A stretch of 64,000 nucleotides of DNA, from NCBI GenBank assembly GCA_003024785.1, contig PUQB01000532.1:62001-126000 (forward strand). Reading direction: 5' to 3'. Shown piece after piece: positions 1 through 64,000 of the stretch. Source of the DNA: Selaginella tamariscina (lineage: Eukaryota > Streptophyta > Lycopodiopsida > Selaginellales > Selaginellaceae). Position 1 is the first letter of the stretch; each line of letters opens with the position of its first letter. Under the pieces are notes generated by a model. It made no database searches, was not told the DNA's origin, and was given only the letters and a program-made list of their open reading frames with translations. Position numbers and translations under genes: made by a program.

Positions 1-445
1 TAAATATATACCATCTATAACTTAAATGGGAATGCATTAAGACAAGGGGATTTACACTTTTTTTATTTGTTTAACTTGTGCTGAGGTTATTACATGCAAT
101 AATATAAAAACAAATATACTTTGTAGTATGGGAAAAGACGTCCACCAAGAATTCTCGTATTTTGCTTATGTAGAAGAAGCTAGAAACAAATATGCTTTAT
201 ATGGAAAACGTTTAACACATGGAATTCACATTGTTTTCTTTTTGTCTCGTTAAGGTTTTTTTCTTTATGTCTAATTATGTGTCCACCCTACCAAGCACCC
301 TAAAACCCTAGTATTGGAATGGGGGGAGGGGGCCTTTTTTAAAAACTAGCCCTACATTGGTGTTTCCAAGTCCTCAACAAGAATTTAAGATTTTTTTTGC
401 GCAAATGCAAGTAACATTGGGTTAGGGGCAACTTCATTATAGAGT
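1..445. other. AT-rich flank without a recognisable gene
   Basis: I see no supported gene here. There is a 42-codon open frame at 128-253 and a short run of CCCTA-like repeats near 290-312. The right end runs into a decayed retrotransposon fragment. Confidence 0.5.
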
Positions 446-544
446 GAATCTAGGAAATTGAAGCCTCGGGAGCGTTCTTATCATGTCCATGATAAGGAGC
501 TACTTGCAATTCATCATAGTCTAAAAGTATGATGCCATTTTCTT
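446..544 (+). pseudogene. Ty3/gypsy RNase H fragment
   Basis: One frame reads through a typical Ty3/gypsy RNase H stretch: an E-S-R-K-L segment, then Y-H-V-H-D-K-E-L-L-A-I, then a helix ending in C-H-F-L. The usual tryptophan of the LK-x-W-R-H-Y/F-L motif is replaced by a TGA stop near 532. Only about 33 codons are recognisable, with no reverse transcriptase or integrase beside it. This is a dead fragment of a plus-strand element that is otherwise lost or lies left of the window. Confidence 0.7.
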
Positions 545-599
545 AATCTTTACAACAGTTTTAAGAATTCTAATCAAACCAACCAAACACCCAACTAGC

Positions 600-1640
600 C
601 ACAACAATTCTTATAAAGATTAAGAATTTTATAAGAATTTTTAAATTATATCAATTATTTTATTATATGATAACATAAAACAGTGTGTGTGCTTGACTAA
701 CATATATTAATACACATGATGTTATAGAGCACGTACACGACGGTCAAGACTACTCATTTATAAGAATGTCGATGTGTCCACCTATAGGAAATGTTAATAA
801 TCCTCTGTAATATATATATATATATATATAGTTTTACTTGTTAAATCTTCATATGATATATAATATTATATATAGTAAACAGGATAATATGTATGTGTGT
901 GATTGTTAATGATAATAAAACTATATATGTATATCATATCCGCCCGGACACGCACGCACACACGCACATGTTTATTTTGTAACCAAATTCAATAAGTTAG
1001 GCACAAAATGAATCTACACAGTTTGTACATAAATTTATCAAGTTTAATTAACGCATTTAACTAATTCATTAGCTTTAAACTTCAGGAAAATATGACAAAT
1101 TTGTTATATAGTTAAATTTAAAAAAGTGTTCCAACTAATCCCTTATATAAGTTTGCTTGATGTCCTTGCACAATTTATGGATTTTATCAGGTTTCCATAA
1201 TTTTAAATATGAAAAACTTATATTTATTATTGTGTTAGATAGCTCTACAAACTTTCCGCTTATACAAACATCTATTAACATATAATTACACATATGTATA
1301 AAGCACCATCAATGTGTTACAATTTATCTGGTTTAAATTGTGTGTGTGTGTGTGATAGAGAGAGTAAATCCAAGATATAAACAATATACAAGCGTATACT
1401 TATAAAATATGCATACTTATATATGACACTGCGGGAAATGACTATCTTGTAGTTTCGCGTATAGGTTTCACATTGTCATATTGTTTATTTCACCGGTCGA
1501 TGTTTATTTAAAAAATATTAAATAAAAGCATAAAATCAATTGCATACGACTGTTTTGGTAAACATGATGTGAAACAATCAATAGTGTGTGCGTGTCTAAG
1601 TGTATTTATTGTGAGAAAAAAAAAATTAAAATAAATATAT

Positions 1641-1687
<47 letters not shown>

Positions 1688-1973
1688 TATGTATTTATTT
1701 ATTTATTTACATATAGTGTTTGTGTGTTTGTATGCCGGATGTATTCAGTTTTCTGATTTTCCTTTAGCCGGTTTTAGCGTCTGCAGTTTCATATTCACTA
1801 TTTAAAGAGGCAACGCATGATTTATAAATGTCAAACTTTATAAATAATTTAATGTAATTTTGATAATACATAATTTTCTAAGAGATGACAATTCAAAACT
1901 AATTATTCACATAAGCATATATAAAGAGTTTCACAGTGCATACCTCTTGTTAAACTTTCATATCCTATCATTC

Positions 1974-2034
<61 letters not shown>

Positions 2035-2950
2035 TTTAATCATAATATTTTGGTTTGGCTAGTTGTAATGACTTTGAAACTATTAAAATATCTTGGATTT
2101 TAACAACGTATAATAATAATAAATTTTTTCGGGAGTGCAAAGTATTTATTAATTATCATAAGCTTTCTTTCAATGCAAATTTGATAATATTTTATAAAAT
2201 TTGTAATTAATGTACTGATAAAAGTTAAATTTAAAATAAGGTCTTGCTCTAGCTGTAGCGCATTCCCTTCTATTTTTTATTTAAATTTATAACATAAAAA
2301 CTACATACTATCTAATTCATTTATAAAAATAGAATTTTAATTTGTATAAGGCACTTGGAGTGCAAAGGATTGATTGCAAGATCATTATTTACTATTAGCA
2401 CAGGAAATGATAAGCTGTTAAATCCTTTCAACACTCTCCAGTTATATACAGTGTGTGCGTGTGTGTTATGTGTATATACTCAGTCATTTCTTACTGGAGC
2501 TTTACCCTTTCCCTTGAAAAAAAAATCTCTTAAGAAATGTACCATCAGGAATTTACCAAATGCTTATTTTTCGCTCATAAATATGATGAATATCATGTAT
2601 AGGGAAATGTAAGCTTGAGTGTATGCAAATGTATATCATGTATATATACATCTATAGATATATTAAATTTATTAAGTTCAATAACATATTAAGGCTAGTT
2701 CTACATAATTTAATTTTTAAAATATAGCAAATTTGTTAAATTAATGTTTTGAATAAATTTACATTTAACACAAAAGTGTTTCTTGTTCACGGCCGCTCTC
2801 ATATTTCTATTTAAATTTATAAACATAAATTAAATAATATCTTACTTTAAATAAATTAAGTAAATAAGTTTTTAATTTATATTTGAGGCAAAAGAAATGA
2901 GCTAGCTACTTGCAAGATCGTTATTTCTGATTAGCATATTCAATAAAGAG
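600..2950. repeat. Large duplicated AT-rich block, copy A
   Basis: This block aligns by eye along its whole length, in the same orientation, with 16284-19115. Anchors include the stretch around 1040-1080 (matching 16720-16765), 1549-1580 (17385-17415), 1910-1975 (17845-17900), 2200-2480 (18100-18415) and 2750-2940 (18950-19110). The copies differ mainly by (TA)n length and small indels. No coding sequence is conserved between them. Internal modules recur elsewhere in the window, so this is part of a diverged non-coding repeat family. Confidence 0.8.
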
Positions 2951-3017
2951 AAGCCAACGCCATTTTTGCATGTGTGCGTGTTTGCATATGTAGAATGACT
3001 ATATGCCCTTGTAGTGT

Positions 3018-3033
3018 GTGTTTAGATATTATC

Positions 3034-3111
<78 letters not shown>
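3018..3111. repeat. (CT)n(CA)n microsatellite
   Basis: A long CT run passes directly into a CA run. The same compound tract with the same flank recurs at 15655-15755, so it was copied as part of the larger duplication. Confidence 0.95.
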
Positions 3112-3113
<2 letters not shown>

Positions 3114-3479
3114 TTAAACTATACATATATTTTATACATTTTTAATCACCGTTCTCTGAAGTGTCATATATTATGATAGATTAACATATACTTACACGGC
3201 ATGCCATAGATGAGAATGTATATGTGGATTGGGTGCATATGGTTTATATGCATAATATACACGTACATATTTAAGCGTATACATATTACGCACACAATAG
3301 GTATAGATGACAATGTGTATGTATGTAGGTATTTGTTATGCAGTATATATATGTGTTCTTATATAATGAGTTAGTGATACGTGTAATAGTGAATTTGTTA
3401 TATAGATAAATAGAGAGAGATGAAAGAGAATGTTTTCAATAAATATAAAATGAGTTTCTATACTAAGTTTAAAGTATGT

Positions 3480-3870
3480 GTGTATTTATATGTATAAATG
3501 AAAATTTTACCATGCATATGTAAAAATATGTAAGTTTATATTAATATATATACGAATAACTGATGTTACCTACATAAACTAGGACCTTAAACTATGAATA
3601 TAGGTATATGTGATAGAAACTAACTACTCTAACTTAATATAAATATGTGAAATCTACACACACACAGCGTTTAGCCTTGAGGATTAAACATAGTTAAACA
3701 GGTCATTATTTCCTCTGCTAATCAGAAATAATGAGATTGAAAGTGTTTTTCCACACCAACTGTCTAAAATGTAAATAATCATATTTCAAAATGATCGAAA
3801 GTTATTACTAAGTTTTCTTTTCACTGATAAAGTTTTAATAAAGAAAATGTAAACTTGTTTCGGCAACTGC
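3480..3870 (-). repeat. Inverted copy of a 300-bp repeat module
   Basis: The reverse complement of this stretch matches 7490-7810 and 14060-14340. Shared landmarks are AACTTAGTAATAACTTTC, a GGTGTGGAA segment followed by TTATTTCTGATTAG, and TTTAAGGTCCTAGTTTA. It is non-coding and lies between the block A duplication and the 4.0-5.8 kb repeat. Confidence 0.8.
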
Positions 3871-4019
3871 TGATCAAGTTTTATAAATTAGCCCTGTGAG
3901 AGCTAATTATTTAAATTAAAGATAGTTATAAACATATAATTAGAGCAAAATAAAGCTCTAATTATGTCTATAATGAGCTTAGATACGACTGTGAATCATA
4001 TAGACGTTTCTTTTGTTTG

Positions 4020-5830
4020 TTTAACGACATATCAAACATGGATATATTTGAACAAGTTCTACATTCAAATATAATTTAGTTTCACATACCATCGTCCTCT
4101 TGGATAAGTTTCACATCATGTTTACCAAAACAGTATTATAAACTTATTGACATTCACACAAGTTTCACATCATGGCTTCTACATATGCAACTATTATTTG
4201 CATTTTATTTTTCTTTATTTCTTCTCTCTGAGGCCCAACTGGTCAGGTCTCAAATGGCAAACTCCACGCAGATTTCTTCTATATATATATCTGTGCGTGT
4301 GTGTGTGTTAAATTTAAAACTTATTTAGTATTTATTAATATGTGCATGTTTAAATGAAATTTGATGATATTTTTTGTTAATAGCGGTAGCCTCAAGTTTA
4401 TCAAGTTAATCAAAGATATAACAATGTTAATTACCTTGACTTGGTCCGAGGCATCAACTTTTGTAAGTATTAAATTATTCAAATGATTAAATGTTTATTT
4501 ATATTTTAGCATTAAGGCTTCTTGAACAGTAATGAATCAGTATACGACGGTATATATAAATTTACTGTTTAATTAACGGTGTAATAAACTTTTGAAATGT
4601 TTTCATCAATTGAATTACATAATCTGTCATAATTAATATTTTGACAAAGTTAAATTTGAAACAAAACTGCAGCTTATCGGTACTTGTGTTTGTTTCAATA
4701 TCTTACTAGGATGTTCTTAAAATATAATTAAAGTATAAATATATTTAAATATAAATGCATAATTAGATATAGTTCTATAAAATTAATGTCATATATAAAC
4801 AATTATAAACAGATAAATAACATATATAGTATATTGTAATATACATTGGCATATATTCATGCGCCAATTTCAAACTTCTTCTTTATGAATGATAAGAGAT
4901 ACAAACACACCTCTGTGTCCAGTTGTATTAGTATAGAAATTTTCATATATATTTAAATGCTTGTACATAATTTATATAATAAGATACAGTGAATATGCAT
5001 GTATAGGCAGTGTTACATATGTACGAGTGATATATGTTTAAATTATGGAATATTAATATTTATCCAATGAATTTGAAAGATAATAGTTGAAAAACTAATT
5101 GAAAATAGAAGCTTTTATTCATAACAAAAATATATGTACACACGCATAAGACACAAATGCACGTCCTAGCATTCCCTCTCCATCTGAGATACTTTGGTGA
5201 GTGTTATATTTAGTAACATGTAACTTACAATTGTCAAAATTTAGTTCATAAATAATTTAATGTCATTTTTATAATATATTATATTCCTCAGTTATATTTA
5301 ATATTAATATATTTCATGTATATACACATTGATATGTGCTTAAATTAAATTAGAAAATATGATATATCAAAAATAATATTCTCAAATATAATATCTCAAA
5401 ACTTTATTATTTAATTTTTTTTATACATAAATATATATATGCACATGCACATATAGAAAACACACGTGTACACATACAAATCTTGGTTTGGATTACCTTG
5501 AAGCAGATGAACTTAGTTACTGGTGATTCAATAAATTAATCAAGTAATTTAATTATATATTTAAGAATATTGTAACATTTTTAGCACGCACATGTGTGTG
5601 TCAGGTATATCTTGTAACCAAATTCAAATTAAATTAAATTTTGATTTAAAAGATGAACTCAGTCTGGGAGGCGAAGACACGGAATGAATATGGGAATTAA
5701 CAAATTTATTAAATTGAATTAGCACATAACTAATTCATTAGCTTTATAAATAATACTTCTATAAAGTGAATTTAACAAAAGAAACAAATCTGTCATAATT
5801 AATATTTAAAATAGGTTAATTTTAATATGT
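4020..5830 (+). repeat. 1.7-kb AT-rich repeat, copy A
   Basis: It aligns in direct orientation with 7960-9665. Good anchors are the GTTTCACATCATGTTTACC block (4105-4180 against 7970-8045), a GATGATATT stretch (4360-4480 against 8225-8420), the 4840-5080 segment (8730-8970), and the CTAATTCATTAGC block (5715-5760 against 9565-9600). The first 160 bp also occur inverted at 15490-15650. No coding frame is shared. Confidence 0.8.
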
Positions 5831-6151
5831 TGGTCTTTTATACCTTTAACTAAATTTATAACATAGAAAACTTAATAATACATTTCAATTAATAAAATTT
5901 TAATTTATATTAGGCCCTATTAGCATAGGAGAGTTTTATATTGGCATTATAACACAAATTTAAGTTATTAGGACGTAAAATTATGTTATAACGATTGGTG
6001 TGTAATCCGATTAAACACACACATCTTTCAGAATACATCTACGTGCGTATAATTATAATATAATGCATAGGTGCACATAAAAGGACACACAAAAGTAAAA
6101 TTCATTTCCTTTTTCTTTTCCTTTATCCTCTTTCGTAAACAGCATACTCAA

Positions 6152-6281
6152 GCAGTGATATATACCGTAATAAAAGAATACTACGGATTAGTATTAAATT
6201 AGATTAATAATTAATAAATTAATAATTAAATTAATAATTAAACATTTCCGTAGCATTTTTCGATTACGGATTTAATAACTG
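6152..6281. mobile_element. 130-bp MITE, copy 1
   Basis: The two ends are imperfect inverted repeats of about 35 bp that begin CAGT and run to the conserved inner core CTACGGA. The middle is built from repeats of ATTAATAATTAA. A near-identical element sits at 62243-62373. The flanks TACTCAA and TATTCAG are a plausible but diverged 7-bp target duplication. It encodes nothing and must have been moved by an unlinked transposase. I do not assign a superfamily. Confidence 0.75.
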
Positions 6282-7489
6282 TATTCAGTATAATGACTAC
6301 AGTGGTAATATTTGGAGATTCAACATCAGACACAAAAACTTGTGGGTGTCATACAGTTGTTGATGGTTGGCAACAATTAAATGCTTTTGATATATATAAA
6401 ATTATTATGTTTGAATAAGTTCTATTTATAAATTAATGTTTTCGTAAGGTAAATTTACAAAATTAAAGCAAATTTCTTCTCAGGCATTGTGCTGTTTAAT
6501 TTTATAACATAAGAAGCTTAATAATATCTTTCTAAATGAGTCGTTTTTAAACTATAATTATGTACACATTAGGAATCATCGGACAAATGTTCATGTTGAC
6601 GATTTTTTTATTCATGTCATGTTCTTTACAAAGTCAAAACCATTTAATTTTCATTTTGCTTCAAACATCATTAATTCATTTTATTAATGTACTACCAATT
6701 CGCATATGCATTAAATGTGTGTGGGTATATATTATCTATTAATATTGTACATATTAAGCTTAATGTTATGTTACATTATTTATTCAGGTTCAAAGCAGCT
6801 CATAAATATGATGAATATTATGTATAGAAAATGTAACCTGCATATAAATTTATTAAGTTTAACATATTTAACTAAAAGATTTACCTACATAAAGTTAATC
6901 TAACAATATAACAAATTTGTTTTGAATAAATTTAAATTTTAAACAAATTGTTTCTTCACCACATACTTTGGACATTTCTATTAAATTTATAAACCTAAAT
7001 TAAATAATATCTCACTTTAAATGAAGTAAATAAGTTTTAATTATATTTTAGGCACTGGAAAAGAAATGATTATTTCTTATTAGCATATTCAATAAAGAAT
7101 ATAACCAAACACACACTTTATGGATAGTGCGTATGAAGGAGAGATTTAGCTACTTTTATATACCCTTTTGACGTACATTTGTATCATATATAAATTAATT
7201 AAAAGTGTTGTTGTATTGAAAGCCCACAATTAATATTGTTACACATATTAGTGAAATGCGTGCAAGTATATTCATTCTAATCTGCATAGAGATATTTTAT
7301 GAGTAAATATGTGTTGCATAACGTGTTAAAGTCAAATGAATCAGGTAACGTGTAGTGTATATATATAAATTTCTTTTGTTTAATTAGCACATTTAACTAA
7401 TTATATATTTTATAAGTATATTTAATTTAGCTAGATATATTATAATTAACGTTTTCATAATGCTAATTATAAATTATAAAATTTGAACG

Positions 7490-7810
7490 AACTGTTAATC
7501 GACAACGGGAACAACTTTTTCACTAAAAGTTTATAAGTGAAAATAACTTAGTAATAACTTTCGAAACGATTCATTTTGAAATACATTTTAGAAGGCTGGT
7601 GTGGAACAACATCATTATTTCTGATTAGAAGAGGATATAATAACCTAGGTTTCACATATTCACATTAAGTTAGAGTAGTTATTTTCTTAGATCTTATATA
7701 TATAATGTTTATGTTTAAGGTCCTAGTTTATATAGGTAACATCAGTTATTCTTATGTATAGTAATATAACTTACATATATTTACATATGCATGTTAAGAA
7801 ATTCATCTAG
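7490..7810 (+). repeat. 300-bp repeat module, direct copy
   Basis: It has the same module as 14060-14340 in the same orientation, and as 3480-3870 inverted. It precedes copy B of the 1.7-kb repeat, whereas the inverted module precedes copy A. Confidence 0.75.
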
Positions 7811-7959
7811 ACATATAGAATACACACACTTTGAACGAGAGACGTACACATACCCATGTACAACATACATAATATATGCATACAGCATATATACACCAAA
7901 TCCACATAGACATTCTCATGCTATTCAAATATCTGTAATTATATGTTATTCATATTCTT

Positions 7960-9665
7960 GAATAAAGTTTCACATCATGTTTATCAAAACAGTATTGCAA
8001 ACTTATTGAGTTTCACACAAGTTTCACACCATGGCTTCTACATATGTAATTATTATTTGTATTTGTGTGTGTATATGTTGGTATTTAGTCGTACCCTTTA
8101 TTATTATATATACCTTTAATAATTTCGTAAGCAATAAATTCCGCAAAAGTCATTTATAAATGTTAGACTTTAAAACTTAATTAGTATTTAGTAATATATG
8201 TACATTAATATATCTTTAAATGAAATTTGATGATATTAGCGGTAGCCTCAAGTTTAATTTCAAATTAATCAAATCTATAACAATATATACACACGTATAT
8301 GTATGTATTTCTGAAATCATAGTTTTGAGAGAATCTTGGTTTTGCTTACACCTGTTAATTACCTTGACGGTTCCAAACTTGTCCGAGGCATCAACTTTTG
8401 TAAGTATTAAATTATTCACTTGATTAAATGTTTATATTTTAGCATTAAATTGAGGCTTTTGAACAATCCAGACACAAAATATGCAGTATATATATAAACT
8501 TACTGTTTAATTAACGCTGTCAAATATATAACTTTCTAAATGTTTTAATTAATAATTTAAATGTAAGACAGAAGTGCTTTCCCGTCGTCAGAGGCTTCGT
8601 AAATTTGTTATGTTTAAAATATAATTAAAGTTTAAATATATCTAAATATGAATATATAGTTATATAAATTAATGTCCTATATAAATAATATACACAAATA
8701 GATACTATATTTATTATATTGCAATATATATTGGCATATATTCATGCGCTCATTTTAAACTTCTACTTTACGAACGATACAAACACACATGTGTGCGTGA
8801 GTGCATATTCATTTTCATATTATGTAAATGCATATACATAATTTATATCAGTAATATGCATATTATACATCATTATACGTGTGTGTGTAAATATGTACAA
8901 GTGATATATGTTTAAATTAAATTTGAAAATGTGATTTTTCGTGTCAGTAAATTATGGAATATTAAATTTATCCAATGAATCTGAAAGATATAATTTAAAA
9001 AACTATACAAAATTTAAGAAATATTAATATAGAAGCTTTGTTCGTAAACAAAAATGCATAAGAGACGCAAATACACGTACTAACATTCCCTCGTTATCTT
9101 AGATAGTTTGCTGAAAATTCTGGTATGCTAATTCTTGAGTGTTATATTTAGCAACATGTAACTTATAATTGTCAAATAAATAATTAATGTCATTTTTATA
9201 TATTATATTCCTCAGTTATATTTAATATTAATATATTCCTTGTATATACACATTGGTTAAATTAAATTCGATAAAAAGTATATTCTCCAATAATATCTCA
9301 AAACGTATATTGATAAACTATGCACATGCACATATAAAAAACACGCGTGTACACATACAAATTTGGTTTGGATTACTTGAAGCAATTACGGTAAGTAAAT
9401 GAATTAATCAAGTTTAATTGTATAGTAAAAATATTTAACGCTTTTAGCATTTAATAGCACACACACATATGTGTGTCGGTGTCACATACGCATATCTTGT
9501 AATCAAATTAGAATTATAATAAGTTTCTTTAATGTTGAGATAAGGGAATACACAAATTTATTAAATTAATTTAGCACATAACTAATTCATTAGCTTTAAA
9601 AATAATACTATTTAATTTAAACAAACAAATTTGTTATAATTAATTTTTTTAATAAGGTTAAATTT
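7960..9665 (+). repeat. 1.7-kb AT-rich repeat, copy B
   Basis: This is the direct partner of 4020-5830 (see that entry). Divergence is spread evenly as substitutions and short indels, so the duplication is old. Short overlapping open frames on both strands near 8216-8423 are by-products of low complexity. Confidence 0.8.
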
Positions 9666-11321
9666 AAACCGATATGTTGCTCCAAGTAACTTCTTTACAC
9701 TTTCAACTAAAATTACAGCATCAAACTTAATAATATCTTTCTTAAAGTAATTCAGTTTGATGCACTGTATATATAAATATGTCATTTAAATAATTCACAA
9801 GTTCTTAAAAACATAATTAATGTTTTAGTAAGGTAAATTTATAGAATTATAAGTTAATATGAATCATTTATAAAGATACATAAGGGTCAGGTGGATTCAT
9901 GAGGAGAAATCTGCTTTAATTTACATATTAGACATCTGAAATGTGAAAGAAAATTAGCTAACTTGCAAGATCGTTATTTGTTACTCACAATATATTCGAA
10001 CAAGTTTCACATCATCGCATTGTTTAAATTTCACATTTCATATTCCTGGTTTAAGTTTGCATATTCTTAAGTGATATATTCACCAATTGAAGACGCAACA
10101 CAGAATTTATTACTTTATTTATAACATATTATTTTCCCAGTTATATTTAATATTAATAATATATATATAATATATATATATAAATATTGTGTTAAATTCA
10201 ATGATGCAAAATGATATCGATAAACTTTACTGGCTAAAATAACATAATATTAATTGAAAGCTTTTACTCATGTTTTTGATTTTTGAATACAACTGAATTG
10301 CATTGAACCAGATAAATAAATTAAATTAAATAGCTTTTTCAAATTTAATCAACGTGATTATTGCTATAATGTGACTCGGTGATTACCTCACTCGTGAAAG
10401 TAGTTAGTGCTGCTGCTAGAGTCTTGGAGACCACATTCATGACTACTATTGACTGAAAGTCGTCAAGTTCTTTGCCATTGCCTTTGCGTTCTTGAGATAA
10501 GGGAAATGAAGCTCGTTGTCAACATAAACATTATCAAGTAAATAGAAGATTTTCTCTTAGCAAGACTGACTAATTATGTGATGAAAAAGAAACCATGTGA
10601 TATAAATATAAAGAAAAGTAATCCAGTTCTATGTAAAATATGATTTGCACATGCTAGAGTATGAACAAGATTAAAATTCAGCTTCGATAATTTCAAAATC
10701 ATAATTCAGCTTTGATAATTTTCATCAAACTTAGATAACAACAAATAAAGAGTTTTATATAATTTTTCAAAATCACCCACTATACTGCAACAAGAATTAA
10801 CATTATATTAGAAGAGACTTAAATGCTAAAGGATTTGTCCACCCAGATCTGATTGTCTTTTCCTGGCACCGTGGTGGGCAATGTCCACTCTCACTTCCAT
10901 TGTGACTACACCCGCCTCTGTGTCTATGTATACCACGATTCCTAAGTCGCATAATGGCTCTTGTTGGGTCAGTTATTTATTTAGTAATAATTACTTTGTA
11001 AACCTTAGCATAGGACATTTGCATTACACCCCACCTGCACGTGTTTGTGCGATGCACAAGGACCAGTGGATGTTCCATCACTTCTTTGCACCTTTTTTTT
11101 TACTTTGCTTTGTGATTGTGATTTGTCTTGCACATAATCCGGAGCTAAATAAGGATAATTCTATGGTATTTGTGTGTAGTGTTTCTCAGCGTAAGAATGT
11201 TATAAGTCATGGTTTTCCTTTGTTGGACTTGTCTTCTATGTAGAGGTAACCCACATTCTCATTAGTAAAATGCACTTGCAAGTCTGTGTGTGCAAACTAG
11301 TTGACGGGTAAGGCTACCCAA
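9666..11321. other. AT-rich spacer, unassigned
   Basis: 9666-10330 continues the repeat mosaic. 10330-11321 is less AT-rich and holds a 120-codon open frame at 10881-11243 that resembles no family I know and has no flanking splice or promoter support. I call no gene here. Confidence 0.4.
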
Positions 11322-11330
11322 GGAAACCAT

Positions 11331-11680
11331 GGCTAGAATGCATAATACCGCCCCCCTCCTAATTATTCGCTAATTTGGGGGCGCCGCCCAAATACGGCGG
11401 TTCCCTAATTTCACCCAATGTGTATGTGTGTAAATCAGTTTTTTTAAATTAAAATTTCATAATTAATCTCTAATGTGTGTGTATATCACATGCACACATA
11501 TATTGTCCTGCTCACGTTTATTGCGCGCGTGTGTGTGCGTGTATATATATGACATGCACATATATTGTCCTGCCCACGTGTATATTATGTAATATTTCAT
11601 CTTAGGGCACCGCCATATTTGGGCGGCGCCACCAAATTAGTGACTAATTGGGGGGAGGGGCGGTATTATGCAGGTGACCC
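11331..11680. mobile_element. Mutator-like MITE with long TIRs
   Basis: The termini are long inverted repeats: 11339-11410 and 11602-11672 pair over about 70 bp with few mismatches, starting TGCATAATACCGCC. They are much more GC-rich than the surroundings. The element is bounded by a perfect 9-bp direct repeat GGAAACCAT at 11322-11330 and 11681-11689, the target-duplication size of Mutator-like elements. The roughly 190-bp interior contains a tandem copy of a segment with ATATTGTCCTGC and is non-coding. Being about 350 bp with no transposase, it is a non-autonomous MULE. Confidence 0.85.
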
Positions 11681-11690
11681 GGAAACCATG

Positions 11691-12640
11691 ATGTAAACTC
11701 ACGACATGTTAATGTGACCCATGCACTCCATCCATGACCTCCCATGCCTTCTTTAGTTGCAACACCACCTACAGGTGAGTTTTTTCCTGTAAGTTTATGA
11801 TGCTTTAGAAATAATTTCTTTGATACTTTAAAAATAATTATTGCTTCAGAAATTCTTTTGGCAGGCCATTTTACTAAACTTTCACGTTGTAAGTTGTTGT
11901 ATAAGATAAATAAAGTTTTAAGTTCAAACTAGAGTTTCAAACCATTCCCCTAATGATTATGATCTTCATAGGTCGTCCAATGTAGATAATGACATACTTA
12001 GGCAATGAAGAGATATAGAATGCATGTCAAACAATGTAGGGTACGGCATTGAGTTTGCATCAATGCCCATCTTTATTAATACGTCTTTTATACTGTTGGA
12101 TTTCAAATGCGAGGAATGGGTGTTGTAGAGACCACAACGGGCGATGCCTAATCGGACACACTCGTAACGCTGTATTCACTTGGCATGGTGGGAGTGTGAA
12201 CACTGGGCATCAACTGCTATCTACGGAGATAGTTGAGGAAGGTCAAGGCATGAACAAGACAGCATTACAGCCAATCCTCTTTTTGGATTGGACTTGGTAA
12301 ATATATTTTTTTTAACCATATATGTAACATTATTGTCAAACATTTATTTGTATATTAAGAATAATTATAATTATATTTTCTTTGTTTACCTCTTTATGCC
12401 TGTAAGTAAGTGTGTACATATGTCTCTGCTGCTTCAGCCATCCCTTCGGCCTTCAGCAAGAGATTCACACACACATACATATATATAAAGTATATATAAA
12501 ATTGTAATCAAGTTATATTTTATTATTTGTAATCAAGTTATGTTTGTCTTTACGACAACACAAATTATTGTGACATAATAATTAGAGGCTTTTGAGCAAT
12601 GCTGACACAAAATGAACCACATAAATATAAAGTTACCATT
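11691..12640. other. Unassigned intergenic DNA
   Basis: Base composition is less extreme than in the flanking repeats. An 83-codon frame at 12049-12300 and a 66-codon frame at 12288-12488 have no recognisable motif. The first could be a relic of a gene or transposon, but I cannot support a call. Confidence 0.35.
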
Positions 12641-14060
12641 TAATTAATATATTAATTAATTTATAAATTTTATGTATAAATTTTTATTAAAAATTAAATT
12701 TAAAATAAGCTAATGCTGTATGAGGTTCTAATTGATATTTTAATTTATAATATGTAATATAATATTCTTTACATTTTAGGCACTAGGAGATGAAAAATTG
12801 TTTCACTATATCATACACTCGATTCATGACTTAGTTTATTATGTTTTTAAGACTTGTTTCTTATTATAGACCACACGAGTACAACAAATACATGAAGAGA
12901 ACTATATAACAAAAAGAGAGAAAATTGTCATAGTACTTACGTTTCATTTTTCTTACCTCTTAGAAAATATACGTAAAAATGTGTGTGTGTGTGTGTGAAG
13001 CAAAAACCAGCATGACTTTGCAAGTGTTTACATTTCACTCATAAATATGCTTGAGTGTATGCAAGTATAATCATATACATACACACATACATAGGTAACA
13101 CAGTTTATATATAAATTTATAAGTTTAATTAATATATTAAACTAATTTAGAAGATTTATAGCTAATAGTACATAAATTTAAATTAAAAAAATATAACAGA
13201 TTTTGACAATTAATGTTTTTGAATGAATTTAAATTTAAAACAAAGTGTTTCTTGTGCACAGCCCTTTTGATTTTCTATTTAAATTTATAAATATAAATTA
13301 AATAATCTTACTTTTAATGAAGTAAATAAGTTTGAATTTATATTTTAGGCACTATGGAAAGAGCTAGCTACTTGCAAGATCAGAATATTCAATCCTTTTA
13401 ACACTCTTTATGATATATAGATGTGTGTGTGAGCAAGATAGATACTTTCATACACCCTTTTGATATACATTTATATCATATATTTATAATATAACATAAT
13501 AGAGTTAACATGATTTCATATGCTTAACATACATACGTTCATATATATCATTGAACTAATTAAAGTTTTGCTGTATTGAAAGCTCACAGTTTACTTGAAT
13601 ATTGTTACACATACAATAGATGTATATATTAGTGAAATGCGTATATAGTATAATTTCATCATATATATGCACATGGTGAATACTATATGATATTCAATAT
13701 GTATATAATGATACTAATATAAATTTGGTGTTAAAGTCAAAGTTCATATATAAAACACAGAGTGAGCAGTTAATAGAATAGATATTTATAAGTATACACA
13801 CATTATATGAATTAATATATTCTTATAATCTATTTTATATGAACTTTTACTACTTGCTCGAATCGACGGTGGATGTATAGCGAAATCAACGTCATGGTAA
13901 CAGCGTGATCAAATTCAAATCTGTTACCTTGGGACAGGAAATGAATCAATTTAATTTATTTAATTAGCACATTTAACTAATTATGAGTGTTATAACTATT
14001 GTTTACTTACTTAAAAATATTTATAATTGACATTTTAAAAGCTAATTTATAAAATTAACC
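12640..14060. repeat. Further copies of the AT-rich repeat modules
   Basis: 13120-13400 matches the module at 2690-2940, 6840-7090 and 18900-19110; landmarks are GAGCTAGCTACTTGCAAGATC and AAATTTATAAA followed by TAAATTAAATAAT. 13555-13680 resembles 7190-7290. It is non-coding. Confidence 0.65.
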
Positions 14061-14340
14061 AAGCTGTCATCATCAAACGATACAGTTTTACTTTTTCTTC
14101 ATCAAAACTATAAAGTGAAAAAGCTTAGTAATAACTTTCTAAACGATTCATTTTGAAATGTGATTATTTACATTTTACACAGTTGGTGTGGAAAAAACAC
14201 TTAATGACCTGTTTAACTATGTTTAATTCTCAAGGCTGCACATATTCCTCTCATAAATCTTATATATATAGTGTTTATGTTTAAGGTCCTAGTTTAATAT
14301 ATATAATATATATTAATCTAAACTTACATATATTCATATC
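14060..14340 (+). repeat. 300-bp repeat module, third copy
   Basis: It is homologous to 7490-7810 (same orientation) and 3480-3870 (inverted). It carries the AGTTGGTGTGGAAAAA and TTTAAGGTCCTAGTTTA landmarks. Confidence 0.75.
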
Positions 14341-15361
14341 TAAACCTTTAGGCACGCATGCACTCACGCACCCCACACATAAATCAGATCCGTGACCCTA
14401 AATGAATATAATAAATATATATTACACATACGTGTAATGCATATTCACCATATGCATATTAGCTTGTTATAAACATTTGATGTACATATATTTTAATGTA
14501 CTAAAAACCACTGTGTATATGTGTGCATGTGTGTGTGGTAGATAGATATTATGTATAAGCTGCATGAGGTGTTGAAATTAAAATTTACATAGAATTTATT
14601 ATTATGCATGCTAAAATTTTCATCTATACATACTATAGAATACACACACACGTACTTAAACTTATTAGTTAATAGGTAGAAATCACATTTATATTTATCG
14701 AACACACATTATATTTATTCGTTACATAGATAGAGAGAGAGGATGATAGAGAAAGAGACGTCACCTGATATAGCTATATCCATATATAATAATATGTGTA
14801 TACAGTATATTGAATACATACATACATACACATTGCCATCTTACCTACTGTGTGCAAAATATATATACGCTTGCATATAGACCGTATACACCAAACCCAC
14901 ATATACATTCTCATCTACGGCAACACTTCAGAGAATGGTGATTAAAAATGTATAAAAGATATGTAATAGTTAATAATCTTTGTATATACATACATGTATG
15001 CGTAAATGCATGTAGTTCGTTTCTGAAGTAAATCTTTTAATTATATACTGTTGTAGCTTTGATTGATTTTGATAAACTGAGGATACCGCTATTAACAAAA
15101 TATATCGTACTTTCAAATTTCATTTCAACAAATACTAATGTAATTTATATTTATTAAATAAGTTATAAAGTTTTGACATTTATAAATGATGTTTGGTAAT
15201 GTATTGATTATGAAATTATTAAAGGAAATATAATAGGAAGCATTTCTAGTACAGAAATATATGACTAGATACCATAGAAACGCACAAATACACATAATGC
15301 CTCCTGAGTACTGAATATAAATATCATACACACACACACACAGATAGATAGATAGGTACCA

Positions 15362-15400
<39 letters not shown>

Positions 15401-15682
15401 TGTGTTCACAACACACACACACAAGAATCTGTGGGGCCTCGGTGGTTGTCCATGAAAAAAAAAAGAAAATGCAAAAAATAATTGCATATGTAAAAGCTGG
15501 TGTGAAACTCAATAAGTTTGCAATACTGTTTTGGTAAACATGATGTGAAACTTTATCCAAGAATATGAATATGTGAATGTAAAACTTGTTCAAATATATC
15601 CATGTTTTTATATGTCTTTAAACAAAACCAACAAACGTGTATGATTCACTGTGGTGTGTGTTTAATCTTAGGTAGATATTAT

Positions 15683-15762
<80 letters not shown>

Positions 15763-16283
15763 GTATAAATGTATTTTCTGAAGCCCTATTTTTTTACACT
15801 AAGCTAGTATCAAACTTCAAGGCATCAACTATTTAAATTATATAACTTTTTTCAGCATTAAATGGAGGCTTTTGAACAGTCCAGACACAAAATAAATCAA
15901 GTAACGTACAGTATATATGTGTGTGTGTGTGATGTATGCATCTGGAAAACAACAACTTATAAATATTCTCATTTTTAATTAAATTTATATCATTATAATC
16001 AACAAAAGTTTTCTTCTTTCGTATTCCCGTCGCCCTCTTTGCAAAGTCAGAACCATTTAATCTTCATTTTTTCTTCAAACATCATTTAAGAATTCATTTT
16101 ATTAATGTACTATAATAATATATACCAATTCACTATATGCATTATAGATGTGTATATATATCTATATTCTCTATTAATTATTAAGTCTTACATGAAACGT
16201 TGTACATAAGTTTTAATGTTATGTTACATTATTATTCTAGGTTCAAAACACAAACTGTTTGAATACTTCTTTTATCGCGCAAT
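14341..16283. repeat. Inverted repeat mosaic with microsatellites
   Basis: 14900-14965 is the inverse of 3120-3190. 15490-15650 is the inverse of 4000-4175. 15655-15755 repeats the (CT)n(CA)n block of 3018-3111 in direct orientation. Several further CA and GT tracts lie at 15327-15422. The His/Thr-rich open frames of 89-120 codons here are translations of CA repeats, not genes. Confidence 0.75.
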
Positions 16284-17155
16284 AAATTCTTAATCTTTAT
16301 AAGAGTTTTTAAATTATATCAATTATTTTTATTACATATAACATATAACAGTGTGTGTGTTTTGATTACAACGACCTTGACTAATATGTATTAATACACA
16401 TGATATTATATGAGCAATTACACAACGGTCAAGACTATACTCATTTATAAGAATGTGGAAATGTTAACTAGTATAATAATCCTCTGTTATATATATATAT
16501 AGTTTTACTTGTTAAATCTTCATATGATATATAATATTATATATAGTAAACAGGATATATATGTATGTGTGTGATTGTTAATGATAATAAAACTATATAT
16601 GTATATCATATCCACACACAAGCGCGCAACACACACGCACGCACGCACGCACATGTTTATTTTGTAACCAAATTCAATAAGTTAGTCACAAAATGAATCT
16701 ACACAGTTTGTACATAAATTTATCAAGTTTAATTAACGCATTTAACTAATTCATTAGCTTTAAACTTCAGGAAAATATGACAAATTTGTTATATAGTTAA
16801 TTTAAGACAAGTGTTACAGCTAATCCTTTACATTTTTAAATAAAACTAGTAATAATATTTTTCTTTAAGTGATCCATTTTAAAAATTAAATAAAATATGT
16901 TTGAGTGAGAAAAAGATGAGCCTCCTTGATGTGCTTGTCAGGTTTTCATAATTTTAGATATGCTGTTTGTATAAGCTGAAAGTTATATTAATAAGTTTGT
17001 AGAGCTATGTAACACAATAATAATATAAGTTACTCATCTATTACATATAATTACGCATATGTATAAAGGACCATCAATGTGTTTTAATTTATTTGGTTTC
17101 AATCCTTAACTTAAATGTGCATATGCATAAGATGCATAGTTTTAAGTTTATACGA

Positions 17156-17192
<37 letters not shown>

Positions 17193-19115
17193 AAGTAAAT
17201 CCAAGATATAAACAATATATACAAGCGTATATTTGTAAAATATGCATACTATATATATGACACTGCGGAAATGACGGCTTGAACAAGGTTTTACATTATC
17301 ATATTGTATATTTCACATATATTCTAAGTCGATGTTTATTTAAAAAATATTCAAATAAAAGCATAAAATCAATTGCATACGACTGTTTGGTAGACATGAT
17401 GTGAAACAATCAATAGTGTGTGCGTGTCTAAGTGTATTTATTTATTTATTATCCACATATAGTGTTTGTTGTTTGTATGCCGGTATTATTCGTATGTATC
17501 AGTTTCTGATTTTCTTTAGCCCTTTTTGGCTTCTGCAGTTTCATATTCACTATTTAAAGAGGCAACGCATGATTTATAATGTCAAACTTTATAATAATTT
17601 AATGTAATTTTGATGATATATAATTTCTTCAGGTATATTTAATGTTAAAATATATTCGTTCATCAATTTGAAAATGCATTTCAGGTATGGTTAGTTAGAA
17701 ATTATTAAATGAAAGTGAAAGAGGTGACAATCCAAAGTTATAAAAGCTCTAGTTATTGACATAAGCATACACGTGTACCGTATTATGAATATAGTTGAGT
17801 ATCTTGGTTATACGGTGTTACATAAACAGTGTGGCCATGGTTTTATATAAAGAGTTTCACAATCCATACCTCTTGTTAAACTTTCATATCCTATCATTCA
17901 TATATATATATATATATATATTATATAATTATAATCATAAAACTTTTTTTTGGCTTAGTTGTAATGACTTTGAAACTCTTAAAATATCTAACAGTGTAAT
18001 AATAATAATAAATTTCTTTTTTGTAGTGCAAACTATTTATTAATTATCATAAGTTTACAGCTAATGCTTTCTTAGCAAATTTAATGATATTTTTTAAATT
18101 TCGTTAATTAATGTAGTGATAAAGTTAAATTTAAAATAACGTGTTGCTATAGCTATAGCGCATTCCCTTCTATTTTTTATTTAATTTATAACATAAAACT
18201 ACATACTATCTAATTCATTTTTAACAAATAAAATTTTAATTTGTATAAGGCACTTGGAGTGCAAAGGATTGAATGTCATTATTGAAATGATAAGCTTTTG
18301 TGTTTACAATGTTTTGCATACACAACTCAAAAATATAACTAACTCCTTTCGACACTCTCCAGTTATATACAGGTGTGTGTGTGTGTGTGTGTGTTATACG
18401 TATATACTCAGTCATTTCTTACTGGAGCTTTAAAAAACTTAACGTTATATTTAGTACGTGATCCGAATGCCACGTGGCCAATCAAAACCTTTCGTTGACA
18501 TCCGAATCAACCCACCGTAAGTATTAAATTTAACATTATTGATTAAACATTATTTGTTTATTAGAACAATTAGAAGTTGTAATTTTTACATTTTTTAGTT
18601 TTATATATTTCATACAAACATACATACATACGCATATACATGAATATTTGCGTGTTTGTATGGTGGAACAAAAACCATAAAATGCAAATGTCACACACAT
18701 CCGTAAGAATGCATACATTGAACTTAATAAATTTAATATAAACTGTTTATCTATATATGTATATATACGTGATATAAATTTGCATATGCAGGGCCTATAT
18801 TTTAAATTTTCCTATACATAATATTCATGTATGCAAATGAATATCATGTATATATACATATCTAAATAACACAGTTTATATTAAATATATTAAGTTCAAT
18901 TAACATATTGAAGCTAATTCTACATAATTTAATTTTAATTAACAAATTATTATAATGTTTTGAATAATTTAAATTTAAAACAAAGCGTTTCTTGGTCACG
19001 GCTGCTCTCATATTTCTATTTAAATTTATAAACATAAATTAAATAATATCTTATTTTAAATAAATAAAGTAATTAAGCAAAAAGAAATGAGCTAGCTACT
19101 TGCAAGATCATTAGC
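16284..19115. repeat. Large duplicated AT-rich block, copy B
   Basis: This is the direct partner of 600-2950 (see that entry), about 16 kb away. It is longer mainly because of insertions near 16800-16910, 17630-17700 and 18420-18820. The last insertion contains a GCCACGTGGC palindrome near 18471. Confidence 0.8.
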
Positions 19116-19259
19116 ATATTCACTTCATATATATATATATATATACACATACGGAGTGGATATGCATATATTATATAAATTTGTGTTGCATAGTGTTAAA
19201 GTTTATATATATATATATATATTGTCATGTTTTAATCATATGTTTATTCCAATTTCATA

Positions 19260-19597
19260 CACCTTAAAAAGAAAAAATTTCAATAATGTATAGATTTAGA
19301 ATATCACAAGACTTAGTTTGTAACCAGAACAAACTAACATGCTGTGTCTTATAGAAGACATGATAAAGTAACATGGACAACTGTAAAGTAAAATTACTTG
19401 CATATAACTTAGAAGTTGACTTCCAAGTGCTACTTCGACATTTGAGCAAGTGTTCTTTAAAGAGTTATAGGTCTCAAGACCAACTCTCTACACATAATTC
19501 AAACATGTTAGCCAAAAGTAATAGAGTACTTCAAGGATTTAAAACTAACTAAACCCAAAACATTACAACTTCACACAGTCCTATTGTCCGCAAAGAA
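19260..19597 (-). mobile_element. Interior remnant of an old minus-strand LTR element
   Basis: It lies on the internal side of the PBS of the adjacent minus-strand LTR. 19345-19440 is homologous to 59270-59400, which lies in the interior of the second copy of the same family. No protein domain can be read. Confidence 0.55.
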
Positions 19598-19613
19598 TAA
19601 GCTCCAATACCAA
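19598..19613 (-). other. Primer-binding site remnant
   Basis: On the minus strand the bases after the LTR end read ATTGGTATTGGAGC. This differs from the usual plant initiator-Met primer site TGGTATCAGAGC at two positions. Its place directly after the LTR supports both the orientation and the LTR boundary. Confidence 0.65.
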
Positions 19614-19614
19614 T

Positions 19615-21159
19615 TGTCAGAGTTTTAACCCAAAGGGCCAACACGTGGCATTCGATGTCATCATTCTACGTGAGCAACGTTAAGTCTTTCAAGATGACTC
19701 CAAAAGTTTGACTCAAATGCCTAGTTAAACAGAAGACTTAGAGTTTCACCCTAAATCCCTAGAATGACCATCTCCTGAACCTTAAAGGATATCTCAAGTA
19801 GACTTTAAAATCCTATCTAGTAAACTTAAACAGGCTCATGCCTTAACCCCACAAAGGAGATGTGTCTCACACATACCCCTATGACAGAACTAAAGCATCG
19901 TCACTTACCCCTCGTGTCCTCACTAAGTACTAGCCCTAGGTCTAGAATATGACTTGGGCACTCAAACCCTTAGAGGTTAATCAAGGGTATGCGCCATATG
20001 TGGACACGAGTGTTCTGCTAAGTAAACTCTTTAAGGCTAGGCTTGGATAACCCTAAGTACATAACCTTTGCGAGTGCCTCACGAAAGAGCTCTATTAATA
20101 AGCATAGTGTTCAACCCTTAGATTCCAAGGAGAACACCCCTAGCCAAGTGTGCCAAAGCACACCTAGTTACAAGACCTAACCTCTGAGCGATGCCCAAGC
20201 CTTAACACCACAAGCATGCCTATTTGCTAGAATATCCAACCCCTTAACGACAAAACCCATGACACTACCCCAAAGGGCATGCCCCAGGTGTTGTATTATG
20301 TGATGTCTAATCCAATGTCACATCTTCACACTACCTTCCATGATGTGGGCTATCATATAACCCCTTAAATTTAAGAGTTGCACCAAGTGCCACAATTGGC
20401 TCCATATGCCAACTCGGAACCCCTTAGTGAACTCTAAAAAACTAGGTAATATGAACATGTCAAACGAGATCCCACACATGCAGTTGGACAAAGACACAAA
20501 TGTGCCTTGTTAGCCATGAGTGCTACATTAAGCTTAATGTGGAGGAGAAGACTAGAGACAAGTCTCAACCTCTGCCTCTTGGAATGTACCCCTATTATCT
20601 AGAAGCTAGGGCGACACAACAAAGGGTTATACCTTAACGACACAAGCTAAAGCTTGCATCGACAAAAGAGCAACCAACTTAGTCATGAACCCAAAGCTCT
20701 CATACTGCTACTCTACCTTATTTATGTGACGAAGCACCCCCCTCTTTTCCTAATGTGTAAGTGGACTGACACAGAATTAGCTAGCCCCTTATTCAGTTAA
20801 CGAGATGAGTGTTTAACTTAGCCTAATTCCTAATCCTAAAACCCCCACCTAAGGGGTGGGGGTTTTAGGGCGTGGATTAGGGAAACCCTATGGGTGTTTC
20901 TAACCCTACTTAACACGCCAGACTCATCGACTTTAACTAATCAACTTAACTGAAACGTTAAAATTAGGGGTGGTTTTTTAGAAGGTAAGTGCTACCTTTG
21001 CTTAGAGTTTCTCGTGATATCTAAGGACAGCTGGACGGACTAACCCTAAACACCTAAGTGCATTAAGCAGGGCTATTTTTCATTAAGGTTCATGAGAAAA
21101 GTAGTTAACGACAATCAACCTTCAAAGTAAAAGGTCGAGTCATAGTAAAAACTATGACA
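19615..21159 (-). mobile_element. Long LTR (about 1.55 kb) of an old minus-strand element
   Basis: The block starts TGTCAG and ends ATGACA on the plus strand, so it has TG...CA ends. It is homologous throughout to 52229-56824 once the copia insertion there is removed; shared landmarks include AGAGTTTTAACCCAAAGGG, the 19680-19850 segment and the terminal AAAACTATGACA. The PBS-like sequence outside its left end makes this the 5' LTR of an element read on the minus strand. The right side abuts a plus-strand gypsy pol relic, so the rest of the element is lost. No clear target duplication is visible. Confidence 0.65.
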
Positions 21160-21204
21160 GTTATTCCTTGTTAAACACATGGATTTGTTAAATCAATTGA
21201 GTAA

Positions 21205-23445
21205 GAGTCGTTGATTTACTAAATTGGATCTTATTTTAAGTTATTGGCAAATTCCTATGGCTTTCGAAGATGTTCTTAAAACAACATTCTGAACTCTTTT
21301 TGGTTTATATGATTTCTTGTTATGCCTTTTGGTTTAGTGTTTGCTCCTGCCACATTTTAACACATGATGAATGAAGTTTTTAAATGAATTTTTGGAGACA
21401 GTTGCAAAGTACTTGAATGACATTCTAGTTCATACTCAGGGATCTCGAGAAGATCATCTCAAGAAGTAGCTATGTGTTTAATCATTTACGGAGTATGGGA
21501 TCAAGTTGAAGAAGCCCAAGTGTGTTTTTGGCACAGTTGAAACTACGTATTTGGGGTACATAGTTTCTCGTGAGGGTTATGTGTGGATCCATCCAAGGTG
21601 GAGGATGTGGTGAAATTTCTCATTCAATGGATGTACAATCTTTACAACGATTTCTTGGTAAGGTCACATATTTAGGAAGTTTTATACCTCATTTGGCTAA
21701 TGTCAATGTTCCTTTGCGAGCTTACATGAGGATGTTCCTTTATGTGGACTGACGATTGTGAAGATTCTTTTGTAAGCTATGAAAGTATTTGACGTCCCCT
21801 CTAGTGCTTCATTATCCGGATTTTTCTCGTCCTTTTATATTACGAACGATGCTTTTTTGTAGGTATTGGTGGATCCTAATGTAGACTGAAGTATGTGATG
21901 AGTCCGTTCGACATCCCATTGCATATGTGAGTAGGGCATTGCAAGCCTGAACACAACTATTGTGCTTCAGATCTTGAGTGCTTAGCTGCAGTGTGGGCTT
22001 TTGAGTCTTCATGTATATCTCCATGGGTTTCATATGCTTTTGAAGTGTGATCATGCAGTTGTTTCTACCTTACTGAAGAACAAAAGTTGCTCGGACGATC
22101 TGCCATACGGGCACTTCAACTTCAGATGTATGACTTTAAGGTCAAACCATTCAGGGGATAGTATGGTGGATGCTGATGCTCTTTCTAGGGCTCCTTGTGC
22201 AGTTATCGTTAATCAATCAAGATCTTACAATTCCATCTCTTGCAAGGTCTCAAGGGCTCATGAAAAATGCTTAGATTCAACCTATTCGTTTGGCACTAAC
22301 CAATCCTTCTCAACCTCCAACTTTTTTTCTTCATTTGTGGCACAATTCGCATATATGACAATGTGGTTTATTTTATTAACACATATGTTACGACTTCACT
22401 ACGTTTGGCAATTCCAATCACTTTTGTTCTAGGTATTTTACAGCATATCATGATTCACCACTTTCTGAACATTTTGATTATTGAAGAACTTTGAATAGTT
22501 TACAACATTCTTTTTACTAATTGAATATGCAATGAATGTGATCTAGTATGTACGAGGTTGTTCATGTGTCATGATCAACTGGTGCTTTTAATCTATACAA
22601 GTGGAACGGCTATTCAAACTTGTAGCATGAGATTTAATTGGTCCTTTTCCACCTTCAATTGTAAGAAACCGATATGTTGTGTTTTAATAATTATCATGTT
22701 GGAGCTTTACCAAATGCCACAACCCATACTGCTGCTGATTTCTACTCACTCGAGTAATTTTGCGTCATTCATGTTTAGAAAGGATTTTATCAAATAATAA
22801 ACTTGTTTTTATTGCTGAAGTTTTGAAGGTTCTTACTTCACAGATGGGAATTCAACAATCTTTCACATCTTCTTTTCATCCACAAACAAATAGGCTAGTC
22901 AAGCGTTTAAATTAAACTTTTAAAGGTATGATTTTTAAGTATGCAAATCCTATTCAAAATGATTGGGATTGGTATTTAGGATACTTAGAATTTGTATATA
23001 ACACTAGCATTCAAATTTCCATTGACATGTCCATTCAAAGCATTGTATGAGCGAGACCCTGAATGCCACTAAAAATTGGTTTGGCTTATCACAAACCTAA
23101 GTATGCTAAAGTTCGATATTAGGTAACTTACTTATATCAAGTTCTTTTTTATTGCATGCTATCTCAGTAAAACATTTGGGTCGGTCACAAATTCAACAAT
23201 AACAAGATTATAATTCTCGTCATCGGCCACCTCCTTAATTTACTATTGATGATCTTGTTCTTATGCATTTTTCAGAACTTCATCAAAAAGAGCCCACTCT
23301 AGGTTTCTTACAGAAATGACTCGGTCCTTATAAGATTCTTCGTCAAGTTGGCCCCAAATTTACCATGTGCAAAATGTTGAGTCTCGAGAAACACCTTAAT
23401 TGTTCATGTTTTACGATTGAAAAAGTTTTTTTTACAAGAGGGATA
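21205..23445 (+). pseudogene. Decayed Ty3/gypsy pol (RT, RNase H, integrase)
   Basis: Reverse transcriptase, RNase H and integrase can be followed in order through many stops and frame changes. RT shows F-T-K-L-D-L near 21218, a YLNDILVHT active-site motif near 21410 (normally Y-L/V-D-D, so one catalytic Asp is lost), and K-K-P-K-C-x-F with Y-L-G-Y-I-V-S near 21510-21570. The RNase H end has the ...L-Q-x-Y-D-F-K-V region near 22120 and a D-A-L-S-R-A-like end near 22180. Integrase shows H-P-Q-T-N near 22880 followed by D-W-D-W-Y-L and Y-N-T-S near 22960-23010. Gag and protease are absent. It is inactive. Confidence 0.75.
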
Positions 23446-23651
23446 ATGTAAAATAATTATGAAAGTTAACCATGATATATTTTAGAAGTTACTAGAGATA
23501 TTTAATGTATGGCTAAATCCTTTATAAATAGTTCAAATAAATAGAATATACATTTTACTTTGTATATAAACCATGACTTTGAATACAAAGGATATTTGAA
23601 TTTTCTGTATTTTTGTATATTTACTATGTTGTGTCTCAGGGTTTTCACAAT
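23446..23651 (+). mobile_element. Putative 3' LTR of the decayed gypsy element
   Basis: The pol remnant ends in a purine run (ACAAGAGGGATAA, like a polypurine tract) followed at once by TGTAAAATAATTATG, the kind of start expected of an LTR. The right boundary is a guess near TTTTCACA. No 5' partner was found, so the call rests on position alone. Confidence 0.4.
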
Positions 23652-24479
23652 ATAATTTATTATAAATAATTTTCTTAAATATTATTTTCACTTAATTTTT
23701 AATATTTTGTTAATTAATTAAACAAAAAGGGTTCTTAATAAAAAGGGGTTAGTAACCCCTTGTTTTTATTGCTTTTATTTGCATTGTTATTGAACTTTTG
23801 TACAGCTCTTATACTTGCAATTTAAATACAATATCTACTTATATATTTTTATATATAAATAGTCACCAAATTTGGTGAAAAAATAAATAATTATTAGGTC
23901 AACCAAACCCTAACCTAAATTAAATTAAATTTTAAAAAAATAAAAAATAAAATTAAGGTTTAAAATGTTGCGTCATTTTGAACATGCATGTTAATTTTTT
24001 AAGATATGGTTCCTCTAAAAGAAAATCAGGTTGGCCTTAGAAAATAATAAATAAATAACATGTTAATAAGTAAAATGTACATGGAAATTTTCTTAATCAA
24101 AATCAAAAATTAAAGAATTAAATTTTAGTGTTTTACCATTAACATCTCGATAAGGATATATATGTAGCATTCCCATACATGTTTATTAGAAAGTAATGCA
24201 TTGAAATATAAAGTTAATGAAACTGAACCATAGAATACAGATTAAACACAAAATAATTAAAAACATTTATTGTTTAGTTCTATAATTTTTTTAAAACTCA
24301 AGTCGAACTAATCGTAGTTTTTTTTTCTAGTTTTACTGGTTAAATGATAAGTTATTAATTTTAAAGTTTGAAGAAGCCAAATATATATAACAAATTTAAT
24401 AAATATAAAAGGACTTTACAAATTTAATATATAACCTAAACCTTTTTAGGTTTAGGTCAAATATGTCCTTATCTTTACA
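23652..24479. other. AT-rich intergenic region upstream of lipoyl synthase
   Basis: Long A and T runs, no gene. Missing 5' exons (transit peptide) of the lipoyl synthase gene could lie here but cannot be identified. Short AAACC/TTTAGG motifs occur near 24430-24455. Confidence 0.4.
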
Positions 24480-25401
24480 TGCTGCTTCTGTCCCGCAAAG
24501 AAACCAGAATGGCTCCGTCAAAGGACACCACAAGGGGAAAACTTTGTTAAGCTGCAAAACTTGGTCTCTTCATTGAGATGAATACAGTTTGTAAAGAAGC
24601 CAAATGTCCCAATATTGGCGAGGTAAGAAACATTATATATATTCATATTAAATAAACATTAGCAGTGCTGGGTAGTGAGATTTCAACTCTCACAATTATG
24701 TTAATGGGCGACCAATGTACCCGTGGTTGTCGTTTTTGTGCTGTCTCCACAAGTAAGAATCCACCTCCTGTAGATATCAATGAACCCGAAAGAGTCGCTG
24801 CAGCCATCAAAGTATTAAGGTATATATATCTCTTTTCTTCTAGAATCTTAATTCATATCATTTATTTCAGTTTAGGATATGCAGTATTAACTAGTGTGGA
24901 TCGTGATGATCTTCACGATGGTGGCAGCGGTCATTTTGCATATACTGTGAAGCTGATCAAGGTAAGATTTTCTTTTTCTCTAGACATATATACATGGTGT
25001 ATACACATAGGAACGATGTCCGAGCACTTATGTGGAGTGTTTAGTGCCGGATTTCAGAGGCGATCATAATTCCATTGCAGCAATTGCGACATCTGGCCTG
25101 GATGTGTTTGCTCATAACATAGAGACGGTTAACCGCCTTCAAAGAGTTATTCGCGATTCCAGAGCAGGGCAAGTCAAGCTCTCTTTCATATAACTTATAA
25201 TGTTTGTTTTTTAATTACTATTAAACAGGTACCAGCAGAGTTTAAGTGTATTGAAATGTGCAAAGGAAATTAAACCAAACTTTTTACAAAGTCTTCGTTA
25301 ATGCTGGGTCTCGGGGAGAAGGATGATGAGATTAAACAAGCATTAGATGATCTTAAGGAAGTTGGTGTCGATATTGTCACCTTTGGACAATACCTTCAGG
25401 T

Positions 25402-25452
<51 letters not shown>

Positions 25453-25681
25453 TGACATGGTTTATAGCCTGAAGGTTCAAGTTTGAGGGTTAAGGAATAT
25501 AACCGAGGAGAAGTTTGATTACTGGAAGTCATATAGTGAATCTATAGGGTTTAGATCCGTTGCAAGCGGCCCACTGGTGAGATTTTTAAGCTTTTATTGA
25601 CATGTTAACTATATATGACATTCCTTAGTACGATCTTCATATAAAGCGGGCGAGTCGTTTGTGAAGAGAAGAGGTTGTTAA
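24480..25681 (+). CDS. LIP1: Lipoyl synthase (radical SAM), frame-broken
   Basis: It inserts two sulfurs into octanoyl chains on lipoyl-dependent enzymes, in plastid or mitochondrion. Exons by splice sites and homology: to 24622, 24666-24811, 24871-24961, 25011-25168, 25229-25399, 25468-25576 and 25629-25681. Exon 1 carries the PEWLRQR region and the N-terminal cluster motif C-x4-C ([14 protein letters not shown]). Exon 2 has the radical-SAM motif CTRGCRFC. Exon 3 has TSVDRDDL and DGGSGHF. Exon 4 has [13 protein letters not shown], exon 5 LMLGLGE and TFGQYLQ, exon 6 FRSVASGPL, and the last exon the RSSYKAGE motif whose Ser binds the auxiliary cluster. The 25169 intron is GC-AG. Frames break by one or two bases near 24575, 24670, 25285, 25490 and the last junction, mostly at homopolymers, so it is either a young pseudogene or carries assembly indels. 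The first exons and start codon are not identified. Compartment is uncertain. Confidence 0.85.
25400..25452. repeat. (GT)n(GA)n microsatellite at a splice donor
   Basis: The intron after the GQYLQ-coding exon begins with a GT repeat followed by a GA repeat, so the 5' splice site lies in the first unit of the microsatellite. The exon boundary is set by homology, not by the repeat. Confidence 0.9.
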
Positions 25682-27932
25682 ACAATTACCAGGACCACTC
25701 TTAATGCATTTTAATATAGCTAATCAATTTAAAAATATAGTAAGTGTGGAACATTGTTTATATTAAATTAACCTTAATTAATTTAAATATTTTCACATCA
25801 TGACTTAAACCATGTGACGATTGAGTTTAACACCAGAACACAAAGATATATTTGGTAGTAAGATGTTGTAATGTTGTGAAATTATACTGTTTGTTAAATA
25901 AAACTAGGTAACTGAATTCATAATAGACATGGTTTGACATATATATTAATATCACATACTTATAATATAACTTATGTTTATTTTAGAAGTCTTGAATGTA
26001 TTGATATCCATATACATTAAATTATTGCTTTTAACACTTAAACCCCACAAATATATAAGTAATATATCATAAGAGTTGGGTGTACACATGTGTACGTATG
26101 CACATAAGCAAACCATATATATTTTTCACTATGTCATGTACACCTGGTGTAACGCGTAGGTTTTAGGTAAACTTAAATAAATAAAATGGATTAATATTAA
26201 TTAATTTAGTTTAATTATTAAAATACAATAATAAATATTTATTTTAAAATTAATTGTTAATAAGCTATTAATCAAAGTTTTAAGTACCTCCAAATAAGTT
26301 ACAACGTCCTACCAATTAATAATTTACTATATACATAACGATTTATAAATGAGTTAATGACATAGTAAATTATTTTTATAGTCTATATATATATATATAT
26401 TGAACTTATTATAAGGAGGACATAGGTTACTAGTTCTTTCAGTTGGACCGTTAGGATGTGTCCCCTTCATCCTCGACTACTTAATCGACGGTGATGTATT
26501 ACGAAACTAAGATCAGGTTAAAACCAAGTTTAATCGCTTCACATATAATACCAAAACCCCACGTCAATGCTAAGTAATAAAGTATACACATATAATGTAT
26601 AAATTATATATGCATATAGAATATGCTACTTTTGATTTTTATGAATGACAAGTTTATAATAAGTTTAATTGTACACATGCTTTATTATTTTATATGATAT
26701 AGTTTCACCACATTCTCACATATATGTTTGAAAAAGTGTCGCATCTTGTCTACTATATTATTGTTTTTACCCTTTATTCCCATATTTTCTAAATTATTAA
26801 TGTCATTTTGATTATTTTCCCCAATTATATCCAATATTCATTATTAAACATGTATATATGTGATTGAAAATGTGATATCTTAAATTATGGAACATGAAGT
26901 GAAAGATAATAATTGAATACTATGAACTATTAATGGAAGCTTTTATCAGAAACAAACACGTACACACATAAAACACACATACACACGTACACGTTATAGC
27001 TGCTTAAGTGTATGCAAGTCCATGTAACCAAATTCGAATTATAATAAGTTTTTCTTTAAATGCTTTTGAGATGTAAGACACAAAATGAATCAGGGAAAAC
27101 ATTCATTAGTTTTAAAACTAATATTTCTATAAAACGAATATAATATAATATAATAAATAATATTTTAATAAAAAATTTAAAACATCGGCGTTTTAGTTTT
27201 AATTAAATTTATAACAAAGTAAATTTAATAAAATATTTCTTTAAATGATGGATCTTAACAATTAATAAAGTTCTAATTTATATTTAGACTTGAATTTAAA
27301 GAAAATTGCAAAACCATTATTTTTCAAAATAATGACTTTTTAATATGTTTACAAATGCACAGCCCAAGAATATAACCAACACAGTATACTTGTATAGTTA
27401 AAACTTCAACACATAATTTATAAATGTTGATGTTTACTTTGTAAACTATTTAATGTCATTTGATAATATAATTTTATCATATATATATATCTGTTTTAGT
27501 GAACCTCAAATTTTAAAGTATGATAAAGGGTTCTTCTCTGGTCAAAATGAAATTACAATTCAAAACTGTACTAAACCTTAAATGATAACGAGCACACCTA
27601 GAACTTTTGATTATAATAATTAATCAAATATATTTAATTTATAGAAATAAAAATAAAATAAAGTTTATTAAGTAATAACTAAGTAAATGCTATTGTGTTT
27701 TGGAGTTAAGTACTAACAATTATAAATTTTCTAAGTTTTATATATGTAATTTTCTTTATGAATTACATACTAATATAAACTATTGCCTCGCGTCTATAAC
27801 TTTTAAATTTTTCGTAAACGATGATTTAAAAAATCACCCACTCTTTAATAGAGTGATACTGAGTTATGCTACAGTACAAACACAACTAAATAATATTCCA
27901 GCAGCCTCCATAGAGAACTCCCAAACACTAAA
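25682..27932. other. AT-rich intergenic DNA with one more repeat-module copy
   Basis: No gene seen. 26640-27480 is a diverged copy of the 5.0-5.9 kb and 8.9-9.7 kb repeat: it has the AAGCTTTTAT...AAACA block, a GTAACCAAATTCGAATTATAATAAG segment and the CATTAGTTTTAAAACTAAT block in the same order. The rest is low-complexity. Confidence 0.5.
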
Positions 27933-30764
27933 TCAAGAATACTTATGCCTACTCTTCTTGGGCTCCCTCTCCTCCTTGTCCTTAACATGGTTCCTACCTC
28001 TCTCCTGGTGGTGGTAGTTACCATGGTATTCATTATTGTGCCTGTAGTTATTATGCTCCCTGTCCTCGTAGTTGCCTCTTATTGGGTCCTCCGTGGTAGT
28101 GCTCCTGTACCTCCCCTTCCTCAGTAGTAAGGGCAGTAACCGTAGATGCAGATGCAGAGGCAAACCTCTCTCTTCTTCTTATTACTACCCACACCTTCCT
28201 CTTGATCCAGTTGAAGCTCCTCTCCCACGTGTTCCGAAAGCTTCCTGCTGTTCTCGGGATACTGTTCAGTGTGTTCCGGGTACTGAACCCTCCTGTTGCT
28301 GTGTTCCGGGTACTCCGGTGGCGTTGGCCTCCCTGTGCTGTTGCTTTGTTACAGCGGTGGTGTGATTGATATATCCGTTCTGGACGTGTGAACTGGGCCT
28401 GTGCTGCTGGACATCCAGATCCACATGGGGTCCGGTATGTTCCTATGTTCCCCTAGGATCAGGTCGTGATTTGAGGCTGGTGGTGCCACCCTGTTCTGTT
28501 CGTAGAGCTCGAGCATTTGGTTGCTCACTTCTGCAATGCACATAAGAGACAAGCAGTCTCCCTCATTTTTTTACGAACTGTTTACTACTACCACTACACA
28601 CACACAGTACATACATATGGCTAGCAACATACTGTACACACACATACATTATAGTAATCAATCAGCTGGTATGCACATAACACCTAAAACATGCTCACTG
28701 AAACCACATTCCCAATAACTACAGATATATACGTTAAACAATTTAATGCTTAACTTAATCTATATAATGTATAAGCACTACTATGTAAATACTCAAATGG
28801 ATATGCACATGCACATATGTGCATGGGGAAACTCCAACTGTTTATTTGAGAGAGAGAGGTAATATATATGTGAAACATTTAGATTACCTCTAATTGGATG
28901 GAATAATACCACTGACATATCAAATAAATACCGTGTGCAATATCATAAAACTTCCGAGTTAAAAAAAACGACTATAAATGCTAATAATGAACAACATTAG
29001 CATAATGGCATATATATGAGTACCTTCTAGCTGACGGGGTGTGACATCGAACTCCTGCCACCACGACCTCTCTCCGTCGTGGGGAGCTTCACCTTAAGGA
29101 ACTTTGCAGCCAGGAAGATCGCTCCTGCAGCTATGTGATGTGGCTTGAATTGCAGCAGAGGGATGTGCGTAGCCTGCACATGCCGCTTCATTTTTTCCCA
29201 TCTGACGTAAATACTCCGACTGTACTCTAACTTTATATATATTACCTAATTATCCTATTTCCTTCTAGTTCATATATATATATATATATAAACACTTCCA
29301 TAGTTTTTTACACATTTCACACAATACAATGTTTGCTAACCACACGAACTTGATCTATGTGTGAGCGAAGATAAACACATGAGATAATATATTAATGCAT
29401 ACGTATACAATGTGTATACACACAGAGTATTTAGATATGTATAAGTCTAGATAACCAACGAGCGAATATACAGTAAGGTATATAAAACATGTAATATATT
29501 TGAACTTTATACGATAACGCGTTTCTTAATAAAAGTTTCCTCATAGATGTCTTTTCCATAGACAAACACTAGATTATCTACACAATTTTTTGCTATTATA
29601 AATAACTAGCAAATATATTATATTAATTATGCTAAACCATAACACATACCCGTCATTGACAAAGTTCCAAGCCACTTGTGCAAGTGCATGTTGAGCAACC
29701 TTGAACCTTTTAATGGCCGCCACCAGAGGCCTGTAAGGATGATGCACATTGAGATCGAACCCCAGTGTAGTGAGTACAAGTCGCTCCCCGTATAATACAA
29801 GATCCTTTTGTTGTTCATATATTTCCTGCAATAACAGATTAATCATGCTTTGATTATATATATACATGTTTTAATCATATATAAACATACTCTGGAGACT
29901 AACATATACACTATATTATATGATATAAAGAGTATTTGTGTTTTAATAGTAAGAACGAACACAAAATCAGCTAGTAGTCTTATATATGTATATCTATTAA
30001 TAAACTATATATATTGATACTTATAACATATAATATAATCCTGTGTAGATGTATATTATAATATAATCTAAATTATATACGATCATTATACGCTATGCAT
30101 ATACATTGAATGATTATATAGATATGTATTATCCATATAAATTTCTATGCATTTATATAGTCATTCACAAATGGTGTCATGCAAATGATGGACATGTGTA
30201 GTGTAATAAAATAATGAATTATTATTAAAAAGTAAAAAATAAAAGCAGACCTTTTGCTTTATTTTAATATGTGCTTGAGGATCTTTCTTATTCTTCGCCA
30301 GGTAAGACACGAAAATAACTTCTCTTAAACTGCGAGGCGTTTCTTCAACTTTGCCAGCCAAGAACATGCAAACAGTTGCAATCATCTAATATATATAAAT
30401 ATATGTATATATATAAACATCAGTATAATTAAAGGCCTGTGAGTAATAAATCTACATAAAATACATATAATACAGCTATTACTACATATATCTAAAGCCT
30501 ACATGTTGTATATGCTAATAAGATAAAAAGAATTATGAATAAAAACACTTACAAATCTGTCATTCCTTCCATGTGACTGTCTGAGATAAAAACGATGACA
30601 GAAAGTGATCGCAGTAGCAATTGTAAGCTGTGGGCTGCAGTTCACATATACATACACATATTGACATGTATATATCAATGAATCCATATATATATATAGA
30701 TATATGTATATATGCATACACACACACTACATATATATAACGGCTGCGTTGGGTGTATATATAT

Positions 30765-30813
<49 letters not shown>

Positions 30814-31249
30814 GAAGAGAGAAACATATCCGTGGGTCTACCTATATATATACAAAGTATAAAATATATTGTATGCATAAGCAACATATTATATATAAGG
30901 GATTGATTGCATGTATATCTCCTGGATAAATGTAAAATAAAACTTGAGATATTATTTAATTTCATGTAAGCGTAGATATAATAACTGCATGTGTGTGTGT
31001 AGTATGTCTTACACTTTGAGTCGCATGCCAATATCCTGTACAAATGTACAATACGATTTCCGAAAGTAAGTCTCCCGTCTTGCATCGATTCCATCCTTGA
31101 GTGGGAGAGTTGCGCTCGAGTTCTTCTTTGGGAAAGTACCAGTTTGCGCTCGAGTGATCAGCTTCTTCGAGCTTGCCCTGCAGAATATTCGAAGTACCTC
31201 CAGCATCTAGATTAATCTGTGAAGGATCGCCCCCAAGTAGCCCAGCCAT
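27933..31249 (-). CDS. CYCT1: Cyclin T (P-TEFb cyclin subunit)
   Basis: It partners a CDK9/CDKC kinase that phosphorylates the RNA polymerase II tail to release elongation in the nucleus. Exons on the minus strand: 31249-31013, 30634-30553, 30385-30251, 29825-29650, 29173-29034 and 28530-27933. The first cyclin box has the WYFPKEEL region, [43 protein letters not shown] and the start of the second box [12 protein letters not shown]. Exon 5 has [17 protein letters not shown] and [13 protein letters not shown]; exon 6 starts [12 protein letters not shown]. The last exon encodes a charged His/Asn/Arg-rich tail ending [10 protein letters not shown]. Frame breaks occur near 31096, 29155, 29085 and within 28160-28370, while the residues are otherwise well conserved. 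The start is the first Met of an open 5' exon. It faces SPCS1 across a short shared promoter. Confidence 0.9.
30767..30812. repeat. (AGAT)n microsatellite
   Basis: About eleven perfect AGAT units lie in the first intron of the cyclin T gene. Confidence 0.95.
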
Positions 31250-31591
31250 GAAAATCTCTGCACTTCTACACTATAGAACTACAGGATCTCTCATGTAGAA
31301 TAAAAAAAATCGGATTTCTATAAAGGAATTGTAAAATGTTATTTAAAAAGAATGGATTTCTAGAAATTTATGAAAAATGCTACAAAATCTGCTTATGTTC
31401 ACTCAAAACCTGGAAACTCAAGTAGTCTACAATGCCGCCGCCGCTGTGTCCGCCGCGCTCTAACGCAACCTAGACGCGTGTGCGTATCCCCTGCAATGAT
31501 TAGGGTTAGGTTTAACACGTCAGCCCTAACACTTATACAAACATTCGTCTGAATTTAGGGTTGTAAAGTTTAGGGTTGTTGGCGGGCAGCG
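31250..31591. promoter_or_regulatory. Divergent promoter between cyclin T and SPCS1
   Basis: Only 342 bp separate the two start codons. The part near SPCS1 is less AT-rich and has three TTAGGGTT motifs (31500-31507, 31555-31562, 31570-31577), the complement of telo-box-like AACCCTAA elements common near starts of plant housekeeping genes. I see no clear TATA box for SPCS1. Shared regulation is inferred from spacing. Confidence 0.6.
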
Positions 31592-32066
31592 ATGGATTGG
31601 CAGGGACAGAAGCGCGCTGAGGAGCTCATGCAGTATATGCTCATCGGTTTTGGCATAGTAGCGCTTTTCTCAGGCTATTTCGTCGCCTCATTCAGGTAAA
31701 TCTTCAATCCGGTGCACAAATCTGAATTATTTGGAAATTTCGATAAATATATAAATCTATAAACACACACACATGTGTGTGTGTCTGTGATATATTTCAT
31801 AGAAATATTATGGTGTTGCATGCTTATACCTCTGGAATCATTGAATTACAAGTATATTAACAACAATTCTCATGACCAACTGTAGATGATATACATATTT
31901 ATATAAAAAGATGCTGTAATATTTTCCCATCTGCTTATATGAATCTATGATATGTAATTTACAAATCTTATGTATATTTTAAAATTATGCAACTCTATGA
32001 TTATATAGCTTTATAAATCATTAAGTGGACGAGTAAATACATATGTATATCTCATGAAGTTTGTAG

Positions 32067-32132
<66 letters not shown>

Positions 32133-32367
32133 ATATAAACTAGATGGTAATTAATGTTCTATATGTGTGTTTGTGGCTCGTAACAGGCTTATGATGGTGA
32201 TCTATGCGGGGGGATTGCTGCTAACGATGCTTGTGACGGTGCCGAACTGGCCGTGTTTTAATAAGAATGGACTTAAGTGGCTTGATCCGAAGTTTGCGGC
32301 CGAGCAGTCTAAGCCCAAGCCGACTCCTCCTGTGGTCCCCAAGAAGAGTAAGGCTTCCAGGAAGTAA
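31592..32367 (+). CDS. SPCS1: Signal peptidase complex subunit 1 (SPC12)
   Basis: It is a non-catalytic ER-membrane subunit of the signal peptidase complex that removes signal peptides during translocation. Two exons, 31592-31695 and 32187-32367, join within an Arg codon to give 94 residues, the usual plant length. The protein starts MDWQGQK, as in plant homologues. Two hydrophobic helices (about residues 13-33 and 37-55) form a hairpin. They are followed by the conserved TVPNWPCFN and LKWLDP motifs and a Lys/Pro-rich cytosolic tail. The intron holds a (TA)n tract near 32070-32140. Unlike its neighbours this short gene is intact in frame. The Met choice is supported by family N-termini. Confidence 0.95.
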
Positions 32368-32480
32368 GGTGCGTTTTTCGGCATGAAATAAATGGGAAAT
32401 GTATTGGCTTTTGTTATAATTGCAAACTAATCCTTCACTTAATTATACTGTTTCTGGTGTGTGTGTGTATGTATGTATGT

Positions 32481-32540
<60 letters not shown>

Positions 32541-32694
32541 TATATATATATATAACAGCACACAAGTTAAGATTTGTGTTCGTTTGTGTAAGTTATGGGG
32601 GCTTTGTCATGGTCATGTATATTTTAGAGATATATTTCAGATATTTATATATATTTCTTATGATGCATTGGAACGTTTATTCATTGGTTGTTCA

Positions 32695-32725
<31 letters not shown>

Positions 32726-32787
32726 AGGTGGAGGTTAACTATCAGAGCTTAAATTATAATATTGATCTTGATAGATGTTCACATGCT
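32368..32787. other. 3' flank of SPCS1 with microsatellites
   Basis: A (CT)n(AT)n tract lies at 32482-32554 and a (CA)n tract at 32696-32722. A 120-codon frame at 32461-32823 is a translation of these repeats. Nothing else is seen. Confidence 0.7.
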
Positions 32788-33140
32788 TTCTCTCTCTCCC
32801 AACGCACGCTCTCACAATTTTAATATTATTATTATAGCGCTACTCCCTGTTTAGGTCCATGTTATCTGTTAGCTGTATGAAAGCGACTTATTCCACTTTG
32901 TTATCCGTAAGATTCCAAAGGCATAGATATACATACATCAGTTTCACATGCACATCTCTCTCTCCCACCACGCATGCAATTTTATATTAATATTAATATT
33001 GTTATTATTTAATAATAATGTTATTATTATTACTCCTTGTTTAGGACCAGATATTTGTTGCCTATCGGGAACGGGAGCAACTTATTCGTGTCTTACATTA
33101 AGATTCCCATAGATATGTACACATCAGTTTTGCCCACACA
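32788..33140. repeat. Imperfect tandem duplication, unit about 170 bp
   Basis: 32788-32954 and 32955-33140 share, in order, a TCTCTCTCTCCCA run, a GCAATTTTA/ATTATTATT stretch, ACTCC-TGTTTAGG, a GACTTATTC-like segment, AAGATTCC and CATAGATAT...CATCAGTTT. It is non-coding. Confidence 0.6.
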
Positions 33141-33591
33141 CTTTTTTGTCTTCTCTATTTTGTTCGTTTTTACACACAGACACACATACACACACGTGTG
33201 TGTATTCATGTATATGTTTCATGTGTGTATATACGTATGTATATACACCTTGTCAATTTTTAACTAAGTTCGAGGAAGATATGAGCAGCTGAGAGATGTT
33301 ACGTGTTACTTTGGATAATCTTTCAAGTCGGAATACATTTATATAATATATATTTAAAACTATTTACGCCTGCATATTTTTAATGGCCAAAAACTTTCAT
33401 TTTTAGGAGTTATCATAAATTATATTTATGTCAACATAGTGGTAATTAAGCTATATCATTAATATTTACATTAGATTTAATAATTTTAATATACATGATT
33501 TAAGTATCACTTAATCATATAGGATTAAGATAATAACTTTTCTTATGTAAATGTGTGCGTTTACATATTGTATCTTGCACCCCTCCCCCCC

Positions 33592-33662
<71 letters not shown>

Positions 33663-34031
33663 TAGAGAGAGAGAGAGAGGGTACATGCTTTGATTTTTAG
33701 ACACTAACTATTATACACATGTAGGCCTTCAGGACACACACTAATATGTATCACATTCATATGATATAATCTTTTATATTTGTTATAAAAGATATTTATC
33801 AAATACATCAGTTTAGTAAATGAAAGCTCAATGAATATTAAACTATAAATATGGTTTTATTAATTACTTATGGTTTATTCAGGTGCTGGAAACAATGATC
33901 TATACGATGCAGATCTCAAGCAAATTACATGGTATTATTTATATTATTCTATACACATTCAAAGATATACATGTGTGTGTGTGTGTGTGTGTGTGTTGCT
34001 ATCTTTGCATATATACATTATAAAAACTGAT
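33141..34031. other. AT-rich intergenic DNA with microsatellites
   Basis: It contains CA, GT, (CT)n(TA)n (33599-33653) and GA tracts. No gene seen. Confidence 0.6.
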
Positions 34032-34364
34032 TTAGTGGCAGGGAGTCGCTATATATACACATGTGCGTGCGTGCGTGTGTGAGAGAGAGAGATATATTAT
34101 TAAGTGAAAAAACATGCTTACGAGGAGTAGCCACACATACAAAGTAACACTTGGTGTGTTTGGGCATCTTCTTCCGCATATTCCACAGTTATGCACGTCT
34201 CTGTCCAGATTCTTACACCTGCGTGCGTATTTACACACGTGGCTGCAGTGTCCACAGTGGTTTGCATCGCTGGCAATATCCACACACATATTGTTGCAGC
34301 AAATTGGCCCTGCTGGCTTTAATCTTTTATCCATACACACCATGGGATATCTTGCCACACCCAT
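34032..34364 (-). CDS. STIG1-like cysteine-rich protein, partial
   Basis: STIG1-family proteins are small secreted Cys-rich peptides, known from stigma exudate and pollen-tube or cell-wall signalling. The frame shows the family spacing: CCNNMC at about residues 22-27, NHCGHCSHVC at 35-44, C at 50, then VHNCGICGRRC at 57-67. After residue 71 the expected C-Y-F-x-C end continues in the next frame (near 34145), so there is a one-base break, and the annotated tail to 34032 is out of frame and runs into a GA microsatellite. No signal peptide precedes the first Met; an upstream exon or start may be missing. A pseudogene is possible. Confidence 0.75.
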   Translation of the reverse strand: MGVARYPMVCMDKRLKPAGPICCNNMCVDIASDANHCGHCSHVCKYARRCKNLDRDVHNCGICGRRCPNTPSVTLYVWLLLVSMFFHLIIYLSLSHTHARTCVYIATPCH

Positions 34365-34377
34365 GACTCGTATGTAA

Positions 34378-34662
34378 TGGAAAATACCTTGTTTTATTGT
34401 TTTTTTATTTCTTGAAATGATATATGCTGTTATTACTTGCAGAAACTCTCAAGATGTAGATTAACACAAGCAGCATAATAATATTGGACATGTATATATA
34501 TGTATATATGGACTTGTTATGATAATATATATATATATATACGACAAGCTTGGCAGTTGTGAGTTTACCACCAGAGAATGCAAAGCGTCTTTCACTCAGT
34601 AAAAAAAAATTTGACTGCAGTAATCACCTTTGTAAAATGTTGTGAAATATACATTCCACTTA

Positions 34663-34701
<39 letters not shown>

Positions 34702-36242
34702 AGCGGGGGGGAGGGAGGGAGGGAGGGATTAGAGGTTAGTGCTGCTTAGGTAATGGTTAATGAGATGAAATGAGTATCTTAAATTCATTAATGTGTTAAA
34801 AATTTACATTAAAAACTGCTTCTTAACAAACTTAAGACTCAAATCTGAATTGAATTTAGTTTTTAAATAATGAAATTAACATGAATAATAATTAAAACTG
34901 GTGGTTACTATTCTTTAACAACAATATGCACATTGTAACTTAAATGGGCATGTCTATAATCCAGCAATTTTAAATATTTAAATAACATTTTATAATAAAT
35001 GAATATTCTTTAATATATGTTTAAAGAAAATTTTAAATATATATTTATTAAATAATTAATTAAAAATTAAACTTAAATATAAATTAATATTATTTTTATA
35101 TTTCCCATTTCCATATATCATACCCATTTTAAGTACAACATGCATCACTTTTGAAGTTTTTCATTTATTTTCTACATAATAATTTGAACAGAATTATAAA
35201 ATCGGTACGAGCACAATGCAACGGTTTCACAATCCAGTCCCCTTTTGTATTAGTGATAATTAATTAATTAATAAATATTAAACTTAAGGAAAAACATGTA
35301 TTTAAAAGAATATATATACCAAATCATGTAATAGATGTATAATGTTATGGAAAGTCCTTTTAATCATGGAAGTTTCTATTCTCTAAATGCATATAAAATC
35401 TTTAAAATGATTAACGTTAATTAATTATGATTAAGCAAGTTGTGAAAATTAGGACTTGGTAATGGAGGAGGTCGATAATAAGCATCCATTAGTTTTCTTC
35501 CTCCATTAATTTATTTCCATCTGTATATACAAAACAATCTGTACCAATTTTGTAACAATAATTATTAAATAAATAATATATATATATATATAATCAAGAC
35601 CTGTGAAATTTTCTGCGTCAAATAATACATACAAATTATGTATACGTCATTGTTACGTGGATATACGTATGAACACACACACAATCGTAAGATACTATGT
35701 TGTATATGTTATATATATACTGAAAACACTTGTATGTATGTATAGCAATACTTGAAAATATATACATTCTCCATAAGTACCTATCTTAACATAGAATATA
35801 CGTACTGACACATGTAAATGTGTATATCTTATATATTTATAAGCAAAATTAACATTAACTTATTATGGAATATGATAGGACAATGTTAAATAGAAATCTT
35901 ATTATTAGATAGGAATATTTAGTTTAACAAAATATAAGAGAGACATATACAAGAAAAATCTAGAATAAGGTTAAAATTAATTTAATTAAATTATAAGTAC
36001 TAATACAAGTAGATAAAAATATCATTATAAGGCTGTATTATATACAAGATTATGAGATAACCATGAATTCTTAGTCTAATTTTTATGTTGTATTATTTTA
36101 TTCTAATTGATGTTACAACCTTTTGTCTCTTATTTCTCTTTTCGACACTATTATATTAAGTTCTATATAGTGTTTACATCACACTTGTATTTACATATTA
36201 TATTATTTTGCATTCTTGAGAATTGACCATCCTGGCTGTGAA
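34378..36242. other. AT-rich intergenic DNA
   Basis: No gene seen. A (TA)n(GA)n tract followed by GGGA repeats occupies 34663-34728. The rest is low-complexity A+T with short TA runs. Confidence 0.6.
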
Positions 36243-36825
36243 TCATAAATTCACCATAAATATATGAAATAGCCCTTTATAGATACATTTATAAACTTTT
36301 GAATGGAGTTTGCACAGATGCACCATAAAGTGTGATAAGTGGTTTAATATTCCTCGGTGATGATAAGCTTGTTGGCCTTGTGCTTCTTTGTGGTGAGCTT
36401 TGCAATGATGATAGCATCTAGTTGTTCTTACATTTTGGTGTTTCACACATAGAGACCAAGTGCACTAAGGTGAAGGGGACTCATACAAGATGAGTGAGTC
36501 ATTTAACTTGTTGTTGGCATTTTTGCCTGACTCATTCTGTGCCTCTACTTGTATAAACAAAATAACAATTGCTCATGATTATGTAGATTTGTTAAAGACA
36601 CAAACTTAGCATACACCCCACAAAATTTGTTAACCTTAGGTTGGATGGCCCTAACAAACTGGTTCAACAATGCCTTTTTGCCTGTACCCTATTGAAACCT
36701 AAGATTCATCATCATTGCAGTGGTGTGAAAGCTAATTCCAAGAAGACCCTGGCAATGCATATCCCCTTATGTGATTAGTGATGTCTCGCTTGCCTTGGCA
36801 TATTTAGAATGGAATCCCCTCGTTT
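36243..36825 (-). pseudogene. Very decayed coding relic, possibly transposon-associated
   Basis: Read on the minus strand, scattered in-frame stretches such as VNKFCGVYAKF (near 36610-36650) resemble the Myb/trihelix-like proteins of plant PIF/Harbinger elements or their host relatives. A W-M-H-V-T stretch lies just upstream in the tandem repeat. Stops interrupt every frame. The family call is tentative. Confidence 0.25.
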
Positions 36826-36995
36826 TGCTCTTGGTGGAACAATGTCACATGCATCCATAAGTTGGTTCTCTTTTGCCCAGGGTCCTCGATGGGGTCTTGG
36901 GATCTTCTTGCTCTTGGTGGAACAACATGGTCACATGCATCCATAAGTTGGTTCTCTTTTGCCCAGGGTCCTCGATGGGGTCTTGGGATACTTCT
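36826..36995. repeat. Tandem duplication, 83-87 bp unit
   Basis: Two near-identical units (36826-36908 and 36909-36995) start TGCTCTTGGTGGAACAA; the second has a four-base insertion. The second unit ends exactly at the target duplication of the gypsy element. Confidence 0.9.
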
Positions 36996-37019
36996 TGTAA
37001 GGATCATGAGTCATTTTTT

Positions 37020-37100
37020 GCCTTTCACAGGACTTGAACCCGAGACCTTTTGGCTAACACACACGTGTTAGCCAACTAGTCCGTATGATCCTGGATGCTG
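37020..37100 (-). other. tRNA-like (pol III A/B box) segment in the LTR, antisense
   Basis: On the minus strand the LTR holds GGTTCAAGTCC, a perfect fit to the pol III B box, at 37030-37040. About 35-45 bp upstream is an A-box-like GGACTAGTTGGCTAA. A long hairpin (TTGGCTAACAC / GTGTTAGCCAA) sits where an anticodon arm would be. GGATCAT and ATGATCC flank the unit. It is present in both LTRs. I interpret it as a tRNA- or SINE-derived piece captured by the LTR, not a functional tRNA. Confidence 0.5.
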
Positions 37101-37210
37101 AACTACACCATCAACAGCAAGGCGTATATTCATACGCATGTTCTAGACCAGTGTGGACCATACAATCCTCAGGACCTCAGATATATAAACAGGGTTCCAG
37201 TTCCAGGTTT

Positions 37211-37226
37211 CTCAGAATCATTCAAC
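37211..37226 (+). promoter_or_regulatory. Predicted mRNA 5' end, complementary to the PBS
   Basis: CTCAGAATCATTCAA begins 30 bp after the first base of the TATA box, where transcription should start. It is exactly complementary to TTGAATGATTCTGAG at 37345-37359. This is the self-priming geometry described for Tf1 and the Tf1/sushi group. Confidence 0.6.
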
Positions 37227-37342
37227 ACCAGTCTTCGGCCTTGTGTTTCATTTTGTATTCATTTCTTTCTTGAATACAATCTCCTCCTTTCAAGGTTCCA
37301 CCCTTGTTCTAAAGGTTTCGCCCTTTGCACAAGGTCGTGACA

Positions 37343-37360
37343 GTTTGAATGATTCTGAGG
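37343..37360 (+). other. Predicted self-primed PBS
   Basis: The sequence directly after the 5' LTR is GTTTGAATGATTCTGAGG. It is not complementary to any plant primer tRNA 3' end that I recognise (no TGGTATCAGAGC or similar). It pairs with the LTR segment 37211-37228 over 17 pairs with one bulged C. Confidence 0.6.
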
Positions 37361-37501
37361 TAGTGACAAGCTTCTGTTTCCGCTTGTCATCGATCCCATT
37401 TTCTTTCTTTCTCTCTTTTCAATTTTCTTTTCGATTTTTTCTTTTTTTTTTTTTCTGATTTTCTTCTCTTTTTCTTTTTGATTTTTCTTCTTCGACTCAT
37501 C

Positions 37502-38345
37502 ATGTCCGAGCATGCTCTTCATGAGCAAGTTGCTGCCCTCCAGCAGCAGCTCAACAACTACACCTGGAGAATGATCAGCTCCGACAGCGTGCGAATTCTC
37601 CAGAGCCAAGATCAGCATGCCCGAAAAGTTCGATGGTACCCGATCGAAGTTCCGAGGTTTTCTCAATCAAGTTCGTCTGCGGATCGTGATGCAGCCGAGG
37701 CGCTACAGCACAGAACCCATTAAGGTTGGATTGATCGGGTCGCTGCTTTCTGGTTCTGCTCTTTCATGGTTCTCAGCCTTGCTGGAGAACAATGATCCGA
37801 TCCTTGGGAATTTTGACGAGTTTGTGGAACGGTTCACGGCGATGTTCAGTGACGTGGATCGTGAGAGTGCTGCCATCACCAAACTCCGTCAGCTTCACCA
37901 AGGGGGTATGTCGGTAGCAGAGTACGCATCGAAGTTTCAACTTCTTGCTTGTGATGTCACATGGGGAGATCGTGCTCTCAAGGAGGTTTTCTTCGGGGTT
38001 GCAGGACGAGGTCAAAGACATGTTGCTGAATTTTGCGGTTCCGGAAACCCTCACCAGCATGATCGAGTTGGCAATTCGTTGTGACAACCGGTTGATCGAG
38101 CGGAAACAAGAACGTCGGCATCCTTCTTTCTTCTTGGTGCCGTCTTCTTCCATTTCTGCAGTCCCTGTTCCCTCATCTGCTGATTCATCATCTTCCTCAG
38201 TAGAACCATCCCCGATGGAATTAGGGCGATCACGCCGAGGCAAGCTTTTGCCAACCGAACGTCAGAAGCGGATTCAGTACAAGCTTTGTTTGTACTGTGG
38301 GGACCCGTACCACAAGTTGGAGAATTGTCATCGACGTCCAAAACA
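37502..38345 (+). pseudogene. Chromovirus gag
   Basis: The first Met at 37502 starts a coiled-coil-like N-terminus (EQVAALQQQL). After a frame change near 37615 comes the capsid-like retrotransposon Gag domain (about 37617-38010: KFDGTRSKFRGF, VGLIGSLLSGSALSWF, FDEFVERF, YASKFQLLA). After another change near 38000 comes GLQDEVKDML and a Ser-rich linker. A C-x2-C-x4-H-x4-C zinc knuckle (CLYCGDPYHKLENC) lies at about 38287-38328. It packages element RNA into cytoplasmic particles. Two frame breaks separate otherwise well-kept segments. Confidence 0.85.
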
Positions 38346-38784
38346 AGCTCGTGAAGTGGCCCTTAGCTGTGCTGCCGGGAAACGAGAAGATCCAGCCCGA
38401 ATAGGAGCCGTCCGGCTGGATTGCCGTGGAACAACTCATGTTCCTCAAGGCTCTTCACTCATAACATCTTCCCTTCCTCATCTTGGATCCATTCCATCCA
38501 CGAAGGTGTGCAAGCCGTTCCATGTTCCGGTGCAGCTGAAGACACCAGAGGTGGAGTTCTCTGGTAAAGCTTTGGTGGATAGCGGAGCGAACGCAAATTT
38601 CATCGACAAGAATTTTGCTGTCAAGCACGGGATCCGTCTACATCCTTTGAAGACTCCTGGTTCTGTACGGGTCGTTGATGGACGAGATATCAAATCTGGA
38701 GCGGTAACAAATGACACGGAGTTCGTTGAGGTCGTTGCTTGCGGTGCTGTGTGCAACATCTCCTTCATGTTATTTCTATTCTAG
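38346..38784 (+). pseudogene. Chromovirus protease
   Basis: It continues in the zinc-knuckle frame. The aspartic protease motif is ALVDSGANANFID at about 38571-38609, with the catalytic D-S-G-A intact. The frame ends early at 38784 (LFLF-stop), where the expected I-I-L-G-x-P-W end of the protease is readable in another frame near 38795-38815. It would cleave the polyprotein. Confidence 0.8.
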
Positions 38785-39159
38785 ACTCTACGATTATCCT
38801 TGGTTTGCCGTGGATCGATTGGTGGATCCTGGTTGGAGAGAACGTTTCATGAACAGTTTCCCAGCTGTTTCAACTCCAGCCACACTCTTTTGATTCCGAT
38901 CCTGTTCCAGTTCCTCCTCCACTTCGAGTCTCGCATATCACCTTGAAGCAGTTCAAGAAAGATAGCTGACATAACCCCACATCCGTGTTGCGATCAAAGT
39001 CTATCCCTGCTCTGCTAAGGATGTTTCTGTTCCTCCTGCCTTATCAAAGCAGTATGCGTTTTCGCAGACGTTCTTCGACAAAAAGAAGCTTCTGCCTTGC
39101 CACCGCACCGTGAGTACGACTGTCCTATCGATCTCATTAAGGGTAAGCAGCCGTCCTCC

Positions 39160-40460
39160 GGTCCCCATTACGGTCTCTCACCACTAGTGGAGACATTGAG
39201 GAAATAACATTGAGGAGAATCTTGTCACCGGATTTATCCGTCATTCGCGATCACCGGCTGGTGCTCCAGTATTCTTTGTTTCCAAGAAGGATGGAAGTCT
39301 CCGGCTCGTGGTGGACTACCGAGATCTGAATAAGGTCACCATTCCAAACAAGTATCCTCTCCCGCTCGTCTCCGACATGCTCGAACGTCTTTCTGGTGCC
39401 CGGTACTTCACAAAGATCGATTTAAGAGGAGCGTACAATCTCATCCGAATTCGAGAAGGGGACGAGTGGAAAACAGCTTTCCGTACACGCTACGGACATT
39501 TCGAGTACGTAGTAATGCCGTTCGGCCTGACAAATGCACCTGCTGTGTTCCAGCACATGGCTAACGATATTTTCGGGACTTCTTGGATTTGTTTGTCATC
39601 ATGTACCTAGACGACATCCTGATATTTTCCAAGACTCGAGAAGAACACGAACGGCATGTACGGTTAGTCTTGGAGAGGCTCCGGAAGCACCACTTGTTTG
39701 CCAAGTTGGAGAAGTGCTCTTTCAGTCAGCAGTCTGTCGAGTTCCTGGGGTACATCATTTCAGCTGAAGGTGTTCACATGGATCCTGCAAAAGTCCGGAC
39801 TGTATTGGAGTGGGAGAGACCATCAAATGTTCGTGATGTTCGATGTTTCCTCGGGTTTGCGAACTTCTATCGACGTTTCGTTCGGGATTTCTCCAAGATT
39901 GCATTGCCATTGACGAAGTTGACTGGCAAGGATGTTCCATTTGTCTGGTCCTCTGAGGCTGAGGAGGCGTTCGAGTTCCTAAAGAAGGCGTTCACCTCGG
40001 CACCTGTTCTTATCCATCCTGACCCGAAGCCATATTTCGTGGAAGCTGATGCCTCTGACTTCGCCATTGGTGGAGTGTTGTCCCAGGAAGGTCCAGATCA
40101 TCTTCTCCATCCCATTGCTTTCCATTCCCGCAAGTTCACTGCACCTGAGATCAACTACGATGTCTACAACAAGGAGCTGCTGGCGATCGTCGATGCCTTT
40201 GAGGAGTGGGCAGATTCCTTGAAGGTTCCCCGCATGTGGTTAAGGTGTATTGTGATCACAAGAACCTCCAGTACTGGGCAACAGCACGAGTTCTCAATCG
40301 ACGTCAGGCGCGATGGGCACAGTCTTTGTCCCGGTTCCGATACGTGATTATTCATCGTCCCGGTCGTCTAAATGGCAAAGCAGATGCCTTATCTCGTCGC
40401 AGTTACCTAGCTCCAGTACCAGGTGAAATCCGATTTGATCAACAAGAACAAGTCATCTGA
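39160..40460 (+). pseudogene. Chromovirus reverse transcriptase-RNase H
   Basis: 38785-39230 carries the linker with several frame changes. RT proper: [32 protein letters not shown], the [10 protein letters not shown] motif, then after a frame change near 39583 the active site [11 protein letters not shown] (39601-39633), and FLGYIISAEG. RNase H follows with FVEADASDFAIGGVLSQ, YDVYNKELLAIV and, after a frame change near 40210, [11 protein letters not shown] and GKADALSRR. Catalytic residues are kept; only frame breaks spoil the gene. Confidence 0.85.
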
Positions 40461-40521
40461 GCTCCGACCAGTTGTTGGTAAACGCGCTTTCCCGTTCTTC
40501 TGCTCCAGTTGACACTTCGTT

Positions 40522-41430
40522 TTGGATCTAATCCGAGAAAATCTCCCTCAAGACGAGTTTGCTCGTGATGTCCTTGCACATGTTCGACGAGTTCAGCCAT
40601 TGTCTTCAGGGTCACAACTACGAGATTATGCTGCTTTCCATCTTCATAATGGGTTGCTGTACCACCACATCCAAATCTATGTTCCGGACGGAGAACTGAG
40701 GTTGCGAGCTGTCCAACACTGCCATGACAACACAGCTGCAGGACATTTTGGCATTCGAAAGACGATCGAGCTGGTACAACGGGTGTTCTGGTGGCCTCGG
40801 CTTCGCGTGTATGTTGAGAGATTTGTGCGATCTTGTGACACGTGCCAGCGTACAAAGCTTCCTCGTCATCGACCGGTTGGACTACTACAGCCTCTTCCTA
40901 TTGCTCAGCGGCCATGGTCATCCATCACCATGGATTTCCTCACGGATTTACCGCCTTCTAGAGGGTTTGATGCTGTCCTAGTCATTGTTGACCGGTTCTC
41001 TAAGATGGCGCACTTTGTTCCCTGCAACAAGACATGTTCGGGTCCTGATGCTGCAGATCTGGTGTACCGGGAGGTGTTCCGCCTTCATGGTCTTCCTGAT
41101 GAACTTGTCACTGATCGAGGTCCCCAGTTCACTTCGGCATTCTGGCGGAGATTCCTAGATCGGCTACGTATCACCGGGAAGCTGTCTACTGCACATCATC
41201 CTGAAACAGATGGACAATCGGACGCACAATTCAGACTCTGGAACAATATCTCCGGTGTTTCATTTCTCATCTGCAAGATGATTGGGTCGATCTCCTTCCT
41301 GCTGCGAGTTGCGTACAACAACACGGCACACTCATCCATAGGTGTGTCGCCATTTTTCGCGTTCTCTGGTGTTCATCCTCGCTGGTCCTACAGCTTGCCG
41401 TGGTTCCTGGCCTCACCACTGCTGCGATGA
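40522..41430 (+). pseudogene. Chromovirus integrase
   Basis: The zinc-binding H-H-C-C region is present (HDNTAAGHFG, then CDTCQ at about 40835-40850). The catalytic core has Asp in TMDFLTDLP and Asp in VTDRGPQF. The expected catalytic Glu region reads HHPETDGQSDAQ, then the frame shifts (a QTLEQYLRCF-like stretch continues in another frame from about 41230). So the annotated frame has Asp or a break where Glu is expected. NNTAHSSIGVSPFF near 41320-41360 is back in the first frame. Confidence 0.85.
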
Positions 41431-41927
41431 TCGTGTTGAGCATCTCCGACAGGTCCATGAGAAGTGCAGCATCATCTTCAACGCGCTCGGGATTTGCAAC
41501 AACAAGCTGCTGATCGTTCCCGTTCCTCTCCTCCAGCATTCACAATTGGTGACCAAGTGTGGCTCCTCCGGCGTCATTGGCAACCACACGTCCCTGTGAC
41601 AAGCTGGACTATCAACGCTTGGGGCCATTTCGCATATCGACAAACTCTCTGATGTGACGTTTCGTCTCGAGCTTCCGCCAACCATCCGGATCCATCCCGT
41701 GTTCCATGTTTCTTTGTTGGAGCCTTATCATGCTCCTTCTGAACCTGGCCGACTTCTTCCACCTCCTCCAGTTACAGTTGCTGGTGAACCTAGTTCGAGG
41801 TTGCTGCAATTCTTGACTCCAAACTTGTTCGTGGTCAGCTTCACTATTTCGTGGACTGGATCGGTTATCCACCTGGCGAACGCACTTGGGAGCCTGCTGC
41901 TCATTTGTTCATGCTCCTGATCTTGTT
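41431..41927 (+). pseudogene. Integrase C-terminus and chromodomain
   Basis: In pieces from different frames: a GDQVWLL motif (about 41555), [14 protein letters not shown] and [12 protein letters not shown] (41635-41730), then a chromodomain with [14 protein letters not shown] and T-W-E-P-A (about 41845-41895). Chromodomains of this kind steer insertion toward particular chromatin. The DNA from 41598 onward is the first unit of a tandem array. Confidence 0.8.
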
Positions 41928-42530
41928 GACAAGCTGGACTATCAACGCTTGGGGCCATTTTGCATCATCGACAAACTCTCTGATGTGACGTTTCGTCTCG
42001 AGCTTCCGCCAACCATCCGGATCCATCCCGTGTTCCATGTTTCTTTGTTGAGCCTTATCATGCTCCTTCTGAACCTGGCCGACTTCTTCCGCCACCTCCT
42101 CCAGTTACAGTTGCTGGTGAACCTTAGTTCGAGGTTGCTGCAATTCTTGACTCCAAACTAGTTCGTGGTTAGCTTCACTATTTCGTGGACTGGATCGGTT
42201 ATCCACCTGGCGAACGCACTTGGAGCCTGCTGCTCATCTTTTCATGCTCCTGATCTTGTTGACAAGCTGGACTATCAACGCTTGGGGCCATTTTGCATCA
42301 TCGACAAACTCTCTGATGTGACGTTTCGTCTCGAGCTTCTGCCAACCATCCGGATCCATCCCGTGTTCCATGTTTCTTTGTTGGAGCCTTATCATGCTCC
42401 TTTCTGAACCTGGCAACTTCTTCCACTACCTCCTCCAGTTAACAGTTGCTGGTGAACCTGAGTTCGAGGTTGCTGCAATTCTTGACTCCAAACTAATTCG
42501 TGGTCAGCTTCACTATTTCATGGACTGGTG
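41598..42530 (+). repeat. Tandem repeat of the chromodomain end, 330-bp units
   Basis: The landmark GACAAGCTGGACTATCAACG recurs at 41598, 41928 and 42261, giving periods of 330 and 333 bp. Each unit covers the end of the integrase C-domain plus the chromodomain. The third unit is truncated. Confidence 0.95.
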
Positions 42531-42750
42531 AACCTGAGTTCGAGGTTGCTGCAATTCTTGACTCCAAACTGTCGTTCAGCTTCACTATTTCGTGGATTGG
42601 TGAACCTGAGTTCGAGGTTGCTGCAATTCTTGACTCCAAACTAGTTTGTGGTCAGCTTCACTATTTCGTGGACTGGTGAATCTGAGTTCGAGGTTGCGCA
42701 ATTCTTGACTCCAAACTAGTTCGTGGTCAGCTTCACTATTTCGTGGAGTT
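42454..42750 (+). repeat. Tandem repeat of the chromodomain core, about 75-bp units
   Basis: GAACCTGAGTTCGAGGTTGC-like starts lie at 42454, 42530, 42602 and 42678 (last one GAATCTGAG). The unit encodes the core of the chromodomain and is nested in the end of the 330-bp array. Confidence 0.95.
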
Positions 42751-42885
42751 CATCAAAATATCCTGCAAAACCTTGCCGATTTCATCAACGATATCCTGCA
42801 AAACCTATTCGTGGAGTTTCATCAACAATATCCTGCAAAACCTTGCCGAGTTTCATCAACGATATCCTGCAAAACCTAGACTAGT
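42751..42885 (+). repeat. Short tandem repeats before the polypurine tract
   Basis: ATATCCTGCAAAACCT occurs four times with TTTCATCAACGAT-like linkers and two GCCGA inserts. It is probably 3' untranslated. Confidence 0.9.
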
Positions 42886-42917
42886 GACGCGCGGTGCGTC
42901 ATCGAAGGGGGAGATAG

Positions 42918-43316
42918 TGTAAGGATCATGGGTCATTTTTTGCCCTTTCACAGGACTTGAACCCAAGACCTTTTGGCTAACACACACATGTGTAACCAAC
43001 TGGTCCGTATAATCCTGGATGCTGAACTACACCATCAACAGCAAGGTGTATATTCATACGTATGTTCTAGACTAGTGTGGACCACACATTCCAGACCAGT
43101 TGTGGATCACACATTCCAGGCAGTTGTGACCATACAATCCTCAGGACCTCAGATATATAAACAGGTTCCAGTTCCAGGTTTCTCAGAATCATTCAACACC
43201 AGTCTTCAGCCTTGTGTTTCATTTTTGTATTCATTTCTTTCTTTGAATACAATCTCCCCTCCTTTCAAGGTTCCACCCTTGTTCTAAAGGTTTCGCCCTT
43301 TGCACAAGTCGTGACA
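42918..43316 (+). repeat. 3' LTR of the chromovirus
   Basis: 399 bp, homologous to the 5' LTR, with an internal duplication near 43080-43130 and the same antisense tRNA-like segment, TATA box and CTCAGAATCATTCAAC stretch. Confidence 0.95.
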
Positions 43317-43321
43317 CTTCT

Positions 43322-46300
43322 AGTTAACTCATGTAGAGTTGGCAGTCCTCAAAAAAAGAAAAGTTTTGTAGACATTGGCAAGGAGCTAGTTGCAATGGCA
43401 TGATCGTTTAAAATGGGAGGCACAACTTGATTGACAATAGCACATGGAATTCAAGAACATTGAGGTTGCTCATGCTAAGACAAGGGAAGGAAAGTAAAGA
43501 AAATGAATGGGCAAAGTGGGAAAGAGTATTTTGGGAATGGGTGTGGCAGGAACAAGAAGAGGGAATTATTTTGCTATAAAGATTCTAAAATTTATGGATT
43601 TTGGGGTGGCTATAACACTCACAAATTTATGAGTTATTTATGATGTACCATTGCTAGCAAAAATTTAATTTTAACTAAAAATTCTTGTTATAACTAATTT
43701 ATAGTCTATCATTATGGATGTCCTTACCTTCATATTTTGTAATTGTTTACTTAGTTTTTGTAGAATTTATTCATATTTATAAAATTATTATTAATAATGT
43801 ATTTTTTAGCTTTAAGTTATAGCAACTATGAAGGAATAGTAGCCGAAGTGTGCAACAATTTAAACAACAAAAATAGTCAAAAAGTGTTGAATTATGAAGT
43901 AAAGTAAAAATAAAAAAAGACATATAAAATTTAAGGAGGATTCATGAAAATATATTGCTAAAATGAGTGAAATTAGAGGCATGATTGTGTAAAAGATAAT
44001 GAATAAATTATAATTTTGTTTAAATTTTTTTATTATGATTTAATATAGATTTAATAAAAATAATTGACGATACAGAATTATGTTATGACTTATACAAAAC
44101 AATGCATTGTTAAGCCTCATGCCCTATTGCTTTGCAAATTTGTACTTTGACATATTACATCATTTGACATATGCTGTAAAATCCACTATGAAGGTGAGGT
44201 GCTTAAGAGTTTAAGGATATGAAATTAAACCAAAGTGAAGATTTGATAATTAATTTGCACACATATTAATAAAGTACGATAAAACTGACAAAAACTAAAA
44301 TGGTTTTTTAAATGAATTTAAATCTTAGAACATCTATAAAATATTCTTAAATATGCTTTATTAATTAACTAAACAAAGTTGTAATGAATTAATTATGAAA
44401 TAATCATGAAATGTGTTTCATATACCATGAGAGATCTATTTCGCTTGACACAATAATTTATTTGTGTTTTCCCCATATTTTTTGAAATTTAAACATTAAA
44501 GCTTTCCTTTAACATTTATTGTATGTATTTTTCTCTACGAAAGAAGAATAATGTTGTTAACAAAGTCAGTCATTCAAGCTCTTTTGATTTGTGTATGAAT
44601 TGTATTTCATACATTTTTAAGAAAATAAAATCAATCTCGCTTCTGGTATTCTTTTGCTTATAAGTAAGACGTGAAAGCTTATTTAACAAGGTTAGTCTTT
44701 AATGCTTTTTTTTGTCCACCCATGTATAATAATGGCCATGTTTATCATTTGTTTGGCATTTGACATATTGAAATGCATCTTCTTACTTTTCGACTTTGTA
44801 CAAGAAACCTTTGTTTGTTGTTGAACCATCTTATACGTTCTTTTTTATTGCCTATAATCCCTCTAGTGCAAGACCCTTGCAAAGGTTCATTAATGTCATA
44901 TTACAAACATAATTTTATTTATGTGCCATCGTAGAATATTTCACTTAAAAGTTAAAATGTTAAATCATATACGAAACAACAATCTTAAACTAGACAAGAG
45001 TTTTGTTTTTAATTGAATCATTCCAATCTACAACTATTGCAATCTCATTAGCAATTGGACACACCATTCTCACCAAGTAGCACCACCTCAGTAAACTTTA
45101 TATATCCTTAGGTTAACAAAGTTTAATTTAGTATTCCTATTTATTATATTTATAAATCCCATATGCATGTATGTGTGTGTGAAATGAATACATATACAAA
45201 TGCAATTCACATTAGGTTTATTGACACTTAATTATAATTATTAATGTAATTAAAATATTACATTATTGAGATTGTAAGAGAGAGGTAAAACAACTATATT
45301 ACTTACAACACAGACATGCATACACTATCAAGCAAATGTGCACGAGTACTACATGTTTGATAATAGATACATACATATATATATATATATATTGACTCAT
45401 ATTAGAGAGAGAAAAAGTTTGTTGTGTTAATACATTATAACTTAACATTTATAAGCCTTACAAATATTAACTAAATGGCACTCCAAGTGTAGTGATCAAA
45501 TATAATAATTTAATTAAGTATGACTACCATGATTCTTAATATAGTGTTCTTATGCATGTTAAGATGTGTGTGTACACATGTCTAGTGATCCTTCACTTAA
45601 ACAACAACACAATACTTGTCAAATAAGCATTTTGAATAAAATTTCATAATCCATATATATATATTGCCTAAACATATGTACAAAATAATTTTATATATAA
45701 AGTTATTTAAGTCTTAATATCAAACAATCTTAATAAAGAAGTTACAATGTCATACTTACCACACATATGTATGTGAATGTTTATGTGTATACCTTGGGGA
45801 AAGGTCAAAGAGTACCATTTTACTTTAGTCTTGTTTTGAAAAATCTTTATTATACTTTTACAAACTGATAATAATAACGATATTTATTTTGAATAAATGT
45901 TAATCATACTAAAACAAAAAAATAAAGTATATTACCATTGATTAACAATTTTAACTTAGACCATAGTTTAAATCATTAAATAAACCATGTAGTTTAGATA
46001 AACAAACTTCAAATAATTTATATGATTTAAATTAAATCAAATATATAAATTTAACTTTATATTCTTTTTTTATGAATACCTTTTTAATTTATTCATTATA
46101 TAAATTATTAATATATATATATATATATATATTATTTAAAATTACTATTTATGAACATGAGATAAACCAAAAAAAGTTAATTTATAATTACTACCCATTT
46201 GAAGGTAATCTTATATATCAAGCAGATGAAGGTAAATGCCCAAATAATGTTAAAAAGTCCATACATATTAAAATCACTATAAAATTATCAAAGTATAAAG

Positions 46301-47682
46301 TTAAGTAATTAATAGTTTAAAGTTGATTTAATAAATTAAGATGATGATTCTTGAGTGTGATAAGAAAAAAAAAACATATCAAAGCTAATGATATCATTAA
46401 CTACTCATTCCTTGATATATATGTTGAAACTTGGGAGCAAATAAGATTAATAAAGAACACTATAATTTTTCTTGTAAAACTTGTAAGAACTATTAAAGAT
46501 AAATAATAAAAAATTTATTATCACTACTGAGACTTGGGTCAACTCTTCATTAAAGATCATAATTCACTTATGGATGACAGTTAGGTGTAAAAGAAAAAAA
46601 GAAACTTCATGTTGTCTTCTTCTTATAGTGTAAGAAAATTTAATTTAATATTAATAAATGAACATACATCTGCAAGCTTGTTCAAGAGACTTAAAAGCTA
46701 AACATTATTTATGGTAAATTAATTTAAAATTACTTAAATTTTAAGAAGCAATTGGATGATGACAATCAATGTTCCTCGAGTTTAAAAGGCTACAAGAATA
46801 TACTTTCCTAACTTGAAGTTATGACCCATAAATATCTCAAATAGAAAAAAAGCTCACCATTCCATAGGGGTACTGGATGCCGCCATGTTAAGTCACAATT
46901 AAAGTTTATCTTCTTAACAAAATTAGTATTACTTTTTAAATTTAAATCTATAAAAAAAGACAAAGACTCACATATTTGCTTACAGGTGTAAACTTTTCCT
47001 TAAATGTTTTGAATTTTAATTTTTTATTTTATTTTTGTGAAGGCCAGAGTTCTTTGTGAAATCTTGATCTCAACTTCATTTAAGCTTTTCTTTAAATGTT
47101 TTGAATTTTTATTTTTGATTTAATTTTGGTGAAAGCCAGAGTTTATGACACAATGCAACGATCTCAACTTCATTATGTGCGAACCATGCAAACAAAGATA
47201 TTGACAGTGAAGTAAAAATATATTTACCCTTAGAAATTTTAAATTTACATATATATCCTTAAAAAAGTTTAATCATAATTTTTAATTTTTAAAACAATAA
47301 TGCTAAATATTAAATTCATATTAAATATATTATATTATAAGTTGCATTATGGACTTACATATAATAAATACAAATTACTTATAATTTTTTAATTTTAAAT
47401 GATAATTATATTTAACACCAAAATTTGACTAACGTTTTCAGCATTAACATTTAAAGTTCAATCACTTACTATTAAAATGATTAATTAAAGGGAAGCACAT
47501 GAAACCGATTGAACGATATCCCCCACCGTGTAAATTACTAAAGATAATAAACAATGTCAGGAGACTATTAAACAAACACAAGGCAAAATGTACCTTCTAG
47601 TTATACACGTAAGCATCGCATACCGGCCTATTCAAAACAGCAGCAGCGGGTCATATGTGTCTATGTGTGTGTGTGTGTGTGA

Positions 47683-47734
<52 letters not shown>

Positions 47735-47739
47735 CGTAC
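43322..47739. other. AT-rich intergenic DNA
   Basis: No gene seen on either strand. 43322-43600 is the right flank of the target site and slightly less AT-rich. (TA)n tracts lie at 45372-45391, 46106-46131 and 47690-47731. The missing 3' exons of the PheRS alpha gene would be expected here on the minus strand but I cannot find them. Confidence 0.6.
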
Positions 47740-48154
47740 TTGATGTTGAGAGCGCTTTTGGGTCTTGACATGTCTGGAAAGCCCAGCTCCATACAGATTT
47801 GCCTTGCCGTTTCGTAAGGCTGCACAAGTCGAGGAAAATAGTTGGTTTCCCTCTTTAACCTAAAATATCTTAAAGTACCTTACGCGGAGCACTGCCAAGT
47901 TTATACTTGCCCAGAAAATCAATGGCATCCATTGCAGCCGCCGAGTTGTAGTCTGGTCCTTTGACTAAAGAGTAGCCTCCGTGATGCCTGAAAACAATGT
48001 GTGTGTGTATAAATGTGTGCATGCGTGTGTAACAGAGAAATGCTAACTTACCTTCCTCCAGGCTATGAGTCGGCGATCCTGCAGAGCCTGTACGTCCGCA
48101 GCATCAAGGACCTACAAAAGAAATGGAAACCGTCATTCAAATATAAAATATACA

Positions 48155-48189
<35 letters not shown>

Positions 48190-48881
48190 ATATATTTATA
48201 TAATATATGTCATGACTCAAGACCCAAAAGTACTTTCAACAATAAGTACGGTGCATAGTTGGACACAATCATACATACATACGTAGACGTATATATTACC
48301 TTCCCGCCCTCAATGTCGAGAAGTTGTTGCTTAACAACGTCCTCCACCTTGGGCACCTGCTTTAATAGTCCATATAATATACATATACATAGAACTTACG
48401 CTTCTGAGAACTCGCTCGTTGTCAGTCAGCATTATCCATTCGTTGTCAATGGCTCTTGAAAAGCCTCCCTGTACGTGCGTCCATCTATCTGAAGCAACCA
48501 CAAGCAAAGCTTAGTACTGTGTGTGTGTGTGTGAGAGAGATGATTACTTGCAAGTCTTCCAGGGGGTGCCTTCTCCAGGAGGCACGGCCTCAAACACCTG
48601 GACTTCTGGTGAGCCATTGGCAATGCACGAGTGGGCATATTTTGAGAGTTCCCAAGATTCCTTGATAATATCCTGTGACCAATCATATTTTATATATGCA
48701 CATATATAGAAATATTATACAAGTACCTTGGCTTCAATTAGGCGAAGCATAATGAGACTCTCGATGGCGTCTGCGAGATGTCCATGATCTATACCATGGC
48801 GACTTGCAAATTCTACAGAATCTGATATATCTCTGAATTCGACTCTAAGTGATCAAGCAGCGACTCGCTCGCTTCCTCCAT
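47740..48881 (-). CDS. Phenylalanine-tRNA ligase alpha, N-terminal part only
   Basis: The cytosolic alpha subunit charges tRNA-Phe together with beta. Exons on the minus strand: 48881-48727, 48672-48548, 48488-48400, 48359-48300, 48111-48052 and 47987-47879; a last open stretch 47859-47740 is doubtful because its intron would be only 19 bp. The reading matches the winged-helix N-terminal domains of the eukaryotic subunit: SDSVEFASRHGIDH, ESWELS, the GSPEVQVFEAVP motif, GFSRAIDNEWI, then the PKVEDVVKQQL helix and GGYSLVKGP. Frame breaks lie near 48830, 48550 and 48455. The catalytic core with class II motifs 1-3 is not found downstream, so the gene is truncated, rearranged or incompletely assembled. 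It starts 96 bp from a divergent gene. Confidence 0.75.
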
Positions 48882-48977
48882 CCGCACAAGGATCCTAGGT
48901 TTAGGGCTAGAGCAGACGTGCCTTCCATTCATCGTGTCCGTCAATTTTGAATTCGTAGGGTTGTTGAGCGGCTGCGG
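48882..48977. promoter_or_regulatory. Short divergent intergenic region
   Basis: Only 96 bp separate the PheRS alpha start codon from the first Met of the plus-strand gene. It contains CCTAGGTTTAGGGCTAG and GTAGGGTTG motifs, again resembling telo-box sequences. A bidirectional promoter is inferred from spacing. Confidence 0.45.
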
Positions 48978-50197
48978 ATGCGGATTCCGGAATCGATCGA
49001 TTCAGGTGCGTGGGAAATGCAGATAGCGCAGCGTCGATTGCTGCCAACTAAGATCTGTTGCTGTTTATCTGTAGATGCTTCTCTTTGCGTTCTCTGCGGT
49101 AAGGCGATTCGCTCAAGGCCTCAGTCGTGCTCAGAGTGCCAGATCATCTGAACAATGGTGCTCGGTCAGTTGAAAAAACAAGGACGGCATCTTCACAAGG
49201 AAGAGTGCGTGCGATGCAGGGATCCTCGAATCAGGAGTATACGCGCGGTGCAGCTCGATATCTCTGGGGCAACATGCCTGCTATCAGCATCGTCGACCCG
49301 AGTAGCTTCCCCGGGAGGATATTTTTCGTTTGTGCTTTGGTGCGTCAGGAACTTGAGGGACTTTTTCGTTTCTATGGACAGCATACCATCGGACTTCTCG
49401 GGCAAGATTGAGAGGTCACACTTAATGAGTTGGTAGTGATGAGAAATTGAGCTTCTGAGGTTACACGCAGAAGTGCTGTAGACTGCGTTGTACACCTGTG
49501 GTACTCACTCGGATTCACAGTTGCTCAACGTAAGGTATGCATGGCTGCTGCGACGGATGTTTTGGTTCGGTGGGGCTTCTTTGCAGCCTGCCCAGCAGTG
49601 GGAGTTCCCAGACGGTACAGCTGCTCCACTTCATGGCAACTTTCAGGAAGGTTCAAGGTCGAGGCTCTCACTTCACGTCTCGGACAGGTGCTTAAAGCTT
49701 CTTCTAACCCTCACTGAGGGAGAGATCAATATACAGGATCTAAGGGAGGAGAGAGCAGCAAATTGTTCATAGCAACCTCAATGGTTCAGCCCCCACAAAT
49801 ATCTTACTGCTCACTTTCACAACTTGGGATACTCCTCCCTTACTCGCTAGGAAAGAATGTAGGAGAGTTTTCGGAGGGCAACGTCTTTCTGGTGAGGAAC
49901 AAAGGGGAATGGATCGTGGACGTGCATGTTCTCTCGCGTACTGGTCAGCTTATTTTTTTTTATGTCAACGGTCTGCTTGCAAGGTTTCTAAGCCTTGTTC
50001 ACAGGTGTGAAGTTCATGTGTCTTTATACCAGCACAACGCTCTGGAGCTGTCTTCACTCTTAAAGCAAAGTGGAGCCACGTTTGATTCTATCTCCCAACT
50101 TCCAATATTGCGGATTGATATTGAAGCAACCAAACCTCCATTGAAGTTCCAGATGCATCATATGATATATATCCTATCACATTATTTTTCAGTATAA
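48978..50197 (+). CDS. Unrecognised gene with CXXC pairs
   Basis: I do not recognise the family. The first frame (48978-49151) reads MRIPESIDSG and then a zinc-ribbon-like segment: CVLC, CSEC. In another frame at 49155-49436 a H-K-E-E-C-V-R-C segment follows, and 49127-49411 is open in a third. 49640-49772 is open with LHVSDRCLKLLLTLTEGEI. 49763-50197 is a long hydrophobic-patterned frame containing GEWIVDVHVLSRTGQLIFFY and ending with a helix-strand pattern. Base composition (much higher G+C than the flanks) and the divergent partner argue that this is a real, mostly intronless gene broken by one-base indels. Boundaries and frame order are uncertain. Confidence 0.5.
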
Positions 50198-52228
50198 TAA
50201 ACCAAAAGTTACAGTAAATAAATTAACAAAAAAGGACTATTTCTTTCTTAAAATATTTTAATTTCTTCAGTCGGTTGTTTTTGAAATTTATTTCATCTTT
50301 GTTAGTCTGCAAAATAAATAAACATTAATCAATGGGTTGGAAAATATAATTAAATTAAATTACCTTTTCCTGATCTCATCATACTTACATATCTTAACAC
50401 CTTTGTTTTAAATAGGAGGTACATGTAATTTACTTCTATTTTTGGTGTTTCTTGTTATTATTTATTTCTTTTGTATTTATATCGACTTTAAATTGTGATT
50501 GAATTATTAATTCTAGCTTTATTTTATGCATTATTATTTGATCTAGTTTATATGAATTTCACAATTGTATTTGCATTTATAATCCTTCTCATAATCCATT
50601 TATGTACCATTGTTTAAAAAGTTTATATGTAACTTCACCAAGTTTACATCGATTATATATTTATTAAAGTTGTTTTGTATAGTCTTTAAAAGTACATGGC
50701 CTAATTTTTATAATATTGTCGTGGAGTCCCACTTTTAATCTTTATATATAATATGTTTTAAAAATTAATATCAAATTGTTACAATTTGTGGGTTTTTTTT
50801 TTAACCATGGTGATAATACTAGTCACTTGCATCACCCTTTAATGTGAATGAAAACATTAATAATTTAGCATTATCTTTATTATTTTGATTAACTTTATAT
50901 AATTGAATATGAACACCAATCAACCGTATTAAAGTAGAACTCAAATTAAATAAGTTGAAACATTTAAGAGGGGAGGCATTAAAATGATATGCACATTAAT
51001 AATGACAAATAAGAAAGTAATATCATTGTCATTTTTATAAGGACTTGCATACATATATAATATGAGAAACATTAATGTGGGTGTCTCGATTGAATATGAA
51101 AATCACAACTATCAAGGTTGTATGGATATGAATAATCAAATTAACTCTTTAAACCATATAAAATCAGAATTAAATATAATGTCATACAGATAAAATGGTT
51201 ATGAACAACGATATAGAAAAGAATTCTCACAATGATCATTCATGTAACCATTAAATAATATAATAATTAATATAATAATTTATGAAATAACTCACAAGTG
51301 GGAGGACTTAAAATGCAACATGTATTCATAAAATAAAAGACATCATTATTATTGTTAACATTACTTGAACTAATAAAACCATGTGGCAATAAAGTTCATG
51401 ATGGAATATATTTTTAAATGTGAAAATATAAATATTATTTACCAAATATTTTAAACAACTTTGAAAATCAAAATAAAATGATTGAAACTAGATAGAAATA
51501 TACATCAATAATGAAAAGAGGATTGCCATAACTATAACATGAAGGGATAGTAGAAACAAAATAAAAAGATGATTCTAATTTATTAATAACTAAAACATAT
51601 GTAATAACAAAGATAAAATAAGCAACGAAAAATGTCACAAACTTTTCTTCTCCTCTTAACCCAACTAGGCAAAGGCTAATTGATATTTATAATAGGGCCC
51701 TTAATCATGATAACTTAGTTTACACTTGAGTCTTTTGCTCACATATTTTACATATCCCACAATCTTTACTTAGGTAGTAACCCACTAAGTTAGAACTATG
51801 ACATAAAAATATGAAAAAAGTGAAATATAAATGGAATATGAAAGAAGTTATAATAGAAAAAGTTATTGAACAAATACAAAAACTACAATAAAATTATATA
51901 TAAATAAAACAAACAAGATTAATAATAAAGACAACTTTGGGAAACAAATCATTACATTCTACTACAACAACTTGTCAACTAATGTTTGTACCCTTTTCAT
52001 AAACATTTTAACATAAGTAATACATTTGAGATAATTGTAGCAAAGTTAATGCAACTACAATTAGAAAGATAAATAAGAATCGAGATAGGGAGAGTATCAA
52101 TAATTTCAGTAAAAAATGAGTTGTAATCATATTTTTAAAGTGCTAATAAATATAGAATTTGGAGTAAACATTATTAAAGAAGAAACACATAATAATTGAG
52201 ATTAAAATGAATAACAAACAATGCAAAG
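50198..52228. other. AT-rich intergenic DNA
   Basis: No gene, repeat array or splice-supported exon seen. It ends at the LTR start at 52229. Confidence 0.6.
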
Positions 52229-53204
52229 TGTTAGAGTTTTAACCCAAAGGGTTAACATGTCAGCTTCATATCAATATTTGCCTTTAAACCACACACTAAA
52301 CCACCTTTAGCTCTTAACATTTGTAATTCAAACTTAATTTTACTACTTTCTTTTATGTAGGTTTTCTTCTAAAATTTAGTTTTTATATTATGACACTTAA
52401 GGTTTGAATCAAATGCCCAAATAGGCACAAGACTTAGGGTTCTACCTAAAGTTTTTAAAGTGACTATTCTTTGAACTCTATAGGATAACTCGATTAGACT
52501 TTAGGATTCTACCCTAATAGATCTAGACATGCTCATATTCTAACTCCTTGCACATACCCCTGTGATAAAGCTAAGGCATCAATGACTTATCCTTAAGCCT
52601 TGAGGAATCACCATCATTTAGGAATACAACCCTTTTAGGCGACATGGGTTTATTAATCCATAATTAACATTTGAAGGTTTGAGTAGCCAAGTCATACCCT
52701 AGTCCTAGGTTAGTACTTAGTGTGTTTTGTTAAGCAAACCTAGATTTGGACAACACTAAGCAAGCAACCATGTGAGTGTCTCACGAAAAGGATTCAAGCT
52801 TATGTTGTTTAACCTTTGAACAAATTCATAATCCAAATATAACACCCCTAACCAAGTGTGCTAACTAGCAGACATGGTTACGAGACTTATCTTACAAAAC
52901 ACAAGTATGCTTATTTGCCATGATATTCAATCCCTCAACATTAAACCTGTGACACAACCTCAAAAGGTCGTGCTTTAGGGGTTATATCATGTGCCATTTA
53001 AACCTAATGTCACATGTTTATCTGACATTGTTTCCCAAGACATAAACTATCTTGTTGTACCCCTCAAACTTTAAAAGCTACACTTGATGCCATGAATGTG
53101 GCTTGCAAATGCCAATCCTAAAACCCCTTTGTGTGAACTCTTAAGAACATGGTAATGAAAACCATTTGACTAGTGGAACTCACACTTTGATAAGACCTCC
53201 ATGC
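52229..53204 (-). mobile_element. Old minus-strand LTR, second copy, left part
   Basis: It starts TGTTAGAGTTTTAACCC and aligns with 19615-20470. It is interrupted at 53204 by the copia element (target duplication CATGC) and resumes at 56218. Confidence 0.75.
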
Positions 53205-53420
53205 TGTTGAGATATCCAGCGTGGAGTCCAAGCTGGAAAGTTATATATGGTTTAGGCCATATATATATCTTATGCCGTACATACTTACGGAGAACTACCA
53301 TATATGGAGAATTACCATATATGGTTATAAAGAAAATTGTATAAATAGGATTCAAAAATACAAAAACATAGGGTTAGTTGATATTCGGCTCGGCTCGTGT
53401 TTTAACACCTTTTCACAACA
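53205..53420 (+). repeat. 5' LTR of the copia element
   Basis: 216 bp, with CCATATATGG palindromes and a TTGTATAAATAGG TATA box at about 53336-53348. Confidence 0.95.
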
Positions 53421-53433
53421 TGGTATCAGAGCC
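53421..53433 (+). other. Primer-binding site (initiator tRNA-Met)
   Basis: TGGTATCAGAGCC lies directly after the LTR end, the standard site in plant copia elements. Confidence 0.9.
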
Positions 53434-53479
53434 AAGAACAACAGCAGTTCAAGGGTCATAGGAAGTAGCAAGTGCACTC

Positions 53480-54391
53480 ATGGTAACCACTAACCTCAGT
53501 CCTTTCAAGGAAGAAAATATCCTTTGGTTGGACAGTTGTGCCAATGTTCACTGTACTCCAGAATTTGCCGCTTTTAAGACATATCAGGCAATCCCAGTGG
53601 GAGAAGGAGTCTACACGAGAGATCATCAACCATTGAGCATTGCAGGAGTCGGGATAGTAGAGATTCAACTCCAGAATGGTGAGATTGTCGATCTTCGACA
53701 TGTTCATTATGTCCCCACACTCAGCAAAACTCTTATCTTGGTTGGGAAGATAGTAGATGCAGGTTGGAAAGGTCAGATCGATAAGGACAAGATCACTTAC
53801 ACTGACAAGCAACCAACCAAGGCATCATCGGTTGGAAGACAGCATAGGCAACCATTCCCCAGTAAGGGCATCTGCTGTAAGACCACTCAACCTCTAGAAT
53901 TAGTGCACACAGACGTGTGTGGACCAATGCATGTTCAGTCATTGAACAGAAGGAGGTATTTTGTGACGTTTATAGATGATTATACTCGTTACACAGTGGT
54001 GAAATTCTTGATTAACAAATCAGAAGTAGCAGAAATGTTTCGGTTATATAAGATTGCTGCAGAAAACGTGTGGCAGAATTTGAAAATCCGCGTACTTAGG
54101 AGTGATAGAGGTGGGGAGTATCAAGCAAGTGTGCTTAAGAAGTTGTGTGAAGAATCTGGGATTCAACAGCAGTTTACAGCCCCATACTCAGCTCAGCAAA
54201 ATGAGAGTGGCGGAAGAATGAATCGAACTCTAGTGGAGACGACAAGATGCATGCTTATGCATGCAGGAACACCGCTCAATTATTGGGCAGAGGCCTTAAG
54301 CACAGCCAGCTACATCCGGAATCGACTTCCTGCAAGTAGCATTGGTGGAGAAGTTCCATTCACCCGTGGACTGGGAAGCGAGTCAGTTTGA
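53480..54391 (+). pseudogene. Copia Gag-start/protease/integrase fusion
   Basis: A 303-codon frame begins with the first residues of Gag (MVTTNLSPFKEEN). It jumps at once to the protease motif, read here as W-L-D-S-C-A-N-V-H (Gly of D-S-G replaced by Cys), so a deletion has removed most of Gag including the zinc knuckle. Integrase follows: HTDVCGPM (first Asp), LRSDRGGEY (second Asp), and QQNESGGRMNRTLVE, where the catalytic Glu position before R-x-N-R-T is Gly. The frame ends at a break near 54385. Protease and integrase therefore look dead even apart from the frames. Confidence 0.85.
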
Positions 54392-55317
54392 AACACCTTC
54401 GTGTGTTTGGGTGCTTGGCATATGCACATGTTCCAAACGAACTCCGTCGTAAGTTGGAACAGAAGAGTAACATGTATATCATGGTGGGATATTGCCATGA
54501 GAGCAAGGCATATAGGCTTTACGATCCCACTCACCAGAAAATTGTTGTGAGCCGAGACGTTAAGTTTAATGAGGATATGCTTTACAAAGATAGGTTTACA
54601 GTTCAAGTTAATCCGACAGCTTATATTCTTGAGGAAGAGCAACCACAGGATCCACCAGCACATGGGCATGATCCAGGGCAGATTGGGGAAGATCCAGGAC
54701 TGCAGATTGCAGCAGATACAGATCTGAGTGAGGAGGAGCACGAAAGCGAGGAGGAGATTCCTCCACTTCAGCAAGCACCTTCGCAGGTACCTAATCCAGA
54801 CCGACCCATCAACACAATCACGAGAAGTGGGAGAATTAGCTACAAGTCACGAAAGGCAAGAGAAGCTGATGAGTCTTCAACCTCCTTCTTCACCTCCAGG
54901 TATCCTCGGGAGCCCCGGACAGTGCATGAAGCTATGCAATCACAAGAGGCAGCAGAATGGAGGGCTGCCATGGAGGAGGAATATGCTTCTCTCCTCAAGA
55001 ACCAGGTTTGGGAGCTTGTTACTCTTCCCCACGGTCGTCGCACTGTAAGTACCAAGTGGCTATTCAAGAAGAAGCTGGATGCACATGGCGAAGTACTCCG
55101 ATACAAGGCTCGGTTTGTTGCACGAGGATTCTCACAAATCGCTGGAGTTGACTTCTATGAGACGTATTCACCAGTGGTGAAGATGGCTTCCATTCGTCTC
55201 ATTCTTCGGATAGCAACTAGCTTGAATCTGGAAGTTCACCAGCTTGATGTAAAGACTGCTTTCCTGTATGGAGAGCTGAAGGAAGGAGAGACAAGTCATG
55301 GCACAGATTCCTTATAG
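54388..55317 (+). pseudogene. Copia integrase tail and 5' part of RT
   Basis: It starts in the conserved HLRVFGCLAYAHVP segment. An acidic Pro-rich linker follows, then the RT domain: AMEEEYASLLKNQVWELV, VSTKWLFKKK, YKARFVARGFSQ, DFYETYSPVVKM, and [16 protein letters not shown]. There it jumps straight to the [11 protein letters not shown] segment in another frame, so the region holding the Y-V-D-D active site is deleted. Confidence 0.85.
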
Positions 55318-55938
55318 GCAGATAGTTGGTTGTTTGTTATATCTAGCCATTTCCACTCGACCAGACTTGGCTTTTGCAGTCGGAGTGGTTTCCAGGTTTG
55401 TAGAGAATCCAAGAGCTCATTGGACAGCAGTCAAACGTATCTTACGATACTTGCGAGGCACAGTCGGGTTTGTCTCACATATTCAGCTAGTGGGAGCTCT
55501 ACAGGAGATCACATGGTAATGGATCTAGTGGGTTTCACAGATTCAGATTGGGCAGGAAACAGGGAGACTAGGAAGTCCACTTCAGGATATGTGTTTCTTC
55601 TGGATGATGGGCTTATCAGTTGGATGAGCAGACTGCAGTGAGTGATTGCACTCTCCTCGATGGAGGCCGAGTACATTTCAGCAACAGAGGCAGCCAAGGA
55701 AGCAACATGGTTAATGAAGTTGTTGAAGGACATGGGAATTTCATTTCCAAGGCCAATCACAATATACTGTGACAGCACTAGTGCCATAGCTACTTCAGAG
55801 AACCCCAGACATCATGACAAAGTCAAGCATGTCGATGTGAAGTATCACTTCATCCGACAAGAGGTTCGAGCCGGGAATATCAAACTCAAACATGTGTCTA
55901 GTATCGAGATGGTTGCAGATATTATGACCAAGCTTTGA
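55298..55938 (+). pseudogene. Copia RT tail and RNase H
   Basis: [21 protein letters not shown] and [12 protein letters not shown] are in one frame to about 55480. From there the GFTDSDWAGN, KSTSGYVF and (after an in-frame TGA at 55639-55641) LSSMEAEYIS, YCDSTSAI and HVDVKYHFIR motifs of copia RNase H continue to 55938. Catalytic residues of RNase H are present. Confidence 0.85.
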
Positions 55939-56004
55939 GCAGGGATAATTTCCAACGACACCGGTCTCGAATGACAATCTTGAACTCTCACGGCTGAGTG
56001 GGAG

Positions 56005-56217
56005 TGTTGAGATATCCAGCGTGGAGTCCAAGCTGGAAGATTATATATGGTTTAGGCCATATATATCTTATGCCGTACATACTTACGGAGAACTACCATA
56101 TATGGAGAATTACCATATATGATAAAAAATTGTATAAATAGGATTCAAAAATACAAAAACATAGGTTAGGTTAGTTGATATTCGGCTCGGCTCGTGTTTT
56201 AACACCTTTTCACAACA
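56005..56217 (+). repeat. 3' LTR of the copia element
   Basis: 213 bp, same ends as the 5' LTR. The differences are a short deletion after the second CCATATATG, a changed AT count and a four-base duplication at GGTTAGGTTAG. Confidence 0.95.
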
Positions 56218-56824
56218 CATGCTAGATTCACCAATGATAAGGGTTGGATAACCCTTAGGGTGTGACGTACCCATGTGCACTAAAAAGTTATGGCGGTATA
56301 ATATGGGTTAGCTTTGACGACACAAATTAAAGCTTGCACAAATAAGAGAATAACAAGTTCACTTATGAACCCAATAACTCTTGCTATAATTAACCTACCT
56401 TATTTTTTGTGATGAAGGGCACCCCCAACCCACAACCCCCATGTGAGTGGGTTGGCACGGAATTCTAGCTCCAATGTAAGTGAGTTTTAATTGCTTAACT
56501 TAACCTAACCCTAAATCCGACCCTAGGGCAACCCTAGAGTTAGGTTGACCCTATAGGTGTTTCTAACCATACTTGACATGTTGAACTCAACCACAAACCT
56601 AGTTACAGCTAAAAATAGTAAGGGAAAGGTTTTGGATGGTAAGTTTCACCTTCGTTTAGAGTTTCTTAAGTATTTAGTGATAGCTAATTGAACCACCCCT
56701 AAAAGACCTAAGTTCATTACGTGGGGTTATTTCTCACTACATTCATGTCAAACACAAAGTACAATAAGTAATATAATCAGCCTTCAAAGTAAAAAGTAAA
56801 GCCATAAAGTAAAAAACTATGACA
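56218..56824 (-). mobile_element. Old minus-strand LTR, second copy, right part
   Basis: It continues the alignment with 20490-21159 and ends AAACTATGACA. With the copia insertion removed the LTR is about 1.58 kb. Confidence 0.75.
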
Positions 56825-56835
56825 CTCCCTCTGCC
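56825..56835 (-). other. Polypurine tract of the minus-strand element
   Basis: On the minus strand GGCAGAGGGAG directly precedes the LTR start TGTCATAG. This makes the split LTR the 3' LTR, with the interior lying to the right. Confidence 0.6.
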
Positions 56836-59410
56836 TTTGAAAATGTCATATTCTTGTTGATGTTTAACTCTAAGATTAAATAATATTAAAAAAAAATAAT
56901 TAAAACTAACATATCACTTTATGTAGAGTTAGCCAAAAGTTCATAGTGTACATTACTTCCTTGCATGTAATGCTATGCCAAGTACTTTAAAATCGTTTTT
57001 ACTGAGTTGCTAACTTAACTACTAGAGTCACGAGTCACTTGAAAACCTATGCACATTTACAAAGTTTGTCGCATGAACATAAACAACATAGTAGTTAATT
57101 TCTTTACTCTAACTAGAATTTATATAAAAAGCTTTTAGTTAATGTTGTGTGTCGACACCTAGGTTAACAAGCAATAAAGCCTTACTTTATTCTTTAACTT
57201 TAGACACACTTGATGACCCTTTGTCACATGCTTTACAAGAAATTTAAGTTTAACTTAAATACTTAATCCAATGCCCTCATGTTTCTTTTAATTTTTCAAT
57301 GGTTTAACATTTTTACATGCGATGGGATTAACATTACATTTTAACATCCCTACATCCCTCGGTGTTTCTTATTACCCCTTAGATAAGGGTTTGCTATTAT
57401 ACATATCCCTCATTAGTGTATAACTATGCTAATTATGTATGAGACCTTTATCAGAACAAAGTTTAAGTTTCTTCTGATATCACATTTAAGTGTACAATCC
57501 CCAAAAACCATATTCATATAAACATGTCAATCTGCCTAGAAGCAATCCCATAGGCGCACATGGCTTTATACATATATACAACAAGATCTCGTCAACCATT
57601 AGCCCACTCACTTGGTTTGTCATTGACATAAAATTATCTTGATGAGAATTGAATTCAATCATTTCTGACACCAAGTGTAAAAGTGTTATTTTTGCCTTTA
57701 GTAACCAGCATTGTACTCTTTTCAAACACCAACCAGTTTAGAAAGCAAATATAAGCTAACATACGTTTTTAACAAATCAATGTGAAAACCAGGAAATTCA
57801 ACATATACTTAATGCATTAACTAATAATCTTTAAATATCATGTGTTTCAACTAACATGTTCATATTATACTCATTTCTCAAAGAGCACAACTACTATGTT
57901 TATTCAATAATTTTAATTTCTTATCTCACTAAATTTAAAATATTAAGTATCAAAACTTAGTGTTTATGATAAAGTATCTCTGAATTCGTAATACTGCTTT
58001 ATATAATATTATATTCATTTTTCAATTTAAATTAATTACATAAAGATTTCTACTAATTTGAACAAGTAGTATTTGATAAGCAAACTAAGTGCCATTCCAT
58101 AAAGAGTTGTATTTTCAATAATTAATACATTGGAGCTCATAACCATCGATACCTTTCAATTTCAATAAATTGTTACATTAACAAATACATTATATAATCA
58201 TTAAAATGTGAAGATTATACTATGGACATGGACTATTTGATACCAATTGAATTTCAATTTTAAGATGAAATATAATGTTACTAGTATTTTGAGCAATTGT
58301 TCAGGAACTACGAGAATTACAAATCATTATTTGGTTTGTCTAATTAACTTAGTAAGATTAACTTTCACATTAATGTTATTATGACACTGAAGTGCTATAT
58401 TAATCAGTTATATTTTATAAATCATATAACTCCCAAACATGAGTAAGATATTTACTTTTATATTTCAAATTAAAATATCCTTACACATAACAAACCCATA
58501 AATTAACGCATTACTTCACCAAATAATGTATGTAAAAACTTTGTTTCAATTCTTAATTATTTGAAAATGTGTTTTAAAGATATAATACTAAGGTACTGTA
58601 TATCAAAGTGTTAAGACTTAAATCTTCTTTTGAGTCCTTACATTTCACACTTATGACCACTCCACAAGGTCATAACCAAGTGTAATATTGAGTGCTCATG
58701 TCTCAAGATTTAATAAATTTTATATTATACTTTGCTAAGTCATTTATAACAAATTTCAAGAAGATACTCACAAATATGTTTAAAGTCTATAGTATAAATA
58801 TTTTAGTAATAAAATAATGAATTGTATGCTTAGGAACTTTTTAAACACACTATCAATTATCAAGAATGAAAACCAATTGTTAAACTAATATAACAATCCG
58901 GCATTGTACTCTTTTTTTTTAATACCGAACCGAACTCAAGGAATATTGTCGTCAACTCTTAAGCCACTTTCCAATATTGTGAAGAATTAAAGATTTATAC
59001 TTTATATGTTTTTTGAGTACTTAGCACAACCATGATGTAGAGTCAAGAAATTGATTTTTTAAATAATTATATTCAATTTAAAATGACAGCAATTTTTTAA
59101 AACACACCAAATACCAATTCTCTAAGGAGGTACATGCATCAAAATCTCTATATTTTGGATAGTTGTGTGTCATAAACATTTTCAACATACTAATAAAACT
59201 AATAAGTTTCCTTACCTAATTTATGAATAAAATAACATGAGAAATTATAAGATAAACTAACATATGTGAGTGTATGATTAAAGTAACATAGACAATCATA
59301 ATGTAAAATAAAATAGTCAAATGTAATATAAAGTAACCTAGACAAAAAATAATTTAACATGCAACATGGAAATTGGCTTCTAAGTACTACCTTAGACGTT
59401 AAAATTCATG
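56836..59410 (-). mobile_element. Interior remnant of the old minus-strand element
   Basis: 59270-59400 matches 19345-19440, the interior side of the other copy. No Gag or Pol motif can be read on either strand, so either the family is non-autonomous or the interior is fully decayed. No 5' LTR is seen to the right. Confidence 0.5.
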
Positions 59411-60160
59411 ACCCCTACTCACTTATCATCATATTAGGGTTGTCCAAACCAGTATTTAAGGTGGTATAAAGGGCTCACTACAAAAGAAGAAAAACATTAG
59501 TTCAGATTGTTAAAACAGACCTTTACTGTTACGACTTAAGAGAACACACACACGCTGGACGATACATGTATATATTTGGATTTATATGTTTTTCCCTATT
59601 TAATTGAATATTTTTTATTCCTAGATAGAACAGCACTTATTAATAAAAAATTTATTTTTGCATTCTATTTGATACTAAACAAAATGTAGTATATATCTTA
59701 ACAAATAAGTTTATTATTTATAATCTATGTATGTGATATATTTTCATAGAAGACTAAATTTTTGCCTGATACTCGTGTATGGTGTTGCATACGATTATAC
59801 GCATGTATTTCCAGAGTATGAATTAAATGATATACACAAGCATGTGTACAAAGATATTTATATAAAAACATGCAGATACGGATATGTGTACTATTTCACG
59901 AAGATGAAATTCCCATCTAATGTTTATAGGAATGTATCTGGTGTTTGTTTGTTGTGTACGTACATTAGATACATTTGTATGTAAAATACATAGAGATCTA
60001 TATGTGTATAATAATATAATTTCTTTGTTTGCCGAGTAAGCATGGCACAAAGAATTTTTAAATATCTTATAATTAAATAAGCTATTTTCATATACTTTAT
60101 ATACAAGTTTTCAGTAAAATCCTGTGGGTATAATAAATCCAAAATGACATATCCAACGGC
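59411..60160. other. AT-rich spacer, 3' flank of the PILS gene
   Basis: No gene seen. Short overlapping open frames on both strands at 59727-60142 have no motif. Confidence 0.5.
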
Positions 60161-60320
60161 TTACAAAAGCCAATTGAAAAACAGTAATAACCATCCAGTC
60201 AATGTAAACACAGCAAAAATATGCTCCCAAAACAAAACAGCAGAAACCTCCTTCTCTGCATACCCTTGTATACTAGCCACCGTGCCTGTTAGACATCAAC
60301 ATTATATGTGTGCGTGTGCA

Positions 60321-60373
<53 letters not shown>

Positions 60374-61148
60374 TTATACCTGCTAAGATGGAGGATGGCA
60401 TTGAGTTCTGAAGAAGAAGAATGAACCGAAATAACTTATCATTAGCAGGTAATAAGTTTAATTTATCGGCACTCCATACAACACAGACTCCAAATAATGG
60501 AGTTATTAACAGTCTCACTAAGGTTATTGTAACTGTTGTTTTTAAACCGAGTTTAGATGCTCCTGGACCTGTTTAAATAAACATTAGTTTACATTATTTA
60601 ATATTTATATTATCTACATATATATTATGTAAAATATTAACTCACCTTTAGCAAGGTTTCCACCTAAAACCAGCATTATACATGGAACCATGGCAGATCT
60701 ATACACCGATACATCATTAGCTGGTTACACACACACACATTACTGTGCATTTATATGTTTTAATAGATTTAAAATAATTTATTTTATAAAACTTTTTAGC
60801 TAATATAAACTAAATAAATCTATTTAACTTTTAATATATATCATAATAATATTATATAAAACTTACCCTGTTATGCTTAAAGCATCCGATAGAAAGAAGA
60901 GGGCTCCATCCGTTGAGGAACAAATATTTCAAGAATGGTATCGCTCCAACAATAATTGCTAGAATCTGAAGAATATAACAGAATATACGTATTTATTTAT
61001 TAAAAACTTTAAATTAACCATTATTTATTTAATTAATTTAATATATAAACTCACTGAAGCATTGACTGCTGGTTGCATAATGCGTTTCATTGTTGTACAC
61101 ACTTTACCCACGAAGATTGCACGCTGCAAAGGTTGTGTCAATATATAT

Positions 61149-61195
<47 letters not shown>

Positions 61196-62531
61196 TAATA
61201 CATATATATCATACCTTGTTTTGTTGTTCAGAATATTCTAATTGCGGATATTCGTTTTTGACGTGCACTTCTACGAGTTTAGGTGATGAATCGTTGATAA
61301 GTGGCTCCGTTAAATTATGGTCATCGGTGTAATCTTTATGAGGTTTGAACATGTGCATAACAAATGTGTATGCAACTACTGCTCCCACCTGATATAAACA
61401 ATTATCAATATTAATATTTAAATAAACATTTTTACATCATTATATACTTTATAATTTTAACTTCAATAAATTTATATCATACTTTTATTTTGATTTAATT
61501 TACACTAAAATGGAAGATAACTTGTTTATCATTTTACAAATGTTATATAGCTAATATAGAAAGTTAAAACTATTTTTATTTACTTTCAATTTTAAGTAAG
61601 TTAAAATTTATAATATAATAATTTTACTTACTTTAATTGTTTATAGAATTAACTTACTTAAATTAAATCAAATTAAATTATTTATTTAAGAATATAATTA
61701 CCCATTGTCAATGATATGTATGCCACTGAGCTTGAGTTGCAGCTTGTAGGGTCTCCAAAAGGATTATTATCGTCTCGACATACAGCTCCATTAACACAAG
61801 TGGAATATTCCAATATTCCCTGAATAAATTAAATTATAACTAATCTAATAATAATAATTAATTCTTACCAACGCCGACCATTACTACAGTAAGATTGAAA
61901 AACTCTGGAGGCGGCTTAACAAGTTTTGCAACTATCCATCCAAGAGTACATCCTAAACAATTAGATATTACTATATTCAATGGAAAATAAATACCTGAAA
62001 ATTAAAAAAATAATATTAATTAGTCAATATTAATAATATATAAAAACGTACACACGCACACATCCGTGTGTGTATGTGTATATTATTTTAATACTAACCA
62101 TTGTAGCATCTTTTGCAAAGTTATTGCAGAACCAGCTGCGTGAAGATTAAGCAAGGCAAGAACAAAGAGAAGACAAGCTGCAATAATTTAATATAAAATT
62201 ATAAAATAAATAAAATTTATAATATAATATTATTTTTTATAACCAGTAATATATGCCATAGTAAAAAAATGCTACGGATTAGTAATTAAACTAGATTAAT
62301 AATTAGTAAACTAATAATTAAATTAGTAATTAAACATTTCCGTAGCATTTTTTGACTACGGATTTAATCACTGTTTATAATACCTTACTAGCTGTTTGCG
62401 AGTGTTTGCAGTAAGAATATTGATCTTAGGAGATGCCATTATAGCTCCTAGAAACACATTACCAACACTTTAGCAATTGGCATCAATGAGAAATCCAATA
62501 GCTGCGTTAATGACTCCTTTTGCTTCCCCAT
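60161..62531 (-). CDS. PIN-LIKES (PILS) auxin efflux carrier family protein
   Basis: PILS proteins are multi-pass ER membrane transporters that control intracellular auxin. Exons on the minus strand: 62531-62389, 62177-62099, 61994-61869, 61819-61702, 61388-61215, 61123-61055, 60965-60867, 60720-60646, 60568-60380 and 60285-60161. Features: N-terminal helix MPIAKVLVMCF and ILTANTRKQL; FSLFLPCLIF; LGWIVAKLVKPPPE; the NPFGDP motif; a hydrophilic loop (EPLINDSSPKL) of about 50 residues in exon 5; QPAVNASILAIIVGAIPFLK; SAMVPCIMLVLGGNLAKG; GLKTTVTITLVRLLITPLFG; FRFILLLQNSMPSSILAG; and the C-terminal KEVSAVLFWEHIFAV. Frame breaks at homopolymers occur in exons 1, 2, 4 and 7. The start Met at 62531 opens the frame leading into the first helix. 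A 131-bp MITE lies in intron 1. Confidence 0.9.
62243..62373. mobile_element. 130-bp MITE, copy 2, in PILS intron 1
   Basis: The inverted repeats of about 40 bp run from CAGT to CTACGGA, with a core of ATTAATAATTAA-like repeats. It is near-identical to 6152-6281. The 7-bp flanks TTTATAA at 62236-62242 and 62374-62380 are a perfect target duplication. The right end lies 15 bp from the 5' splice site of PILS intron 1. Confidence 0.85.
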
Positions 62532-63688
62532 AGTTAAAAACATTGTAAAAATTTATGTTTAATCAAGTAAAATTTATCATAGAAACATTGGAAAAAGAAT
62601 TAAAGAAACTATAGAAATGTCATAAAATAAAACTAGAGGGGAAAAAATCAAGAAATTGTATTCTCTAAAATGGCCGCACCCTTTGAAGAACGAACGACAC
62701 ATTGGAAACTGCAGCCAAGAAAGTTCATATAAAGAAAAATAAAGAGGATATTCTTTTACGTGTTGCTTTACAACGTGTGCGAACAGAGGAAAGCCACGTG
62801 GCTTTTAATTTTACTTTACGATATATTTTACTTGATTATTCAAGTAATAAACCACTAGATGCGGTTGATCGTGCACCTGTCCCTTTGCTTTACACGTCTT
62901 TTCTTATAATAATGTGAGTTTTATGAGATTTATAAAGCATCATTAATAATATACATAAATTTAATTAAATTATTATTTAGATTAATACTGTGTAAACATA
63001 TAAGAATATGAAATTATAAAAGCTATAAAAACTATGTTAAACATGTTCCGTAAGTTATAAAAGCTTTAAATCTAATTACCTGTTCGGTAAATTATAACAG
63101 CTTTAAATTCTAATTTAATATAAAAACATAAGTTATAAAAGCTTTAAATTCTAATTTAATATAAAAACTATGTTAAACCTGTTCGGTAAGTTAATATTAT
63201 CACTGTATTAAAAGTAATTTCTTTAATTCATATAAAATGTACAGTCGTAAGGTACTCACACAGTAAATATATATGATTCCTTAAATATAAAAAATATGTT
63301 TAAATAAATATAAAAAACTATACAAAATCACTCTCATGTTGTATGCATGAGATTAATTTTCTCGTCTATATAAATAAAACCATTTTCAAAGAAATAAATA
63401 AATTAAATTGAATTAAATTAAACATAAGAACATAAAAAACAAAACATTTAGTCTTCTCAAGCTTTACAAGTGTGTGTGTAAAGCCTGCATATGCATTTTG
63501 TATGTAGATAGCGAACTTATCATACCTACACATGTATACATATAAAATACATATACATATATACCACCTATACATGTATACATTAAAATACATATATTAT
63601 ATAAATATGTATATATAAAAAAGGAAACTATTCTATTAAAATGGAAAAAAGAGCCCAAGAACAAAAACTACAATTAATCTAAATATAC
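62532..63688. other. PILS promoter region and spacer
   Basis: 62640-62880 is less AT-rich than its surroundings and contains a 71-codon plus-strand frame (62702-62917) with no motif. 62940-63230 has imperfect repeats of a TTATAAAAGCTTTAAATTCTAATT unit. 63600-63688 is the 3' flank of the heat-shock gene. Confidence 0.5.
62793..62802. promoter_or_regulatory. G-box palindrome upstream of PILS
   Basis: GCCACGTGGC lies 262 bp upstream of the PILS start codon. CACGTG is the binding core of plant bHLH and bZIP factors. Function is inferred from motif and position only. Confidence 0.45.
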
Positions 63689-63928
63689 TTAAGAAACCTG
63701 GATTTCGATTGGCTTCCTCTCCTCAACTTTCTTCTTGGGCACGGTCACATACAAAACACCCTCCCTGAGCTCCGCCCTAATCTTCTCAAGCTCTACGTTG
63801 TCTGGGACCATGACACGTGTCTCGTATGTACCCACGCTCCTTGCCGCCCATTTGTCACCCTTCTTCCTTTCCTCACTGGTTTCCCCCTTAATCAGCAGAA
63901 ATCCATCATCCACAATTGATACTTTCAC
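63689..63928 (-). CDS. Small heat-shock protein (HSP20), last exon
   Basis: ATP-independent chaperone. The exon follows a CTTTTTCAG acceptor and runs to a TAA at 63689. It encodes about 79 residues: the second half of the alpha-crystallin domain with VKVSIVDDGFLLIKGE, W-A-A-R-S, VMVPDNVELEKIRAEL, the G-V-L consensus in REGVLYVTVPK, and an I-E-I tail motif. It resembles organelle-type plant sHSPs, in which an intron splits the domain. The first exon and compartment signal lie beyond the window. Frame is intact. Confidence 0.9.
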   Translation of the reverse strand: MKVSIVDDGFLLIKGETSEERKKGDKWAARSVGTYETRVMVPDNVELEKIRAELREGVLYVTVPKKKVEERKPIEIQVS

Positions 63929-64000
63929 CTGAAAAAGTCCGTAAATACACATACACATACATGGTGCGTGTGTCAAAGAGAGAGAGTTGTATTACACAAC

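Follow-up and report, generated by a model that had tools for sequence, protein, structure and literature searches.

Covarying LTR and primer-binding-site sequences point to self-priming in a chromodomain Ty3/gypsy retrotransposon of Selaginella tamariscina

The RNA of a decayed Ty3/gypsy retrotransposon from Selaginella tamariscina very probably primes its own reverse transcription with its 5′ 12 nt. The element lies in a 64,000-nt stretch of contig PUQB01000532.1 (hereafter the window), and its self-priming, proposed in an original prediction, gains support from primer/PBS pairs specific to each family, a constant spacing from the TATA box and covariation. In the proposed mechanism, transcription would start ~32 nt past the TATA box, at or near A37214, and the first 12 nt of the RNA (37214-37225) would fold onto a primer-binding site (PBS) at 37345-37356, two bases past the 5′ LTR, forming a helix that adjoins a U5-IR-like stem. 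The element's RNase H would then cut after CAA and before CACCAG, and the freed 12-mer AGAAUCAUUCAA would prime minus-strand DNA and be joined to the 5′ end of the cDNA. What is read directly from the DNA is the complementarity, its 12-nt limit in the window's own family (F1), the covariation in relatives and the constant place of the helix relative to the TATA box, the LTR end and CACCAG. In the published work that we found, self-priming in plants takes the form of predictions, for which the covariation described here is good evidence.

The window copy has two LTRs with TG..CA ends and a 5-bp duplication, and its order of gag, protease, reverse transcriptase-RNase H, integrase and chromodomain is that of gypsy elements. 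It is a decayed chromodomain Ty3/gypsy element (chromovirus) with broken reading frames. Alignment of the 5′ and 3′ LTRs over 345 sites shows 10 substitutions, every one a transition, a pattern that would fit decay of methylated cytosines; a 48-bp U3 stretch present in the 3′ LTR is absent from the 5′ LTR, and there are several short indels besides. We take the F, W and Y of the chromodomain to be aromatic cage residues. The features, all on the forward (+) strand, are as follows.

36991..36995, +, target-site duplication CTTCT, left
36996..37342, +, 5′ LTR, 347 bp, TGTAAGG...GTGACA, from the LTR-LTR alignment
37182..37189, +, TATA box TATATAAA, 32 nt from its first base to the start of the 12-nt helix
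37211..37213, +, outer three bases of the 15-nt match, with partners unlike those of the window in 15 of 28 F1 copies
37214..37225, +, 12-nt self-primer AGAATCATTCAA, predicted RNA +1 to +12 (putative RNA start)
37226..37231, +, conserved CACCAG right after the primer, predicted cleavage CAA/CACCAG
37231..37246, +, predicted second stem, 5′ arm (folding; 0 of 100 shuffles as high for the window copy)
37327..37341, +, predicted second stem, 3′ arm, ending one base short of the LTR end
37343..37344, +, spacer GT separating LTR and PBS; relatives have G[T/A/C]
37345..37356, +, self-primer binding site TTGAATGATTCT, unchanged in 28 of 28 F1 copies
37357..37359, +, GAG, outer PBS-side bases, variable among F1 copies
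37575..38081, +, gag piece with Retrotrans_gag, Ty3_capsid and DUF4939 (Pfam)
37918..38781, +, C-terminal part of gag and protease piece, in a different frame (Pfam)
39200..39607, +, reverse transcriptase piece, RVT_1 (Pfam)
39565..40344, +, end of reverse transcriptase and RNase H piece (Pfam)
40513..41427, +, integrase piece with H2C2 zinc finger and rve core (Pfam)
41794..41907, +, chromodomain (Pfam), F, W and Y aligning with HP1-type chromodomains
41597..42878, +, tandem duplications around and after the chromodomain, units of 333, 76, 71 and 34 bp
42904..42914, +, polypurine tract GAAGGGGGAGA, 3 bases 5′ of the 3′ LTR
42918..43316, +, 3′ LTR, 399 bp, with the primer sequence also present, from 43182
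43317..43321, +, target-site duplication CTTCT, right

Read as its reverse complement, the segment CTCAGAATCATTCAA (37211-37225) recurs without mismatch at 37345-37359, which confirms the 15 contiguous LTR/PBS pairs originally described. A match of this length exceeds chance. None of 3000 dinucleotide-shuffled LTRs reached a 15-base match, the longest being 13 (once). When other 25-mers were compared with the LTR, 1108 from the internal region gave a longest match of 11 (three times) and 2856 from the window outside the element a longest match of 13 (once). Past a one-base bulge at C37226, A37227 and C37228 are able to pair with T37344 and G37343. Relatives have T, A or C as the second spacer base and a constant AC on the LTR side, which makes these two pairs doubtful; they were dropped from the helix as unproven. 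Other inverted repeats, such as CCTGTA-type arrays and AT-rich arms, do not lie at the primer and PBS places and were set aside.

Copies of F1 were collected from the genome (300.7 Mb in 1391 contigs) with a 261-bp query. The best 40 of 924 candidates were scored, with 99-100% identity over 259-261 bases, and 28 of these 40 make up the sample: eight loci, including the window copy (L005), and 20 further copies. All 28 contain CTCAGAATCATTCAA on the primer side and share TTGAATGATTCT at PBS positions 1-12; every copy keeps the inner 12 pairs, and no copy without complementarity appeared in this sample. Beyond them, every PBS-side position from 13 to 22 varies. Positions 13-15 read GAG in 13 copies, GGG in seven, AGG in five and GGT in three. 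Since the inner 12 pairs are invariant and positions 13-15 variable, the kept complementarity is 12 nt long and not 15, a limit that reflects few events because the variation at 13-15 amounts to four haplotypes. The F1 copies are recent and near-identical, with almost no variation on the LTR side or at the LTR end either (a difference at +20 in one copy). Of the helix originally described, with 15 pairs plus two across the bulge, the inner 12 pairs are thus kept; the outer three match the window in 13 of 28 copies, and the bulge pairs are questionable.

Further families came from a PF16297 search, in which the best 150 of 2709 gag candidates were scored and 90 of the 150 examined; the F1 and F2 copies examined are top-ranked matches. 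Both sides were scored in 83 of the 90 loci, leaving seven unscored (L009, L012, L013, L026, L035, L186 and L187). With anchor and PBS chosen by best pairing and up to five mismatches accepted, all 12 Watson-Crick pairs were found in 67 loci, one mismatch in 11 and two to four mismatches in five. Eighty-two of the scored loci form family F2, and one (L032) represents F3. The genome thus contains three families with three primers, AGAATCATTCAA in F1, AGTTAC[T/A]ATCAA in F2 and ATTCCGGTTCAA in the single F3 locus, each complementary to its own PBS. The motif following the primer in the 83 loci is CACCAG in 77, CACTAG in five and CGCCAG in one.

Substitutions in the LTR and PBS were found to co-vary. 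The seventh primer base of F2 and its partner are T-A in 57, A-T in 14, A-A in two and T-T in none of 73 table rows, which reads as a compensatory switch. In a tree of 82 leaders, most A-T copies sit among T-A copies on zero-length branches, with L010 elsewhere; most forks lack resolution, and the well-supported branches are compatible with the A-T switch having arisen once. Locus counts are not independent events because the copies are related. For all types together, 89 rows (83 gag loci, the window and five MAG loci described below) comprise 20 distinct primer/PBS combinations, in which 222 of 240 cells pair with G-U counted; 2000 shuffles of the PBS rows, which do not keep relatedness, gave a mean of 173 and a maximum of 197. 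One MAG locus with incomplete pairing (L061) lies outside the 240 cells.

The 12-nt limit is less sharp in F2 than in F1. Among 79 F2 rows, selected with a bias toward pairing (up to five mismatches accepted, then three rows with more than two dropped), position 13 varies in 17, position 14 in 11, position 12 in three, position 15 in two and position 16 in four. The rows left out of this table are L032 (F3) and L158, L165 and L175 (more than two mismatches). In F2 loci such as L010, L019 and L021, the post-primer motif and the PBS are 89 to 565 nt apart, and L010 has many CCTG/TCCTG-type repeats between the two.

By analogy with the retroviral PBS, which is reset by its tRNA, the PBS of these elements may be rewritten at every replication cycle from the first 12 nt of the element's RNA, an idea to which we give slightly less than an even chance. 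Under such rewriting, a change in the LTR primer would appear in the PBS at once, with nothing else altered and none beyond base 12. F2 copies with identical or near-identical leaders that differ by a matched change in LTR and PBS fit this idea, as does the F1 limit at position 12. We hold the estimate down because positions 13-15 offer only four F1 haplotypes and F2 positions 15-16 vary little. More broadly, high-copy families with different primers and compensatory switches make it possible to propose the RNA start, the primer length and the mode of PBS inheritance from genomic sequence.

An integrase alignment search of prokaryote assemblies identified 51 loci, presumably eukaryotic contamination. 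Twelve of them (L059-L066, L077, L087, L088 and L103), with eukaryote-type gypsy integrases, are in a 'Trichormus' MAG; other prokaryote assemblies also contain integrases of this type. The same primer/PBS plan is present in five of the 12 (L060, L062, L063, L064 and L087). Their primers, AAGGCGAACAA, AAGGTGAACAA or ACTCTTGATCAA, constitute two further primer types, the change from AAGGCGAACAA to AAGGTGAACAA being a compensated variant within one type. The post-primer motif is CACCAG, or CACAAG in L063 and L064, and GACAG[T/A/C] precedes the matching PBS in all five. L061 from the same MAG looks chimeric, having two LTR stretches with different primers and partial PBS pairing, and was counted as a miss; L099 and L106, with two mismatches and the flanking context absent, were taken as chance matches. 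That the plan was unseen in the other 45 loci says little, because their contigs may not include a 5′ LTR. The MAG contigs are probably fern DNA, because Trichormus azollae is the cyanobacterium of the fern Azolla. If they are Azolla DNA, the primer-site plan would extend to ferns.

Viral contigs served as a control. The flanking motifs alone gave 48 matches there, all with 3-4 contiguous pairs, three of them imposed by the motifs; these were taken as chance and not as relatives. Two protein pattern scans matched 3 and 40 stretches of the viral contigs, among which tblastn revealed no relative. A separate observation concerns L060, L063, L064 and L087, in which a PBS-like TTCGCCTT (TTCACCT in L087) lies between the TATA box and the predicted start. 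This stretch changes along with the primer, giving three co-varying places in these four loci; inspection by eye did not detect it in the F1-F3 stretches.

The elements share a common plan, in which an 11-12-nt helix is followed by CACCAG or a near variant and the PBS lies 2-3 bases past the LTR end GACA. The first base of the TATA-like box is 32 nt from the helix start in one element each of F1, F2 (box CATAAAAG) and F3, and also in L060, L063, L064 and L087 (31 to the C before the 11-nt helix); with 33 nt in L062, the 32-nt spacing holds for seven of the eight elements measured. Plant transcripts start at about this distance past the TATA box. The LTR segment had been placed 30 bp from the TATA box, and the actual distance is 29 bp for 37211 and 32 bp for 37214. 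Given the 12-nt limit and the TATA spacing, the simplest reading is that the RNA would start at A37214 and that complementarity is kept for transcribed bases only; the outer CTC (37211-37213) would then probably lie 5′ of the RNA start. Between LTR and PBS, the MAG loci and F1 have GT, GA or GC as spacer, and F3 has GTT. Because this spacer varies in the MAG loci and F1 while the AC after the bulge is constant there, the favoured reading is a primer that ends at CAA, with a spacer of two bases that is possibly the dinucleotide trimmed by integrase.

RNA folding of 11 elements, each taken from the start to the end of the helix, predicted the primer helix in all of them, with a mean pair probability of 0.90-0.97 that is favoured by an input ending at the helix itself. 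When F3 was folded over a longer stretch, the minimum-energy structure did not contain the primer helix. A second stem, joining the bases that follow CACCA to those that precede GACA, exceeds shuffled sequences in eight of the 11 (at most 5 of 100 as high) and is weak or absent in F2_L021 (8 of 100 as high), F3 (26 of 100) and L063 (99 of 100). In Tf1 and retroviruses, the U5-IR stem is similar to it.

The presence of this second stem next to the helix in eight of 11 folds could also suit a conserved leader structure serving packaging, dimerisation or translation and not priming, and structure by itself does not demonstrate priming. We consider this alternative unlikely, since the helix sits at the junction of LTR and internal region, where a minus-strand primer is needed, no other PBS was seen, and the complementarity has its limit near the expected RNA start. 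The likely kinship with the Tf1/sushi group also argues against it, as self-priming of Tf1 has been shown experimentally (PMC4600332, PMC7175516).

Less probable still is that an unrecognised tRNA or half-tRNA serves as primer and the LTR match is coincidental. By the CCA rule, a PBS for a tRNA 3′ end starts with TGG; none is present near the LTR end (37325-37380), and Rfam gave no match in 36990-37600. Half-tRNA primers do not require CCA, and among plant elements priming by tRNA is more common than any other type (PMC6317226). A shared tRNA, however, does not explain the families, because their PBSs differ and each matches its own LTR; covariation can in this way separate self-priming from tRNA priming. 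Chance complementarity in one dead copy, for which the broken frames of the window copy might speak, is negligible in view of the 3000 shuffles, the F1 copies with their intact inner pairs and the other families with pairs of their own.

The gag piece matches PF16297 and PF19259. An integrase tree was built from the window element, 11 database proteins and 31 of the 51 prokaryote-assembly loci, 43 rows in all. In it the window element falls within a set of 13 rows that includes Trichormus-MAG elements (100/96). This set joins four frog gypsy-type rows, which we take to be sushi-type, and three rumen-MAG rows (95/81). The organism-named rows among the best 120 of 1753 integrase matches are four frog, two fungal, one algal and two bacterial-MAG; seed plants are absent from these named rows, in a database rich in seed-plant proteins. 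The element therefore probably belongs to the Tf1/sushi/Tcn1 group, a label that is likely and not shown because the tree is without named Tf1, sushi and Tcn1 elements and other plant chromovirus clades. The description of its Gag as sushi/Tcn1-like is likewise favoured by the two Pfam families and the frog gypsy-type integrases, and unproven for want of named references in the tree.

Tcn1 elements have been reported from mosses, Selaginella and fungi (Novikova et al. 2010, PMC2864245). The Selaginella element SM-Tcn1, a Tcn1-type chromovirus from a non-seed plant, shares with ours the thymine-rich leader and the 5-bp target duplication. Neither a tRNA PBS nor self-priming was found in SM-Tcn1 (PMC2864245), which counts against the self-priming reading of the window element. 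A survey of plant elements predicted self-priming for 12% of them and for the majority of moss and club-moss elements of the Tcn1 clade, which lack a tRNA PBS (Neumann et al. 2019, PMC6317226). The Tcn1 clade also consists of chromodomain Ty3/gypsy elements, and an aromatic-cage chromodomain characterises 95% of it as well as 59% of Chlamyvir and 56% of Galadriel (PMC6317226); the window element has this feature, which is not exclusive to Tcn1. Self-priming was predicted, too, for TAR elements (Houba, Osr-1), which are plant elements like ours from another superfamily, Ty1/copia (PMC6317226). The idea that the window element would be a notable exception among land plants is not supported in view of these predictions for Tcn1 and TAR elements (PMC6317226), and because self-priming of plant Tcn1 was already predicted there, the element represents a further case of a known mechanism and not a new one. 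The covariation, 12-nt limit and TATA geometry found here were not seen for the Tcn1 clade in the available sections of PMC6317226, and the literature searched, accessible in part, yielded no published report of LTR/PBS covariation in plants. In Tf1, the first 11 RNA bases pair with the PBS and the cut falls between bases 11 and 12 (PMC7175516); the primer left by RNase H is thus 11 nt by experiment in Tf1, as against a predicted 12 nt in the window element.

Several other observations were made in the window. On the minus strand of the U3 region, 37030-37074 contains a B-box-like GGTTCAAGTCC (37030-37040) with A-box-like motifs and is perhaps a tRNA- or SINE-like stretch; neither ARAGORN nor Rfam called a tRNA there. 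An ORF at 22001-22432, without a Pfam match, has a VDADALSR-like motif that to us is reminiscent of the end of a gypsy RNase H. The ORF at 24665-25069 has a Radical_SAM Pfam match below the cut-off, and its start, in our judgement, resembles a lipoyl synthase exon. Ty1/copia remnants (integrase, RVT_2 and SH3_retrovirus) occupy 53480-55314.
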